Origin: Bacteroidota bacterium
GTDB lineage: Bacteria > Bacteroidota > Bacteroidia > Chitinophagales > Chitinophagaceae
Direction: 5' to 3'
DNA length: 47,104 bases
NCBI GenBank assembly: GCA_018268135.1
Contig: JAFDXD010000048.1
Location: 1-47,104, forward strand
Shown here: positions 1 to 47,104 of the stretch, piece after piece
Layout: each line of letters begins with the position of its first letter
Position numbering within the stretch: position 1 is the first letter of the stretch
The notes under the pieces: generated by a model
The model's input: only the letters and a program-made list of their open reading frames with translations
The model's database searches: none
Told to the model about the DNA's origin: nothing
Translations under genes and position numbers: made by a program

Positions 1-129
1 TGTCTGCAACTGAGCTCTCTCTTTCTCTGTAAAATCAATTTTACTACATGGGCAGTTTTGTATATCTGCGGCATGGCAGTTAAACCTTATGTTGCATCTG
101 GGGCATATTTTTTCTACAGAAGCTGCCAT
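1..129 (-). CDS. Cysteine-rich CWC family protein, partial (3' end beyond window)
   Basis: The first 43 codons of a small protein are present; the rest lies outside the window. The start is an ATG at 127-129. Cysteines form a CPRC pair at residues 9-12, a single Cys at 18 and a CPC pair at 26-28. This spacing matches my memory of the small CWC family of Bacteroidota and Proteobacteria, whose function is unknown but whose Cys pattern suggests zinc binding. It follows the BNR-fold lipoprotein gene by 84 bp on the same strand, so it may be the last gene of that cluster. The family call rests on the Cys pattern alone. Confidence 0.6.
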   Translation of the reverse strand, partial: MAASVEKICPRCNIRFNCHAADIQNCPCSKIDFTEKERAQLQT

Positions 130-213
130 TTACAAATGTAAATTATATAAAATGATTCAACTTAGCATCTAAAGGAGTTAGCATTAAACCATTCAAGCTC
201 TAAAAAAAATATC

Positions 214-1494
214 CTATTCATGTTTCATATTACAGCATTTTGCTGGTACTGTTTGCGAAAAGTTAGAGGCCTGTATCATGTTATTTTTCATTTCATTAAT
301 ATCTTTAGATTCAATTAATTTATAGTAGATAATATTCTTACTTTGCCATGCTACTATAAGCCTGTCATTATCTATAGCATGTACCAATGGATAACTTGCA
401 TTCGCATATTTTGAAGTAATATCAGAAGTATAAGTATGTTCTTTACTAATTTTATGAATTGCTATTTTGCTATAAATTGCTCCATCAATATTTTCAATTA
501 CATTATATACAATAATTTTATCGCCATTTGGCATAAGGCAAAGTTGTATATTCTTACCAGAGTTGGTAACTTTTTCAAAGTCAGTTTTCTTATTATCATT
601 ATTTAATGAAGCATAATACAATCCTGCCTTGTTACCTCCGGTATACCAGGTTACATAACTGGTACCATTGTTACAAATTACAGAAGGCCCATTGTGAGGG
701 CAACCATTTATAGCCCAATTATCATTAGTAAATGAATACGCTTTTGAAAATGTAGAACCATTATTAAATGAATTGCAAATAGAAACATCTCTAATAGTGT
801 CAGAAACAAGATCCCTAAACAAGATACTTACTTTACCATCTGAGTCGCAGCTCAATGATGTTTTACAACATTGGCATGCAAAGGAGTCAATTATTTTCTC
901 GTTTTTAAAACCGGCTCGGCCAATAGTGTTTGAAAATTTGACAGACCTACCCATTTTATTTGTACCAAAAGATTCATCGAGCCAACAAGCCCCAATTTCG
1001 CCATTTGACAATCTGCAAATAGATGCAAAAGAATGAGATAACCCAACAGAAGTATCTGCATGCAAGCAAGTGGGAGAGCTCCAATTAATGCCATTATCAA
1101 AAGATTGCAAATATTTAATATTGCCGGCAAACCGGTTTTTTTCTGTCGGCTCAGAAGTTTCAAACACCGCAATGATGGTACCATCATTTTTAAATGCAAC
1201 CTTTGGCATCCCCTCTTCATGTAAGCTGGCGTTAGGCTCTATGGGTATAGAATTTTTATTTGAAAATCGATTAGAGGTTTTATCAAATTCTGAAAAATAG
1301 AATTTTTTATTTCCACTTTGGTTTTTTTCGCACCAGCTAATTACCAAATCACCTTTATTATTTGTTGTAAATAACGCACAACTTGCTGCTTGAGTAGAAT
1401 CTGATAGTACAATGGAGTCTTCTCCCCTTTTGCCATCTTTACAAGATTGAAATAATAGCATTGTTATAGTAACTAATATGAGAATATATTTCAT
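214..1494 (-). CDS. BNR-repeat / sialidase-fold lipoprotein with CQCC motif
   Basis: A 426-residue predicted lipoprotein. The N-terminal signal ends in a lipobox (LFQSC, Cys18), so it should be anchored on the periplasmic or outer side of a membrane. BNR-like Asp-box repeats (S-x-D/N-N-G) lie near residues 131-140 and 242-250, suggesting a beta-propeller of the sialidase superfamily. A CQCC cluster at 207-210, NGCPHNGP at 263-270 and a C-terminal KCCNMKHE tail make it Cys-rich. I see no support for true sialidase activity; the Arg triad was not identified. It lies 28 bp after the TonB receptor gene on the same strand and is probably co-transcribed. The clustered Cys and His suggest metal binding, possibly copper, but this is inference. 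Confidence 0.7.
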   Translation of the reverse strand: MKYILILVTITMLLFQSCKDGKRGEDSIVLSDSTQAASCALFTTNNKGDLVISWCEKNQSGNKKFYFSEFDKTSNRFSNKNSIPIEPNASLHEEGMPKVAFKNDGTIIAVFETSEPTEKNRFAGNIKYLQSFDNGINWSSPTCLHADTSVGLSHSFASICRLSNGEIGACWLDESFGTNKMGRSVKFSNTIGRAGFKNEKIIDSFACQCCKTSLSCDSDGKVSILFRDLVSDTIRDVSICNSFNNGSTFSKAYSFTNDNWAINGCPHNGPSVICNNGTSYVTWYTGGNKAGLYYASLNNDNKKTDFEKVTNSGKNIQLCLMPNGDKIIVYNVIENIDGAIYSKIAIHKISKEHTYTSDITSKYANASYPLVHAIDNDRLIVAWQSKNIIYYKLIESKDINEMKNNMIQASNFSQTVPAKCCNMKHE

Positions 1495-1522
1495 AATATA
1501 ATTTTAATTTACAGGTAAATTT

Positions 1523-3838
1523 TTATTGTGCATTTTTTTTAAATGACTTTCCAAAGTGATAAGCTAAGCCCAGAGTTATTTCCCGGGGATCTCCAAGGCT
1601 ATATGAATAAGCTGCACTTCCATTTATGGTTGCATTTTTTGAAGAAAATGTTGAATAATAAAGGTTGCCTGCATTTAGCACATTCAGCCACAATTCAAAC
1701 CCTTTAATAGCATAAGAAGCCCTTGCATTAAAGATATCAAAGCCTTTATAAGTTTTCATATCAAGATCATCCATAAAATACCTGCCCTGGTGCTGCCACT
1801 CTGCACTAAGTTTACATCCAGGTATAAAAAATGGTTTATATATTATTTCTGCATTTGCAATAAACCTTGGAGCTCCACTCACTTCTTTGCCACTATAATC
1901 AATTCCTTTTACTATACTGTTTATATAACTATGTTTGGCATTTGTGGCGCTTATTCTTATTGACAAGTCATTTACCGGCTTGTAAGTAATCCCATATTCT
2001 ACTCCAATATGTTTTGTAGAACCTGCATTTTGATTAATAGAAACATTGTTAGGTTGTTTTACTGAAATAATTTCATTCTTCCCGTAAAGGCCATACAAGC
2101 TCCAATCTGCGTAAATTTTATTATGAAATAATAGCGCCCACCCTCCTACTTCATAGTTAGTAAAAGTTTGTGGCAAAAGATAAGGTGCTTCCCTTGAACT
2201 GCTATACAACTCTGTAAGTTGAGGTGGCACATAGCCAAGGCTGTAATTGGCATAAAATCCAATGGACTTATAATTATATGTGGCACCAAGCTTTGGCGTT
2301 ATTTTTTTAAAGCTATTAATTGTTGAGGCTGTTTTTACACTGGAAGATGTAGGCAGGTTATTAATAAAATAATATTGAAAGGCATCATATCTAATTGCTG
2401 AAACGAGCCGTAAATTTTTTACAGGAGTCATTTCATAATCTACGTAAGCTGCCATATTTAAAATACCCGTTTTATACTTACTCAAAAATGAATCAATAGC
2501 CCCCGCATCATAGCTAACATATTTATTTAAGGCCAAATCTTTATTAATGGAAATATACTTTGCATCATAGGATTGCGGGCTAAATTCTACACTTGCACCT
2601 GCTATTATTTTACTTTTTAGCCAGCCCAGTTTTTGGGTATGATTGATGCATAATAAATAGCTTTTAAATGAATTATCATTTATTTGCCCGTTAAATTTTG
2701 TAGGGTTAACAGTGCTTCCAATAAAATAAGATGGATTTTGCAAAACAGAATTATTTCTGAAAAGCAAAGCAACATTTGTATTGCTATTGTTATTCCAATC
2801 GTGAGAGAGCATAGATTTATAGCGAAGCGCATATACTTTACGGTAAGTAAATGTTTGCATAGAAGTATAGTTTCTTTGTGCAAATTTTATACTATCAATA
2901 GAGCCGCTCATATCGCTGTAATAATTTACCAAAGAAAATGTATTGGCCCATTTAGTTCCATCTTTAATTTGGTAATCTGTTCTTAGAGTTAGCGCAGCCT
3001 TATTAAAATCACTATATTCTATTGGCCCGTTTTTTTTATCGGCATAATAACCACTCACTATTACGCCTAATTTTCCAAATGTTGTTCCTACTTGAGCATC
3101 GCTACGCTTATACCCTTCATTATTTATTTGCACGCTTAGCCGGCCTTCTGTTATTGCCGGCGCAGGTTGGGTAATTAAATTTACTACTCCGCCAATTGCT
3201 TCTGCACCATATAATGCTGATGATGGCCCTTTAATTATTTCTATTGATTTGGCTGATGCCATATTCATTTCTAACAATGCATTATGATTATATACCCCGG
3301 TAGTGCGGATAGGTATTCCGTCTTCCATATAAAGAAACAAGCTTTTTGTAGTCATTGGTTGCCTGATGCTCATCTCATGCTGCTCATTGCCCAGGCTTAC
3401 CATAAATACGCCGCTCACTTTGTTGAGCAAAAAATCGAGGCGTTGTGCTTTAGCATCTTCAATAGTTTGTTTTGAAATAGTAGAAATAGCAATGGGCGCT
3501 TCTGACCTTTTTTGCTCTGTACGATTACAAGATACTATTATCTCTTGCATAGTATTTGTAGCAGGCATTAATGACAATATTCTGGTTTGCATATCTATTG
3601 TTACAGTGCTGGTAATATATCCCACACTACTTACTTGTACCGTAATAGGCAGGCTGGCATTAAATGCTACATACCCAAGATTGTTTGTTACAAAAATTCT
3701 ATTATCTGCAATATTTTTTACGGTGGCATTTACCAGTGGTTCGCCGGAAAGTGAATTAGTAATTACGACCTTATTATTTTGCTGTGCCGCTGCCGAAAAA
3801 CAAAAAAATAGCAGCAGGTAAATTATCCTGAATTTCAT
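1523..3838 (-). CDS. TonB-dependent outer-membrane receptor
   Basis: A 771-residue receptor with a signal peptide ending near AAAQ (residues 16-19). It is followed by a carboxypeptidase-like regulatory domain (about 22-92), a plug domain (about 95-230, containing IKGPSSALYGAEAIGG) and a long beta-barrel. It should import a ligand across the outer membrane using TonB energy. There is no SusD partner, so a polysaccharide utilisation locus is unlikely. The flanking genes encode Cys-rich secreted proteins, suggesting a metal or metal-chelate ligand (inference). The barrel ends in FGKSFKKNAQ, so the terminal aromatic is not the last residue. Confidence 0.9.
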   Translation of the reverse strand: MKFRIIYLLLFFCFSAAAQQNNKVVITNSLSGEPLVNATVKNIADNRIFVTNNLGYVAFNASLPITVQVSSVGYITSTVTIDMQTRILSLMPATNTMQEIIVSCNRTEQKRSEAPIAISTISKQTIEDAKAQRLDFLLNKVSGVFMVSLGNEQHEMSIRQPMTTKSLFLYMEDGIPIRTTGVYNHNALLEMNMASAKSIEIIKGPSSALYGAEAIGGVVNLITQPAPAITEGRLSVQINNEGYKRSDAQVGTTFGKLGVIVSGYYADKKNGPIEYSDFNKAALTLRTDYQIKDGTKWANTFSLVNYYSDMSGSIDSIKFAQRNYTSMQTFTYRKVYALRYKSMLSHDWNNNSNTNVALLFRNNSVLQNPSYFIGSTVNPTKFNGQINDNSFKSYLLCINHTQKLGWLKSKIIAGASVEFSPQSYDAKYISINKDLALNKYVSYDAGAIDSFLSKYKTGILNMAAYVDYEMTPVKNLRLVSAIRYDAFQYYFINNLPTSSSVKTASTINSFKKITPKLGATYNYKSIGFYANYSLGYVPPQLTELYSSSREAPYLLPQTFTNYEVGGWALLFHNKIYADWSLYGLYGKNEIISVKQPNNVSINQNAGSTKHIGVEYGITYKPVNDLSIRISATNAKHSYINSIVKGIDYSGKEVSGAPRFIANAEIIYKPFFIPGCKLSAEWQHQGRYFMDDLDMKTYKGFDIFNARASYAIKGFELWLNVLNAGNLYYSTFSSKNATINGSAAYSYSLGDPREITLGLAYHFGKSFKKNAQ

Positions 3839-3980
3839 TTCAATTAATTATTTAGTAAAAGAATATATTCTATAGCTCTTGCATGATATCCACAGTAAGG
3901 CATACAACCATATAAGTTAGTTGTACACTTTAAAATAAATTATGAAAGCAACTATAATGAAAATGAGCAGTAATAATGCT

Positions 3981-4367
3981 CTACATGAATATAAAATACT
4001 GTTGAGGAGGGCGGAAGAAATCAAATGAAATATCTTGTAATGAAAACTTCTTTTCTACATTTTTAGGTTTTCGAGAAAAATTAATTTCAGGAAATTCAAT
4101 TGTATAAAAATAAGACAGGTGTGAAAGCACCTCAGTTTTATTATCTATTTTATTTTCTGCATCGCTGGTTTGTTTTTTACCCTCTTCCCGAATGCGTTTT
4201 AATACCTGACACTTACCATTACAGTGCATGTATTTTTTTGCTTTATTAACACAGTCTTTTGCATAAGCAGCGGTATTTAAGTAATAACTTAGCCTAATAA
4301 ATGGGGCGCTGAACGTTTGTGCAGCAAACGCCAAAAATAAAATGACCGCAGTTATTTTTTTAAACAT
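3981..4367 (-). CDS. Small secreted Cys-containing protein, function unknown
   Basis: A 128-residue protein with a hydrophobic N-terminal signal (residues 4-20). A mature segment holds Cys39, Cys50 and Cys54 in the pattern C-x10-C-x3-C, with Met and His beside the second Cys (YMHCNGKC). The C-terminal half is aromatic-rich and ends in PPQQYFIFM. I recall similar short proteins near copper-handling genes of Bacteroidota but cannot name a family. It is first in the minus-strand run leading to the TonB receptor, 142 bp upstream of it. A -7 promoter box lies five bases before its ATG. Metal chaperone or sensor is a guess. Confidence 0.6.
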   Translation of the reverse strand: MFKKITAVILFLAFAAQTFSAPFIRLSYYLNTAAYAKDCVNKAKKYMHCNGKCQVLKRIREEGKKQTSDAENKIDNKTEVLSHLSYFYTIEFPEINFSRKPKNVEKKFSLQDISFDFFRPPQQYFIFM

Positions 4368-4372
4368 CGATG

Positions 4373-4380
4373 CAAAATTA
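4373..4380 (-). promoter_or_regulatory. -7 promoter box TAATTTTG before the small Cys protein
   Basis: Exact match to the Bacteroidota -7 consensus TAnnTTTG on the minus strand, five bases before the ATG at 4367. No clear TTG -33 box at 19 nt. If used, the mRNA would be essentially leaderless. Confidence 0.5.
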
Positions 4381-4402
4381 AAAAAATAAGTTTTTTCATT
4401 TT

Positions 4403-4416
4403 ATGATTAATATCAT
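4403..4416. promoter_or_regulatory. Palindrome ATGAT-TAAT-ATCAT, possible Crp/Fnr-type operator
   Basis: Perfect 5-bp arms with a 4-bp spacer. It resembles the FNR consensus TTGAT-N4-ATCAA except for the outermost base of each arm. It sits between the divergent small Cys protein gene and the amino-acid permease gene, about 22 bp upstream of the -7 box at 4373. In AT-rich DNA such a palindrome can arise by chance. Confidence 0.3.
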
Positions 4417-4522
4417 CTTTCAAAAGAAATTTTAAACTGCTTCCAGATGGTATAGATATTTTACACCTATCTATTCATACATTACATCAGAATTATTCCT
4501 GATACTTACTTATCTTTTCATA

Positions 4523-5857
4523 ATGCAAATAAAAAATAAACTCAACTTATTTTCTTTTACCATGATAGTGATAGGCCTGGTAATAGGAATGGGGATATTT
4601 AGAACGGCAGCTACCAGCGCTAAAGATGCTATAACCCCCGGTGTGTACTTTAGTGCATGGGCTGTAGGCGGCTTGGTGGCGCTTTGTGGCGCTCTTACCT
4701 ATGCAGAAATTGGGAGCCGCTACCCGGTAACCGGTGGCTATTTTAAAATTTTTGCAATAGCATACCATCCCAGTATTGCTTTTGCTATCAACTGCCTGGT
4801 ATTGCTAAGCAATGCCGCAAGCTTAAGCGCCGTGGCCCTTATTGGCAGTGGATATTTTTTAAAATTGTTTGCCGGTTCTTTCACTGATATTGATAAAGCA
4901 CTGGTAAGTACAGCAGCCATTATTATTTTTTATTTTATCAACCTGGCCGGTTTAAAAATGAGCTCTAAAACACAAAATATTTTAATGCTGATTAAAATTG
5001 GGCTGTTGCTGGTATTGATTGCTGCATTATTTTTTCCCTCTCATTATGCTTCTCAACCGGCTCTACAGTCAAGCCAGCCCTTATCATTTATGGCCTGGAT
5101 AAAAAGCATGGGCATAAGCCTGATTGCAGTTTCGTTTACCTATGGCGGTTACCAGCAAACCATCAATTTTGGAAACGAAGTAGAGCAGCCCTCCAAAAAC
5201 ATACCCAGGGGAATTTTTATAGGAATCATCCTTATCATCATCGTTTATTTACTGGTCAACTTAAGTTATTTTAAAATCATTGGCTTTCAGCAGATGAAAA
5301 ATGAAAATGAAATAGCTTACGTAGTTATTAATAAAATATTTGGAAAAACCGGAGCTACCCTTTTTTCCATTTTCCTTTTTTTTGGAGTATTGGCGTATGT
5401 AAATGGCTTACTGCTAAGCAACCCCAGGGTAATGTATGCAATGGCCGAAGACAGCACAGACAAATGCCTGCCATCTATATTTGCAAAGCAAAATAATCAG
5501 ACAGGAGTCATAACTTTTTCGCTCACAGTTTTTGCTATTACCTGCATTATTATTTTATTTTTTTCGCAGCAGTTCGAAAAAATTTTAACCTTTACCATTT
5601 TCTTAGATTGCTTTGGAATGATAGGGAGCAGCGCCACCATCTTTTGGTTTCGCCGCAAAACTAAAGTGCCGGATAATACTGGGATATACAAAATAAAAAT
5701 GTACCCGCTTTTGCCTTTAATTTTTATGGCAGCTTATTTATTTGTAGGTATATGTATTGCCATTAAAGACCCTCAGGCAGCTCTTACAGGCTGCATTGTA
5801 TTGACAGCATTTATACTTTTGTATTTTCTAACACACAAAAAGAAAACACTTAGCTAA
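4523..5857 (+). CDS. APC-family amino-acid permease
   Basis: A 444-residue inner-membrane transporter with about 12 hydrophobic segments. The first helix carries the GLVIGMGIF stretch, the substrate-site glycine motif of the amino acid-polyamine-organocation superfamily. The segment TYGGYQQTINFGNEVEQPSKNIP (about residues 210-232) matches the conserved loop of LAT/SteT-like members. It probably imports or exchanges amino acids. The PLP enzyme gene begins 45 bp downstream on the same strand, so a shared role in sulfur or other amino-acid metabolism is likely. The start ATG follows an AT-rich leader. Substrate cannot be read from the sequence. Confidence 0.88.
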   Translation: MQIKNKLNLFSFTMIVIGLVIGMGIFRTAATSAKDAITPGVYFSAWAVGGLVALCGALTYAEIGSRYPVTGGYFKIFAIAYHPSIAFAINCLVLLSNAASLSAVALIGSGYFLKLFAGSFTDIDKALVSTAAIIIFYFINLAGLKMSSKTQNILMLIKIGLLLVLIAALFFPSHYASQPALQSSQPLSFMAWIKSMGISLIAVSFTYGGYQQTINFGNEVEQPSKNIPRGIFIGIILIIIVYLLVNLSYFKIIGFQQMKNENEIAYVVINKIFGKTGATLFSIFLFFGVLAYVNGLLLSNPRVMYAMAEDSTDKCLPSIFAKQNNQTGVITFSLTVFAITCIIILFFSQQFEKILTFTIFLDCFGMIGSSATIFWFRRKTKVPDNTGIYKIKMYPLLPLIFMAAYLFVGICIAIKDPQAALTGCIVLTAFILLYFLTHKKKTLS

Positions 5858-5902
5858 TCTTTGAGCATAACATTCAAACTTCAATAATGCAAAATTTATA
5901 AC

Positions 5903-7066
5903 ATGGATATTTCATACATTATTAATGAGCTTGGAGAAGACAGGGAAAAATATTTTAGTGCATTGGCTCCCCCCATTATACAAACCAGCAATTTTGTATT
6001 TAAAACGGTAGCACAAATGCGTGCCGCTTTTGAAAATGAGTACGACACTTATATTTACAGCCGTGGCAATAACCCTACTGTAAATATTTTAAAAACCAAG
6101 CTTGCCGCATTAGATGCAGCAGAAGACTGCCTTGTATTTAACAGTGGGGCGGCTGCCATTTTTGCCTCTGTACTGGCAAATGTAAAAGCAGGAGATCATA
6201 TAGTAAGTGTACAAAAGCCATACGCATGGGCGCAAAAAATGTTTGATGTTATTTTACCCCGGTTTGGAGTTACTACTTCGTATATAGATGGCCGTTATAT
6301 AGAAAATTTTGAGAGAGCTATTTTACCAAATACCAGCCTAATTTATTTAGAAAGCCCCAATAGCTGGAGTTTTGAAATACAAGACCTTGCGGCTATAGCA
6401 GCGCTGGCCAGGGCAGAAGGCATTACCACTATCTGCGATAACAGCTACTGCACACCTCTTTACCAGCAGCCACTGGCAATGGGTATTGATATTACATTAC
6501 AATCAGCTACCAAATACATTAGCGGCCATAGCGATACCGTAGCTGGCGTGGTAAGCAGTAATAGCCACTTGATTAAAAAAATATTTAATAGCGAGTACAT
6601 GAATATTGGAAGCGGCATTCAGCCATTCAATGCTTGGCTGCTACTGCGTGGGTTGCGTACTTTGCCTGCCAGGCTTCAGCAAATTACTTCGTCCACTTAT
6701 AAAATTGTAGCATTTTTACAGCAACACCCATTGGTTGAAAAAGTAATTTTCCCTTTTGACCAAAGTTTTCCTCAATATTCATTAGCTAAGCAACAAATGA
6801 AAGGCGCCTGCGGATTACTTTCCTTTATAATAAAAGCAGAAAGGGTGCATCAAATAGAAAAATTTTGCGAAAGCTTACAGCACATATTCATAGCCGTTAG
6901 CTGGGGAGGGCACGAGTCGTTAATACTTCCTAAGTGTTCTACCATGAGCCATGATGAATTTAATGCCGAAAATCCGGAACATCGTATGTTGCGCCTATAC
7001 ATTGGATTAGAAAGCCCTGAATATTTAATAGAAGACCTTACAATGGCATTTGATAAAATAAACTGA
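5903..7066 (+). CDS. Trans-sulfuration (Cys/Met metabolism) PLP-dependent enzyme
   Basis: A 387-residue enzyme of the cystathionine gamma-synthase/gamma-lyase/methionine gamma-lyase family (fold type I). Visible landmarks are YSRGNNP at 52-58 (phosphate-binding Tyr-Arg), Asp179 in CDNSY (pyridine N contact), and SATKYISGHSD with the Schiff-base Lys204. The terminal GGHESL segment is also typical. It probably carries out elimination or replacement on a Cys- or Met-type substrate; which one cannot be decided from sequence. It lies 45 bp after the amino-acid permease and is likely co-transcribed. Its TGA is directly followed by the stop of the convergent gene, with no spacer. Confidence 0.88.
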   Translation: MDISYIINELGEDREKYFSALAPPIIQTSNFVFKTVAQMRAAFENEYDTYIYSRGNNPTVNILKTKLAALDAAEDCLVFNSGAAAIFASVLANVKAGDHIVSVQKPYAWAQKMFDVILPRFGVTTSYIDGRYIENFERAILPNTSLIYLESPNSWSFEIQDLAAIAALARAEGITTICDNSYCTPLYQQPLAMGIDITLQSATKYISGHSDTVAGVVSSNSHLIKKIFNSEYMNIGSGIQPFNAWLLLRGLRTLPARLQQITSSTYKIVAFLQQHPLVEKVIFPFDQSFPQYSLAKQQMKGACGLLSFIIKAERVHQIEKFCESLQHIFIAVSWGGHESLILPKCSTMSHDEFNAENPEHRMLRLYIGLESPEYLIEDLTMAFDKIN

Positions 7067-8056
7067 TTATTTAATAATAAAAACTGCCGGCACTGGCCTT
7101 TCGCCTTCTTTATCGCTTGGCTTAATGGTTTGTATCCCATTTATAAGCATACCGCTGCTGCCGCCGCCATCAAGGTTAAGCGCCTCCACGCAGCCAAGGT
7201 CTTTTAATAATTTTGCCTCCTGCATTAGCGTGGCGCCTTCAGCAATATTTGGAAACCTGCCTTCTATCACCATTGCTATCAATCTCCCGTCTTTTGTATA
7301 TCCAATACAAGTTCTCGGGTGTTTGTCTTCTATTGCTTTTCCTGTAAATTTCAGCTCTTCATTGTTGGTAATTTTAATGTCAGCATTTTGCAGCAACACC
7401 GGCCCGCCGCCAAAGGCCGTTTGCATTTTCCATTTTGTAAATATGGGCACTATTTCTGAGCTGCCATGATAACTTCCTGATACGGTACTTGTATTTTTTA
7501 ATACAGTAGCCCAATCCGTATGGTTCATAGTATCTTTAATTGGCGCAAGGCATACCTGCGAAGCATAAGGAAATTTTTGTGAAGAGTCGGCATACAGCCA
7601 TGCCACATCAGCATTGCGATTTTTATCAATCCCCATTGCCGATACAAATGGATGTATAAAGGTACCTTTCCCTTTATCAATAATGGTTTCATTGTTATAA
7701 GCAAGCATCTTCCCCTTGTTAATCACTACTTGCAAACTTTTGTTGGTTTTAAATGAAAAAAAGGTACAATTCATCACCAATAATGGCCGGTCATTTTTTT
7801 GATAAAACTGTGATATGGTGAGCCTTCTGTTGCTGGAAGTATCTGTAATAAAATTCAATTTTTTATTTTTTAACGGCGCCTCTGCATAGTACGCTATAAA
7901 TGGTTTTCCATCTAAGTTTTCTGTAGTTCTATACACATGAAAGCCCTGGGGAAGAGGTTGAAAAAAACGATCAACATTTTCCCATTGCTGCTGGGCAAAC
8001 AGGCTGTTGCCAAATATCAATACAATAAACAAGGTTGCCAATACAGGTATTTTCAT
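7067..8056 (-). CDS. Secreted phosphodiester glycosidase (NAGPA-like domain) protein
   Basis: A 329-residue protein with a signal peptide ending near SLFAQ (residue 21). The C-terminal half carries the signature of the phosphodiester glycosidase (NAGPA) family: FGGGPVL, then PRTCIGYTKDGRLI, then ALNLDGGGSSGM, which holds the likely catalytic/metal region. In mammals this domain uncovers mannose-6-phosphate; in bacteria it acts on exopolysaccharide or cell-wall phosphodiesters, mostly uncharacterised. It stands alone, convergent and end-to-end with the PLP enzyme gene, and divergent from the amine oxidase. Confidence 0.85.
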   Translation of the reverse strand: MKIPVLATLFIVLIFGNSLFAQQQWENVDRFFQPLPQGFHVYRTTENLDGKPFIAYYAEAPLKNKKLNFITDTSSNRRLTISQFYQKNDRPLLVMNCTFFSFKTNKSLQVVINKGKMLAYNNETIIDKGKGTFIHPFVSAMGIDKNRNADVAWLYADSSQKFPYASQVCLAPIKDTMNHTDWATVLKNTSTVSGSYHGSSEIVPIFTKWKMQTAFGGGPVLLQNADIKITNNEELKFTGKAIEDKHPRTCIGYTKDGRLIAMVIEGRFPNIAEGATLMQEAKLLKDLGCVEALNLDGGGSSGMLINGIQTIKPSDKEGERPVPAVFIIK

Positions 8057-8168
8057 CCTAAATAATTTTAAGTAAAATAATGTATGCCGTCAAGAAGCTA
8101 AATTTACCGCATTTGCGTATAGGAAATAAATTTTTCAATTTTTAGATTTGATAAACAAAGAAAATATT

Positions 8169-9521
8169 ATGAAACGCAGAGAATTTTTAGCACAGGCAAC
8201 TTTGGCAGGCATGGCTATTTCATTACCTTCTTTTGTATTGCCCAATAGTAAAAAAATCAACAATACTTCTGTCATCATTATTGGCGCTGGGTTTGCCGGG
8301 CTGGCAGCCGCCTATCAGTTATTCAAAAAAAATATTCCTTTTATTCTTCTCGAAAGCCGCAGCAGGTATGGTGGCAGGGTATTTTCTCATGCACTCACAC
8401 CCCGGCTGGTAGTAGAGCTTGGTGGCGAGTGGGTTGGCGCTTCGCATACCCGTATACGTGAGCTGTGCGATGAAATGAATTTAACACTCGAAAACAACCA
8501 GATGGATACCCATCTGATTTATAAAAACCAATATTTTGCAAAAGGCAAATGGGATTACAGCAACGCCTGGAAACAAAAGTTTGAACATATCATAAAAACC
8601 TATCCACAATTAACAGAAGAAGATAAAAAACAATTAGACCAATACGACTGGTGGCGATATTTGGTAAACAATGGCTGCACTGGCCGCGACCTTGAAATAC
8701 GTGAACTACTCGACAGTACAGACTTTGGTGAAAGTATAAGGCATGTATCTGCCTTTGCAGCATTGGCCGAGTATGCAGAAAGCAGCCCCAAAAATGAAAT
8801 GGATTTCAAAATTAAAGGAGGCAATAGTAAACTTGCCGATGCCATAGTTGCAAAAATTGGAAAACAAAATATTAACCTAAACCATACGGTAACACATATC
8901 ATACAAAACAATAAAGTAGAAGTAAGGTGCAGCAATGGCAAAAGCTTTATTGCAGATAAAATTATTTGTACCGCCCCCACCTTTGCATTACAAAAAATCA
9001 ACTGGAGCCCTGAGCTAACACCAGCTTACAAAAATGCACTGAATGAATTGCAATATGCACGTATTACAAAAAGAGCCTTTGCATTTTCAAAAAGATTTTG
9101 GAAAGATGAAAGTTTTGATCTTATAACCGACCAGGCGCCACATTATTTTTACCACGCCAGCAAAAACCAGCCCGGCCCATCTGGTGCATTAATATCATAC
9201 AGCATTGGCGATAAAGCATTGATAAATGCAGATTATAGCAATACCAATGCAGCTAGGGAAATGGCCGCATGCCTCGAACCTTTTTTTGGCCCCGTAAAAA
9301 AACTTTTAAAAGCACAACAGTATTATTATTGGGGGCAGGATATTTATTCGCAGGGCGCATACGCAATGTATGGAATTGGGCAATGGTTTACCATAAGGCC
9401 GCAGCTTTTACAACCTCATCTGCACACCCATTTTGCAGGCGAGCACCTTGCCGACTGGCAGGGTTTTATGGAAGGAGCCATCAATACCGGAGAAGATGCC
9501 GCTTCAAATATTATTCAATAA
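8169..9521 (+). CDS. Flavin-dependent amine oxidase, exported
   Basis: A 450-residue FAD enzyme of the monoamine oxidase family. The N-terminus, MKRREFLAQ followed by a hydrophobic stretch, resembles a Tat signal, which fits export of a folded flavoprotein. The dinucleotide-binding GAGFAG lies at 39-44, RYGGR at 66-70 (flavin family motif) and the C-terminal AGEHLADWQGFMEGA segment binds FAD. I chose the ATG at 8169 over an in-frame TTG at 8148 because it is preceded by an A-rich stretch and gives a clean Tat-like start. It probably oxidises an amine or L-amino acid in the periplasm. The TolC gene lies 216 bp downstream with its own promoter. Confidence 0.87.
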   Translation: MKRREFLAQATLAGMAISLPSFVLPNSKKINNTSVIIIGAGFAGLAAAYQLFKKNIPFILLESRSRYGGRVFSHALTPRLVVELGGEWVGASHTRIRELCDEMNLTLENNQMDTHLIYKNQYFAKGKWDYSNAWKQKFEHIIKTYPQLTEEDKKQLDQYDWWRYLVNNGCTGRDLEIRELLDSTDFGESIRHVSAFAALAEYAESSPKNEMDFKIKGGNSKLADAIVAKIGKQNINLNHTVTHIIQNNKVEVRCSNGKSFIADKIICTAPTFALQKINWSPELTPAYKNALNELQYARITKRAFAFSKRFWKDESFDLITDQAPHYFYHASKNQPGPSGALISYSIGDKALINADYSNTNAAREMAACLEPFFGPVKKLLKAQQYYYWGQDIYSQGAYAMYGIGQWFTIRPQLLQPHLHTHFAGEHLADWQGFMEGAINTGEDAASNIIQ

Positions 9522-9684
9522 TACAGTTACCCGCCGCCAGTCGGTATCAATTCATGCTTTAGAATTTCTAAAAAACATTTCTGCCCAATAGTACACTTTA
9601 TGATGCCCCCGGCCAAAGCCCCACCCTTTTGTATTAATTACACCCATCCACTCTTATTTTACTTACCGATAATACAAAGAAATT

Positions 9685-9692
9685 TACCTTTG
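9685..9692 (+). promoter_or_regulatory. -7 promoter box TACCTTTG before tolC-like gene
   Basis: Exact TAnnTTTG match 45 bp before the TolC-family ATG. TTA rather than TTG lies 19 nt upstream. The rest of the 9522-9737 gap shows nothing else I can name. Confidence 0.5.
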
Positions 9693-9737
9693 GCAAATTT
9701 CCTTTTCATTTATACCTAACAAGCAATAAATTTGCTC

Positions 9738-11171
9738 ATGCCCAAAAAAATAATTCTTTTAGCTTTCACACTATTAATGGCTGTAACTTATAGTACAGCC
9801 CAGCAAAAGTGGACCCTTCGTAGCATAGTAGATTATGCCATGGCAAATAATATAGGTGTAAAACTTTCAGAAGTACAGGCAAAAGTTTCCGGCCTTACTT
9901 ACCAGCAAAATAAATTATCGCAATACCCATCCGTTTCATTTAGCGGCAATACCGGGCTCAACAGTGGTAGCAATCAGGATCCCACCACTTTTAACCGTAT
10001 TACACAAACCTATCTATCGGCAGGTTTGCAGCTTCAAAGCAGTGCCGAAATATTTAATTTTTACAGCAAGCGAAATACCATAGCTGCAAGCCAGTGGGAA
10101 ATGATGGCCGCACATGCCAATGTAGAAAAAAATAAAAATGATATTGCCCTAAATGCCGCCAATGCATACTTACAAGTATTGCTGGCAATGCAGCAGCAGG
10201 ATATTGCCGCCATACAGGTACAGCAAACACAAGCCCAATTTAGCAATACACAAAAATTAGTAAAGGCGGGCTCGCTGCCCGAGCTTAATGCTACACAGTT
10301 GGAGGCTCAATTAGCTACCGATAGTGTAAATTACATTACAGCAAAAGGAAATGTAACACAAGCCATCCTCACCCTCAAAACTTATATGAGCCTGCCGGCA
10401 GATGCACCATTTGAAATAGATACTCCGCCGGTAGAAACCATTCCCATTGAGCCCATAGCAGATTTGCAGCCCGATAATGTGTACAGTCTTGCCTTAGCCA
10501 ACCAGCCACAGCAGGTGTATGATAGTTTCAAAATAAAGGCAGCCGAAAAAAATGTAGCAGCCAACAGAGCCGCCATGTATCCCACCCTCAGTATTTTCGG
10601 AAGCCTTGGCAGCAATTACAACAATCAATCGCAGGAAATAACTTCAGCCACCGCCATCAACCCTCCCATCGGAAAAGTAACTGTAGGAGGCACAGATTAC
10701 CAGGTATTTTCTACACAGCCATTTTATAATTACAGCTATAGCAAAACCGGTTTTGCCAAACAACTGTCCAATAATTTCAGGCAGTCTATTGGGCTAAGCA
10801 TCAACGTACCTATTTTTAATGGCGGCGCCCTTCGCAGCAATTGGGAAAGAAGTAAATTAGATATCAGCTCCCTGCAACTACAAAAAAAATTAGACGATCA
10901 AACGCTCAAACAAAATATTTATGCCGCCTACAATGCTGCATTAATTGCATTAGAAAAATTTAATGCAAGCCAAAAATCTGTACAAGCCAACCAGCAAACA
11001 TACGAGTTTGCATTAAAGAGGCTATCTGTAGGCATGCTAGGCACTTACGATTACATCACCACCCAAAATAATTTATTAAAAGCAAAGCTGGAATACACAT
11101 TAAACCAATTTGATTATGTATTTAAAATGAAAGTATTAGAATATTATAAAGGATTAGGATTAAAATTATAA
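9738..11171 (+). CDS. TolC-family outer-membrane efflux protein
   Basis: A 477-residue protein with a signal peptide ending near STAQ, then two outer-membrane-factor repeats rich in helical Gln/Ala/Asn (ANAYLQVLLAMQQQDIAA and NAALIALEKFNASQKSV). A typical NVPIFNGGALRSNWERS segment precedes the second coiled coil. It forms the outer-membrane duct of a tripartite exporter or type I secretion system. The ATG at 9738 is preferred over the in-frame TTG at 9732. The adaptor gene follows 205 bp later, unusually far, with a structured repeat in the gap. No inner-membrane pump gene is near. Confidence 0.9.
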   Translation: MPKKIILLAFTLLMAVTYSTAQQKWTLRSIVDYAMANNIGVKLSEVQAKVSGLTYQQNKLSQYPSVSFSGNTGLNSGSNQDPTTFNRITQTYLSAGLQLQSSAEIFNFYSKRNTIAASQWEMMAAHANVEKNKNDIALNAANAYLQVLLAMQQQDIAAIQVQQTQAQFSNTQKLVKAGSLPELNATQLEAQLATDSVNYITAKGNVTQAILTLKTYMSLPADAPFEIDTPPVETIPIEPIADLQPDNVYSLALANQPQQVYDSFKIKAAEKNVAANRAAMYPTLSIFGSLGSNYNNQSQEITSATAINPPIGKVTVGGTDYQVFSTQPFYNYSYSKTGFAKQLSNNFRQSIGLSINVPIFNGGALRSNWERSKLDISSLQLQKKLDDQTLKQNIYAAYNAALIALEKFNASQKSVQANQQTYEFALKRLSVGMLGTYDYITTQNNLLKAKLEYTLNQFDYVFKMKVLEYYKGLGLKL

Positions 11172-11220
11172 AAGCAAAAACAATCGGGGGCTGTAAGCTA
11201 CATACCAATATCAGCAGTAG

Positions 11221-11275
11221 TTCCCGCTGTACGCTATATGCCTCGTTCCTCGGCATGCCGCTTCCATCGGGCAGC
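11221..11275 (-). repeat. Structured intergenic repeat, family 1, copy B
   Basis: Read on the minus strand, two conserved 15-nt blocks flank a short hairpin. Block 1 (CCCGATGGAAGCGGC) is the reverse complement of 11257-11271. Block 2 (TAGCGTACAGCGGGA) is the reverse complement of 11222-11236. Both are identical in copy A at 26951-27028. The inner stem differs (ATGCC with GGCAT here), while outer CCCG/CGGG pairing is kept, as expected for an RNA structure. It lies antisense between the TolC and HlyD-type genes. Confidence 0.7.
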
Positions 11276-11376
11276 CACCCGGCATCAGCGCAAGGCCAGG
11301 CAAAAACAAAAACTTAACAACAACCACAGAAATGTACCAGCAAGGCCAGGTAGCATTACTGCAAAAAAAGAATATT

Positions 11377-12741
11377 ATGGCAATGAACAAAAAATCAAAA
11401 TGGGTATTAATAAGTGTAGGCATTCTACTGGTATTATTAATAGTGCTATCTAAAATAGGAGCCTTTGGTAAAGAAGAAGGCACCAAAGTAACCGCAGAAA
11501 AAGCTCAGAAGCGAACTATTATAGAAGTAGTAAATGCCACCGGTAAAATATACCCCGAAGTAGAAGTAAAAATAAGCCCCGATATAAGTGGCGAAATTAC
11601 AGAGCTAAATGTAGCCGAAGGCGATACGGTAAAAAAAGGACAGTTACTGGCACGCATATACGCAGATGTATATAACATACAACGCAACCAGGCTGCCAGC
11701 GGAGTTTCACAAAGCCAGGCGCAGGTAGCTAATTCCCAGGCATCGCTATTAGCACTTAAAGCACAGCTTAATCAGGCTAAACAAACTTATGACATGCAAA
11801 AAAGCCTCTTTAATGATAAAGTAATCAGCCAAAATGAATTTAATACAGCAGATGCCAATTATAAAACTGCAGAAGCCAATTATAATGCTGCTTTAGCAGG
11901 TATTAAAGGAGGCCTTGCCAATGTGCAAAGCGCCAAAGAAAACCTGGCCAAAGCCAATACAGACCTAAGCCGTACCGATATTACCGCACCCATGGATGGC
12001 GTAGTAAGTTTATTAAGCGTAAAAAAAGGCGAAAAAGTAGCCGGTAATAGTTTTAATGTTGGTACCGAAATGCTTCGCATAGCAGACATGTCAAAAATAG
12101 AAATAAGAGTAGATGTAGGCGAAAACGATGTGCCAAAAGTAAAACTTGGAGACAGCGCCATCATAAGCATAGATGCCTACAGCGATCGTAAATTTAAAGG
12201 ATATGTAACTCAAATAGCAAGCAGCAATAATGGTGCAGCTACCGAAAGTGTATTGGCCAATACCAGCACCGATGTTACCCAATACAAAGTGTACATTCGG
12301 TTAGACCCCTCAAGCTATACTGATTTACTTGGCAAAGGCAGCTTTCCTTTTCGCCCGGGCATGAGCGCCAGCGCAGATATACAAACTCAAACCAAGCAAA
12401 ATGTATTGAGTGTACCCATCAATGCCGTAACCACCCGAGATAAAAACGACAGTACCAAAGCAGCCAAAAAAACTACTGACCCTTCTGACAATAACAATAC
12501 TGCCAACACTTCTGTTGACGACCTTGATGTAGTAGTATTTGTAAAAGGAGCCGACAATAAAGTAACCAAAGTAAAAGTAAAAACCGGCATACAGGATATC
12601 AACTACATCGAAATAATAAGCGGCCTAAAACCCGGCGACGAAGTAATATCCGGCCCTTATGATGTAGTAAGCAAGACTTTAAAAACAGGTATGCAGGTAA
12701 AAGTTGTTGACAAAAAAGAATTGTTCGATAATAAAAAATAA
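11377..12741 (+). CDS. HlyD-type efflux periplasmic adaptor (membrane fusion) protein
   Basis: A 454-residue membrane-fusion protein. An N-terminal anchor (about residues 8-28) is followed by a biotinyl-lipoyl-like half (ISGEITELNVAEGDTVKKGQLLARI), a long Gln/Ala-rich coiled-coil hairpin (about 105-200), the second lipoyl half and beta-barrel domain, then a C-terminal membrane-proximal domain. A low-complexity Asp/Asn/Thr insert lies near residues 368-385. It links an inner-membrane transporter to the TolC duct. The start is placed at ATG 11377; an upstream ATG at 11332 would put 15 residues before the signal anchor. No MacB/ABC or RND pump gene follows, so the partner must be elsewhere. Confidence 0.88.
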   Translation: MAMNKKSKWVLISVGILLVLLIVLSKIGAFGKEEGTKVTAEKAQKRTIIEVVNATGKIYPEVEVKISPDISGEITELNVAEGDTVKKGQLLARIYADVYNIQRNQAASGVSQSQAQVANSQASLLALKAQLNQAKQTYDMQKSLFNDKVISQNEFNTADANYKTAEANYNAALAGIKGGLANVQSAKENLAKANTDLSRTDITAPMDGVVSLLSVKKGEKVAGNSFNVGTEMLRIADMSKIEIRVDVGENDVPKVKLGDSAIISIDAYSDRKFKGYVTQIASSNNGAATESVLANTSTDVTQYKVYIRLDPSSYTDLLGKGSFPFRPGMSASADIQTQTKQNVLSVPINAVTTRDKNDSTKAAKKTTDPSDNNNTANTSVDDLDVVVFVKGADNKVTKVKVKTGIQDINYIEIISGLKPGDEVISGPYDVVSKTLKTGMQVKVVDKKELFDNKK

Positions 12742-12806
12742 GCCCCTATAATCTTCGTATAGCCATTGCAGTAAGCAAAGCTGTATTTATACTGTATAAA
12801 AATGTT

Positions 12807-12838
12807 GCCTTACTTTAGCAAGGCTTTTGAATTCTTTT
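12807..12838 (+). terminator. Weak Rho-independent terminator after the HlyD-type gene
   Basis: GCCTT (12807-12811) pairs with AAGGC (12820-12824), followed by a T run interrupted by GAATTC. The stem has only 5 bp. Confidence 0.4.
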
Positions 12839-12846
12839 TTTAAAAA

Positions 12847-12901
12847 TGCTGCACTTCATCAGTAGCATACGCTCATGCTGCATGAGCCACTCTATGCAGC
12901 A
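12847..12901 (-). terminator. Nested hairpin, possible terminator of the metallophosphoesterase gene
   Basis: An outer stem TGCTGCA/TGCAGCA (12847-12853 with 12895-12901) encloses a near-continuous palindrome CTCATGC-T-GCATGAG (12872-12886). On the minus strand the hairpin is followed by TTTTT, which suits termination after the gene ending at 12980. It could instead be a structured repeat; I see no second copy. Confidence 0.4.
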
Positions 12902-12979
12902 GGGTTACCATAAACTTTGAGTATTGAAAAAATTGTAAAGTATTTTATTAGAAATATAAAAGACTCGCCCAGTATTTTA

Positions 12980-13993
12980 CTAATCCAAATCAGCAATCAA
13001 TTTGTTTATTTCAATTTCTTCTAACAGCATTTTTTTGGAAATATTGTTTTCCAAATGCCATTTTATTAAACGAATGTATTGATTGGATATTTCAATACCG
13101 GTAATATCACCATCGCTAAAGCAGCAGCAGCCGGTATTAAAGTAGGTAGGCTTTAGTTGTAGCATGGTTAAGCCGGTATCTATTTCGTTTGAAGGGTGTT
13201 TCAAATATTTACCTGAGGCAAATACAGGGCTGTGCGTATGGCCGGTAATGAGCAGCATGTTTTTTCGCCGGCTGCTCCATTCATACATCATTTTATTGTG
13301 CTTGTTTTTTAGAGTAAAATCTTTGCTTGGAGTATTTACATTGATGCGGAGATAACGCTGTAGCGGCATCCAAATATGTGCAATAACCCAGGTGCTAAAA
13401 GCATTGTTATCGCTCATTTTGTCGCCCTGATGGCCATGCGTTAAAAAAATATGCAGGGGTATTGGCAGGTTTTTTATTTGAAGTATGATGCCTTCGTACA
13501 CCGGCAGTGGCATGGCAAAATATTTCTTAAGCCAAAATAGTACATCCAATTTATTTTTCCAGATGATATCATGATTACCAAAAGTTTTGAAATAACGATT
13601 GGGCTGAAAAGCAGCTTCGGCAGCAAAAGGCTCTGCATTGGCAGGTAAAATTTTTTCTGCTGTAAATTTCCAAAGCTCTTCACTATCGCCCAGGTTTATA
13701 AAACTAAAGCCCTCAGAATGGTAATACTTTAATGCTGCAATATAATTGGGCTCGCATGAATGAAAATCGTCGGCCCAACCGCGATCGCCCTTGTGCTGAT
13801 CGCTAAAGATGATAAAATTATCTTTAGAAAGATCGGCTTCAATAGTGTGTAGCCTGGTGCTTTTCGCATTTTTTACCTGCCGGTATAATTTACTGAGCGA
13901 TGCAAAAACCTTATCCCGCCGGGGAGCCGCTGCCAGTTTTACGCTCATCCAGGTGAGGGGGCGTTTTAATAAATATTGTAATATTTTTCTCAT
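12980..13993 (-). CDS. Metallophosphoesterase
   Basis: A 337-residue calcineurin-like phosphoesterase. The metal-binding motifs appear in order: SDQHKGD (motif I variant with D-x-H), GDSEELW, GNHDIIWK, LTHGHQGD and GHTHSP. The fold hydrolyses phosphomonoesters or diesters with a two-metal centre; the substrate is unknown. The start is set at ATG 13993; an upstream GTG at 14035 would add 14 residues but is less likely. No signal peptide, so it is probably cytoplasmic. It is a single gene, convergent with the HlyD-type gene. The upstream gap to 14204 shows no other clear feature. Confidence 0.85.
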   Translation of the reverse strand: MRKILQYLLKRPLTWMSVKLAAAPRRDKVFASLSKLYRQVKNAKSTRLHTIEADLSKDNFIIFSDQHKGDRGWADDFHSCEPNYIAALKYYHSEGFSFINLGDSEELWKFTAEKILPANAEPFAAEAAFQPNRYFKTFGNHDIIWKNKLDVLFWLKKYFAMPLPVYEGIILQIKNLPIPLHIFLTHGHQGDKMSDNNAFSTWVIAHIWMPLQRYLRINVNTPSKDFTLKNKHNKMMYEWSSRRKNMLLITGHTHSPVFASGKYLKHPSNEIDTGLTMLQLKPTYFNTGCCCFSDGDITGIEISNQYIRLIKWHLENNISKKMLLEEIEINKLIADLD

Positions 13994-14204
13994 GGCATAA
14001 GCGGCGTGTAATGTAAAGTTAGTAGCAGAAAGCACACCGGGTTTGTATATTGATGAAGGTAGAAATATTTAGCCGTAAAGTTTATTTAATGAACGAAAGT
14101 TGAACTATCCACAAAGATTCAATCGAAGCCGTATAGCCCGGTTATTGGCAATACCTTTTTATGATTGCAATTCCATAAATTTATATACAGAAATCAAAAG
14201 CTAT

Positions 14205-14219
14205 GTTGTGTGCTGCCTT
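14205..14219. repeat. Left inverted repeat flanking the toxin-antitoxin pair
   Basis: GTTGTGTGCTGCCTT, which matches the reverse complement of 14960-14974 at 14 of 15 positions. Together they bracket the HigBA-like pair, suggesting a cassette boundary. Confidence 0.5.
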
Positions 14220-14225
14220 TCAATG

Positions 14226-14552
14226 TCAGCGTATATACAATTCTAATTTTCTGTTAAGCCCTTGTTCAACAAGTTTAAACAAAGTTGAAAGTTGTATGTC
14301 AGCTCGCCCGTTCTCGATTCTTGAAATGTAACTTTTCTTAGTACCAGTTTTTTCTGCCAATGCTTCCTGTGTCAAGTTAGCTTTGCCTCTTTCTTCCTTT
14401 AAAAGTTCGCCAATAACAAAAGCCTGAGCCTTGCTCTCAAATTCAGTCCTTTTAACAGTTCCGACTTTGCCATATTTTTTGTCAAGGTGGTCGTTCCAAT
14501 CAGTTATTTTATTTCCTGACCTTTTTGTTTTTATTTCTTTTGTTTTCATCAT
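14226..14552 (-). CDS. XRE-family antitoxin (HigA-like)
   Basis: A 108-residue protein. The C-terminal half holds a Cro/C1-type helix-turn-helix (LTQEALAEKTGTKKSYISRIENG, about residues 60-84). The N-terminal half is charged and probably contacts the toxin. It should neutralise the toxin encoded just upstream and repress the shared promoter. Its ATG lies inside the toxin gene with a 44-nt overlap, so the two are translationally coupled. The order toxin-then-antitoxin is typical of higBA loci. It may also be named by the general XRE family alone. Confidence 0.85.
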   Translation of the reverse strand: MMKTKEIKTKRSGNKITDWNDHLDKKYGKVGTVKRTEFESKAQAFVIGELLKEERGKANLTQEALAEKTGTKKSYISRIENGRADIQLSTLFKLVEQGLNRKLELYIR

Positions 14553-14889
14553 CTATTTTTTTGTCAATGAAGTATTGTTTTTTAAGCTTTTCTGCAAGTG
14601 CAATTTCTTTTGGAGGTGTCTTTTGGGTTTTCTTTTGGAATGAATTTATCAATACAACTAAATTTCCTTTATCAAAGAAGCAAAGCACCCGGTAAATGTT
14701 GCTTTCGTATTCAATCCTAATTTCAAAAATCCCGTCTGAACCTGTTAAATGGTCAAAAGATTTTTTAGGAATATGTTCGGCCGTCTTTACGATTTCAAAT
14801 ACCCAATCTATCTTTTCTTGTACATCTTCGTCAAGAGCATTGTAAAGGTCTAAGAAGTAACTACCATAAGTTTTCAGTTGCCTCTGCAT
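14509..14889 (-). CDS. RelE/HigB-type toxin (Gp49-like)
   Basis: A 126-residue protein of the phage-derived Gp49-like/HigB group. Landmarks are FHL-type segment KSFDHLTGSDGIFEIRIEY and YRVLCFFDKGNLVVLINSFQKKTQKTP, followed by a basic Lys-rich tail. The family cleaves mRNA, usually on the ribosome. The gene is first in the pair and has a full-consensus promoter whose predicted start point falls on or next to its ATG, so it is probably a leaderless mRNA. The C-terminal KKIDDENKRNKNKKVRK tail is encoded by the overlap with the antitoxin. Confidence 0.85.
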   Translation of the reverse strand: MQRQLKTYGSYFLDLYNALDEDVQEKIDWVFEIVKTAEHIPKKSFDHLTGSDGIFEIRIEYESNIYRVLCFFDKGNLVVLINSFQKKTQKTPPKEIALAEKLKKQYFIDKKIDDENKRNKNKKVRK

Positions 14890-14893
14890 TTGT

Positions 14894-14923
14894 CAAAGGT
14901 AACTAATTAGTGAACATTTTCAA
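14894..14923 (-). promoter_or_regulatory. Consensus Bacteroidota promoter of the toxin-antitoxin pair
   Basis: On the minus strand TTG (14921-14923), 19 nt, then TACCTTTG (14894-14901). Both boxes and spacing match the Bacteroidota consensus. The toxin ATG starts four bases after the -7 box. Confidence 0.75.
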
Positions 14924-14959
14924 AGTTTTCCTTTTGCAGTATTTGGGCTATATCGAATT

Positions 14960-14974
14960 AAGGAAGCACACAAC
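14960..14974. repeat. Right inverted repeat flanking the toxin-antitoxin pair
   Basis: AAGGAAGCACACAAC, the inverted partner of 14205-14219 (14 of 15 positions pair). Confidence 0.5.
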
Positions 14975-14982
14975 GCTTTGAT

Positions 14983-15018
14983 AGCCGAACAAAGAAATGC
15001 AGTACAAGAGTGCGACGC
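14983..15018 (+). repeat. Intergenic repeat, family 2, copy 1
   Basis: Contains GCCGAACA followed by the 18-nt core AGTACAAGAGTGCGACGC at 15001-15018. The same core occurs in reverse at 42169-42186, also preceded by GCCGAACA. The segment between differs in length. It lies between the toxin-antitoxin cassette and the end of the flippase gene. Confidence 0.65.
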
Positions 15019-15059
15019 CCATGAAGATGATGAGCGATACACTGCCGGGTACATAAAAA

Positions 15060-16574
15060 TTAGGAAGAAACGGGTTTAAAATATTTACCGATAATCGGAA
15101 GTTTGGGCAATTCTTTTTGCTCTATAAAACCTATAAAGCGCAGGTACCCTAGCAATAAAATGCTGCCGATGGCAATATCAAAATATTTATTTGTATAAAA
15201 ATGTGTGATACCTTTTGACAATAAAAAAAGAAGAATGGCGATTACGATGTAGGCGCTTAATTTTTTCCATGCATAGGGTATGGGATAAACTTTTTGCCCC
15301 CAAATGTATGATATCAGCATCATGCTGGCATAACAAAAAAATGTAGCCCAGGCACAAGCCAAATAACTATAGTGTGGTATAAAAAAATAATTGATGATAA
15401 TAGTTACCAATACGCCGGTAAGGGTGATATAGGCGCCGGCGCTGGTTTTGTTGCCAAGCTTGTACCAAATAGCCAGGTTGTAATAAATGCCTAAAAACAT
15501 ATTGGCGAGTAATAAAATGGGCACCACAGCAAGCCCTTCCCACTCTTTGCTGCTGATAAAATTTTTCCAGATGCGGAGGTACAACACTACTACCAAAAAC
15601 ATGATGCTGATTACAATTACAAAAAACTTCATAACCCTTGCGTATGTACGCTGCTGATGGCTGCTGCCTGCCTGCTTAAAGAAAAACGGCTCGGCGCCCA
15701 TGCGAAATGCCTGTACAAACAAGGTAATTAAAAGCGATAGTTTATAACAGGCGCTGTAAATGCCCACCTGCTCTTCTTTATACACTTCGCTACCCGGCAC
15801 CCACTTGTGCAGCATTTGCCTGTCCATTGTTTCATTTACAATGCCCCCGAGGCCCACTATAATTAATGGCGCTGAGTAAATCATTATTTTTTTCCAAAGT
15901 TCCAAGTCCAGTTTTAACCTGATGGCCGACATTTCTTTTATCAATAATAAAAAAGTAACGATGGACTGAAAGAGATTGGCCAATACAATATAGTACACAG
16001 GATTGCGGTCTGCATTGTAAAATTTTGCAAGAAAACTTTCGGGATGTGATTGGGCGGCATTTTTGCAAAACAATAAAAAGAAAAATGTAAAGAAAATATT
16101 TACCAATATGCCGCCAACTTTTACCAACGCATATTTTTTGGGCCTGCCATCGAGCCTGAGTTTTGCAAAAGGTATAATGGTAAGCGTATCGAGCATTATA
16201 ATGTAAATGCTAAGCCTTATCAGCTCAGGGTAATTACCAACACCTGCAATAGTGGCAAGCTGCTGATGAAAAAGCAGTAATACTATCCCAAAAAGAAAAG
16301 TGCTTATGATGATGGAAGTGGCCGTAGTATGATAAATTTTAGTAGGGTCGTATTCTTTATTTGAAAATCGGAAGAAAGCCGTTTCCATACCATAAGTAAA
16401 TAATACATTAAGTACCGGCAAGGCAGCATATACCAGGCTCATTTTACCATAATCGGCTTTGCTTAGTGCATAGGTAAGAAATGGAGTAAGCAGGTAATTT
16501 AAAAAACGGGCAGCTATGGAGCTTACGCCATACCAGATTGTTTGCCCCGCTAATTGTTTTACACTACTACTCAA
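15060..16574 (-). CDS. Polysaccharide/lipid-linked oligosaccharide flippase (Wzx/MATE-like)
   Basis: A 504-residue protein with about 12-14 hydrophobic segments and an N-terminus (QLAGQTIWYGVSSIAARFLNYLLTPFLT) typical of the oligosaccharide flippase family in the MATE-like superfamily. It should move a lipid-linked glycan across the inner membrane. The frame opens with TTG; no in-frame ATG occurs before the first membrane segment, so TTG is the likely start. No glycosyltransferase genes are adjacent, so it is an orphan. It follows the dihaem peroxidase gene by 48 bp on the same strand. Confidence 0.85.
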   Translation of the reverse strand: MSSSVKQLAGQTIWYGVSSIAARFLNYLLTPFLTYALSKADYGKMSLVYAALPVLNVLFTYGMETAFFRFSNKEYDPTKIYHTTATSIIISTFLFGIVLLLFHQQLATIAGVGNYPELIRLSIYIIMLDTLTIIPFAKLRLDGRPKKYALVKVGGILVNIFFTFFFLLFCKNAAQSHPESFLAKFYNADRNPVYYIVLANLFQSIVTFLLLIKEMSAIRLKLDLELWKKIMIYSAPLIIVGLGGIVNETMDRQMLHKWVPGSEVYKEEQVGIYSACYKLSLLITLFVQAFRMGAEPFFFKQAGSSHQQRTYARVMKFFVIVISIMFLVVVLYLRIWKNFISSKEWEGLAVVPILLLANMFLGIYYNLAIWYKLGNKTSAGAYITLTGVLVTIIINYFFIPHYSYLACAWATFFCYASMMLISYIWGQKVYPIPYAWKKLSAYIVIAILLFLLSKGITHFYTNKYFDIAIGSILLLGYLRFIGFIEQKELPKLPIIGKYFKPVSS

Positions 16575-16622
16575 TGGTTATTATTTTTTTTTGCAAATTT
16601 AACCGTAAATTTTTGTTATTGC

Positions 16623-17660
16623 TTATGGTGCAAAGCGTTTGTTTTTTGTAAACACTGTATCTGTTAAAGTATATAAAAAATATTTTAGCTGTGCTTGCTG
16701 CAATGGAGTAAGGTTTATTTTATTTTTTAAGAGGGGGTCAAGTATTTTGCCGGATGTATCTAAGCCGCAATAGTATTGTATTACCTGGGTGAGCGTATAA
16801 ATACTGCCGTCGTGCATGTAAGGGAAACTGTATTGTACATTTCGCAGGGAGGGCGTTTTAAATAACAGGGAGTCGCCGTTAAGCATGGTTATTTTTTGCC
16901 TGCCAATATCTTTAAAGCGATTAAGCGGCAGGCCATTGTTGTGAAAATTATTGTCTGTAAATAATGGCTCTTTATGGCAGGTATTGCAATGAGCTTTAAA
17001 AATATCGTAGCCTTTTTGCTCAGTATCTGTAAAAGATGCTTCTCCATTTTTTACTTTATCGTATTTACTATTGGCACTTACAAGGCTGCCGGTAAACTGT
17101 GCCAATGCCTTTAACATGCGCTGGCTGGTAATGGTTGCATCGCCAAATGCTGCTTTAAACATTTTATGGTAGCTATCATCTTTATTTAATTTTGCCAACA
17201 CATCATTTAGCGTTTCACCCATCTCGTTAGGCGCTGTTAGTGGCGATAGGGGCTGTACTTCAATATTATTTATTCCGCCATCCCAATGCCAGGCGTGCAT
17301 CCATGCCAAATTAAAAAGCGCAGGAGCATTGCGGTTGGTAAAACTGTTGTTGACACCATGGCTAAGATCATGATCGTAAGTGCTAAAGGCCGCAAACTGC
17401 TGGTGACAACTGGCACAGCTTACTTCGCCATCTTTACTAAGCCTGCCATCATAAAATAATTTTTTACCTAATTGAAACCCTTCTTCTGTAAGCCTGTTAT
17501 TGGCAAATATATTGGATGGTGGCGCAGGCCAGCCCTTTGGTATTTGAAACTTTAAAGCTGTAGGGTGATAAGGGCCATAGCCATCATTTTTGGCAGCTCC
17601 GATAAAGAGCAGCGCTAATGCTATAAACATTATTAAATATAGGCTGATGCGGTATTTCAA
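16623..17660 (-). CDS. Dihaem cytochrome c peroxidase family protein (MbnH/MauG-like)
   Basis: A 345-residue periplasmic protein with an N-terminal hydrophobic signal and two c-type haem sites, CASCH (82-86) and CNTCH (225-229). The layout is that of the bacterial cytochrome c peroxidase/MauG superfamily. Its gene lies 14 bp after an MbnP-like gene, the arrangement of MbnP-MbnH pairs, in which MbnH oxidises a Trp of MbnP to kynurenine to make a copper site. By this context it is better called MbnH-like than a peroxide-detoxifying enzyme. The start is TTG; the first in-frame ATG would remove the basic part of the signal. Confidence 0.82.
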   Translation of the reverse strand: MKYRISLYLIMFIALALLFIGAAKNDGYGPYHPTALKFQIPKGWPAPPSNIFANNRLTEEGFQLGKKLFYDGRLSKDGEVSCASCHQQFAAFSTYDHDLSHGVNNSFTNRNAPALFNLAWMHAWHWDGGINNIEVQPLSPLTAPNEMGETLNDVLAKLNKDDSYHKMFKAAFGDATITSQRMLKALAQFTGSLVSANSKYDKVKNGEASFTDTEQKGYDIFKAHCNTCHKEPLFTDNNFHNNGLPLNRFKDIGRQKITMLNGDSLLFKTPSLRNVQYSFPYMHDGSIYTLTQVIQYYCGLDTSGKILDPLLKNKINLTPLQQAQLKYFLYTLTDTVFTKNKRFAP

Positions 17661-17674
17661 TGGTAAGTATATAT

Positions 17675-18391
17675 TTATTTTTCTATTACACTAAACATGC
17701 CAATAAAATTATCGGCAGCATTTTTTGATTTTTCGCCAATTACCATCAGCAATGGCTGTGCGGCAATGCTCAGGTCATTTTTTCCATGCCAGTACTTATC
17801 AAGGTTTACATTGATATAGGCTTCCGATATTTTATGCAGTGCAATTTCGATTGATTGATTGAAGGGCAATTGAATTTGTCTCATGGTTTTATAAGGGCCT
17901 TTGTAGCCGCCAATATGTTGCTCTATTCTTTGCAGGTCTGCAGTAGAGTTTGGCGAAGTGCCTTCTAATTTAAACATAACGTAACCGCTATTCCATGTCC
18001 AAAACATATCATTTAGTGGATCTAATGCGCCACTTTGTGCGCCACTACAATTTTTGGCACTATCTACTCCCAATAAAAACTGTATGTTGTTATATTTACC
18101 CTCTGGCAAGGTTAGTACAATACTGTCTTCTGCAAATGCATCTATCAAATGATAACTGTTATTTTCTTTAAAATTATCTACCTGCATATTGCTTACATAA
18201 TATTTTAATTTAGTAATGCTGTATTGTTCGCCAAAGGCATTTGAGTAAGTACTGTCTTTACATATTTTTTTATTATCAGCCGTATGTACAAAATGAATGA
18301 TAAGCTTACCAGTTGGGCGTTTGTACGCTTTAAAGGCCATGATTAACGGGGCAATTATTAATGCTACAGCAATAATTTTTTTATTCATCAT
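17675..18391 (-). CDS. MbnP-like copper-binding-type protein
   Basis: A 238-residue exported protein with a signal peptide (residues 5-22). The mature part fits the MbnP domain: TGKLIIHFVHTADNK, YSITKLKYYVSNM and LNDMFWTWNSGYVMFKLEG. Two Trp at 131 and 133 fall in the conserved segment where the kynurenine-forming Trp might lie; which is modified I cannot say. Cys44 and Cys115 may form a disulfide. MbnP homologues bind Cu(I). The start overlaps the end of arfB by 11 nt, and the MbnH-like gene follows after 14 bp, so all three are probably one transcript. Confidence 0.75.
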   Translation of the reverse strand: MMNKKIIAVALIIAPLIMAFKAYKRPTGKLIIHFVHTADNKKICKDSTYSNAFGEQYSITKLKYYVSNMQVDNFKENNSYHLIDAFAEDSIVLTLPEGKYNNIQFLLGVDSAKNCSGAQSGALDPLNDMFWTWNSGYVMFKLEGTSPNSTADLQRIEQHIGGYKGPYKTMRQIQLPFNQSIEIALHKISEAYINVNLDKYWHGKNDLSIAAQPLLMVIGEKSKNAADNFIGMFSVIEK

Positions 18392-18782
18392 CTGAATGTT
18401 TTCTTCTTTGGATTTTTATATTTCCCGTTCGTTTTTTATTGTCAAGCCTTTTTTGTTGAGATGCTTTGGTAGGTTTGGTGGCTTTTCTTTTTGCAGGAGT
18501 AATTAAAGCCCTGGCAATGGCCTGGTTCATTTTTTTAATCACCAGTAGCTTATTGCCCAATTGTGTGCGCTCTTCCTGGCTTTTAATAAGCAAATAGCCC
18601 TCAGCATTTATTTTGTGTGCAAGTTTTTGCAGCAATCTTTCTTTAAGCTCCGCTGAAAAAAGTTGTGAATTTTGTACATGCCAGTACCCTTCCACCATGG
18701 TTTCTACCTTGTTTACATTTTGGCCGCCTTTGCCACCGCTTCTGGCGGTTTTAAATTTTATTTCGTTGGTAATATCCTGCAT
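18381..18782 (-). CDS. arfB: Alternative ribosome-rescue factor / peptidyl-tRNA hydrolase ArfB
   Basis: A 133-residue protein with the release-factor GGQ motif at residues 19-21 in SGGKGGQNVNKVET, without the codon-recognition domains of RF1/RF2. The C-terminus is a Lys/Arg-rich tail (about 95-133) of the kind that enters the empty mRNA channel. It releases peptides from stalled ribosomes. It is first in a run with the MbnP- and MbnH-like genes, a pairing with no obvious functional logic. A -7 box TACGTTTG ends five bases before its ATG, so the transcript may be leaderless. Confidence 0.9.
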   Translation of the reverse strand: MQDITNEIKFKTARSGGKGGQNVNKVETMVEGYWHVQNSQLFSAELKERLLQKLAHKINAEGYLLIKSQEERTQLGNKLLVIKKMNQAIARALITPAKRKATKPTKASQQKRLDNKKRTGNIKIQRRKHSDDE

Positions 18783-18787
18783 TAGCT

Positions 18788-18795
18788 CAAACGTA
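18788..18795 (-). promoter_or_regulatory. -7 promoter box TACGTTTG before arfB
   Basis: Exact TAnnTTTG match on the minus strand, five bases before the ATG. No TTG at the ideal distance; the nearest lies 27 nt upstream. The remaining divergent gap to 19013 is AT-rich and shows no other clear element. Confidence 0.5.
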
Positions 18796-19013
18796 CATGA
18801 AATTTTTGATACATAAAATTCACAATGGATGAATGAAAATGTAAATTGTTAAAACCAAAATAAAGCCGATAAATATAAAATTTTAATAAACTGTAAGAAT
18901 TAAACTACCAATAAAAAATACGAAATTGCAAAAAATAAAAGGTAAAGAGGTTTATATTTCGGTAAGTACCAAAAATTACACATTTTTGCAACAAACAAAA
19001 ACAGCAATACATT

Positions 19014-19769
19014 TTGAAAGGCATTTATCAATCACTGGCAGAGCGTAAGCTAAAGGGTAAAAAATCTTTTGCTGTACTTATAGACCCCGATAAGGTAAAC
19101 AATGAAAGTATAGATCAATTGGCCATGCTGGCAATAGAAGCCGGTGTAGATTATTTTTTAATTGGCGGCAGTTTGGTTATTTCAAATTATATAGATGAAT
19201 GTGTGCAACAGATAAAGCGGCGATGCCCTCTTATTCCGGTTATACTTTTTCCGGGCAGCCCGAGCCAGGTAAGCAAATATGCCGATGCGCTATTGTACCT
19301 TTCGCTCATTAGTGGCCGCAATGCAGAGCTGCTAATAGGCCAGCATGTAGTAAGCGCCCCTGTAGTAAAACAAAGCGGGCTGGAGATAATGCCAACAGGT
19401 TATATGGTAATAGATGGCGGAGCGCCCACCACTGTTTCGTACATTAGTAATGCTGCGCCTTTGCCAGCAGATAAAAATGAAATAGCCATGTGTACTGCAA
19501 TGGCCGGCGAAATGCTTGGCATGAAATTAATATACATGGATGCAGGCAGTGGCGCCCGAAAAGCCATATCAGAAAGTATGATACAGCAAGTAGCTGGATG
19601 TATAGATGTACCATTAATAGTTGGCGGCGGCATTACTACTGCCGAAAAAGCTTATCTAAATTGCAAAGCAGGCGCCGATGTAATTGTAGTAGGCAATGCC
19701 ATAGAAAAAGACCCCTCCTTAATAAAAGAAATTGCTGCAGCCGTACATGGCGTAAAATTGAGTGTGTAA
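19014..19769 (+). CDS. Geranylgeranylglyceryl/heptaprenylglyceryl phosphate synthase family protein
   Basis: A 251-residue TIM-barrel prenyltransferase. Landmarks are FAVLIDPDK (residues 20-28), the VDYFLIGGSLV segment, LFPGSPSQVSKYADALLYLSLISGRN (about 78-103), MPTGYMVIDGG, IYMDAGSGA and IVGGGITT. It joins a prenyl diphosphate to sn-glycerol-1-phosphate, making an ether lipid precursor as in Archaea. Bacteroidota carry a distinct clade whose in vivo product is unclear. The frame opens with TTG and no upstream in-frame ATG exists, so TTG is the start. It stands alone, divergent from arfB. Confidence 0.88.
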   Translation: MKGIYQSLAERKLKGKKSFAVLIDPDKVNNESIDQLAMLAIEAGVDYFLIGGSLVISNYIDECVQQIKRRCPLIPVILFPGSPSQVSKYADALLYLSLISGRNAELLIGQHVVSAPVVKQSGLEIMPTGYMVIDGGAPTTVSYISNAAPLPADKNEIAMCTAMAGEMLGMKLIYMDAGSGARKAISESMIQQVAGCIDVPLIVGGGITTAEKAYLNCKAGADVIVVGNAIEKDPSLIKEIAAAVHGVKLSV

Positions 19770-19893
19770 AATTCTAAGAAAAAACTTTTTTAATTAATGG
19801 TATAGACTTTACAAGCACCAACTACCTCAAAAGTTATTTTCTATCCACATATTTTCTCTAATGGAAAGTTCAAATTAAAATTTTCCAAAAAAA

Positions 19894-21183
19894 TTAAAGC
19901 GCCTTTTGTACCCTGGTAGGTGTTTGAGTGCCGGCTACAATTGTGTGACTGCTTATGGCAATGGCTTTAATTATTTCTGCCATGTTTTTCATATTAAGGG
20001 TGCTTATTTCATCGCTTTGCTTATGATAGTTGGGCTCATTATCCATTTTAGATGTGCTGATAGTATGGGCCGGCACTCCTAATTCTGCAAGGGTTGCATT
20101 ATCTGAGCGGTAAAATAAATTTTGACTGGGATATGGGTCTGGCTCAAAATGAAATTGGCTTCCTGTCAAATTGCTTTGCAATATTTTTCCAAAATCAGAT
20201 TTTTCAAACCCTGTAATATAAGCGCTGTTTGGTCCCCATTTACTTTCTGTACCAATCATTTCAATATTAAACATGGCCGATACCTGGTCAGGATTTAATT
20301 GTTTTGAAAAATACCGGGATCCAAAGCCACCTATTTCTTCGGCAGTAAAGGCAACAAAAACCAGGGTGCGTTCATTATCTTTTAATTTACTAAAATACTT
20401 TGCCAGCATTATTACGGCTGTAGTGCCGGCAGCATCATCATTAGCGCCATTAAAAATAGAATCGCCTCTTGCATCGGGCTTGCCAATACCAAGATGATCG
20501 TAATGCCCAGAGAATACAACATACTCTTCTTTTTTACTTTTGCCGGGCAACACCCCTACTACGTTTTGTAAATGTTGCAGGGTAAGTTCGTTTTTTATAT
20601 GCAGGTTTATTTTTGAAGGGTTACTGTTTTTTGTAAGTATAAAAATCTGCGATACCTCCGACTTAAATTTTGCATTGCCTGCAAACCGCTGCATACTTTT
20701 AAATCTTTTTGCAAACGAAGTATCTACCAATACTACAACATTTTTATTGAGGTCAAAAACCGGAAAAACTTTTTTTGGAAAATCATCTCCGGGTTTTACC
20801 GTTATGATGTCAAAACCTTGTAGCCCGTTAATATTAATTTCTTCAGAAGTTGAAATGGCAGCTACATTATTTTCATTCAGCGCTTCATCATCAAGCAGGC
20901 CCTCTATCAATACGGGCTTAGCTTTTATCATTTCAAACGGTTGCAAATAAGAATTGCTGCCGTTAAAATATTGCAGTTTGCTTTTGGCAAATTCGCCGGC
21001 AATAAAATTTGCCGCCCGGTCTATATCTGCCGAAAAAGTTTTGCGGCCATGCATATCATCTGCAGCTAATACCTTTTCAATTTTTTCTACCTCCTTAGCA
21101 TTTATTATTTTATTAATTTTTTGTGCAAAAGAAAAAGTGCTGCTAATACACAGCACTAATACAAAATATATTTTTCTCATCAT
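19894..21183 (-). CDS. M28-family zinc peptidase, secreted
   Basis: A 429-residue protein with a signal peptide ending near FSFAQ (residue 21). The zinc-peptidase core starts near 215: SGHYDHLG (His227, Asp229), GANDDAAG (Asp249), TAEEIGGFGS (Glu282 base, Glu283 ligand) and a later PAHTIST His ligand. The region 100-200 probably forms an inserted PA-like domain. It should act as an aminopeptidase or dipeptide hydrolase outside the inner membrane. It follows the LytTR regulator gene by 21 bp on the same strand, so it may share that transcript. Confidence 0.87.
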   Translation of the reverse strand: MMRKIYFVLVLCISSTFSFAQKINKIINAKEVEKIEKVLAADDMHGRKTFSADIDRAANFIAGEFAKSKLQYFNGSNSYLQPFEMIKAKPVLIEGLLDDEALNENNVAAISTSEEININGLQGFDIITVKPGDDFPKKVFPVFDLNKNVVVLVDTSFAKRFKSMQRFAGNAKFKSEVSQIFILTKNSNPSKINLHIKNELTLQHLQNVVGVLPGKSKKEEYVVFSGHYDHLGIGKPDARGDSIFNGANDDAAGTTAVIMLAKYFSKLKDNERTLVFVAFTAEEIGGFGSRYFSKQLNPDQVSAMFNIEMIGTESKWGPNSAYITGFEKSDFGKILQSNLTGSQFHFEPDPYPSQNLFYRSDNATLAELGVPAHTISTSKMDNEPNYHKQSDEISTLNMKNMAEIIKAIAISSHTIVAGTQTPTRVQKAL

Positions 21184-21204
21184 CTGCTATAATTTTTTTA
21201 TCTT

Positions 21205-21936
21205 TTATAAACTCATCATCTCTTTAAATTTTACCGCCTGCCTTCTGCTCACTTCTATTTTTTCGCCCGCTTTTAAATCTAATAATAAACCTCCGTTAAA
21301 ATAAGGCTCTACTTTATCAATCATCCTTAGGTTTACAATATGTTTTCTATTGGCTCTAAAAAAAGTTCTTTCGTCCAGCCTTTCTTCCAGGGCATTGAGC
21401 GATTTTAAAATAAGGGGTTTGTTGCTGCCAAAAAATACTTTTGCATAATTGCCAACACTTTCAAATAAACGTACTTCCGAAAGTTTTACAAACCAGCATC
21501 GTTCACCATCTTTTACAAACACCTGATCATTTTCTGTAAGGATGCCCCTATTTACGCCTGCAAGGGCTGCTGCCATTTCTTTTTCGTCTGCCAGTTGCAG
21601 TTTATGCAAGGCATCTGCCAGCCTCTTTGGCTCTACCGGTTTCATCAGGTAATCCAGGGCATTTACTTCAAATGCTTTTAAAGCAAATTCATCATAAGCG
21701 GTAGTAAAAATTACGTGTGGGGCTTTTTCCAATTGCAGCAGCATATCAAATCCTGTTTTGCCGGGCATTTGTATATCCAAAAAAATAAGATCGGGCATCA
21801 GTTGCTCTATCTTTTCTATACCTTCTTCTGCATTGGCAGCTTCGCCAATAATTTCTACATCCGGAAAATCGGCCAGTAATTTTTTCAACTCATTTCTTGC
21901 CAGCCTTTCATCATCAATTATAATTGCTCTTTGCAT
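21205..21936 (-). CDS. LytTR-family response regulator
   Basis: A 243-residue regulator. The receiver domain (about 1-120) has the acidic pair near the N-terminus (IIDDE), the phosphoacceptor Asp in LIFLDIQMPG (about residue 54) and the switch Lys in LMKPVEP. The LytTR DNA-binding domain follows (about 140-240; KDGERCWFVKLSEVRLFESVGNYAKV and FFRANRKHIVNL). The ATG at 21936 is used rather than the GTG one codon upstream. It pairs with the kinase encoded 26 bp upstream. Its target genes are not visible; the adjacent M28 peptidase is a candidate. Confidence 0.92.
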   Translation of the reverse strand: MQRAIIIDDERLARNELKKLLADFPDVEIIGEAANAEEGIEKIEQLMPDLIFLDIQMPGKTGFDMLLQLEKAPHVIFTTAYDEFALKAFEVNALDYLMKPVEPKRLADALHKLQLADEKEMAAALAGVNRGILTENDQVFVKDGERCWFVKLSEVRLFESVGNYAKVFFGSNKPLILKSLNALEERLDERTFFRANRKHIVNLRMIDKVEPYFNGGLLLDLKAGEKIEVSRRQAVKFKEMMSL

Positions 21937-21962
21937 CACTGATAAATTATTTATTCAATTTT

Positions 21963-23015
21963 TTATAAAACACTTGCTACAGGCATTGTTATTTTTGACT
22001 CTACCACACACTCTTCTAAATCTTTGATGGCAAATTGTGCCTGCCCCTGGTATAGCAGGTTAAGCCTGTCCTGCGTACTCTTTAGTCCAAATCCGTCTTT
22101 ACTAATAAACTGGCCATTGAGCCTTCCGGAGTTTTGAACAGCCAAAATATGGTGGTGATCATGAAACATAGATATTATTCTAATAAACCCTCCACCAATT
22201 TCTTTGCTGATACCATGTTTTATGGCATTTTCTACAAGCGTTTGCAGCATCATGGGTGGTATGGGCTGATTTAAAGTATCGGGGTCTATCTTCATTTCAA
22301 TTTTAAGACGTTCTTCAAATCGCATGTGCTCAAGCGCCAGGTAATCTTTTACAATATCAAGCTCCTGCTGTAATGGTACGGTTTCTAATTGCTCAGCTCT
22401 CATACTGCTTCGCAAAATATTGCTCAGCTCTGTAATTGCCGACCTAGCCCGGCCGGGGTTTTCATCTACCAATGCCCTGATACTGTTGAGAGCATTAAAA
22501 ATAAAATGTGGGTTTATATGAGATTTGATGGTTTTTAATTCGAGGGATTTTACCGTAGCTTCCAGCTTTAATTTATCCAACTCCTGCGTACGGTTTCTTT
22601 CTACAAAATGATAAGTATAATAAATTAAATTCCAAATCAGTATTAGCCAAAGTGCATTAAAACTGCTAAGAAATATCCGTTCGGGTTTGGTATATTTTTG
22701 TAGCCGCACTGGGTTATACCCTATAAGATAATCAATGCTTTCATTTATCACTCCAAACAATATGGCAAACACTAAAGTAATGACAATAAAATAATATACC
22801 TGATTCTTAATGGGCTTTTCTAATACTTTAAGGCTACGGATATTAAGCCTCATAATATGAGTAATTATCAGCCCGGCAAGGCAGCATAGCATTAAACTAA
22901 TGTAAAAAAGCTTTGGGGCTTTTATAAAAGTATTCGCAAAAAATGCGCTAATAGCAATATTTAAAGACCAGCCAATTACCTGGCACCACCAATATTTCGA
23001 ATTACTTTTCAGCAT
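21963..23015 (-). CDS. LytS-type sensor histidine kinase
   Basis: A 350-residue membrane kinase of the His_kinase (LytS/YehU) family. Four hydrophobic segments span about residues 12-140. The H-box SHINPHFIFNALNSIRAL lies at 165-182 with the phosphorylated His166 or His170, and the N-box MLQTLVENAIKHGISKE follows about 90 residues later. The start is ATG 23015; an in-frame TTG at 23027 is weaker. It signals to the LytTR regulator encoded 26 bp downstream. The short loops between membrane helices suggest it senses an event in the membrane. Confidence 0.9.
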   Translation of the reverse strand: MLKSNSKYWWCQVIGWSLNIAISAFFANTFIKAPKLFYISLMLCCLAGLIITHIMRLNIRSLKVLEKPIKNQVYYFIVITLVFAILFGVINESIDYLIGYNPVRLQKYTKPERIFLSSFNALWLILIWNLIYYTYHFVERNRTQELDKLKLEATVKSLELKTIKSHINPHFIFNALNSIRALVDENPGRARSAITELSNILRSSMRAEQLETVPLQQELDIVKDYLALEHMRFEERLKIEMKIDPDTLNQPIPPMMLQTLVENAIKHGISKEIGGGFIRIISMFHDHHHILAVQNSGRLNGQFISKDGFGLKSTQDRLNLLYQGQAQFAIKDLEECVVESKITMPVASVL

Positions 23016-23118
23016 AATTACCTGCAAATCTATAGAGCAATTTAAGGAAAAAACGGGTAGTTTTTATTAATGGCTATATATGGGTTTGAGAGGTATTGCA
23101 AAGAAAGGGTTAAACACT

Positions 23119-23148
23119 TTGTCATATTAAAATGTTATGCTACTTTTA
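23119..23148 (+). promoter_or_regulatory. Near-consensus promoter of the DUF937-OmpA gene
   Basis: TTG (23119-23121), 19 nt, TACTTTTA (23141-23148); only the last base of the -7 box departs from TAnnTTTG. A 55-nt leader would precede the ATG at 23204. Confidence 0.6.
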
Positions 23149-23203
23149 AAGATAAGTTATACATTATACCTTATAATTATTTATCACCTTAAAACTACTT
23201 TCT

Positions 23204-24484
23204 ATGTCAACAAACCTGGTTGAAGCAGTTAAATCTCTTTTTACCTCTGAATTAATTACTAAAGCAAGTTCTTATCTTGGCGAAAGCGAAACGGGGGTTT
23301 CCTCAGCCTTAGGAGGGATTATTCCTTCCATTTTTTCGGGGCTCATCAACAAAGTGTCAACCCACGAGGGTGCTAATACGGTAGCGCAGATGGCACATGA
23401 GCAAAGCCATAGTGGATTACTTGATAATGTAAGCTCATTATTTGGCAACGATAATGGCGGCATTATGAATTCCTCATCAAAATTTATTCAAAATTTATTT
23501 GGTAATAATACTGATACCATTACTTCATTAGTATCTAAGTTTTCAGGGTTAAAAACAGCCTCTACATCCTCACTTTTTGCCCTTGCATCTCCTCTTATTT
23601 TATCTGTATTAGGCAAGCATGCCTCTGCCAATCACTTAAATGCGGGTGGCCTTGCGGCAATAGTAACTGATCAACAAAATAACGTGGCAGCCGCTATCCC
23701 ATCGGGATTGCAATTACAAAGTATTATTGGTACTCCCTCTACTACTAATCATCCCGGCCATACTCAGGCCGATGAAGCTTTTGTAGAATCTCAATCTATG
23801 AGCAGTGGCCTCAGGTGGCTAGTGCCGGTATTATTATTTGTATTGCTTGCTGCTGCAGCTCTTTACTTTTATAGAGGTTGCAATAAACCAGCTACAGATG
23901 CTGACCATGTCGCTACTACCGAATCTACCGATACTACAAAAACCGAAACCAAGCCTGCTGCAACTACCGCCGCCGGTACCTTAGACAGCTCGGGCAATTA
24001 TGTATATAACCTGGGCAATATGATAAGCATTGACCTGCCCAACGGCGCTGGAAAATTAGAAGTTGGCGAAAATAGTACCGAAGCCAAACTGGTACATTTT
24101 TTACTTGACAAAGATGCCCTGATTGATACGGCTAAAGGCAATTGGTTTGAATTTACAAATGTGCGTTTCAAAAGTGGCAGCTCTACTATTACTGATGAAT
24201 CATTAGCACAGTTAAAAAATATGGTACTGATTTCAAAAGGGTTTCCAAATGCAAGGTTTAAAGTAGGTGGCTATACAGACAATACAGGCATTGCCGAAAA
24301 AAATGTTACTCTTTCTAAAAGCCGTGCTGCTGCCGTATTAGCCAAAATAAAAGAATTGGGCGCATCTGATACAAGCTTTATTAGCTCTGATGGATATGGC
24401 GATAAATACCCAATTGGCGATAATGCAACTGCTGAGGGCAGGGCACAAAACCGCAGGGTATCTGTAAATGTAAAAGCTAAATAA
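23204..24484 (+). CDS. DUF937 and OmpA-like domain protein
   Basis: A 426-residue fusion. Residues 1-170 match the DUF937 pattern (Gly/Ser/Ala-rich helices: SYLGESETGVSSALGGIIPSI and FALASPLILSVLGK). A single membrane helix lies near 203-224, then a Thr/Ala-rich linker, then a C-terminal OmpA-like domain (about 305-426) with GGYTDNTG and a closing GRAQNRRV. The OmpA part should bind peptidoglycan in the periplasm, which places the DUF937 part in the cytoplasm. There is no cleavable signal. It has its own promoter and a strong terminator, so it is monocistronic. The role of DUF937 is unknown. Confidence 0.85.
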   Translation: MSTNLVEAVKSLFTSELITKASSYLGESETGVSSALGGIIPSIFSGLINKVSTHEGANTVAQMAHEQSHSGLLDNVSSLFGNDNGGIMNSSSKFIQNLFGNNTDTITSLVSKFSGLKTASTSSLFALASPLILSVLGKHASANHLNAGGLAAIVTDQQNNVAAAIPSGLQLQSIIGTPSTTNHPGHTQADEAFVESQSMSSGLRWLVPVLLFVLLAAAALYFYRGCNKPATDADHVATTESTDTTKTETKPAATTAAGTLDSSGNYVYNLGNMISIDLPNGAGKLEVGENSTEAKLVHFLLDKDALIDTAKGNWFEFTNVRFKSGSSTITDESLAQLKNMVLISKGFPNARFKVGGYTDNTGIAEKNVTLSKSRAAAVLAKIKELGASDTSFISSDGYGDKYPIGDNATAEGRAQNRRVSVNVKAK

Positions 24485-24507
24485 TTTTAATATCTCAAAA
24501 TGATGTA

Positions 24508-24545
24508 AACCGCCCGGGCTTTTTTACCGGGCGGTTTTATTTTAT
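24508..24545 (+). terminator. Strong Rho-independent terminator after the OmpA-domain gene
   Basis: AACCGCCCGG (24508-24517) pairs perfectly with CCGGGCGGTT (24527-24536) across a 9-nt loop, followed by a T-rich tail. Confidence 0.9.
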
Positions 24546-24665
24546 TTACGCATAATCTAATGCTTATATAAAAATAATAATGTGCTAAAAAAATGAGATG
24601 AGCAGATTACTACAAAATGTATCATTTTTAAAATACAGCTATAAAACATTTGCTATTTTTACAAT

Positions 24666-25703
24666 ATGCACAATCCCAATTTAAATACTGATGCCGATAA
24701 GCTAAGCTCTGCCGACAAAGAGTTTGAAAATAATATAAGGCCTGCCGTAATTGCACAGTTTTCGGGGCAGCAACAGATAATTGAAAACCTTTCTATTTTT
24801 ATTAAGGCTTCAAAGCTAAGGGGCGAAGCATTAGACCATGTACTTTTTCATGGCCCGCCGGGGTTGGGCAAAACTACCCTTAGCAGGATAGTGGCAAATG
24901 AAATGGGTGTAAATATTAAAGAAACAAGTGGCCCCGTAATAGAAAAACCCGGAGACCTTGCAGGCTTACTTACCAACCTGGAGCCTAACGATATTTTATT
25001 TATAGATGAAATACACCGCCTTAGTACGGTGGTAGAGGAATATTTATATGCTGCTATGGAAGACTATCGCATTGATATTATGATTGACAGCGGCCCCAAT
25101 GCCCGTACTGTGCAATTAAATTTAAACCCCTTTACCCTTGTGGGCGCTACTACACGTAGTGGCCTGCTTACTGCGCCACTGCTGAGCAGGTTTGCCATCA
25201 AAAGCAGGCTCGAATATTATGATGCTGTTACACTCAAAAATATTTTATTGCGAAGCGCCGAGATATTACATACAAAACTTACGAGTGATGCCGCTACTGA
25301 AATAGCGGGCCGCAGCCGGGGCACCCCTCGTATTGCCAATGGGCTATTGCGTAGAGTAAGAGATTTTGCCCAGGTAATTGGTAATGGAATAATTGATATG
25401 AACATAACCGTACATGCGCTAAAAGCGCTAAATGTAGATACCTATGGGCTGGATGAAATGGACAACCGTATCCTCACTACCATCATTGATAAATTTAAAG
25501 GTGGCCCGGTAGGCATTACCACTATTGCCACAGCCGTAGGCGAAGAGCCGGGTACGCTGGAAGAAGTGTATGAGCCTTTTTTAATAAAGGAAGGTTTTAT
25601 TGTACGCACTGCCCGTGGCCGTGAGGTTACGCAAAAAGCGTATATGCATTTGGGTAAGGTGTACCCTACAGGTGGTTTTCAGCACAATTTATTTGATAAA
25701 TAA
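24666..25703 (+). CDS. ruvB: Holliday junction branch-migration helicase RuvB
   Basis: A 345-residue AAA+ motor of the RuvABC complex that drives Holliday junction branch migration. Walker A GPPGLGKT lies at 63-70 and Walker B DEIH at 114-117. Sensor 1 GATTR, the arginine finger region near SRF, and the C-terminal winged-helix domain ([21 protein letters not shown]) are all present. Length is typical. A -7-like box TATTTTTA (24654-24661) ends four bases before the ATG, suggesting a leaderless mRNA. No ruvA or ruvC nearby. Confidence 0.97.
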
Positions 25704-26004
25704 ATGGGGTATTAATCACATTACGAAAGTTATCTAAGAGGGCATAAAATTGACTTAATGAGATACAGTTTTTTTTAAAAAAAATTTGTTATAATCTGCT
25801 CTGCTTCTTTACCTACTCAAATTTTAAATAATCAGTTTGACAGAATATTTTGAAACAAAATCCCCTAAAAGCTTACTGAGTGGCTCTGAATATTATTAAC
25901 TAAATGGATCTAATAACTAAATTCACAACAATATTTGGTTTGAAACGTTTATTTACTAATTTTAAGGCATTAAAAGTGGCACTTGTTAATTTTTATAAAC
26001 GGCT
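25704..26004. other. Intergenic stretch with no recognised gene
   Basis: About 300 bp of AT-rich DNA between ruvB and the promoter of the DUF2335 module. I see no open frame worth calling, no tRNA fold and no terminator hairpin with a T tail. A poly-T/poly-A tract lies near 25770-25790. Confidence 0.6.
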
Positions 26005-26012
26005 TACCTTTG
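25983..26012 (+). promoter_or_regulatory. Consensus Bacteroidota promoter of the DUF2335 module
   Basis: TTG (25983-25985), 19 nt, TACCTTTG (26005-26012): both boxes and spacing are ideal. A 37-nt or so leader precedes the ATG at 26055. Confidence 0.8.
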
Positions 26013-26054
26013 CCGCCCAAATTTGGTAACTTACAAACTCAAATTTGAAATTGT

Positions 26055-26291
26055 ATGAAAAAAAAGCAAATGTTCAGGTCTGATTTCTTATTTTCCGATA
26101 CTGATTTTGTTACAGGAATGGGGTCTGTTTTGAATATTGGCGGGAACTATTTTGAATTTGACACTTCAATAAGTGAAAATATTGCAGACCTTAAAGCTCT
26201 TCGTTCAGATTGGGGTGTTACTGGTCAAGATATTGATGCAGCATACCACGAATGCTTAAAAGATAATACCCACAAAGAAACCTGCTGTTAA
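26055..26291 (+). CDS. Small hypothetical protein upstream of a DUF2335 gene
   Basis: A 78-residue soluble protein with no signal or membrane segment. The central part (FLFSDTDFVTGMGSVLNIGG then a Tyr/Phe-rich stretch, then LKALRSDWGVTGQDID) resembles short proteins I recall from plasmids and chromosomes of diverse bacteria, always with an SDW-x-x-G-x-D ending; I know no function. It ends in CC. Its stop codon directly abuts the ATG of the DUF2335 gene, so the two are co-transcribed and probably act together. Confidence 0.65.
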   Translation: MKKKQMFRSDFLFSDTDFVTGMGSVLNIGGNYFEFDTSISENIADLKALRSDWGVTGQDIDAAYHECLKDNTHKETCC

Positions 26292-26813
26292 ATGTCTCAA
26301 GAAAAAAATCAACCTGAAGATGGCAATGGGAATGATTTAAATAAAATTGAGCAGCAATTAATTAAAGCTAATCCAACTTTATTTAAAGGAGTTCCAGAAC
26401 CAAAGAAAACTGAAATACTCAGACTATTTTCTATGAAATTATCTGTTGAACAGATAATTGAAAGGAAAATTACTTCCCATCAAGGTCCATTACCTCAATG
26501 GGAAGATTTAGAAAAGTATGGAAAAATAATACCCAATGGGGCAGACAGAATTATGACTATGGCTGAGAAACAACAAGACCATAGAATGGCGCTTGAAACC
26601 AAAGCCATTGGCGAACAACTTTCTCAAAGTAAGAGAGGACAAAATTTTGGTTTAACAATTGGCCTAACGGCAATACTTGGTGGAGTAGCCTGTATTTTGC
26701 TTGGTCATGAATGGTCTGGCGCTTTTCTTGGAGGTGGCGGATTAACCGGCCTTGTATCTGTTTTTGTTATCGGAAAGAATAAACAATCCAAAAGTTTACA
26801 AGACAAGTCATAA
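26292..26813 (+). CDS. DUF2335 membrane protein
   Basis: A 173-residue protein fitting the DUF2335 family: GPLPQWEDLEKYGKIIPNGA (65-84), DRIMTMAEKQQDHR (85-98), SKRGQNFG (113-120) and two membrane helices (about 118-138 and 143-161) separated by a GHEWSG turn. The N-terminal 60 residues are charged and likely cytoplasmic. The family is widespread, patchy and without assigned function. It follows the 78-residue gene with no spacer. Patchy distribution and self-contained promoter suggest an accessory module. Confidence 0.8.
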   Translation: MSQEKNQPEDGNGNDLNKIEQQLIKANPTLFKGVPEPKKTEILRLFSMKLSVEQIIERKITSHQGPLPQWEDLEKYGKIIPNGADRIMTMAEKQQDHRMALETKAIGEQLSQSKRGQNFGLTIGLTAILGGVACILLGHEWSGAFLGGGGLTGLVSVFVIGKNKQSKSLQDKS

Positions 26814-26950
26814 TTAATCATCGATTATTTTCAAATGAGTTTATAGACTTGACAAATTACCACACATTTACATTTGCGTGCATTTCAAACGCTTCATAAA
26901 ATTGGATACTACTCTTATAAATGTTGCTCACTCTATTTGCAGCTACACAT

Positions 26951-27028
26951 ATAGCCCCGATGGAAGCGGCTACCCCGGTGAGGCATTGTGCATGGGCACT
27001 GTGCCGGAGTAATAGCGTACAGCGGGAC
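26951..27028 (+). repeat. Structured intergenic repeat, family 1, copy A
   Basis: CCCGATGGAAGCGGC (26956-26970) and TAGCGTACAGCGGGA (27013-27027) are both identical to blocks in copy B at 11221-11275. Between them GCTA-x-CCCGG pairs with CCGG...TAGC, capped by a further hairpin with a GCAT/GTGC-rich apex, longer than in copy B. The sequence after the element has no T run, so it is not a simple terminator. It lies in the convergent gap between the DUF2335 gene and cdsA. The rest of that gap (26814-26950) shows nothing else. Confidence 0.7.
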
Positions 27029-27073
27029 CAATGCTATATTGAAAAACAAATGCCCGGCTTCAATAAAAAAAAA

Positions 27074-27763
27074 TTATAAAAACAATTTTACATAACACCA
27101 CACTAAGGGTGTGGCAAATAGCATGGAATCGAAACGGTCTAAGAAACCGCCGTGCCCGGGCATAAAGTTTCCACTGTCTTTAATATTTGCCAGCCTTTTT
27201 AATTTGCTTTCAAACAAATCGCCAAGGGTGCCAAATACGGCACAAAGTGCAGCTATTGCCAGCCAGTGAATAAAGGGTACCTGCTTTGCTATGGGAATAA
27301 AATATCCTAGCAGGCTTATGACTACTACACATAGCAAAGCCCCGCCAGCAGTGCCTTCCCAGGTTTTTTTGGGTGAAATTTTGCTAAAAGGAGTTTTGCC
27401 AATGAAGGAGCCTGACAAATAAGCCATGGTATCATTTATCCAAATAGAAAAAATAATGGCGCAGGGATACAGGGGCGAATATACATTTGTTTCAAGCGCT
27501 TTGCCGCTGCCATTCAGGCCGAGGTCGAGCATCATCATACAGGGCATGATGATATAAAAAAGGGCAAGGGGAATGATTAAAAAATATTTTTTGACACTTA
27601 TCTTTTTTAAAATTTTACTTAACTCGTACAGGCAGCCAAACATGATGATGAGAAACAGGGCAATAAAACCCCATTGATTAATGAATAAACCTGCCAGCAT
27701 TACCACTACAAAAATTACTGCTGTGAGTGAGCGGGTTTTTAATGTTGAAATATTGATTGCCAT
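27074..27763 (-). CDS. cdsA: Phosphatidate cytidylyltransferase
   Basis: A 229-residue membrane enzyme making CDP-diacylglycerol from phosphatidate and CTP, the branch point for phospholipids. Multiple hydrophobic segments are followed by the CdsA signature near the C-terminus: SKLKRLANIKDSGN, then PGHGGFLDRFDS, with the conserved Lys-Asp and the Asp-Arg pair. It is somewhat shorter than the usual 260-285 residues. Its ATG is two bases after the stop of the CPBP protease gene, so both come from one transcript. Confidence 0.93.
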   Translation of the reverse strand: MAINISTLKTRSLTAVIFVVVMLAGLFINQWGFIALFLIIMFGCLYELSKILKKISVKKYFLIIPLALFYIIMPCMMMLDLGLNGSGKALETNVYSPLYPCAIIFSIWINDTMAYLSGSFIGKTPFSKISPKKTWEGTAGGALLCVVVISLLGYFIPIAKQVPFIHWLAIAALCAVFGTLGDLFESKLKRLANIKDSGNFMPGHGGFLDRFDSMLFATPLVWCYVKLFL

Positions 27764-27765
27764 AA

Positions 27766-28764
27766 TTACTGTTGTTCTGAATTTGCAATGGAGCCAAAGG
27801 GATTTTGTGCGGCTATTAATACATTTTCTTTAGCGTTTATCCTTGCCCTGTTTTGTAAAGACACTTTGTTGAATAACCAAAATGCAACAATCAAAATAGC
27901 CAGCGCCGCCATACTTATCCACCAGTTGTAGTTTGGATCTACATCTTCCATATTTACTTTTCCCTTGGTGTGGATAGTATAAAATATGGAAGCCAATGCC
28001 AAAAAATTATTTAAAAAATGAGCAAAAATATTTACCCATATATTCTTGCTTTGCTGATAGAGCATGCCCAATACAAAGCCTAATAATGCCCTGCTTAAAA
28101 ACAAGTAAACAGACATGTGGATAAGGCTGAAAATAATGGCAGTAACAAGGATAGCAGCCATAGGATTTTTCCACCAGCGGACAAATAAATTTTGCAGGGT
28201 ACCTCTAAAAAATACTTCTTCAAACATTGCCGGAAAAAAAGCCATGATAAAAATGGCGATGATAAACTCAGGCCAGCTTTTTAAATTGCTAAGGGCAAGT
28301 GCCTGCTGATTATACACTTCTTCCAAATGGAGGGCATGGGCATTAAATGCCGGAAAATGAGCTACCAGGCTTTTGGTAATATCTTCGAGAGGGCCTGCTG
28401 CAATGCCTGCAAAAAAAATGATTACAGATGCCAACACTACCTGGTAAATATGGATGTATTTATTAAAGCCCAGCCAAAAATATTTTTTTCCGATGGTAAT
28501 AAAAGTAAATGCTACTGCCGGGATAAATAAAAGCAAAAAAGTGCTGATTACCTGCAAGAGCCTTGCCAGCCCAATATTTTCGGGAGCCAACATCAGCTTT
28601 AATATTACATCAGGCGAAGACATGGGGGAAACACCTGCAGGCAACATTTTGAGCGTAATAATAAGCTGGGCGATGGCAGCTAAAATAAAACCGACGCCTA
28701 TAAATAAGAGGAGTATGCCCAACTGGCCCCAGCCCGAAAATCCTTTTAAACTTTTATATGCCAT
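27766..28764 (-). CDS. CPBP-family intramembrane metalloprotease
   Basis: A 332-residue membrane protein with about eight hydrophobic segments. The conserved EEVFFRG (diglutamate and Arg motif) lies near residue 188, SLIHM about 34 residues later, and a third His motif in IWVNIFAHFLNN. These are the metal-binding and catalytic positions of the CAAX protease/bacteriocin-processing (Abi) family. The substrate is unknown. It is first in a two-gene unit with cdsA and divergent from dusB, with overlapping promoters. Confidence 0.88.
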   Translation of the reverse strand: MAYKSLKGFSGWGQLGILLLFIGVGFILAAIAQLIITLKMLPAGVSPMSSPDVILKLMLAPENIGLARLLQVISTFLLLFIPAVAFTFITIGKKYFWLGFNKYIHIYQVVLASVIIFFAGIAAGPLEDITKSLVAHFPAFNAHALHLEEVYNQQALALSNLKSWPEFIIAIFIMAFFPAMFEEVFFRGTLQNLFVRWWKNPMAAILVTAIIFSLIHMSVYLFLSRALLGFVLGMLYQQSKNIWVNIFAHFLNNFLALASIFYTIHTKGKVNMEDVDPNYNWWISMAALAILIVAFWLFNKVSLQNRARINAKENVLIAAQNPFGSIANSEQQ

Positions 28765-28784
28765 ATACTATGAGGTATAATTAG

Positions 28785-28806
28785 TAAATTTGCAGCCGCA
28801 AATATA
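28785..28806. promoter_or_regulatory. Back-to-back -7 boxes for dusB (+) and the CPBP-cdsA unit (-)
   Basis: TAAATTTG (28785-28792, plus) and TATATTTG (complement of 28799-28806, minus) both fit TAnnTTTG. They lie 6 bp apart and face opposite ways, so the two transcripts may compete for polymerase. Confidence 0.5.
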
Positions 28807-28815
28807 CACTAAGAT

Positions 28816-29853
28816 ATGCCCAAAATAGGCCACATAGATTTACCCGGTTTTCCGCTTTTGCTGGCGCCGATGGAAGATGTAAGCGATCCTCCCTTTAGGG
28901 CCGTATGCAAGCAAAATGGAGCCGATTTGATGTATAGCGAATTTATTAGCAGCGAAGGATTGATAAGAGATGCTATAAAGAGCAAAATGAAATTAGATTT
29001 TAGTGAGGAAGAGAGGCCCTTTGGTATTCAAATATTTGGCGGCGATGAAGAGGCCATGGCAATGAGCGCCAGGATATGCGAAACGGTAAACCCCGACCTG
29101 GTAGATATTAACTTTGGCTGCCCTGTAAAAAAAGTGGTGAGCAAAGGCGCCGGTGCAGGCGTGCTAAAAGATATTGACCTGATGGTGCGTTTAACCGAAG
29201 CCGTTATTAAGAACACCGGGCTACCGGTAACGGTAAAAACAAGACTGGGATGGGATGACAACTCAAAAAACATAGAAGAAGTAGCTGAAAGGATGCAGGA
29301 TATTGGGGTGCAGGCATTGGCCATACATGGGCGCACCCGCTGCCAGTTGTACAAAGGCGAAGCCGACTGGACCCTGATTGGTAAAGTAAAAAATAACCCT
29401 CGTATGCATATCCCCATTTTTGGCAATGGAGATATTGACAGCCCTCAAAAAGCCCTGGAATATAAAAACAGGTATGGCGTAGATGGTATTATGATTGGCC
29501 GGGCAGCTATTGGCTACCCCTGGATTTTTAGAGAAATAAAAAGCTACCTGGCAGACGGCACTATATTGCCCTCTCCTACTTTAAAAGAAAGAATTGAAGT
29601 GTGCAAAATTCACCTTACAAAATCGGTAGAGTGGAAAGGCCCAAAAACGGGTATATTTGAAATGCGCCGGCATTATACTAACTATTTAAAAGGCTTGCCG
29701 GGTATTAAAGATTTTCGTTTACGCCTGGTTACTTTGCCTACGGCAGAAGAAATATTTGAAGTATTGGATGAGATTACAAAACACTACGCCGGGTATGAAT
29801 TTGAAAGAACAGCTATTGAAATTATCAATTATCATGAAAAGTGCCCTTTGTAA
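28816..29853 (+). CDS. dusB: tRNA-dihydrouridine synthase
   Basis: A 345-residue FMN enzyme reducing uridine to dihydrouridine in tRNA. The N-terminal LLLAPMEDVSDPPFR, catalytic Cys102 in DINFGCPVKKV, the FMN-contact segments VKTRLGWDD and IHGRTR, and GNGDI and GIMIGRAAIGYPW are in the right order. The overall pattern best fits the DusB subfamily. A short hairpin (CCCTTT 29844-29849 with AAAGGG 29855-29860) lies across the convergent stop codons of this gene and the ferredoxin gene. Confidence 0.93.
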   Translation: MPKIGHIDLPGFPLLLAPMEDVSDPPFRAVCKQNGADLMYSEFISSEGLIRDAIKSKMKLDFSEEERPFGIQIFGGDEEAMAMSARICETVNPDLVDINFGCPVKKVVSKGAGAGVLKDIDLMVRLTEAVIKNTGLPVTVKTRLGWDDNSKNIEEVAERMQDIGVQALAIHGRTRCQLYKGEADWTLIGKVKNNPRMHIPIFGNGDIDSPQKALEYKNRYGVDGIMIGRAAIGYPWIFREIKSYLADGTILPSPTLKERIEVCKIHLTKSVEWKGPKTGIFEMRRHYTNYLKGLPGIKDFRLRLVTLPTAEEIFEVLDEITKHYAGYEFERTAIEIINYHEKCPL

Positions 29854-29861
29854 AAAAGGGG

Positions 29862-30206
29862 CTAAAATCCTCTGTCGTTTCTAATTTGTATAGTGGCATT
29901 ATGCAATAATTCGTTTACAGGTATTTGACAAGCCAGGCGTATATTATTATCGGTAATGCCTGTTTTTTTGATAGTTGACCATTCATTTCTGTCAAATGCC
30001 GGAATAGTATGTTCTGATTTCAAAATTTCAATAAGGCAGGTGGCGCATCTTCCCATTCCGCCACATTCGCCAAAATTTTGTACATATATTTTGTCAAAAA
30101 TCAGCATCATCAGGTTTCTGTACTCCGCAGTATAAGTAGTTAGTAAATGTTCCTCTTCATCATACAATACTTTAATGATTATCGGGCTTTTTTCGGTTAC
30201 AGTCAT
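29862..30206 (-). CDS. [2Fe-2S] ferredoxin
   Basis: A 114-residue ferredoxin. Cys48, Cys54, Cys57 and Cys93 fit C-x5-C-x2-C...C of the plant/adrenodoxin-type fold. It is a soluble electron carrier. It is last in the nitric-oxide/low-oxygen gene run, 7 bp after the hemerythrin gene. It might feed electrons to the globin, to Ric or to a hemerythrin; the sequence does not say which. Confidence 0.87.
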   Translation of the reverse strand: MTVTEKSPIIIKVLYDEEEHLLTTYTAEYRNLMMLIFDKIYVQNFGECGGMGRCATCLIEILKSEHTIPAFDRNEWSTIKKTGITDNNIRLACQIPVNELLHNATIQIRNDRGF

Positions 30207-30213
30207 TGCAAAA

Positions 30214-30687
30214 TTATTTTTTTAGCCAAAATTCATCTGCAAATTCGTCTTTAATTTCTTTATGCACTGAAGTTAATTGCCGGCCAATTGAGGAGAGTGC
30301 TTCTGCACTTAAAATACTTTCGAGGCGTGGAAATAAATCTCTTTCTTCAAATCGTATATGAGCATCTACCATATCTGCCAAATGATTGTATTGCTCTTCG
30401 GAAACATTTTTACCGGTATGTATTAAATCAATAAGGGCCGATATTTCGGCATGTTGCTGCTGCGCCTGCACTACCAGAGGATCGTTGATGCCTTTAAAAA
30501 GGATGTTTTCTTCTTCTTTGAAATGAGTATGCAAATGGCTGTTCCAAAAATAAAGGATGTAATCGTGTATGCGTTGTAGTGAGGCTTTTTGTTTTAAGCC
30601 ATTTCTTATTTTCCAGCAAAATAATAATGCAAAATGATGGTCTTTTGACAGCAGAACAATATTTTCATTTCTTTTAATTGGCATCAT
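30214..30687 (-). CDS. Hemerythrin domain-containing protein
   Basis: A 157-residue protein forming a four-helix bundle with the hemerythrin iron-ligand pattern: HHFALLFCWK near the start, HTHFKEEENILF, QQHAEIS and HIRFEERDLFPRLE. It should bind a di-iron centre and O2 or NO. Within the cluster it sits after the DUF488 gene (7 bp gap) and before the ferredoxin. Two adjacent ATG codons exist; the first is used. Confidence 0.85.
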   Translation of the reverse strand: MMPIKRNENIVLLSKDHHFALLFCWKIRNGLKQKASLQRIHDYILYFWNSHLHTHFKEEENILFKGINDPLVVQAQQQHAEISALIDLIHTGKNVSEEQYNHLADMVDAHIRFEERDLFPRLESILSAEALSSIGRQLTSVHKEIKDEFADEFWLKK

Positions 30688-30694
30688 TAAGAAT

Positions 30695-31042
30695 TTACAT
30701 TTTAATAGATAAGATTTCTTCTAACAGCGCCGCATTATTATGCACTTCATCTTTAGCAGCATATACAAGTGTTACAACCTTTTTTTCTTTTATTATTTTC
30801 ACAAGCTCCGGCAAGGCCACCGAATCTTTTAATTCTTCCCTGTATCTTTTTTTAAACTCCTCCCATTTGCCGGGGTCGTGTGCAAACCATTTTCTAAGCT
30901 GTGCAGAAGGAGCTATTTCTTTAAGCCAGCAATCAATATGAGCCTTATCTTTTGTAATCCCTCTTGGCCATAGCCGGTCTACCAGTACCCGGTAACCATC
31001 CGAAGTATTATATGCCTGGTATGCCCGTTTTGTATGCAACAT
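30695..31042 (-). CDS. DUF488 family protein
   Basis: A 115-residue protein with the DUF488 hallmarks VLVDRLWPRGITKDKA, WLKEIAPSAQLRKWFAHDP and the C-terminal VVTLVYAAKDEVHNNA. No Cys pair or cofactor motif is obvious. The function is unknown, though such genes often lie beside hemerythrin, Ric or globin genes in my memory. The stop codon is 7 bp from the hemerythrin ATG, and its own ATG is 5 bp after the ric stop. Confidence 0.85.
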   Translation of the reverse strand: MLHTKRAYQAYNTSDGYRVLVDRLWPRGITKDKAHIDCWLKEIAPSAQLRKWFAHDPGKWEEFKKRYREELKDSVALPELVKIIKEKKVVTLVYAAKDEVHNNAALLEEILSIKM

Positions 31043-31047
31043 TTCTT

Positions 31048-31773
31048 TTAATTTTTCAGAGCTTTCTCCATTTCTATTGCTTTTGGAAACAATATATTAT
31101 TTTCAAGATGTATGTGCAGGAGAAGGTCATTTTCAAATTCCTGCAATAACAAATAGGTTATCCCGTAAGTATGACAGGCATCATCCGGCGCCGTATAGTC
31201 TTTACTCAGTTCTTTAATTTTTCTAAATCTCCCTCCTTCGGCTTCATGCTCATGCATCATATTGCTAATAGGCATTGCTACAGTACCAAATGCAGTTTTA
31301 GCCAATACATTCTTATCAGAATTTTCATCGCTAAGATTAATAATATATGGAAACAATACTTTTTCTTCTTTTTCCATGTGAACCATAAATTCCATTGAGC
31401 TTTGAGCAAATAATTTTTGTATTTCAAAAAGCTCAGGATGACGGCTGCCATGCACTTTACAAAGCTTGGCAAGATACTCTTGCAGTACCGGTACCTGCGC
31501 TCTTACATAGCGGTGGTGTTTTTTTTCAATATAATTTATCAGCAGGTCGGGCGGCCACGATTGAAAATCGCTTGTAATTTGTGTACATTGTCTGGTTATT
31601 TCTTTGAGCTCAGATATCAGTTCTTCTTTCTTTATTTTTTGCGAAGCGCATGCTTCCTCTATATTTCTGTTGCCATTGCAGCAAAAATCAATTCCATAGT
31701 TTTTAAAAACAGTGGCTGTACGATAGTCTTCTGCTACAATTTCGCCAATCATTTTATCTTTTAAATTAATCAT
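31048..31773 (-). CDS. ric: Di-iron iron-sulfur cluster repair protein Ric (ScdA/YtfE)
   Basis: A 241-residue protein. The N-terminal ScdA domain (residues 3-60) has FCCNGNRN with Cys31-Cys32 and Cys42. The hemerythrin-like domain carries His ligands at KKHHRYV, HGSRHPE, HMEKEEKVLFP, MMHEHEAEGG and LLLHIHLENNILFP. The family repairs Fe-S clusters damaged by NO or oxidants and is classically NO-induced. Its start overlaps the membrane-protein gene upstream by 8 nt, showing tight translational coupling. Confidence 0.93.
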   Translation of the reverse strand: MINLKDKMIGEIVAEDYRTATVFKNYGIDFCCNGNRNIEEACASQKIKKEELISELKEITRQCTQITSDFQSWPPDLLINYIEKKHHRYVRAQVPVLQEYLAKLCKVHGSRHPELFEIQKLFAQSSMEFMVHMEKEEKVLFPYIINLSDENSDKNVLAKTAFGTVAMPISNMMHEHEAEGGRFRKIKELSKDYTAPDDACHTYGITYLLLQEFENDLLLHIHLENNILFPKAIEMEKALKN

Positions 31774-32215
31774 ATTGATATTTTTTTAAAAAAATAATAC
31801 CGGTGATAATAAGGCAGGCAACTTTGAGTACTTCGGCCACTACAAAATAAATATGTAGGCCAGATGATGGTACGGGCTGATGAGTAATGTAAAGCAATGC
31901 CCTTGCATCTAATGCAGGTAATAGCCAAACAGTTTGAATGATTAAAATAATGAATGCTGAAAAATAAAAAGTGGTATTGGCAAACCGATTTGATTTTTTT
32001 CCGAAAAATAATGCCGCCAGTATAACAAGGGCAAAAAACCATTCTACTTTATTTAAAGCGCCAAAAACAAGTTGGCCAATACCCAGCCCGATTGACAGGG
32101 TTACACCCGGGGCCTGAAATTTTATCCAGGATTCTAAAAAGCTTATTGCTCCAACAAAACCCAGCCACAAAAAAACACTTGCTATTACAATATTATTTGA
32201 TCTCTTCTCCGTCAC
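31766..32215 (-). CDS. Four-helix membrane protein in the NO-stress cluster, function unknown
   Basis: A 149-residue protein with four hydrophobic segments (about 9-28, 58-76, 80-102 and 122-142). I do not recognise a characterised family. A GTG start overlaps the globin stop in the arrangement GTGA (4 nt), and the 3' end overlaps ric by 8 nt, so it is made together with both. No haem-ligand Cys pair is seen; scattered His residues do not form a pattern I trust. Confidence 0.65.
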   Translation of the reverse strand: MTEKRSNNIVIASVFLWLGFVGAISFLESWIKFQAPGVTLSIGLGIGQLVFGALNKVEWFFALVILAALFFGKKSNRFANTTFYFSAFIILIIQTVWLLPALDARALLYITHQPVPSSGLHIYFVVAEVLKVACLIITGIIFLKKYQYD

Positions 32216-32607
32216 AATAATGGTGTTGCAGAATTATTTCTATAGTATGTTAATTTAGATAAAAACATGATGGCCATTTTATCGCCACGCATTTTGGCTT
32301 CATCAGCTTTTATCCCTTTGAAATGTGCATTAATAGTAGCATGCCACAATGAAAGCCAGGTATCAAAATGAATTTGATCAATGGGCAAATCTGCATGTTT
32401 CAAAAAAGGGCTGCCATAGTAAGTATGATCATCTAATAATACAGTTTGCCAAAAACGGTACATTTTTTCTAAATGCTGTGGCCATCTATCCTGAATTACC
32501 TCATTAAAAATCGGGCCAAGTAATGCGTTTTCTCTCACCTTGCCGTAAAATTCATCTACCATAAGTTTTATATCATCCAGTGTTTGTATATCCTTTAGTG
32601 TAGTCAT
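32212..32607 (-). CDS. Group III truncated hemoglobin
   Basis: A 131-residue small globin. The pattern DDIKLMVDEFYGKV, the FW-x-x-V-L segment (YRFWQTVLLDDHTYYG) and HADLPIDQIHFDTWLSLWHATI fit group III truncated globins (trHbP). His in FLKHADLPI is the likely proximal ligand. Such globins bind O2 or NO and are linked to microaerobic or nitrosative stress. It lies between a small membrane-anchored protein and a membrane protein, fully inside the operon. Confidence 0.9.
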   Translation of the reverse strand: MTTLKDIQTLDDIKLMVDEFYGKVRENALLGPIFNEVIQDRWPQHLEKMYRFWQTVLLDDHTYYGSPFLKHADLPIDQIHFDTWLSLWHATINAHFKGIKADEAKMRGDKMAIMFLSKLTYYRNNSATPLL

Positions 32608-32611
32608 AGCA

Positions 32612-33019
32612 TCATTGTCTTATTAAAAAATATCTGAGCAAATAAAACATGGCCCATCCGGCAAATCCTATTATCAATATCCATACCCATGCAGGAATAC
32701 TTTGGGGAGTTTCGCTGCCTTCTATTAAAAAGGTTTTTTGATCGCCTTTGCCATAAGCATTTATCATCAATGGCAATACCCCGTCCACTACTGCATTTTC
32801 TTTAATACCTTCTACAGCTATAGCCGGCCCATTGCGTACTATAAATGGAATGATGCGAATACCTTCTTTGCCGGTAGGATCCTTGCTTACTATTTTTAGT
32901 GTATGCTCACCATCCACTAATTTTCTTGTATCCAACTCAAAGCTTACCGGCGATAATACTTCGGCAATAGGTTTAGTATCATCATCCAAAAAAATATAAA
33001 TGTTGCTTTTATCTTGCAT
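32612..33019 (-). CDS. Membrane-anchored protein with extracytoplasmic-type beta domain, function unknown
   Basis: A 135-residue protein. Residues 1-95 look like a beta-sandwich (SPVSFELDTRKLVDGEHTLKI, RIIPFIVRNGPAI); a C-terminal membrane helix spans about 110-130 (IPAWVWILIIGFAGWAMFYLL). There is no signal peptide, so the domain orientation is uncertain. The ATG at 33019 is used; an in-frame TTG at 33028 is less likely. It starts one base after the stop of the preceding small protein. The location just after a cytochrome gene suggests a role in the oxidase complex (inference). Confidence 0.65.
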   Translation of the reverse strand: MQDKSNIYIFLDDDTKPIAEVLSPVSFELDTRKLVDGEHTLKIVSKDPTGKEGIRIIPFIVRNGPAIAVEGIKENAVVDGVLPLMINAYGKGDQKTFLIEGSETPQSIPAWVWILIIGFAGWAMFYLLRYFLIRQ

Positions 33020-33020
33020 A

Positions 33021-33281
33021 TTATTCAAAATTTAAAATAAAATGTTTGATATGTGTATTTGATTTTTCTCCTGGCTTTACCAGCCATTTAACAGAATAAA
33101 ATAAGGTAACCAATACTATGGCAACCATGCTCCACACTATCACCATATCCCACTGGCTTTGCGGCCCGGTGCCATGCGAAATGCCCTGCAATAATTTGGG
33201 TTGTTGTTTTTCGCAAAGGGGGCATGCCAGCCCAATATAACGGGCAAGTATAAATGCAATTAATGCTATTAATTTTTTCAT
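33021..33281 (-). CDS. Small membrane protein with CPLC motif, function unknown
   Basis: An 86-residue protein with an N-terminal hydrophobic segment (residues 3-18), CPLCEKQQPK at 20-29, and a second membrane helix at about 46-66. The CxxC pair right after the first hydrophobic segment could bind metal or haem, or be redox-active, on the outer face. It lies 10 bp after the cytochrome c gene on the same strand. I do not know a characterised homologue. A copper-insertion or assembly role for the nearby oxidase is possible but unproven. Confidence 0.65.
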   Translation of the reverse strand: MKKLIALIAFILARYIGLACPLCEKQQPKLLQGISHGTGPQSQWDMVIVWSMVAIVLVTLFYSVKWLVKPGEKSNTHIKHFILNFE

Positions 33282-33291
33282 GATCCTTATT

Positions 33292-34287
33292 TTAGTTTTG
33301 TGGTTTTAGTTTTACCACATCTAATATTTTTTTAATTTCTTCAGGCGTTACTTTCTTGCCATTGTTGCCCCAGCTACTTCTTTCATAATTAATAATGGCA
33401 GCTACTTCGTTTTCTGTAAAATTTGCATTGGTACCTACCGGCGGCATTACGCCATACTCGGCTCTTGCATCGTAGCCATGCATGATGATATCTACATACA
33501 ACTCTTCATTATCGCCCAGTACTACAGGGCTGCCTTTTAACGGAGGGAATGCACCTGGCAAGCCTTCGCCATTTGCCTGGTGGCAGCTTTGGCAATTGGC
33601 CGTAAACAAGGCTTTACCATCCAGCTCTGCCGGGCCTCCTTGCTTTTTGACTTCCTGTTTATACAAAAATGCCGGTACAGGTGTGCCATCCGGCAGCTTG
33701 GTTTGTTTTAAAGACTGCAGGTAAGCCAGCAAATACATCACATTTTTGGTGGCTACAATTTTGCCTTCCTGGCCTCCCATAAATTCTTTTGGCACATTTA
33801 CTACCACATCAGTTTTGGAGGGTTGTTTTTTCAAAATAAATAGCCAGGGATATGCCGGCATTATTGATTCTTTCACTACTGCCCGTGGATTATAAAGATG
33901 CACCAGGTTCCAGTCTTTACTTGGCTGGCGTGTACCTATATCCGTTAGGTCGGGGCCGGTACGCTCTGTACCCATTAGTGTAGCAGTATTTCTAAAAAAA
34001 TCTGTACGATGTATGTCTGCATAATCGGCAGCTATGCTTGGCCTGCTGCCCCATACTTTATCCATATCTACATTGCGTACCTGTTGTGTATGGCAGCCTA
34101 CGCATCCATTGGCCACATATATTGCTTTACCTTTTACAGCATCGGGGCTTAGCTCCGCAGCATTGGGCAAGGGGGCATTGTTTTTTTGATTGCTTAAGGC
34201 CGGCAATATGGCTACCATCACGGTGAGCGATGCAAAAAATAAAAATGCCGTTCCGAAAAGTTTTTTATGGTTATCAAATAGTTCCAT
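33292..34287 (-). CDS. CcoO-like / cytochrome c fusion subunit of a cbb3-like oxidase
   Basis: A 331-residue dihaem protein. One N-terminal membrane anchor (about 11-31) leads into a CcoO (FixO)-like domain with CVGCH at 62-66, followed by RTGPDLTDIG and a possible Met ligand in SIMPAYPW. A second class I cytochrome c domain holds CQSCH (232-236) with Met in YGVMPP. This combines the roles of CcoO and part of CcoP in one chain. It lies 32 bp after the oxidase subunit I gene and should pass electrons to it. Confidence 0.85.
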   Translation of the reverse strand: MELFDNHKKLFGTAFLFFASLTVMVAILPALSNQKNNAPLPNAAELSPDAVKGKAIYVANGCVGCHTQQVRNVDMDKVWGSRPSIAADYADIHRTDFFRNTATLMGTERTGPDLTDIGTRQPSKDWNLVHLYNPRAVVKESIMPAYPWLFILKKQPSKTDVVVNVPKEFMGGQEGKIVATKNVMYLLAYLQSLKQTKLPDGTPVPAFLYKQEVKKQGGPAELDGKALFTANCQSCHQANGEGLPGAFPPLKGSPVVLGDNEELYVDIIMHGYDARAEYGVMPPVGTNANFTENEVAAIINYERSSWGNNGKKVTPEEIKKILDVVKLKPQN

Positions 34288-34319
34288 GATAAAAAATGAA
34301 TTTATACTAATATCAATAT

Positions 34320-36455
34320 TTATGCTTCTTCCAATTTTTGAATAGCAAGTTCTTTTACATCCACTACTGTTCTTTTTGCAATCATCTTATACATATTGTA
34401 TGCAAAAAACACGTGTGATAGCCACATCAGGCTTCCTCCTATTGCTCTCCACAACCAGTAAGGCGCCATTAGGGTAACTCCATCAATAAAAGGTTTGCCT
34501 TGCAGCCATAGCAATCCTTTGAGGGTGCTGCCATACATCAGTGGGATGGTATAAAACAGTAATCCAATTAATGCCATCCAAAAATGTGCTCCAATGGTAA
34601 TTTGTGGCGCTTCTTTGCCTGTAAGCCTTGGTACAATGGCATAAATAGATGCCCATACAAAAAAGCAGATAATGCCATACATGGTAAGGTGAGAGTGCGC
34701 CACAGTAAAATCTGTAAAATGCCAGATAAGGTTTGTACTCCTAAAAGCTTCTGCCGTACCCTGCATAGAGCCGGTAAAATAAAAGATGATTCCTACTAAA
34801 AAGAAAGGAAGAGTATAACTGTCTTTTATTTTGTACCATGCGCCTTTAAATGTCATAATAAAATTAGTAGTGCCTGCAATTACCGGTATTATCATACCTA
34901 CACTACCAACAATGGCAATAGTTTGCAACCACCATGGGATGGAGCTAAATACAAAATGGTGTGTACCAATAAGAGTATAAAAAAGTATTTGTGTCCAAAA
35001 AGCAAGTACACCAAGGCTGTATGAATAAATTGGCTTATTTAGCTGCTGTGGCAAAAAGTAATAAACAATACCCAGGGTAAACAGCATAAACCACATACCT
35101 ACTCCCTGGTGCATATAGTAGCCTTGTATTATGGTTTCACCCAGCCCATTTTGCCATATAGGCACGTAGGCAACAAATGAAATTACAAGTGCAAAAATGA
35201 TAGATGCAACAATGTACCAGTTGGCAATATAAATTTCCCGGGTGGTACGCTTGGCAATGGTTTTTAAAAAATTATTCAGGGTTAATATTAACCCAATGCC
35301 AAATAATAACATTACCGGCCAAATGTATTCCCTGTATTCGCCGCCGCCATTATTAATGCCGGCCATAAGGCAAAGCGTACCTAATACTACGGCTGCATTA
35401 ATCAGCCACAATGCCCACCAGCCGCTTTTAATACTTGATAAGCTTGTGTTACTAACTCTTGGCACTACATAATACCCCAGCCCAAGCATTCCTAATGACG
35501 CCCAGCCCCAAAAAACCGCATTGGTATGTACCGGCCTCAACCTGCCAAAACTTAGCCAGCTCAAATGGTCTGCATCGGGCGCTACAAACTTAATACCCAG
35601 GTATTCGCCAATTGTAGTACCAAATAATAACCAAAATGTAGCACAGATAAAATACCACAGTATCAACTTAGATAATGCAGGGTCAATATCCGGCCGCTTT
35701 ATCGCTTTCTTTTTTAATGCTACTACCGGCAGCCCAAACTCACTATTTATTTTAATTAAGCCTTTATCATCTACGGCTTTTTCCTGCCCCGACAACTCCT
35801 TGTTGCTAAGCCTGTAATCCAATGCCGTCTGCCTTGATTTCAACACTGCATTTATTTCATCTTCGGGCAAGGTTTTTAAATAAGCAGCCAGCTCTGCAGC
35901 TTCTTCTGCACTTTTTTTATTTTTGTACTGTGTCAATACATTTTTTGCTTTTATTGAAAGTAGTATTACTGCTACCAGTATGGGAATGAGCAATAATACA
36001 ATGGTGATGATGACTCCTGCTTCGCTCAAAAATGAATTAGTATCGGCACCTGTAGCATCCTGCGCCAATGCAGGGCTCACTGCAGTAAAAGTTGCAATCG
36101 CCAGTAATATAAAAGGCAAGAGTAATTTTGCAGCGCCTGAATTTTTTCTTTTCCAGGTAGTTATTGCTTCAATTTGCCTACTGGAAAAATTACTGAGATA
36201 ATTTGCAAATTTTTCCTTCTTATTTAATCTATGCTCCTCCTTATTGCCACGGGTTATTTGCCCTACTTTGTACTTTAAAATGAGCGCCATTACTACACAA
36301 CTCATTACCATCAAAAACAATATTAGCAGCCAGGCGCCTACAGAATGGAAAGAAAAAGTAGATGGTGTATTATCTTCTTGTGCAAATAATAATTGAGGAA
36401 AAACAGTATTTAATAATAAGAAAACTAAAACAATGATTACCCTTTTCTTTTTCAT
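34320..36455 (-). CDS. cbb3-type haem-copper oxidase subunit I with duplicated N-terminal extension
   Basis: A 711-residue protein, about 230 residues longer than usual CcoN. The oxidase core begins near 258: low-spin haem His310 (RPVHTNAVFWGW), CuB ligands His449 (YYMHQGVG) and His499-His500 (GTHHF), Tyr477/479 in PIYSYS (place of the cbb3 active-site Tyr) and haem ligands His587/His589 (TVAHSHLTMYG). Residues 1-230 hold two similar units: hydrophobic segment ending in Ala-Gln, polar stretch, membrane helix, then a charged helical region. CcoN usually has FEG before the haem-ligand helix; here it reads MQG (565-566 region). Probably an O2 reductase, perhaps also active with NO. Confidence 0.85.
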   Translation of the reverse strand: MKKKRVIIVLVFLLLNTVFPQLLFAQEDNTPSTFSFHSVGAWLLILFLMVMSCVVMALILKYKVGQITRGNKEEHRLNKKEKFANYLSNFSSRQIEAITTWKRKNSGAAKLLLPFILLAIATFTAVSPALAQDATGADTNSFLSEAGVIITIVLLLIPILVAVILLSIKAKNVLTQYKNKKSAEEAAELAAYLKTLPEDEINAVLKSRQTALDYRLSNKELSGQEKAVDDKGLIKINSEFGLPVVALKKKAIKRPDIDPALSKLILWYFICATFWLLFGTTIGEYLGIKFVAPDADHLSWLSFGRLRPVHTNAVFWGWASLGMLGLGYYVVPRVSNTSLSSIKSGWWALWLINAAVVLGTLCLMAGINNGGGEYREYIWPVMLLFGIGLILTLNNFLKTIAKRTTREIYIANWYIVASIIFALVISFVAYVPIWQNGLGETIIQGYYMHQGVGMWFMLFTLGIVYYFLPQQLNKPIYSYSLGVLAFWTQILFYTLIGTHHFVFSSIPWWLQTIAIVGSVGMIIPVIAGTTNFIMTFKGAWYKIKDSYTLPFFLVGIIFYFTGSMQGTAEAFRSTNLIWHFTDFTVAHSHLTMYGIICFFVWASIYAIVPRLTGKEAPQITIGAHFWMALIGLLFYTIPLMYGSTLKGLLWLQGKPFIDGVTLMAPYWLWRAIGGSLMWLSHVFFAYNMYKMIAKRTVVDVKELAIQKLEEA

Positions 36456-36473
36456 AACTTAGATATTTGTACA

Positions 36474-36493
36474 TTTTAACTTTTAAGTTAAAA
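36474..36493. promoter_or_regulatory. Perfect palindrome before the oxidase gene, candidate operator
   Basis: TTTTAACTT (36474-36482) and AAGTTAAAA (36485-36493) are exact inverted repeats across two bases. It lies between the Rrf2 stop codon and the oxidase ATG (36455). It could be bound by the Rrf2 protein encoded next door. It could also be a short AT-rich coincidence. Confidence 0.5.
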
Positions 36494-36495
36494 AA

Positions 36496-36930
36496 TTATT
36501 TTCTCTTTAAAAATATTATTTCATTTTCAAGCGCTACACTTAACTCCGTAAGTTTTGCATTTGCCAGCATGTCGTGTGTTTGTTGACGAATTTTTTTGAA
36601 TTCATGATGTACAGGGCATGGGTGAGATTCTGAACAATGTTTTAACCCGAGGCAACAGGCAGAAAAAAAACTATCTCCATCTACTGATCTTACTACATCA
36701 AGCAGTGAACGATTTTTTGACATCTCATCCAGATAAAAGCCGCCATTGGGCCCTTTTAAAGATTGCACCAGCCTTTTGCGGCTTAAGTCTTGTAAAATTT
36801 TGGCTATAAAATGCTCCGGGGAGTCTATACCGGCAGCAATTTGTTTTATACCTGCTTTTTGCCCTGCCCTCGAAGTATGAGCTATATATATCATGGCTCT
36901 TATTGCATATTCGCAGGTTTTGGAAAACAT
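36496..36930 (-). CDS. Rrf2-family Fe-S transcriptional regulator
   Basis: A 144-residue regulator. The winged helix (residues 1-70) has CEYAIRAMIYIA, IAAGIDSPEHFIAKILQDL and the wing LKGPNGGFYL. Cys93, Cys99 and Cys105 are spaced C-x5-C-x5-C as in IscR and NsrR, which hold an Fe-S cluster; an extra Cys92 is adjacent. Being next to an oxidase, Ric and a globin, an NO- or redox-sensing role like NsrR is likely. The start is ATG 36930; a TTG at 36957 lies in the promoter box region. The -7 box ends 16 bp before the ATG. Confidence 0.88.
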   Translation of the reverse strand: MFSKTCEYAIRAMIYIAHTSRAGQKAGIKQIAAGIDSPEHFIAKILQDLSRKRLVQSLKGPNGGFYLDEMSKNRSLLDVVRSVDGDSFFSACCLGLKHCSESHPCPVHHEFKKIRQQTHDMLANAKLTELSVALENEIIFLKRK

Positions 36931-36946
36931 TTTTCTATCTTTTTTG

Positions 36947-36954
36947 CAAAGATA
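36947..36954 (-). promoter_or_regulatory. -7 promoter box TATCTTTG before the Rrf2 gene
   Basis: Exact TAnnTTTG match on the minus strand, 16 bp before the ATG at 36930. No TTG at 19 nt upstream. Confidence 0.55.
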
Positions 36955-36967
36955 CAAGGATTAAAAT

Positions 36968-36993
36968 AATAAAAGATAAAAAAGTCTTTTATT
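36968..36993. promoter_or_regulatory. Inverted repeat upstream of the Rrf2 gene, candidate autoregulatory site
   Basis: AATAAAAGA (36968-36976) and TCTTTTATT (36985-36993) are exact inverted repeats across 8 bp. They lie just upstream of the -7 box and touch the stop codon of the preceding gene. The position suits control of the Rrf2 promoter. Confidence 0.45.
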
Positions 36994-37501
36994 TTATGGA
37001 AAAAATTTTCATCCCTTCTAAATAGCGTTTAGCACGGCTATGCGCCTGTGTATCAAAGGCAAGGCAAATAAGGGCTTCAATGGCAAGAGCAAGGCAAAAC
37101 CCTACCCAAAAACTTTTTGTGTCATCATTTTTTAAAAAAAAGAAAACCACAACTGCCGCAATAAATAATATGGCTTCAGTATATAAAAAAATGGAAAAAT
37201 TTTTATTCACTTTTTCCATTCTTGGTATTTCTTTAGCTTTTAGCTCAGTGGGATTCATGTCGTAAGCATATACATTTTGCAAACGATCTTTATCGCTGCG
37301 GTTATAAACTACATACCCAACAGTCAACTGTAAAATACCCAATAATATTAATGGCAATGCTGCACCTTTATGCCAGCTTGCTTTTACAAAAAAGAATAAA
37401 ACAATGGCCAGGCCAATAGCGGCAATGCCAATTATTATAAGAAAAAGGCCTCCGCTTTTTTCCGCAATAAAATATTTCTCAATATCTGTTTTAGTAAACA
37501 T
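36989..37501 (-). CDS. Four-helix membrane protein, function unknown
   Basis: A 170-residue protein with four hydrophobic segments (about 15-39, 46-66, 105-123 and 130-148). A soluble loop of about 40 residues sits in the middle (YNRSDKDRLQNVYAYD then a Lys/Glu-rich stretch). I recognise no family. It is on the same strand as the GPx gene upstream (27 bp gap) and the Rrf2 gene downstream. The Rrf2 unit has its own promoter, so this may belong with GPx rather than the NO-stress run. Confidence 0.65.
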   Translation of the reverse strand: MFTKTDIEKYFIAEKSGGLFLIIIGIAAIGLAIVLFFFVKASWHKGAALPLILLGILQLTVGYVVYNRSDKDRLQNVYAYDMNPTELKAKEIPRMEKVNKNFSIFLYTEAILFIAAVVVFFFLKNDDTKSFWVGFCLALAIEALICLAFDTQAHSRAKRYLEGMKIFSIK

Positions 37502-37528
37502 GATTATTTTTTATTTTTTTTTGATCAA

Positions 37529-38113
37529 TTATTCTTCTATTGCATTTATCAACTCTTTTTCCATTGGCTCAATGCCCGACTCAAAAAAATGAGTAAGGTT
37601 GCCTTCTGTATCTATCAGGTATTTACAAAAATTCCAATTGGGGGCTGTATCATTCCACCCGTTTTTATTTTCATCAGTTAGCCATTGGTACACTACATTT
37701 TGCCCGGCAATCTTTTTTACCACACTTTTTTTGGCCAATGGAAAAGTTACGCCATAATTTGTTTTACAAAAAGTTGCAATAGTATCATCAGTCCCTTTTT
37801 CCTGCTCGCCAAAATCATTGGAAGGGAACCCAATAATTACCAAACTATCTTTATATTTTTCATGCAATTGCTGCAGGCCATCATATTGCCTGGTATAGCC
37901 ACAGTCAGATGCAGTATTTACCAGCAATATTTTTTTATTTTTTAAAGAGGAAAAATTCAGTGCCTGATCATTATTTAAAATTATTTGTAAATCATAAAAA
38001 GATTGTGGAGCCATGGTAGTAGATTTTAATGTTTTATTATTTTTTCCTGACAGCCCTGTTAATGATTTAAAAGCAGGGTAAATAAAATGCAAAATTTTTT
38101 GCCTGATAGTCAT
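37529..38113 (-). CDS. Glutathione peroxidase family protein
   Basis: A 194-residue thiol peroxidase. The catalytic Cys71 lies in VNTASDCGYTRQY, followed by FPSNDFGEQE and the WNF segment (PNWNFCKYLID) that complete the active site. Cys rather than selenocysteine. About 30 extra N-terminal residues precede the domain. In bacteria such enzymes usually draw electrons from thioredoxin. The ATG lies 7 bp after the aldehyde dehydrogenase stop, so they are co-transcribed; both would limit peroxide and aldehyde damage. Confidence 0.9.
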   Translation of the reverse strand: MTIRQKILHFIYPAFKSLTGLSGKNNKTLKSTTMAPQSFYDLQIILNNDQALNFSSLKNKKILLVNTASDCGYTRQYDGLQQLHEKYKDSLVIIGFPSNDFGEQEKGTDDTIATFCKTNYGVTFPLAKKSVVKKIAGQNVVYQWLTDENKNGWNDTAPNWNFCKYLIDTEGNLTHFFESGIEPMEKELINAIEE

Positions 38114-38120
38114 TATATAA

Positions 38121-39494
38121 TTATTTAATTATCCATTTTAGTAATTTTAATTTGCCGCTATTGGGTGGGTATTTAATGGAGGGGTCGATATAGGTAGGAG
38201 ATTTTAGCACTCCTTTATAATGGCTAAAAGTATTAAAACTGTACCTGCCATGATACTGCCCTGTGCCACTAAAGCCTCTGCCACCAAAAGGTAGGTGGTG
38301 ATTGGTTAAATGTACACTTGCATTATTGATACAGCCTCCGCCAAATGCTACATTTTTCAGCCAAAAATTTTCATTAGTACTGCTACCCGTAAACAGGTAA
38401 AAAGCTAAGGGATTTTTATTTTTTTCAATAATAGCCATTGCTTCATCCTTATGGCTAAAAGAAATGATTGGCAAAATGGGGCCGAATATTTCTTCTGTCA
38501 TTATTGGGGCATCCATTTTTATTCCGTCCATCAGGGTAGGCTCTATGTACAGCTCATTTTTATCAGTATTTCCTCCATACAATATTTTCCCATCATTCAA
38601 ATACCCGATGAGCCTGTCAAATTGTTTTTCATTTATAATTTTGCCAAAATCTTTACTTTGCTTTGCATCACTGCCAAAAAAATCCTGTAAAGTTTTTTTC
38701 AGTTCATTCTCCAGCGTTTCTTTTACCGATTGATGCACCAATATATAATCCGGCGCTACACACATTTGCCCGGCATTTGAAAATTTTGTCATAGCAATGC
38801 GCCGGGCAGCTACTTTTATGGAAGCATCCTCCTCTACCACACAGGGGCTTTTTCCACCCAGCTCTAAAGTAACCGGCACTAATTTTTTGGCTGCCTGCTC
38901 ATAAATAATTTTGCCTACCTGTGTGCTGCCGGTATAAAAAATATGATCAAAAGAAAAATTATTCAACATGGCAGGCACCACAGTTGCTCCATCACCTTCC
39001 ACAAATAAAATATATTCCTTATCAAAAGTTTGCTCTATCATCTTTTTCATAATGGCAGATGATGCAGGTGCAAACTCAGATGATTTTAGCACCACGCAAT
39101 TACCTGCTGCCATAGCGCCTACCAGTGGGGTTAACAAAAGATTTACCGGATAGTTCCATGGGCTTATAATGAATACTACACCAAGCGGCTCAGGTAAAAT
39201 AAAACTTTGCGAAGGAAAATTAAAAAGATTGGTGCCTACCCTTTTTTTTCTCATCCAGCGGCTCAGTTTTTTTATTGCATTGTTCAATTCAGCCATCACA
39301 AAACCATTTTCGGTAGCCCAACATTCTTCTTTATTTTTTTTTAGGTCATGGTATAAGGCGGCATACAATGCTTCTTCATATTGAACCATAGCGGTTTTCA
39401 ATTTCTTTAATTGCTCTAACCTAAAGCTGTATTCTTTTGTAATACCTGTGTTGTAATAATCTCTTAAAGCATTTAATTCATTGAGCGATGCCAT
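38121..39494 (-). CDS. Aldehyde dehydrogenase
   Basis: A 457-residue NAD(P)-dependent enzyme. Catalytic Cys245 (AGQMCVAPDY), general base Glu211 (TLELGGKSP), the SPWNYPVN oxyanion region (111-118) and EEIFGPILPI are in place. The short length and hydrophobic C-terminus match the class 3 (fatty-aldehyde) subfamily. It should oxidise aldehydes to acids. It is first of a run into GPx. The divergent tadA gene starts 35 bp away, so their promoters overlap. Confidence 0.92.
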   Translation of the reverse strand: MASLNELNALRDYYNTGITKEYSFRLEQLKKLKTAMVQYEEALYAALYHDLKKNKEECWATENGFVMAELNNAIKKLSRWMRKKRVGTNLFNFPSQSFILPEPLGVVFIISPWNYPVNLLLTPLVGAMAAGNCVVLKSSEFAPASSAIMKKMIEQTFDKEYILFVEGDGATVVPAMLNNFSFDHIFYTGSTQVGKIIYEQAAKKLVPVTLELGGKSPCVVEEDASIKVAARRIAMTKFSNAGQMCVAPDYILVHQSVKETLENELKKTLQDFFGSDAKQSKDFGKIINEKQFDRLIGYLNDGKILYGGNTDKNELYIEPTLMDGIKMDAPIMTEEIFGPILPIISFSHKDEAMAIIEKNKNPLAFYLFTGSSTNENFWLKNVAFGGGCINNASVHLTNHHLPFGGRGFSGTGQYHGRYSFNTFSHYKGVLKSPTYIDPSIKYPPNSGKLKLLKWIIK

Positions 39495-39499
39495 TACCT

Positions 39500-39507
39500 T
39501 AATTTTG
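39500..39507 (+). promoter_or_regulatory. -7 promoter box TAATTTTG before tadA
   Basis: Exact TAnnTTTG match 22 bp before the tadA ATG. A TTG at 39481-39483 is 16 nt upstream, shorter than the ideal 19. Confidence 0.5.
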
Positions 39508-39529
39508 TTTTAAAGTTAGCAAACTATTT

Positions 39530-39967
39530 ATGACGGATGAACAATATATGCAATTGGCCTTAGCCGAAGCCCAAAAAGCTTTTGAAAATGGTGAAGTACC
39601 TATTGGCGCCATATTAGTATTGAACAATAAAATAATAGCCAGAGCTCATAATCAGGTAGAGTTGCTAAAGGATAGTACTGCCCATGCCGAAATATTAGCG
39701 CTTACTGGTGCTTTTAATTTTTTAGGGAGCAAATATTTGCCGGAGGCAGTATTGTATGTAACGGTAGAGCCTTGCCTTATGTGCAGCGGAGCCTTGTACT
39801 GGAGCAAGATTGGCAAAATTGTATTTGGAGCGTATGATGATAAAAACAGTTATAGAAAAGTAGCCGGCAGCAATAACCCTTTTCATCCTAAAACCATGGT
39901 AACCGGCGGTATCCTGCAAAATGAATGTGCCCAATTGATGAAAGATTTTTTTTTGGCAAGAAGGTGA
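39530..39967 (+). CDS. tadA: tRNA-specific adenosine deaminase TadA-like
   Basis: A 145-residue zinc deaminase converting the wobble adenosine of tRNA-Arg to inosine. HAE at 52-54 (zinc His and catalytic Glu) and PCLMC at 81-85 (Cys82 and Cys85 zinc ligands) are present. The GAYDDKNS and NNPFHPKTMVTGGILQNEC segments match TadA. It is transcribed alone, divergent from the aldehyde dehydrogenase. Other nucleoside deaminases share the fold, so the exact substrate is slightly uncertain. Confidence 0.88.
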   Translation: MTDEQYMQLALAEAQKAFENGEVPIGAILVLNNKIIARAHNQVELLKDSTAHAEILALTGAFNFLGSKYLPEAVLYVTVEPCLMCSGALYWSKIGKIVFGAYDDKNSYRKVAGSNNPFHPKTMVTGGILQNECAQLMKDFFLARR

Positions 39968-40129
39968 AATCACTAAAAGGGCAATACATATCTGATAAAC
40001 AGCAACAGGTTAATTTTTACTTGTACTCACTTATTTTTTAACGCTATATTTTATAAAAATTCAGCATTAATGTATTTCCGAAATAAGAAACATCAGGCAT
40101 TAAATATTTTTATTCAAATTTTTAGGCGT

Positions 40130-40137
40130 TAATTTTG
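40130..40137 (+). promoter_or_regulatory. -7 promoter box TAATTTTG before the superoxide dismutase gene
   Basis: Exact TAnnTTTG match 45 bp before the ATG. No convincing TTG upstream. No Fur- or PerR-type box was seen in the 39968-40182 gap. Confidence 0.45.
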
Positions 40138-40182
40138 CTATACTAATAAAAAATATTTCTTACACTTTTAAAATTTTTAATC

Positions 40183-40785
40183 ATGGCATTTACATTAGCA
40201 GCATTACCGTACGCATACGAGGCATTAGAGCCACATATTGATACCGAAACGATGAAGATTCACCACGACAAGCACCATCAGGCTTATGTAGATAATCTTA
40301 ATAAAGCCATTGCAGGCACCCCCAATGAAAATAAATCATTAGACGAATTGGTAAAAAATGCCGGAAGCATTAGTCCTGCTGTACGCAACAATGGCGGCGG
40401 GCATTGGAACCACAGTTTTTTTTGGGATAGCCTTTCGGCCAATGCAGGTGGCGCTCCCTCCGGAAAACTGGCTGAAGCCATCAACAGCGCTTTTGGCTCT
40501 TTTGAAACATTTAAAGAAAAATTTGCCGCAGCAGGGGCTACTCGTTTTGGCAGTGGCTGGGCATGGCTTATAGTAAGCGATGGTAAGCTTCAGGTAAGCT
40601 CTACTCCCAACCAGGATAATCCTCTGATGGATGTAGCCGAAGTAAAAGGCACACCAATATTGGGTGTAGATGTATGGGAACACGCCTACTATTTAAAATA
40701 TCAAAATAAAAGGCCAGCCTATTTAGAAGCAATTTGGAATGTGATTAACTGGAAAAAAGTAGCAGAAAGATTTGAAGCTGCTTGA
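40183..40785 (+). CDS. Fe/Mn superoxide dismutase
   Basis: A 200-residue cytoplasmic enzyme. His27 in [16 protein letters not shown], the second His in [13 protein letters not shown], and [12 protein letters not shown] hold the metal ligands. It has no signal peptide. Whether iron or manganese is used cannot be read with confidence, so no gene symbol is given. It stands alone with its own promoter, after tadA on the same strand. Confidence 0.95.
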
Positions 40786-40843
40786 TATTTGAAATAAAAA
40801 TTTAGCAAGGCAAATTACAATTTCATACAGGCATGATTTCTGA

Positions 40844-40880
40844 ACCCGTAATAAGTCTATTGTAAAAACTTATTACGGGT
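40844..40880 (+). terminator. Perfect 13-bp hairpin downstream of the superoxide dismutase gene
   Basis: ACCCGTAATAAGT (40844-40856) pairs exactly with ACTTATTACGGGT (40868-40880) over an 11-nt loop. It lies 58 bp after the stop codon. The following bases (AAAATGCCCC) are not a T run, so a Rho-independent terminator is not certain; a transcript-end stabiliser is also possible. Confidence 0.5.
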
Positions 40881-41022
40881 AAAATGCCCCACAACTACAA
40901 TAAGCACAGTTACTAAACTTAAAATAAAAGCAGTTTGAGATACTGTGCTTTCATATCTTTTGCAATCTATCATCTACAAAATGGCTTGCCAGCCAAACCT
41001 ATTTTTTGTAAATTTGTTGTGA

Positions 41023-41268
41023 TTAAAATTCAATAAAGGGAAGAAAAAATTGTATCATGGAGTTGCAGGCAACCTTATTGCTTATGCTTGCAAAATTTCT
41101 TTTTACAAAGGATACAATGGAATAGTGTCATTTGTAGCTAAAACTCAGCTAATTGATCACTATACAAGAACTTTAGGAGCTAAGCTTTTTGGCGGAAACA
41201 GAATGTACATTGACAGCAAAGAAGCTTATATACTTACCACAAAATATTTTAAAGATTTTACGCTATGA
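41023..41268 (+). pseudogene. 5'-truncated GNAT-like gene remnant
   Basis: The frame encodes KGKKKLYHGVAGNLIAYACK, then FVAKTQLIDHYTRTLGAKLFGG and a closing MYIDSKEA, matching the C-terminal half of a small GNAT-like acetyltransferase fold as I recall it. The expected N-terminal half is missing. An in-frame TGA at 41020-41022 lies just upstream, and the frame continues before it to an ATG at 40981 without obvious similarity. A TTG at 41050 could start a 72-residue product. The stop overlaps the next ATG in ATGA. Remnant is my best reading; a short functional protein is not excluded. Confidence 0.5.
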
Positions 41269-41426
41269 TAGACTTCAAAAAAATGGATAACAAAGATTTT
41301 GTATTCATCAACAAGGTGCTGAACGATAAAGAGGATAAAGCATTTAGCGACTTTCTTAAAAATCGGAAGTCGAAACCGGCTCGTATAAAAATCAAAAAAA
41401 GAAGAAAAGCACTTCAAACACAATAG
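41265..41426 (+). CDS. Small basic protein paired with the GNAT-like remnant
   Basis: A 53-residue protein starting with MIDFKKMDNKDFVFINK and ending in a strongly basic tail (KPARIKIKKRRKALQTQ). Its ATG overlaps the stop of the GNAT-like frame by four bases (ATGA), as in coupled two-gene units. I recall similarly short basic proteins beside intact versions of this gene. A toxin-antitoxin-like or nucleic-acid-binding role is only a guess. If its partner is decayed, this gene may be a relic. Confidence 0.5.
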   Translation: MIDFKKMDNKDFVFINKVLNDKEDKAFSDFLKNRKSKPARIKIKKRRKALQTQ

Positions 41427-41499
41427 TTGGCAGCCGGTTTCTTGTGCAAAAAATTATCTGTCAAACAAATCATTTAGTAGGAATTATCGCCTCAATTTT

Positions 41500-41730
41500 T
41501 TAAGGCAGAGGATCGTATCCATGGCCGCCCCAGGGGTGGCATTTGCTCACTCTTTTTAGCGTAAGCCAAAAGCCTTTTACAGGCCCGTATTTTTTAAACG
41601 CCTGCAGCCCATAGTTAGAGCAGGTAGGCGTAAACCTGCACTTAGGCCCCAGCCAGGGCGATATTACCCACTGGTATATTTTTATTAAAATAATAAAAGG
41701 CAGGCTCAGGATATATTTAATGGTTTGCAT
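41500..41730 (-). CDS. yidD: Membrane protein insertion efficiency factor YidD
   Basis: A 76-residue protein with the full YidD pattern: a hydrophobic, amphipathic N-terminus, then [38 protein letters not shown]. It assists YidC in membrane insertion. It overlaps the rnpA gene by 14 nt, the classical rpmH-rnpA-yidD order. The downstream yidC gene is not here. A weak GCCT/AGGC hairpin covers the stop codon. Confidence 0.95.
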
Positions 41731-42145
41731 CCGCTATTTTTATTAACCTCTCAAGCACTTGTGATATTTTTTCAAAAACAAATGTGTACTCGGGCAGCTC
41801 TTTATGCGTATATAAAATAAAAACAGAAAGTTGTTTATTACCGGCCTGCAATTGCTGCTGCAAAGTATTTTTTTGCAATCGCCAGCTTTCTCTTATCAGC
41901 CTTTTTATCCGGTTTCTATCTACTGCTTTTTTAAAAGATTTACTACTAACCCCAATGCCTACCTGCAATGCAGATACATTATTTTGCGGCAGCCAAATTA
42001 TCTTAAAAGGAAAATTTGAAAACTGGTTGCCCTTACCAAACAGCATATCTATTTGCTTTCGGCTTTTTAACCTGCTTGTTTTATTTAAAAAATATCGTTG
42101 CTTATTTACCAAGTTAAAATAAAATACATTTTTGGTTACCGGCAT
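41717..42145 (-). CDS. rnpA: Ribonuclease P protein component
   Basis: A 142-residue basic protein that joins RNase P RNA to mature tRNA 5' ends. The family motif appears as [15 protein letters not shown], with upstream [17 protein letters not shown]. The N-terminus as drawn is long; a TTG at codon 12 (42110-42112) would give a more usual length, and the ATG at 42145 is kept only by convention. Between it and rpmH lie a terminator and a copy of repeat family 2, so it may be separately transcribed. Confidence 0.93.
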
Positions 42146-42168
42146 TACATTTTCATGGCATCATCGTT

Positions 42169-42215
42169 GCGTCGCACTCTTGTACTAAAGTGCATAGTGC
42201 AGCATTCTGTTCGGC
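42169..42215 (-). repeat. Intergenic repeat, family 2, copy 2
   Basis: On the minus strand GCCGAACA, an insert with a TGCA-rich hairpin, and the 18-nt core AGTACAAGAGTGCGACGC (complement of 42169-42186). The core is identical to 15001-15018. It sits just upstream of rnpA, within its probable leader. Confidence 0.65.
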
Positions 42216-42262
42216 AAAATTATATCAATTTAGCTTTGCTCTACCTGCCACATGACGCTCAT

Positions 42263-42290
42263 AAAAAAGCCTCCTAAAAAATAGAAGGCT
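42263..42290 (-). terminator. Rho-independent terminator after rpmH
   Basis: On the minus strand AGCCTTCTA pairs with TAGGAGGCT (9 bp, one G-T), loop TTTTT, followed by six T. Confidence 0.88.
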
Positions 42291-42327
42291 TGTATAAAGT
42301 TTGTACTGCATTGCAGCATGTAGTAAT

Positions 42328-42495
42328 TTATTTTTTAGACCCATGCTCATCCGACACGGTTAAGCGATGGCGGCCTTTTGCCCTGCGGCTTGCCAATACT
42401 TTACGGCCATTAGCTGTTGACATACGCTCTCTAAAACCATGTACAGATTTTCTGCGGCGTTTATGTGGCTGATAAGTTCTTTTTTTTCCCGGCAT
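42328..42495 (-). CDS. rpmH: 50S ribosomal protein L34
   Basis: A 55-residue very basic protein: [20 protein letters not shown], then [25 protein letters not shown]. The core matches L34, with a C-terminal extension of about ten residues ([10 protein letters not shown]), which is longer than the 44-46 residues common in many bacteria. It precedes rnpA and yidD. A 77-nt or so leader with a hairpin lies upstream, and a terminator follows. Confidence 0.95.
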
Positions 42496-42541
42496 TGTAT
42501 TAAATTTTTCCTTTTACAAATATTGTTAATGGTATTTCAGC

Positions 42542-42561
42542 AGCAGGGCACCATCCCTGCT
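42542..42561 (-). promoter_or_regulatory. Leader hairpin of rpmH
   Basis: AGCAGGG (42542-42548) and CCCTGCT (42555-42561) form a perfect 7-bp stem with a 6-nt loop inside the rpmH leader. It could be an autoregulatory site for a ribosomal protein; no T run follows, so it is not a terminator. Confidence 0.45.
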
Positions 42562-42577
42562 TGTTGTGAAAGGACGG

Positions 42578-42585
42578 CAAAGGTA
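42578..42585 (-). promoter_or_regulatory. -7 promoter box TACCTTTG before rpmH
   Basis: Exact TAnnTTTG match on the minus strand, 83 bp before the rpmH ATG. No TTG at the ideal distance. The start point would lie near 42572, upstream of the leader hairpin. Confidence 0.55.
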
Positions 42586-42635
42586 GGGGTTTTAAGGGAT
42601 AGTTGTGGTAAGATGGCCGATAAATTTAAAAATCT

Positions 42636-43460
42636 TTATCCCAGTAGCAAATGTTTTGATTGTACCTGCCGGCCAAAAAAGGCAATGCTATGGTTATCAA
42701 AATCTTCTGCGGTATCTGTGGTAAAAAATGCTAATTCACTGTTTTTGCTGCATGTAGCTTCTATTTCGGGATGCCTTAGCAGGTAATCCTTTAGGCTTTG
42801 AGCTACTATTGGCCCCTGAGATACAATATTGACCCCATCGGGCATATACTTTACTATTTTCTGCAAAAGCAATGGGTAATGGGTACAGGCTAATAATACT
42901 GTATCAATATTTTTAGCTTTACTCAGCAGGCTTTGAATGTTTTTTTGTACAAAATAATCTGCCCCATCGCCCAGGTATTCATTATTTTCTATTAGGGGCA
43001 CCCAAAGTGGGCAGGCCTGCTGAAATACCTGCACACCCGGAAAAAATTTTTGTATTTCCAAAATATACGACCCCGATTGAATGGTACCCTGGGTACCTAA
43101 TATACCTACCTGCTTTGAAATGGTAAAATTCCCAATTACTTCAGCGCTAGGCCTTATTACGCCAAGTACCCTTTTTTGAGGAGCTAATTGTGGCAGGTCT
43201 ATTTGCTGAATGGTTCTTAAAGCCTTTGCTGATGCAGTATTACATGCCAATATTACTAAGGGGCAGCCCTGTTCAAAAAACCATTTTACCGCCTGCAATG
43301 TGTACTCATACACTGTTTGAAAGCTACGGCCGCCATAGGGTGCACGGGCATTATCGCCCATGTACAGGTAGTCGTATTGCGGTAGCAGGGCAGTCAATTC
43401 TTTTAATACGGTAAGTCCGCCATATCCGCTGTCAAAAACGCCAATGGGCTGTTTGTTCAT
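42636..43460 (-). CDS. murI: Glutamate racemase
   Basis: A 274-residue enzyme making D-glutamate for peptidoglycan. The N-terminal GVFDSGYGGLTVLKEL, the catalytic Cys73 in LACNTASAKA and Cys192 in LACTHYPLLL are all in place, along with YMGDNARAPYG and GVIRPSAEV. A terminator hairpin ends 14 bp before its ATG, so either it has its own start point within a very short leader or it depends on read-through from the skp genes. Confidence 0.95.
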   Translation of the reverse strand: MNKQPIGVFDSGYGGLTVLKELTALLPQYDYLYMGDNARAPYGGRSFQTVYEYTLQAVKWFFEQGCPLVILACNTASAKALRTIQQIDLPQLAPQKRVLGVIRPSAEVIGNFTISKQVGILGTQGTIQSGSYILEIQKFFPGVQVFQQACPLWVPLIENNEYLGDGADYFVQKNIQSLLSKAKNIDTVLLACTHYPLLLQKIVKYMPDGVNIVSQGPIVAQSLKDYLLRHPEIEATCSKNSELAFFTTDTAEDFDNHSIAFFGRQVQSKHLLLG

Positions 43461-43474
43461 TTGCCAAAAATAAT

Positions 43475-43500
43475 AAAGCCTCCCGAGTTAAGGAGGCTTT
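43475..43500 (-). terminator. Rho-independent terminator between skp and murI
   Basis: AAAGCCTCC (43475-43483) pairs exactly with GGAGGCTTT (43492-43500), loop 8 nt; on the minus strand the stem is followed by TATTATTTTT. Confidence 0.85.
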
Positions 43501-43518
43501 ACTTATTTTTTTAGCGTA

Positions 43519-44052
43519 TTAATTTCTTTTAGGAGTAGTTGCTGGTGGCGCAGCAGTTTCTTTAATACCTAATTTCTTTTTTACAAGATTTATTACATCA
43601 TCACCCGGAGGGCCTACAATTATTGAATTGATATCAAGAATATAAGCATAACCGTTTTCTTTTGCTACAGCTTTTATTGCTTGTAAAGCTTTATCTCTAA
43701 GCGGGGCGCCTTTTTTCTGAGCTTCCTGTTGGTATAGCTCTTGTCCCTGTTGTTGCCAACCACTTACTTTTTGATATAGAGCAAATAATTCCTGCCTTTT
43801 TATTTCCTTTAAGCTGGGAGATAATTTTGCAGAATCTTTTGAAAAAACACTATCTTTTGCATTAAAGTCAGCTACCATATCCTGGTATTGCTGGCCAAGA
43901 TCTTTTTTATATTCTTCCAACTCCTGGTTTGCTTTTGCTGCTTCGGGCATAGAGCCGATCAGTTCGTCAGTATTAATATACCCGATTTTTGATTGTGCAG
44001 ATGCATTAAAAAATCCTAATGCCATCACACCTGCTACGATTAAATTTTTCAT
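43519..44052 (-). CDS. OmpH/Skp-family periplasmic chaperone
   Basis: A 177-residue protein with a signal peptide ending near NASAQ, a predicted coiled-coil (about 40-115, rich in Lys/Glu/Gln) and the C-terminal VAKENGYAYILDINS segment of OmpH-like proteins. It should bind unfolded outer-membrane proteins between the inner membrane and the BAM complex. The ATG at 44052 is used; the TTG two codons earlier is not needed. It has a Pro/Ala/Thr-rich tail (TAAPPATTPKRN). It is the second of two tandem copies after bamA. Confidence 0.9.
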   Translation of the reverse strand: MKNLIVAGVMALGFFNASAQSKIGYINTDELIGSMPEAAKANQELEEYKKDLGQQYQDMVADFNAKDSVFSKDSAKLSPSLKEIKRQELFALYQKVSGWQQQGQELYQQEAQKKGAPLRDKALQAIKAVAKENGYAYILDINSIIVGPPGDDVINLVKKKLGIKETAAPPATTPKRN

Positions 44053-44143
44053 TTTCAATTTTAAAGTTTACTAATTGGTTTTTTGTTTATTAATAGTACA
44101 ATTTTAAGTTCATTTTGCTGCACCTGTTAGGGGCTTTTGCATT

Positions 44144-44653
44144 TTATTTAACACCCAAATTTCTAAGCACATCATCGCTTTTGTCCAGTTTTGGGTCGGC
44201 AAATATAACGGTAATTCCTTCACTTTTATCTAAAATAAAATCATATTGTTTTTCCACAGCCAGTTTTTGTATGGCATTGTACACCCTGTCTTGTATGGGT
44301 TTTATCAGCTCCTGTCTTTTTTTAAATAAATCTCCTTCAAATCCAAAGCGTTTTCTTTGTAAATCACGGAGTTCTTTTTCTTTATTAAACAATTCGTCTT
44401 CTCTTTTCTTTTTAAGGTCGTCGGGAAGCATTACTTTTTCGGCATCATAGTCTTTATACATTTTATCCATGGCTGCCTGGCGCTGGTCAAGCTCCTGCTG
44501 CCATACCTGGCTAAACTGGTCTAATTTTTTTTGGGCTTCTTTATAGTCCGGTATTTTATCCAAAATATATTTTGAATCAATAACGGCATATCGTTGTGCA
44601 TTGGCCATCATCATGCCGGTAGAAAATAATACAGCTAAAAAAAATGTTTTCAT
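44144..44653 (-). CDS. OmpH/Skp-family periplasmic chaperone
   Basis: A 169-residue protein with a signal peptide ending near ANAQR, a long charged coiled coil (about 38-125) and the family end VEKQYDFILDKSEGITVIFADP. It lies 40 bp after bamA and 91 bp before the second Skp gene. The two copies differ enough to be old duplicates, common in Bacteroidota. Confidence 0.92.
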   Translation of the reverse strand: MKTFFLAVLFSTGMMMANAQRYAVIDSKYILDKIPDYKEAQKKLDQFSQVWQQELDQRQAAMDKMYKDYDAEKVMLPDDLKKKREDELFNKEKELRDLQRKRFGFEGDLFKKRQELIKPIQDRVYNAIQKLAVEKQYDFILDKSEGITVIFADPKLDKSDDVLRNLGVK

Positions 44654-44693
44654 TTGTTTAAGTTTTACATGATGTTAAAAAAATCAGGCTTCT

Positions 44694-47104
44694 TTACTCA
44701 GGCTCCTGGCCCAGCATAAAGGTAAATTTAGCTGCACCTTTTAAGCCTGTATTTTGATTATACCTGTCTAATCCAATACCATAGTCGAAGCCCAACAGGC
44801 CGAACATTGGAAGGAAAAACCTCATACCCACACCCACAGAGCGGCGAAGCTTAAAGGGGTTATAGTCCTGAAACTTGTACCATCCATTTGCTGCTTCAAA
44901 AAATGCCAGGCCATAAATGGTACTGCTTGCATTGGTAGAGAATGGGTACCTAAGCTCAGCGGTATATTTATTGAAAATAGTAAAATATTCTGTTGGCTGT
45001 ATGCCTTCGGGATTAATTTTGGGGTTTGAGTTATTGTAAATAGGATAACCTCTTTGAGCAATAATATCATACCCAAGCAAAGCCGTGGTATTGCTCAGGC
45101 CTGCATCTCCCAACTGAAAGCGCTCAAATGGCGATACATCTAATTTGTGATTGTATTTACCAATAAAGCCATACTTAGCAGCAAATTTTAAAATAAACTG
45201 TTTGTTTTTATCAGCTCCTTTTGCAGTACCAATGGGCACATACCATTCAGCATTGAGCCTCCATTTATGAAACTCAGGCAGCTTATATTGATTGGTAGAA
45301 GATGGCTCAATACCAATTAGAGAGTAAGGCAGTGTAAACTGGCCGCTTGCCATAAAGTTAGAGCCCGATGTAGGGAAAGTAGGATTGGGCCCGGCAGAGT
45401 TGCGTACCAGGGTTATTTTTGCACTAATATTGGTAGAGTTGCCATTGCTAAGCCCGGCAAAAATATTAGAGTAATTTTTTAATTTGTATTGCTGAATATT
45501 AAGAGAATAAATAAGGTTGAAATAATCATCAGGCCATTTTAATTGCTTACCCAATGAAATGCCAAAGCCCACTGTTTTTACATACGAAGTATCGCCGCAT
45601 GACCTGCAATACTGGCCATACATATCATAGGCATTTGCATATTTAGTATTAAAATAGCTTACAGAAAAAGAGTTGCGTTTTTTACCTCCCAACCAGGGTT
45701 CGGTAAAAGAAAAGCTGTAAGAGCGATAAGCCTTGCCATTTGATTGAATACGGGCGCTAAGTTTTTGCCCATCGCCTGATGGCAAAGGATCCCAACTGGA
45801 TTTATCGGTAATATTTTTAAGAGAAAAATTATTAAAAGTTACGCCAAGAGTACCGGTAAGCCCAATGCCCCCTCCAAAGCCTGCTGATAACTCAAGCTGG
45901 TCGGCAGATTTTTCTTCTACCTGCCAGTTAATATCTACCGTGCCATTGTCAGAGTTTGGCACTACGTTGGGTGTAATTTTTTCGGGATTAAAGAAGCCGA
46001 GTTGCGAAAGCTCACGCTGTGTTCTGATGATATCTGAACGGCTAAATTTTTCGCCGGGTATTGTTCTTAACTCACGCAATACCACATAATCTTTGGTTTT
46101 ATCATTGCCCGATACGGTAATGCGTCCATAGGTAGCCTGTGGCCCTTCTCTCATGCGTAATTCAAAATCGATAGTATCATTATAAACCCTGGTTTCTACC
46201 GGGTCAATATTAAAGAATAGATATCCATCATCCTGGTAAAGGCTTCCAATATCGCCGCCTTCGGCCGAAAGTTGTTTGCCCAATTTTTTGTTGAGGATAT
46301 CAAGGTTATAAACATCGCCTTTATTAATACCCAGAATATAATTTAATACCGAGTCAGAATATTTTGTATTTCCTTTCCAGGTAATATTTCCAAAATAATA
46401 TTTATGGCCTTCCGAAACTTTGATATCTAAATTAATGTTTCCTTTTTTATCATAAAACTGGGTATCGGCTACAATGGCTGCATCTCTAAAGCCTTGCGAA
46501 TTGTAATAGTCAAGTATTTTGTCTTTATCTTCTGCATATTTTTTTTCGTTAAACTTAGCGTTGCTAAAAAGCTTAAATCTGAAATATGGATCGAGGTAAT
46601 CTTTGGTTTTAGTGGGGTAAAGAAAAGCCATTTCGCTGAGGTACTGCTTAATACCCGGAGTTTTAGTAGAATCGCCATAAGGGCTTACAATATGGTCGGG
46701 AAAAAGGGTGATTTTTGTCATCTCTTTTGTTCCCTTCATTTGTTTTTTAAGTTTATTATCGGCTATTTCTTCGTTATCGGTAAAGTTGATGGAGTTTACT
46801 TTTACTTTTTTGCCTTTATCAATAATGAAAGTGATAGATTCTCCATTGTTTGAAGTAAGAACAGGGGTTACCTGCATATCAATTTTTACATTTCTAAATC
46901 CTTTATCAAAATAAAATTTACGGATGGCTTCTACCGCACTCATCTTCATATTTTCGGTTACTACCCTGTCTTTTGATAAAGCAGTTTTAGTAACCAGGTC
47001 GTCTCTCTCACTTTTTTTGATGCCTACAAATTTATAATCCAACAGGCGGGGCCTTTCTGTTAGCGCAATTTCAATATAAAGGTTATTGCCTTCGAGGCGG
47101 GTAA
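44694..47104 (-). CDS. bamA: Outer-membrane assembly factor BamA, partial (5' end beyond window)
   Basis: 803 codons are visible and the frame runs off the window edge, so the signal peptide and most of POTRA 1 are missing. The visible start reads NNLYIEIALTERPRLLDYKFVG, a typical POTRA end. Several POTRA repeats follow (about to residue 400), then the Omp85 barrel with the GGGIGLTG and SFTEPWLGG segments. A CRSC pair lies in an extracellular loop (YGQYCRSCGDTSY). The C-terminal strand ends FTFMLGQEPE. It inserts beta-barrel proteins into the outer membrane and is followed by two Skp genes. Confidence 0.95.
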   Translation of the reverse strand, partial: TRLEGNNLYIEIALTERPRLLDYKFVGIKKSERDDLVTKTALSKDRVVTENMKMSAVEAIRKFYFDKGFRNVKIDMQVTPVLTSNNGESITFIIDKGKKVKVNSINFTDNEEIADNKLKKQMKGTKEMTKITLFPDHIVSPYGDSTKTPGIKQYLSEMAFLYPTKTKDYLDPYFRFKLFSNAKFNEKKYAEDKDKILDYYNSQGFRDAAIVADTQFYDKKGNINLDIKVSEGHKYYFGNITWKGNTKYSDSVLNYILGINKGDVYNLDILNKKLGKQLSAEGGDIGSLYQDDGYLFFNIDPVETRVYNDTIDFELRMREGPQATYGRITVSGNDKTKDYVVLRELRTIPGEKFSRSDIIRTQRELSQLGFFNPEKITPNVVPNSDNGTVDINWQVEEKSADQLELSAGFGGGIGLTGTLGVTFNNFSLKNITDKSSWDPLPSGDGQKLSARIQSNGKAYRSYSFSFTEPWLGGKKRNSFSVSYFNTKYANAYDMYGQYCRSCGDTSYVKTVGFGISLGKQLKWPDDYFNLIYSLNIQQYKLKNYSNIFAGLSNGNSTNISAKITLVRNSAGPNPTFPTSGSNFMASGQFTLPYSLIGIEPSSTNQYKLPEFHKWRLNAEWYVPIGTAKGADKNKQFILKFAAKYGFIGKYNHKLDVSPFERFQLGDAGLSNTTALLGYDIIAQRGYPIYNNSNPKINPEGIQPTEYFTIFNKYTAELRYPFSTNASSTIYGLAFFEAANGWYKFQDYNPFKLRRSVGVGMRFFLPMFGLLGFDYGIGLDRYNQNTGLKGAAKFTFMLGQEPE

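What the first reader, a model, noticed from the sequence alone, without database searches (positions are those of the whole stretch)
29862..36930. Compact eleven-gene NO/low-oxygen operon under an Rrf2 regulator
Eleven minus-strand genes with gaps from -8 to about 40 bp: Rrf2 (C-x5-C-x5-C), cbb3-like oxidase subunit I, CcoO-like/cytochrome c fusion, two small membrane-anchored proteins, group III globin, membrane protein, Ric, DUF488, hemerythrin and ferredoxin. Seen directly: order, overlaps and motifs. Known: Ric, truncated globins and NsrR-type Rrf2 proteins are linked to NO stress. Inferred: the oxidase here is an NO-tolerant or NO-consuming terminal enzyme, with the unnamed genes as its partners.
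Basis: partly seen in the sequence, partly recalled or inferred. Interest (0 to 1): 0.7.

Follow-up and report, generated by a model that had tools for sequence, protein, structure and literature searches.

The report
NO-regulated divergent cbb3 oxidase operon
This bacterium carries a little-known branch of the low-oxygen breathing enzyme cytochrome cbb3, packaged with nitric-oxide defence genes and sitting behind a DNA switch that, in its relatives, also stands near genes that make and destroy nitric oxide, so it is probably the enzyme that keeps respiration going when nitric oxide is around.

Summary
The eleven-gene minus-strand cluster is real (29862-36930). Its constant core is four genes, not eleven: coxN (divergent cbb3 subunit I), coxOP (FixO plus cytochrome c), and the two 'unnamed' small proteins sm86 and sm138. 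This core is intact in 73 of 73 close relatives with enough sequence to judge. sm138 occurs in 24 of 147 family genomes, always with coxN. In other classes of the phylum sm138 still carries a c-type cytochrome, so it is a CcoP-like subunit that has lost its haem here; sm86 sits where CcoQ would. Globin, Ric, hemerythrin, DUF488 and ferredoxin are frequent but variable. A palindrome (AATAAAAGA-N8-TCTTTTATT) lies upstream of rrf2. Most other exact copies in relatives lie beside rrf2, ric, norCB-like or nosZ genes, some with nirK or hmp following, so the regulator works like NsrR without meeting the NsrR model. The active site is oxygen-reductase type: haem/CuB ligands and the helix-VII tyrosine are present, the NO-reductase glutamates absent. 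coxN associates with nirK (18/44 versus 18/131 genomes) but does not replace NO reductases. Best reading: an NO-induced respiratory oxidase, most likely NO-tolerant. NO consumption is possible but untested.

The parts
36968..36993 (.). Perfect palindromic operator AATAAAAGA-N8-TCTTTTATT, overlapping the expected -33 region
   Evidence: 0 mismatches; mean 0.02 in shuffles of the window at up to 2 mismatches; within 1 kb upstream of coxN in 58/79 relatives at up to 2 mismatches, 0/79 for the reversed pattern
36947..36954 (-). TAnnTTTG-type -7 promoter box (TATCTTTG); motif recalled as the Bacteroidota promoter
   Evidence: sequence
36496..36930 (-). rrf2: Rrf2 regulator, conserved C-x6-C-x5-C; works like NsrR
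36460..36483 (-). Second, degenerate half-palindromic site between rrf2 and coxN (consensus TAAAAGATAAAAAGGTATTAATATCT in relatives; 17 of 24 positions in the window, a score that five other places of the window reach or exceed)
34320..36455 (-). coxN: divergent C-family haem-copper oxidase subunit I with an N-terminal extension (tandemly duplicated signal-like TM + TM unit)
33292..34287 (-). coxOP: CcoO/FixO domain fused to a C-terminal cytochrome c (two CxxCH)
33021..33281 (-). sm86: small membrane subunit with conserved CxxC and His; CcoQ-like position
32612..33019 (-). sm138: beta-domain + C-terminal TM; CcoP-like subunit that lost its cytochrome c domain
32212..32607 (-). Truncated haemoglobin
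Evidence: PF01152, 22.7 bits, cut-off 21; 54/80 loci.
31766..32215 (-). mem149: membrane protein of unknown family
   Evidence: no match; 18/80 loci
31048..31773 (-). Ric/YtfE di-iron protein
   Evidence: TIGR03652 244.4 bits, cut-off 204.7
30695..31042 (-). DUF488, inactive-N3 subclade
30214..30687 (-). Hemerythrin-domain protein
29862..30206 (-). 2Fe-2S ferredoxin-like protein
   Evidence: NqrF model, weak

Best explanation
The locus encodes a distinct, ancient branch of the cbb3 (C-family) terminal oxidase made of four proteins in the old N-O-Q-P order: coxN, coxOP (CcoO + cytochrome c), sm86 (CcoQ-like) and sm138 (CcoP-like, haem lost in this lineage). An Rrf2 repressor binds the palindrome overlapping its own promoter; NO damage to its Fe-S cluster would relieve repression and switch on the oxidase together with NO-handling proteins (globin, Ric, hemerythrin). 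The oxidase would keep electrons flowing to O2 at low oxygen while NO poisons the canonical aa3-type and cbb3 enzymes, perhaps also reducing some NO. Shown: gene core, its deep conservation, operator, operator neighbours in relatives, active-site residues. Inferred: that this Rrf2 binds the operator, NO sensing, co-transcription, NO tolerance.
For: Core intact in 73/73 judged loci; sm138 tied to coxN in 24/24 genomes. The same gene order recurs in other classes of the phylum. 24 exact operator sites in 147 genomes (about 0.17 expected by base composition): 8 at coxN operons; 13 of the other 16 directly beside rrf2, ric, norCB-like or nosZ genes. In some loci where rrf2 is absent or divergent, the palindrome lies just upstream of coxN (L095, L112). 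Haem and CuB ligands and the helix-VII Tyr are conserved in 81/81 proteins; NO-reductase glutamates absent (motif from PMC3084760). coxN is enriched in nirK genomes, 18/44 versus 18/131, p=3.7e-4 (all 18 confirmed by sequence). The own genome has two other bacterial HCO genes, aa3-like and canonical CcoNO, and nosZ. No Hmp passes its cut-off there.
Against: No expression, binding or enzyme data. With one mismatch allowed, the operator count is 65 against 31 for the reversed control, so many weak sites are chance. Two weaker sites, both in one genome without coxN, stand in front of Fe-S-type genes by my reading (L166 cysteine-desulfurase-like, L167 CDGSH-like). The own genome has only this one operator copy at up to 1 mismatch and no nirK over the cut-off, so its NO would have to come from outside or from other reactions. 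rrf2 is not directly upstream in 21 of 79 loci, and the palindrome is missing at up to 2 mismatches in 21 of 79. NO tolerance cannot be read from sequence.
Confidence: 0.6

Rival explanations
1. The complex is mainly an NO reductase (or a bifunctional O2/NO reductase): an unrecognised NO sink of the Bacteroidota.
For: It shares its operator with NO-reductase genes and is enriched in nirK genomes. In the 147-genome sample 5 of 7 nirK+coxN genomes had no cNOR-like or qNOR hit, though two of those five carry another HCO with the Tyr replaced by Gln. P. stutzeri cbb3 reduces NO (passages of PMC8780969), and PMC12816887 raises the same idea for a SAR11 nirK-cbb3 region (passages read). Polar residues invariant in ten canonical CcoN are replaced: S to G482, H to A485, E to Q565, in 81/81.
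Against: The tyrosine that NO reductases lack is kept 81/81 and the NO-reductase glutamates are missing. Among 44 nirK genomes, NO reductases are as common with coxN as without: motif-bearing ones in 8/18 versus 8/26 (p=0.52), and with the Tyr-to-Gln and Tyr-to-Asn HCO classes added 11/18 versus 16/26 (p=1).
Confidence: 0.25
2. An ordinary low-oxygen cbb3 isoenzyme under an iron-sulphur or redox-sensing Rrf2 regulator; the NO genes are travelling companions.
For: cbb3 enzymes are typically high-affinity oxidases (established knowledge); the Rrf2 scores higher against the SUF-regulator, RirA and IscR models than against NsrR (61.1, 57.7, 53.2 and 43.2 bits; none over its cut-off). Two of the eleven weaker sites fetched stand before Fe-S-type genes by my reading (L166, L167).
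Against: The exact copies of the operator lie mostly at NO/N-oxide genes. Canonical CcoNO already exists in the genome. tHb, Ric or hemerythrin genes lie within 9 kb in 61/80 loci.
Confidence: 0.13
3. Chance neighbourhood without joint function.
For: The accessory genes vary between relatives.
Against: 73/73 intact cores, shared operator, tight overlaps.
Confidence: 0.02

Closest known systems
Canonical cbb3 oxidase CcoNO-Q-P (own genome contig C61; 3mk7, 9g6b)
   Same: Haem/CuB ligands, helix-VII Tyr, FixO subunit, N-O-Q-P gene order
   Different: coxN scores 210-217 bits to the CcoN of 3mk7 and 9g6b, while the own canonical CcoN scores 581-585; separate 100/100 clade; CcoN polar residues S, H and E replaced; no di-haem CcoP; extra N-terminal domain; NO-type operator
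NsrR regulons (Rodionov 2005, PMC1274295, passages read)
   Same: Rrf2 repressor with palindromic operators beside hmp and dnrN/ric-type NO genes
   Different: Different motif (gATGyAT-N5-ATrCATc there); the NsrR passages name gamma- and beta-proteobacteria, Bacillus and Streptomyces; here C-x6-C-x5-C, and the NsrR model is not met
P. aeruginosa ccoN4Q4 under MpaR (PMC10790758, passages read)
   Same: Poison-induced cbb3 isoform with its regulator encoded just upstream and a palindromic site
   Different: Cyanide rather than NO, a GntR-family regulator, an orphan subunit rather than a full operon
SAR11 nirK-cbb3 region (PMC12816887, passages read)
   Same: cbb3 genes linked to NO-producing nirK where NO reductase is absent
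   Different: Described there as a canonical cco operon, with a Crp/Fnr regulator in front

Membership tests
C-family haem-copper oxidase (cbb3) | Haem and CuB His ligands and helix-VII Tyr (Tyr-II) | tested here: met
   81/81 proteins; Tyr-II as definition from PMC3084760
C-family haem-copper oxidase (cbb3) | FixO/CcoO mono-haem subunit encoded with it | tested here: met
Canonical CcoN equivalog (TIGR00780) | Score over the curated cut-off | tested here: not met
   250.4 bits against 583.15
Canonical cbb3 | Di-haem CcoP subunit | tested here: not met
   sm138 has no CxxCH (0/78); one extra haem c sits on coxOP (two CxxCH in 79/80); deep relatives' sm138 has one CxxCH (5/5)
Canonical cbb3 | C-type K-channel residues | tested here: inconclusive
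   Tyr559 and Asn531 kept; S, H and E replaced in 81/81; which of these form the channel is recalled
NO reductase (cNOR/qNOR) | Motifs H-X-Arom-X-E and H-H-X-Arom-Arom-X17-E; no Tyr | tested here: not met
   HQGVG at His449 and Tyr493 present; motifs from PMC3084760
NsrR (NF008240) | Score over the curated cut-off | tested here: not met
   43.2 bits against 182
NsrR | Operators beside NO-detoxification genes | tested here: met
   rrf2-hmp, ric, tHb, norCB-like, qNOR, nirK and nosZ loci carry the operator
NsrR | Fe-S cluster that reacts with NO | not testable with these tools
   Only the three Cys are seen

The most novel reading that the evidence does not exclude
A phylum-wide, so far unnamed branch of cbb3-type enzymes is dedicated to nitric oxide: an NO-induced O2/NO reductase with its own CcoQ- and CcoP-like subunits, serving as an overlooked NO sink (N2O source) in Bacteroidota, including nosZ-bearing species like this one in which no cNOR- or qNOR-type gene was found.
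Probability: 0.22. Interest if true: 0.8.

Novelty: new variant of a known kind. Interest (0 to 1): 0.57.

Why it matters
Gene catalogues would file this enzyme as 'cbb3-type oxidase', hiding a distinct enzyme in an NO regulon. The operator found here makes the Bacteroidota NO regulon directly searchable, and the two small subunits become testable parts of a respiratory complex.

Tried and rejected
coxN as a stand-in for missing NO reductases: not borne out by the 44 nirK genomes. My first impression from 147 genomes (5 of 7) rested on cNOR-like and qNOR searches alone; G028 and G123 carry another HCO with Tyr replaced by Gln. Classes first assigned from score and length were then checked on fetched sequence for every genome counted as coxN-bearing or as NO-reductase-bearing, except that G284's HYWVE-type protein is inferred from its likeness to G198's (G284 is in the broad class anyway) and G006 rests. 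Matches below about 80 bits were not listed and not classified.

The structure model of coxN was too poor to use (mean pLDDT 60.7). The sm138 model is a low-confidence beta-domain plus helix (69.6), and its best PDB matches are FNIII-like and not significant (E 0.13).

sm86 as a CcoP or coxN N-terminus relative: no support. CcoP N-terminus versus coxN N-terminus: hhalign probability 95.7 at 8% identity, treated as suggestive only because signal-like TM segments inflate such scores.

The first tree used a wrong ORF for L218; rebuilt. Literature searches listed no paper that I recognised as describing this operon; two searches returned no paper at all. Recalled work of Hemp, Ducluzeau and Murali on HCO/NOR diversity was not read.

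Full report
OBSERVATION. Eleven minus-strand ORFs lie at 29862-36930. Between neighbours from rrf2 down to ferredoxin the gaps are 40, 32, 10, 1, 4, -4, -8, 5, 7 and 7 bp. The genome (3.27 Mb, 166 contigs) also holds an aa3-like COX1 and a canonical fused CcoNO, the latter followed by CcoQ- and CcoP-like ORFs (names by my reading), so this is its third bacterial terminal oxidase locus.

WHAT IS CONSERVED. A pattern scan of one genome per species (84,980 species) found 335 relatives of coxN; the tool kept the best 80, and all 80 were mapped. coxN, coxOP, sm86 and sm138 are present in 80, 79, 79 and 77 of 80. In the 73 loci with more than 2.3 kb of sequence downstream of coxN the four-gene core is complete in 73. 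rrf2 is somewhere in 65 of 80 loci (directly upstream in 58 of 79), globin 54, ferredoxin 32, Ric 31, hemerythrin 28, mem149 18, DUF488 15. These 80 are the closest relatives, so the figures describe them and not all 335. In a sample of 147 family genomes, 25 have an orthologue (55-100% identity), followed by a sharp drop to canonical CcoN at about 29-33%. sm138 is in 24 genomes, all 24 with coxN; the one coxN genome without it is 60% complete.

DEEP RELATIVES AND SUBUNIT IDENTITY. In 326 genomes of the phylum, 10 hold coxN at E below 1e-90, six of them outside the window's class. Eight of these ten loci were fetched: coxN and coxOP in 8 of 8, sm138 by profile in 7, sm86 by profile in 6. The six outside the class have coxN ORFs of 436-478 aa, without the N-terminal extension. 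In five loci (L210-L214) sm138 continues after its membrane helix into a c-type cytochrome with one CxxCH, 49-66% identical to the cytochrome at the end of the neighbouring coxOP. Because c-type haem is attached outside the cytoplasm (established knowledge), the N-terminal beta domain should lie inside. So sm138 is a CcoP-like subunit whose haem domain was lost in the window's lineage (0 of 78 have CxxCH), and sm86 occupies the CcoQ place; for sm86 this is position and size only. In sm86 a CxxC (80 of 80) and a following His are conserved in the window's lineage, while the CxxC is absent in L210-L212 and L214. The coxN N-terminus is a tandem duplication of a signal-like helix plus membrane helix (hhalign E 5e-12, on the 57 sequences that the cut rule accepted). 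Canonical CcoP in the same genome begins with a similar doubled arrangement, but the sequence link is weak.

ENZYME TYPE. coxN belongs to the C family: His310, His449, His499/500, His587, His589 and Tyr493 are present in 81 of 81 (ligand roles by alignment to CcoN). The NO-reductase motifs described in PMC3084760 are absent. coxN forms its own 100/100 clade on a long branch, apart from canonical CcoN and from divergent proteobacterial CcoNs (some deep joins are marked unsure there). Residues invariant in ten canonical CcoN but replaced in all 81 coxN include Ser to Gly482, His to Ala485 and Glu to Gln565. I recall the first two as proton-channel residues. Four divergent proteobacterial forms share the Gln and have Gly in place of that His.

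REGULATION. Upstream of rrf2 lies AATAAAAGA-N8-TCTTTTATT (36968-36993), next to a -7 box of the kind I recall for Bacteroidota. At up to 2 mismatches it is found within 1 kb upstream of coxN in 58 of 79 loci, the reversed control in 0 of 79. In 147 family genomes there are 24 exact copies (my count from the table), against about 0.17 expected from base composition. Eight lie at coxN operons. The other 16 were all fetched: seven are directly beside rrf2 (L163, L171-L175, L179; nirK follows in L172 and L175, globin and ric in L171 and L174, hmp in L173, nosZ on the other side in L179), three in front of ric operons (L161, L162, L176), two beside norCB-like genes (L178, L181) and one upstream of nosZ (L180). 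The remaining three are L177 (the DUF2249-12TM part of the same operon type, without ric), L159 (DUF488, with ric and hemerythrin about 1.6 kb away) and L164 (an unnamed secreted protein).

With one mismatch there are 65 copies against 31 for the reversed control (my sums), so single weak sites mean little. I fetched eleven such weaker sites: near qNOR (L182, L184), rrf2-hmp (L168), rrf2-ric (L169), norB-like genes (L165, L170), a ric operon (L160), globin-ric (L183), an operon with a Tyr-to-Asn HCO (L185; 62% identical to L205), and two before Fe-S-type genes by my reading (L166, L167), which count against an NO-only reading. Identities were checked on representatives: NirK, Sec-dependent NosZ and NO-inducible flavohaemoprotein over their cut-offs, qNOR by PF22085; the L180 protein is 73.7% identical to the L179 NosZ. 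The eight Rrf2 proteins beside such genes that I examined share C-x6-C-x5-C with the coxN ones. The regulator therefore works like NsrR, although it misses the NsrR model by far (43.2 bits against 182). A second, half-conserved site fills the short gap between rrf2 and coxN in relatives; in the window it is degenerate.

NO LINK AND FUNCTION. nirK passes its cut-off in 16 of 147 and 44 of 364 family genomes. coxN is in 18 of the 44 nirK genomes but in 18 of the 131 genomes of the smaller sample without nirK (Fisher p=3.7e-4; 7/16 versus 18/131 within the smaller sample, p=0.007). Shared descent is not corrected for; all 18 were confirmed by sequence. Against a simple replacement role, motif-bearing NO reductases occur in 8/18 nirK genomes with coxN and 8/26 without (p=0.52); adding the HCO classes with Tyr replaced by Gln or Asn gives 11/18 and 16/26 (p=1). 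The own genome has nosZ (931.8 bits, cut-off 625), no nirK over the cut-off, no cNOR-like or qNOR hit and no Hmp over the cut-off. The reading that fits best is an NO-induced, probably NO-tolerant oxidase. NO reduction is open, given that P. stutzeri cbb3 reduces NO (PMC8780969, passages) and that a bifunctional cbb3 was proposed for SAR11 (PMC12816887, passages).

NOVELTY. The kind (cbb3 oxidase; NO-responsive Rrf2 regulon) is known; the branch, its sm138-type subunit and the Bacteroidota operator are not described in the passages that I read. Only open-access text was searched (ten searches, see Tried and rejected), so absence from print is not claimed.

Noticed in passing
G000:C67 (38,415 bases; L004-L008, L224, L228): COX1 is broken into seven separated pieces, several with in-frame stop codons, mostly TGA: probably a eukaryotic mitochondrial contig in this assembly, i.e. 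contamination.
   Followed up: partly
L170:4167-5495, L181:2154-3488, L165:3497-4807, L191:2321-3658: A family of about 440 aa NorB-like proteins beside a small cytochrome c in the same NO regulon, with Gly in place of the helix-VI CuB His and Met in place of one haem His in all four examined: an unusual haem-copper homologue of unknown chemistry.
   Followed up: partly
L198, L199, L208, L209, L254-L259: Haem-copper proteins of about 555-590 aa with GHSSQQ where oxygen reductases have a Tyr, in ten of the 44 nirK genomes; perhaps a further NO-reductase class.
   Followed up: partly
L204, L205, L206, L247, L248, L260, L261; also L185:1239-2777: Haem-copper proteins of about 485-512 aa with Asn at the usual Tyr position, in seven of the 44 nirK genomes; in L185 the operator stands in front of such an operon, at one mismatch.
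   Followed up: partly
L160, L161, L162, L176, L177; also L064, L072, L106: A second operon type: ric (another ORF in L177), a DUF1858/DUF2249 protein, a 12-TM protein with faint CcoN similarity (20 bits) and, in several, a MIP18-like protein; in the first five the operator stands in front.
   Followed up: partly
G000:C43:1889-3700: nosZ (Sec-dependent model) in the window's genome without nirK or a cNOR/qNOR-type gene; the contig ends about 60 bases upstream, so its operator cannot be seen.
   Followed up: partly
L099, L115, L190: In L099 and L115 the first part of coxN is a separate ORF of 108 aa just upstream of a shorter coxN; L190 has a similar 110-aa ORF (likeness by eye).
   Followed up: no
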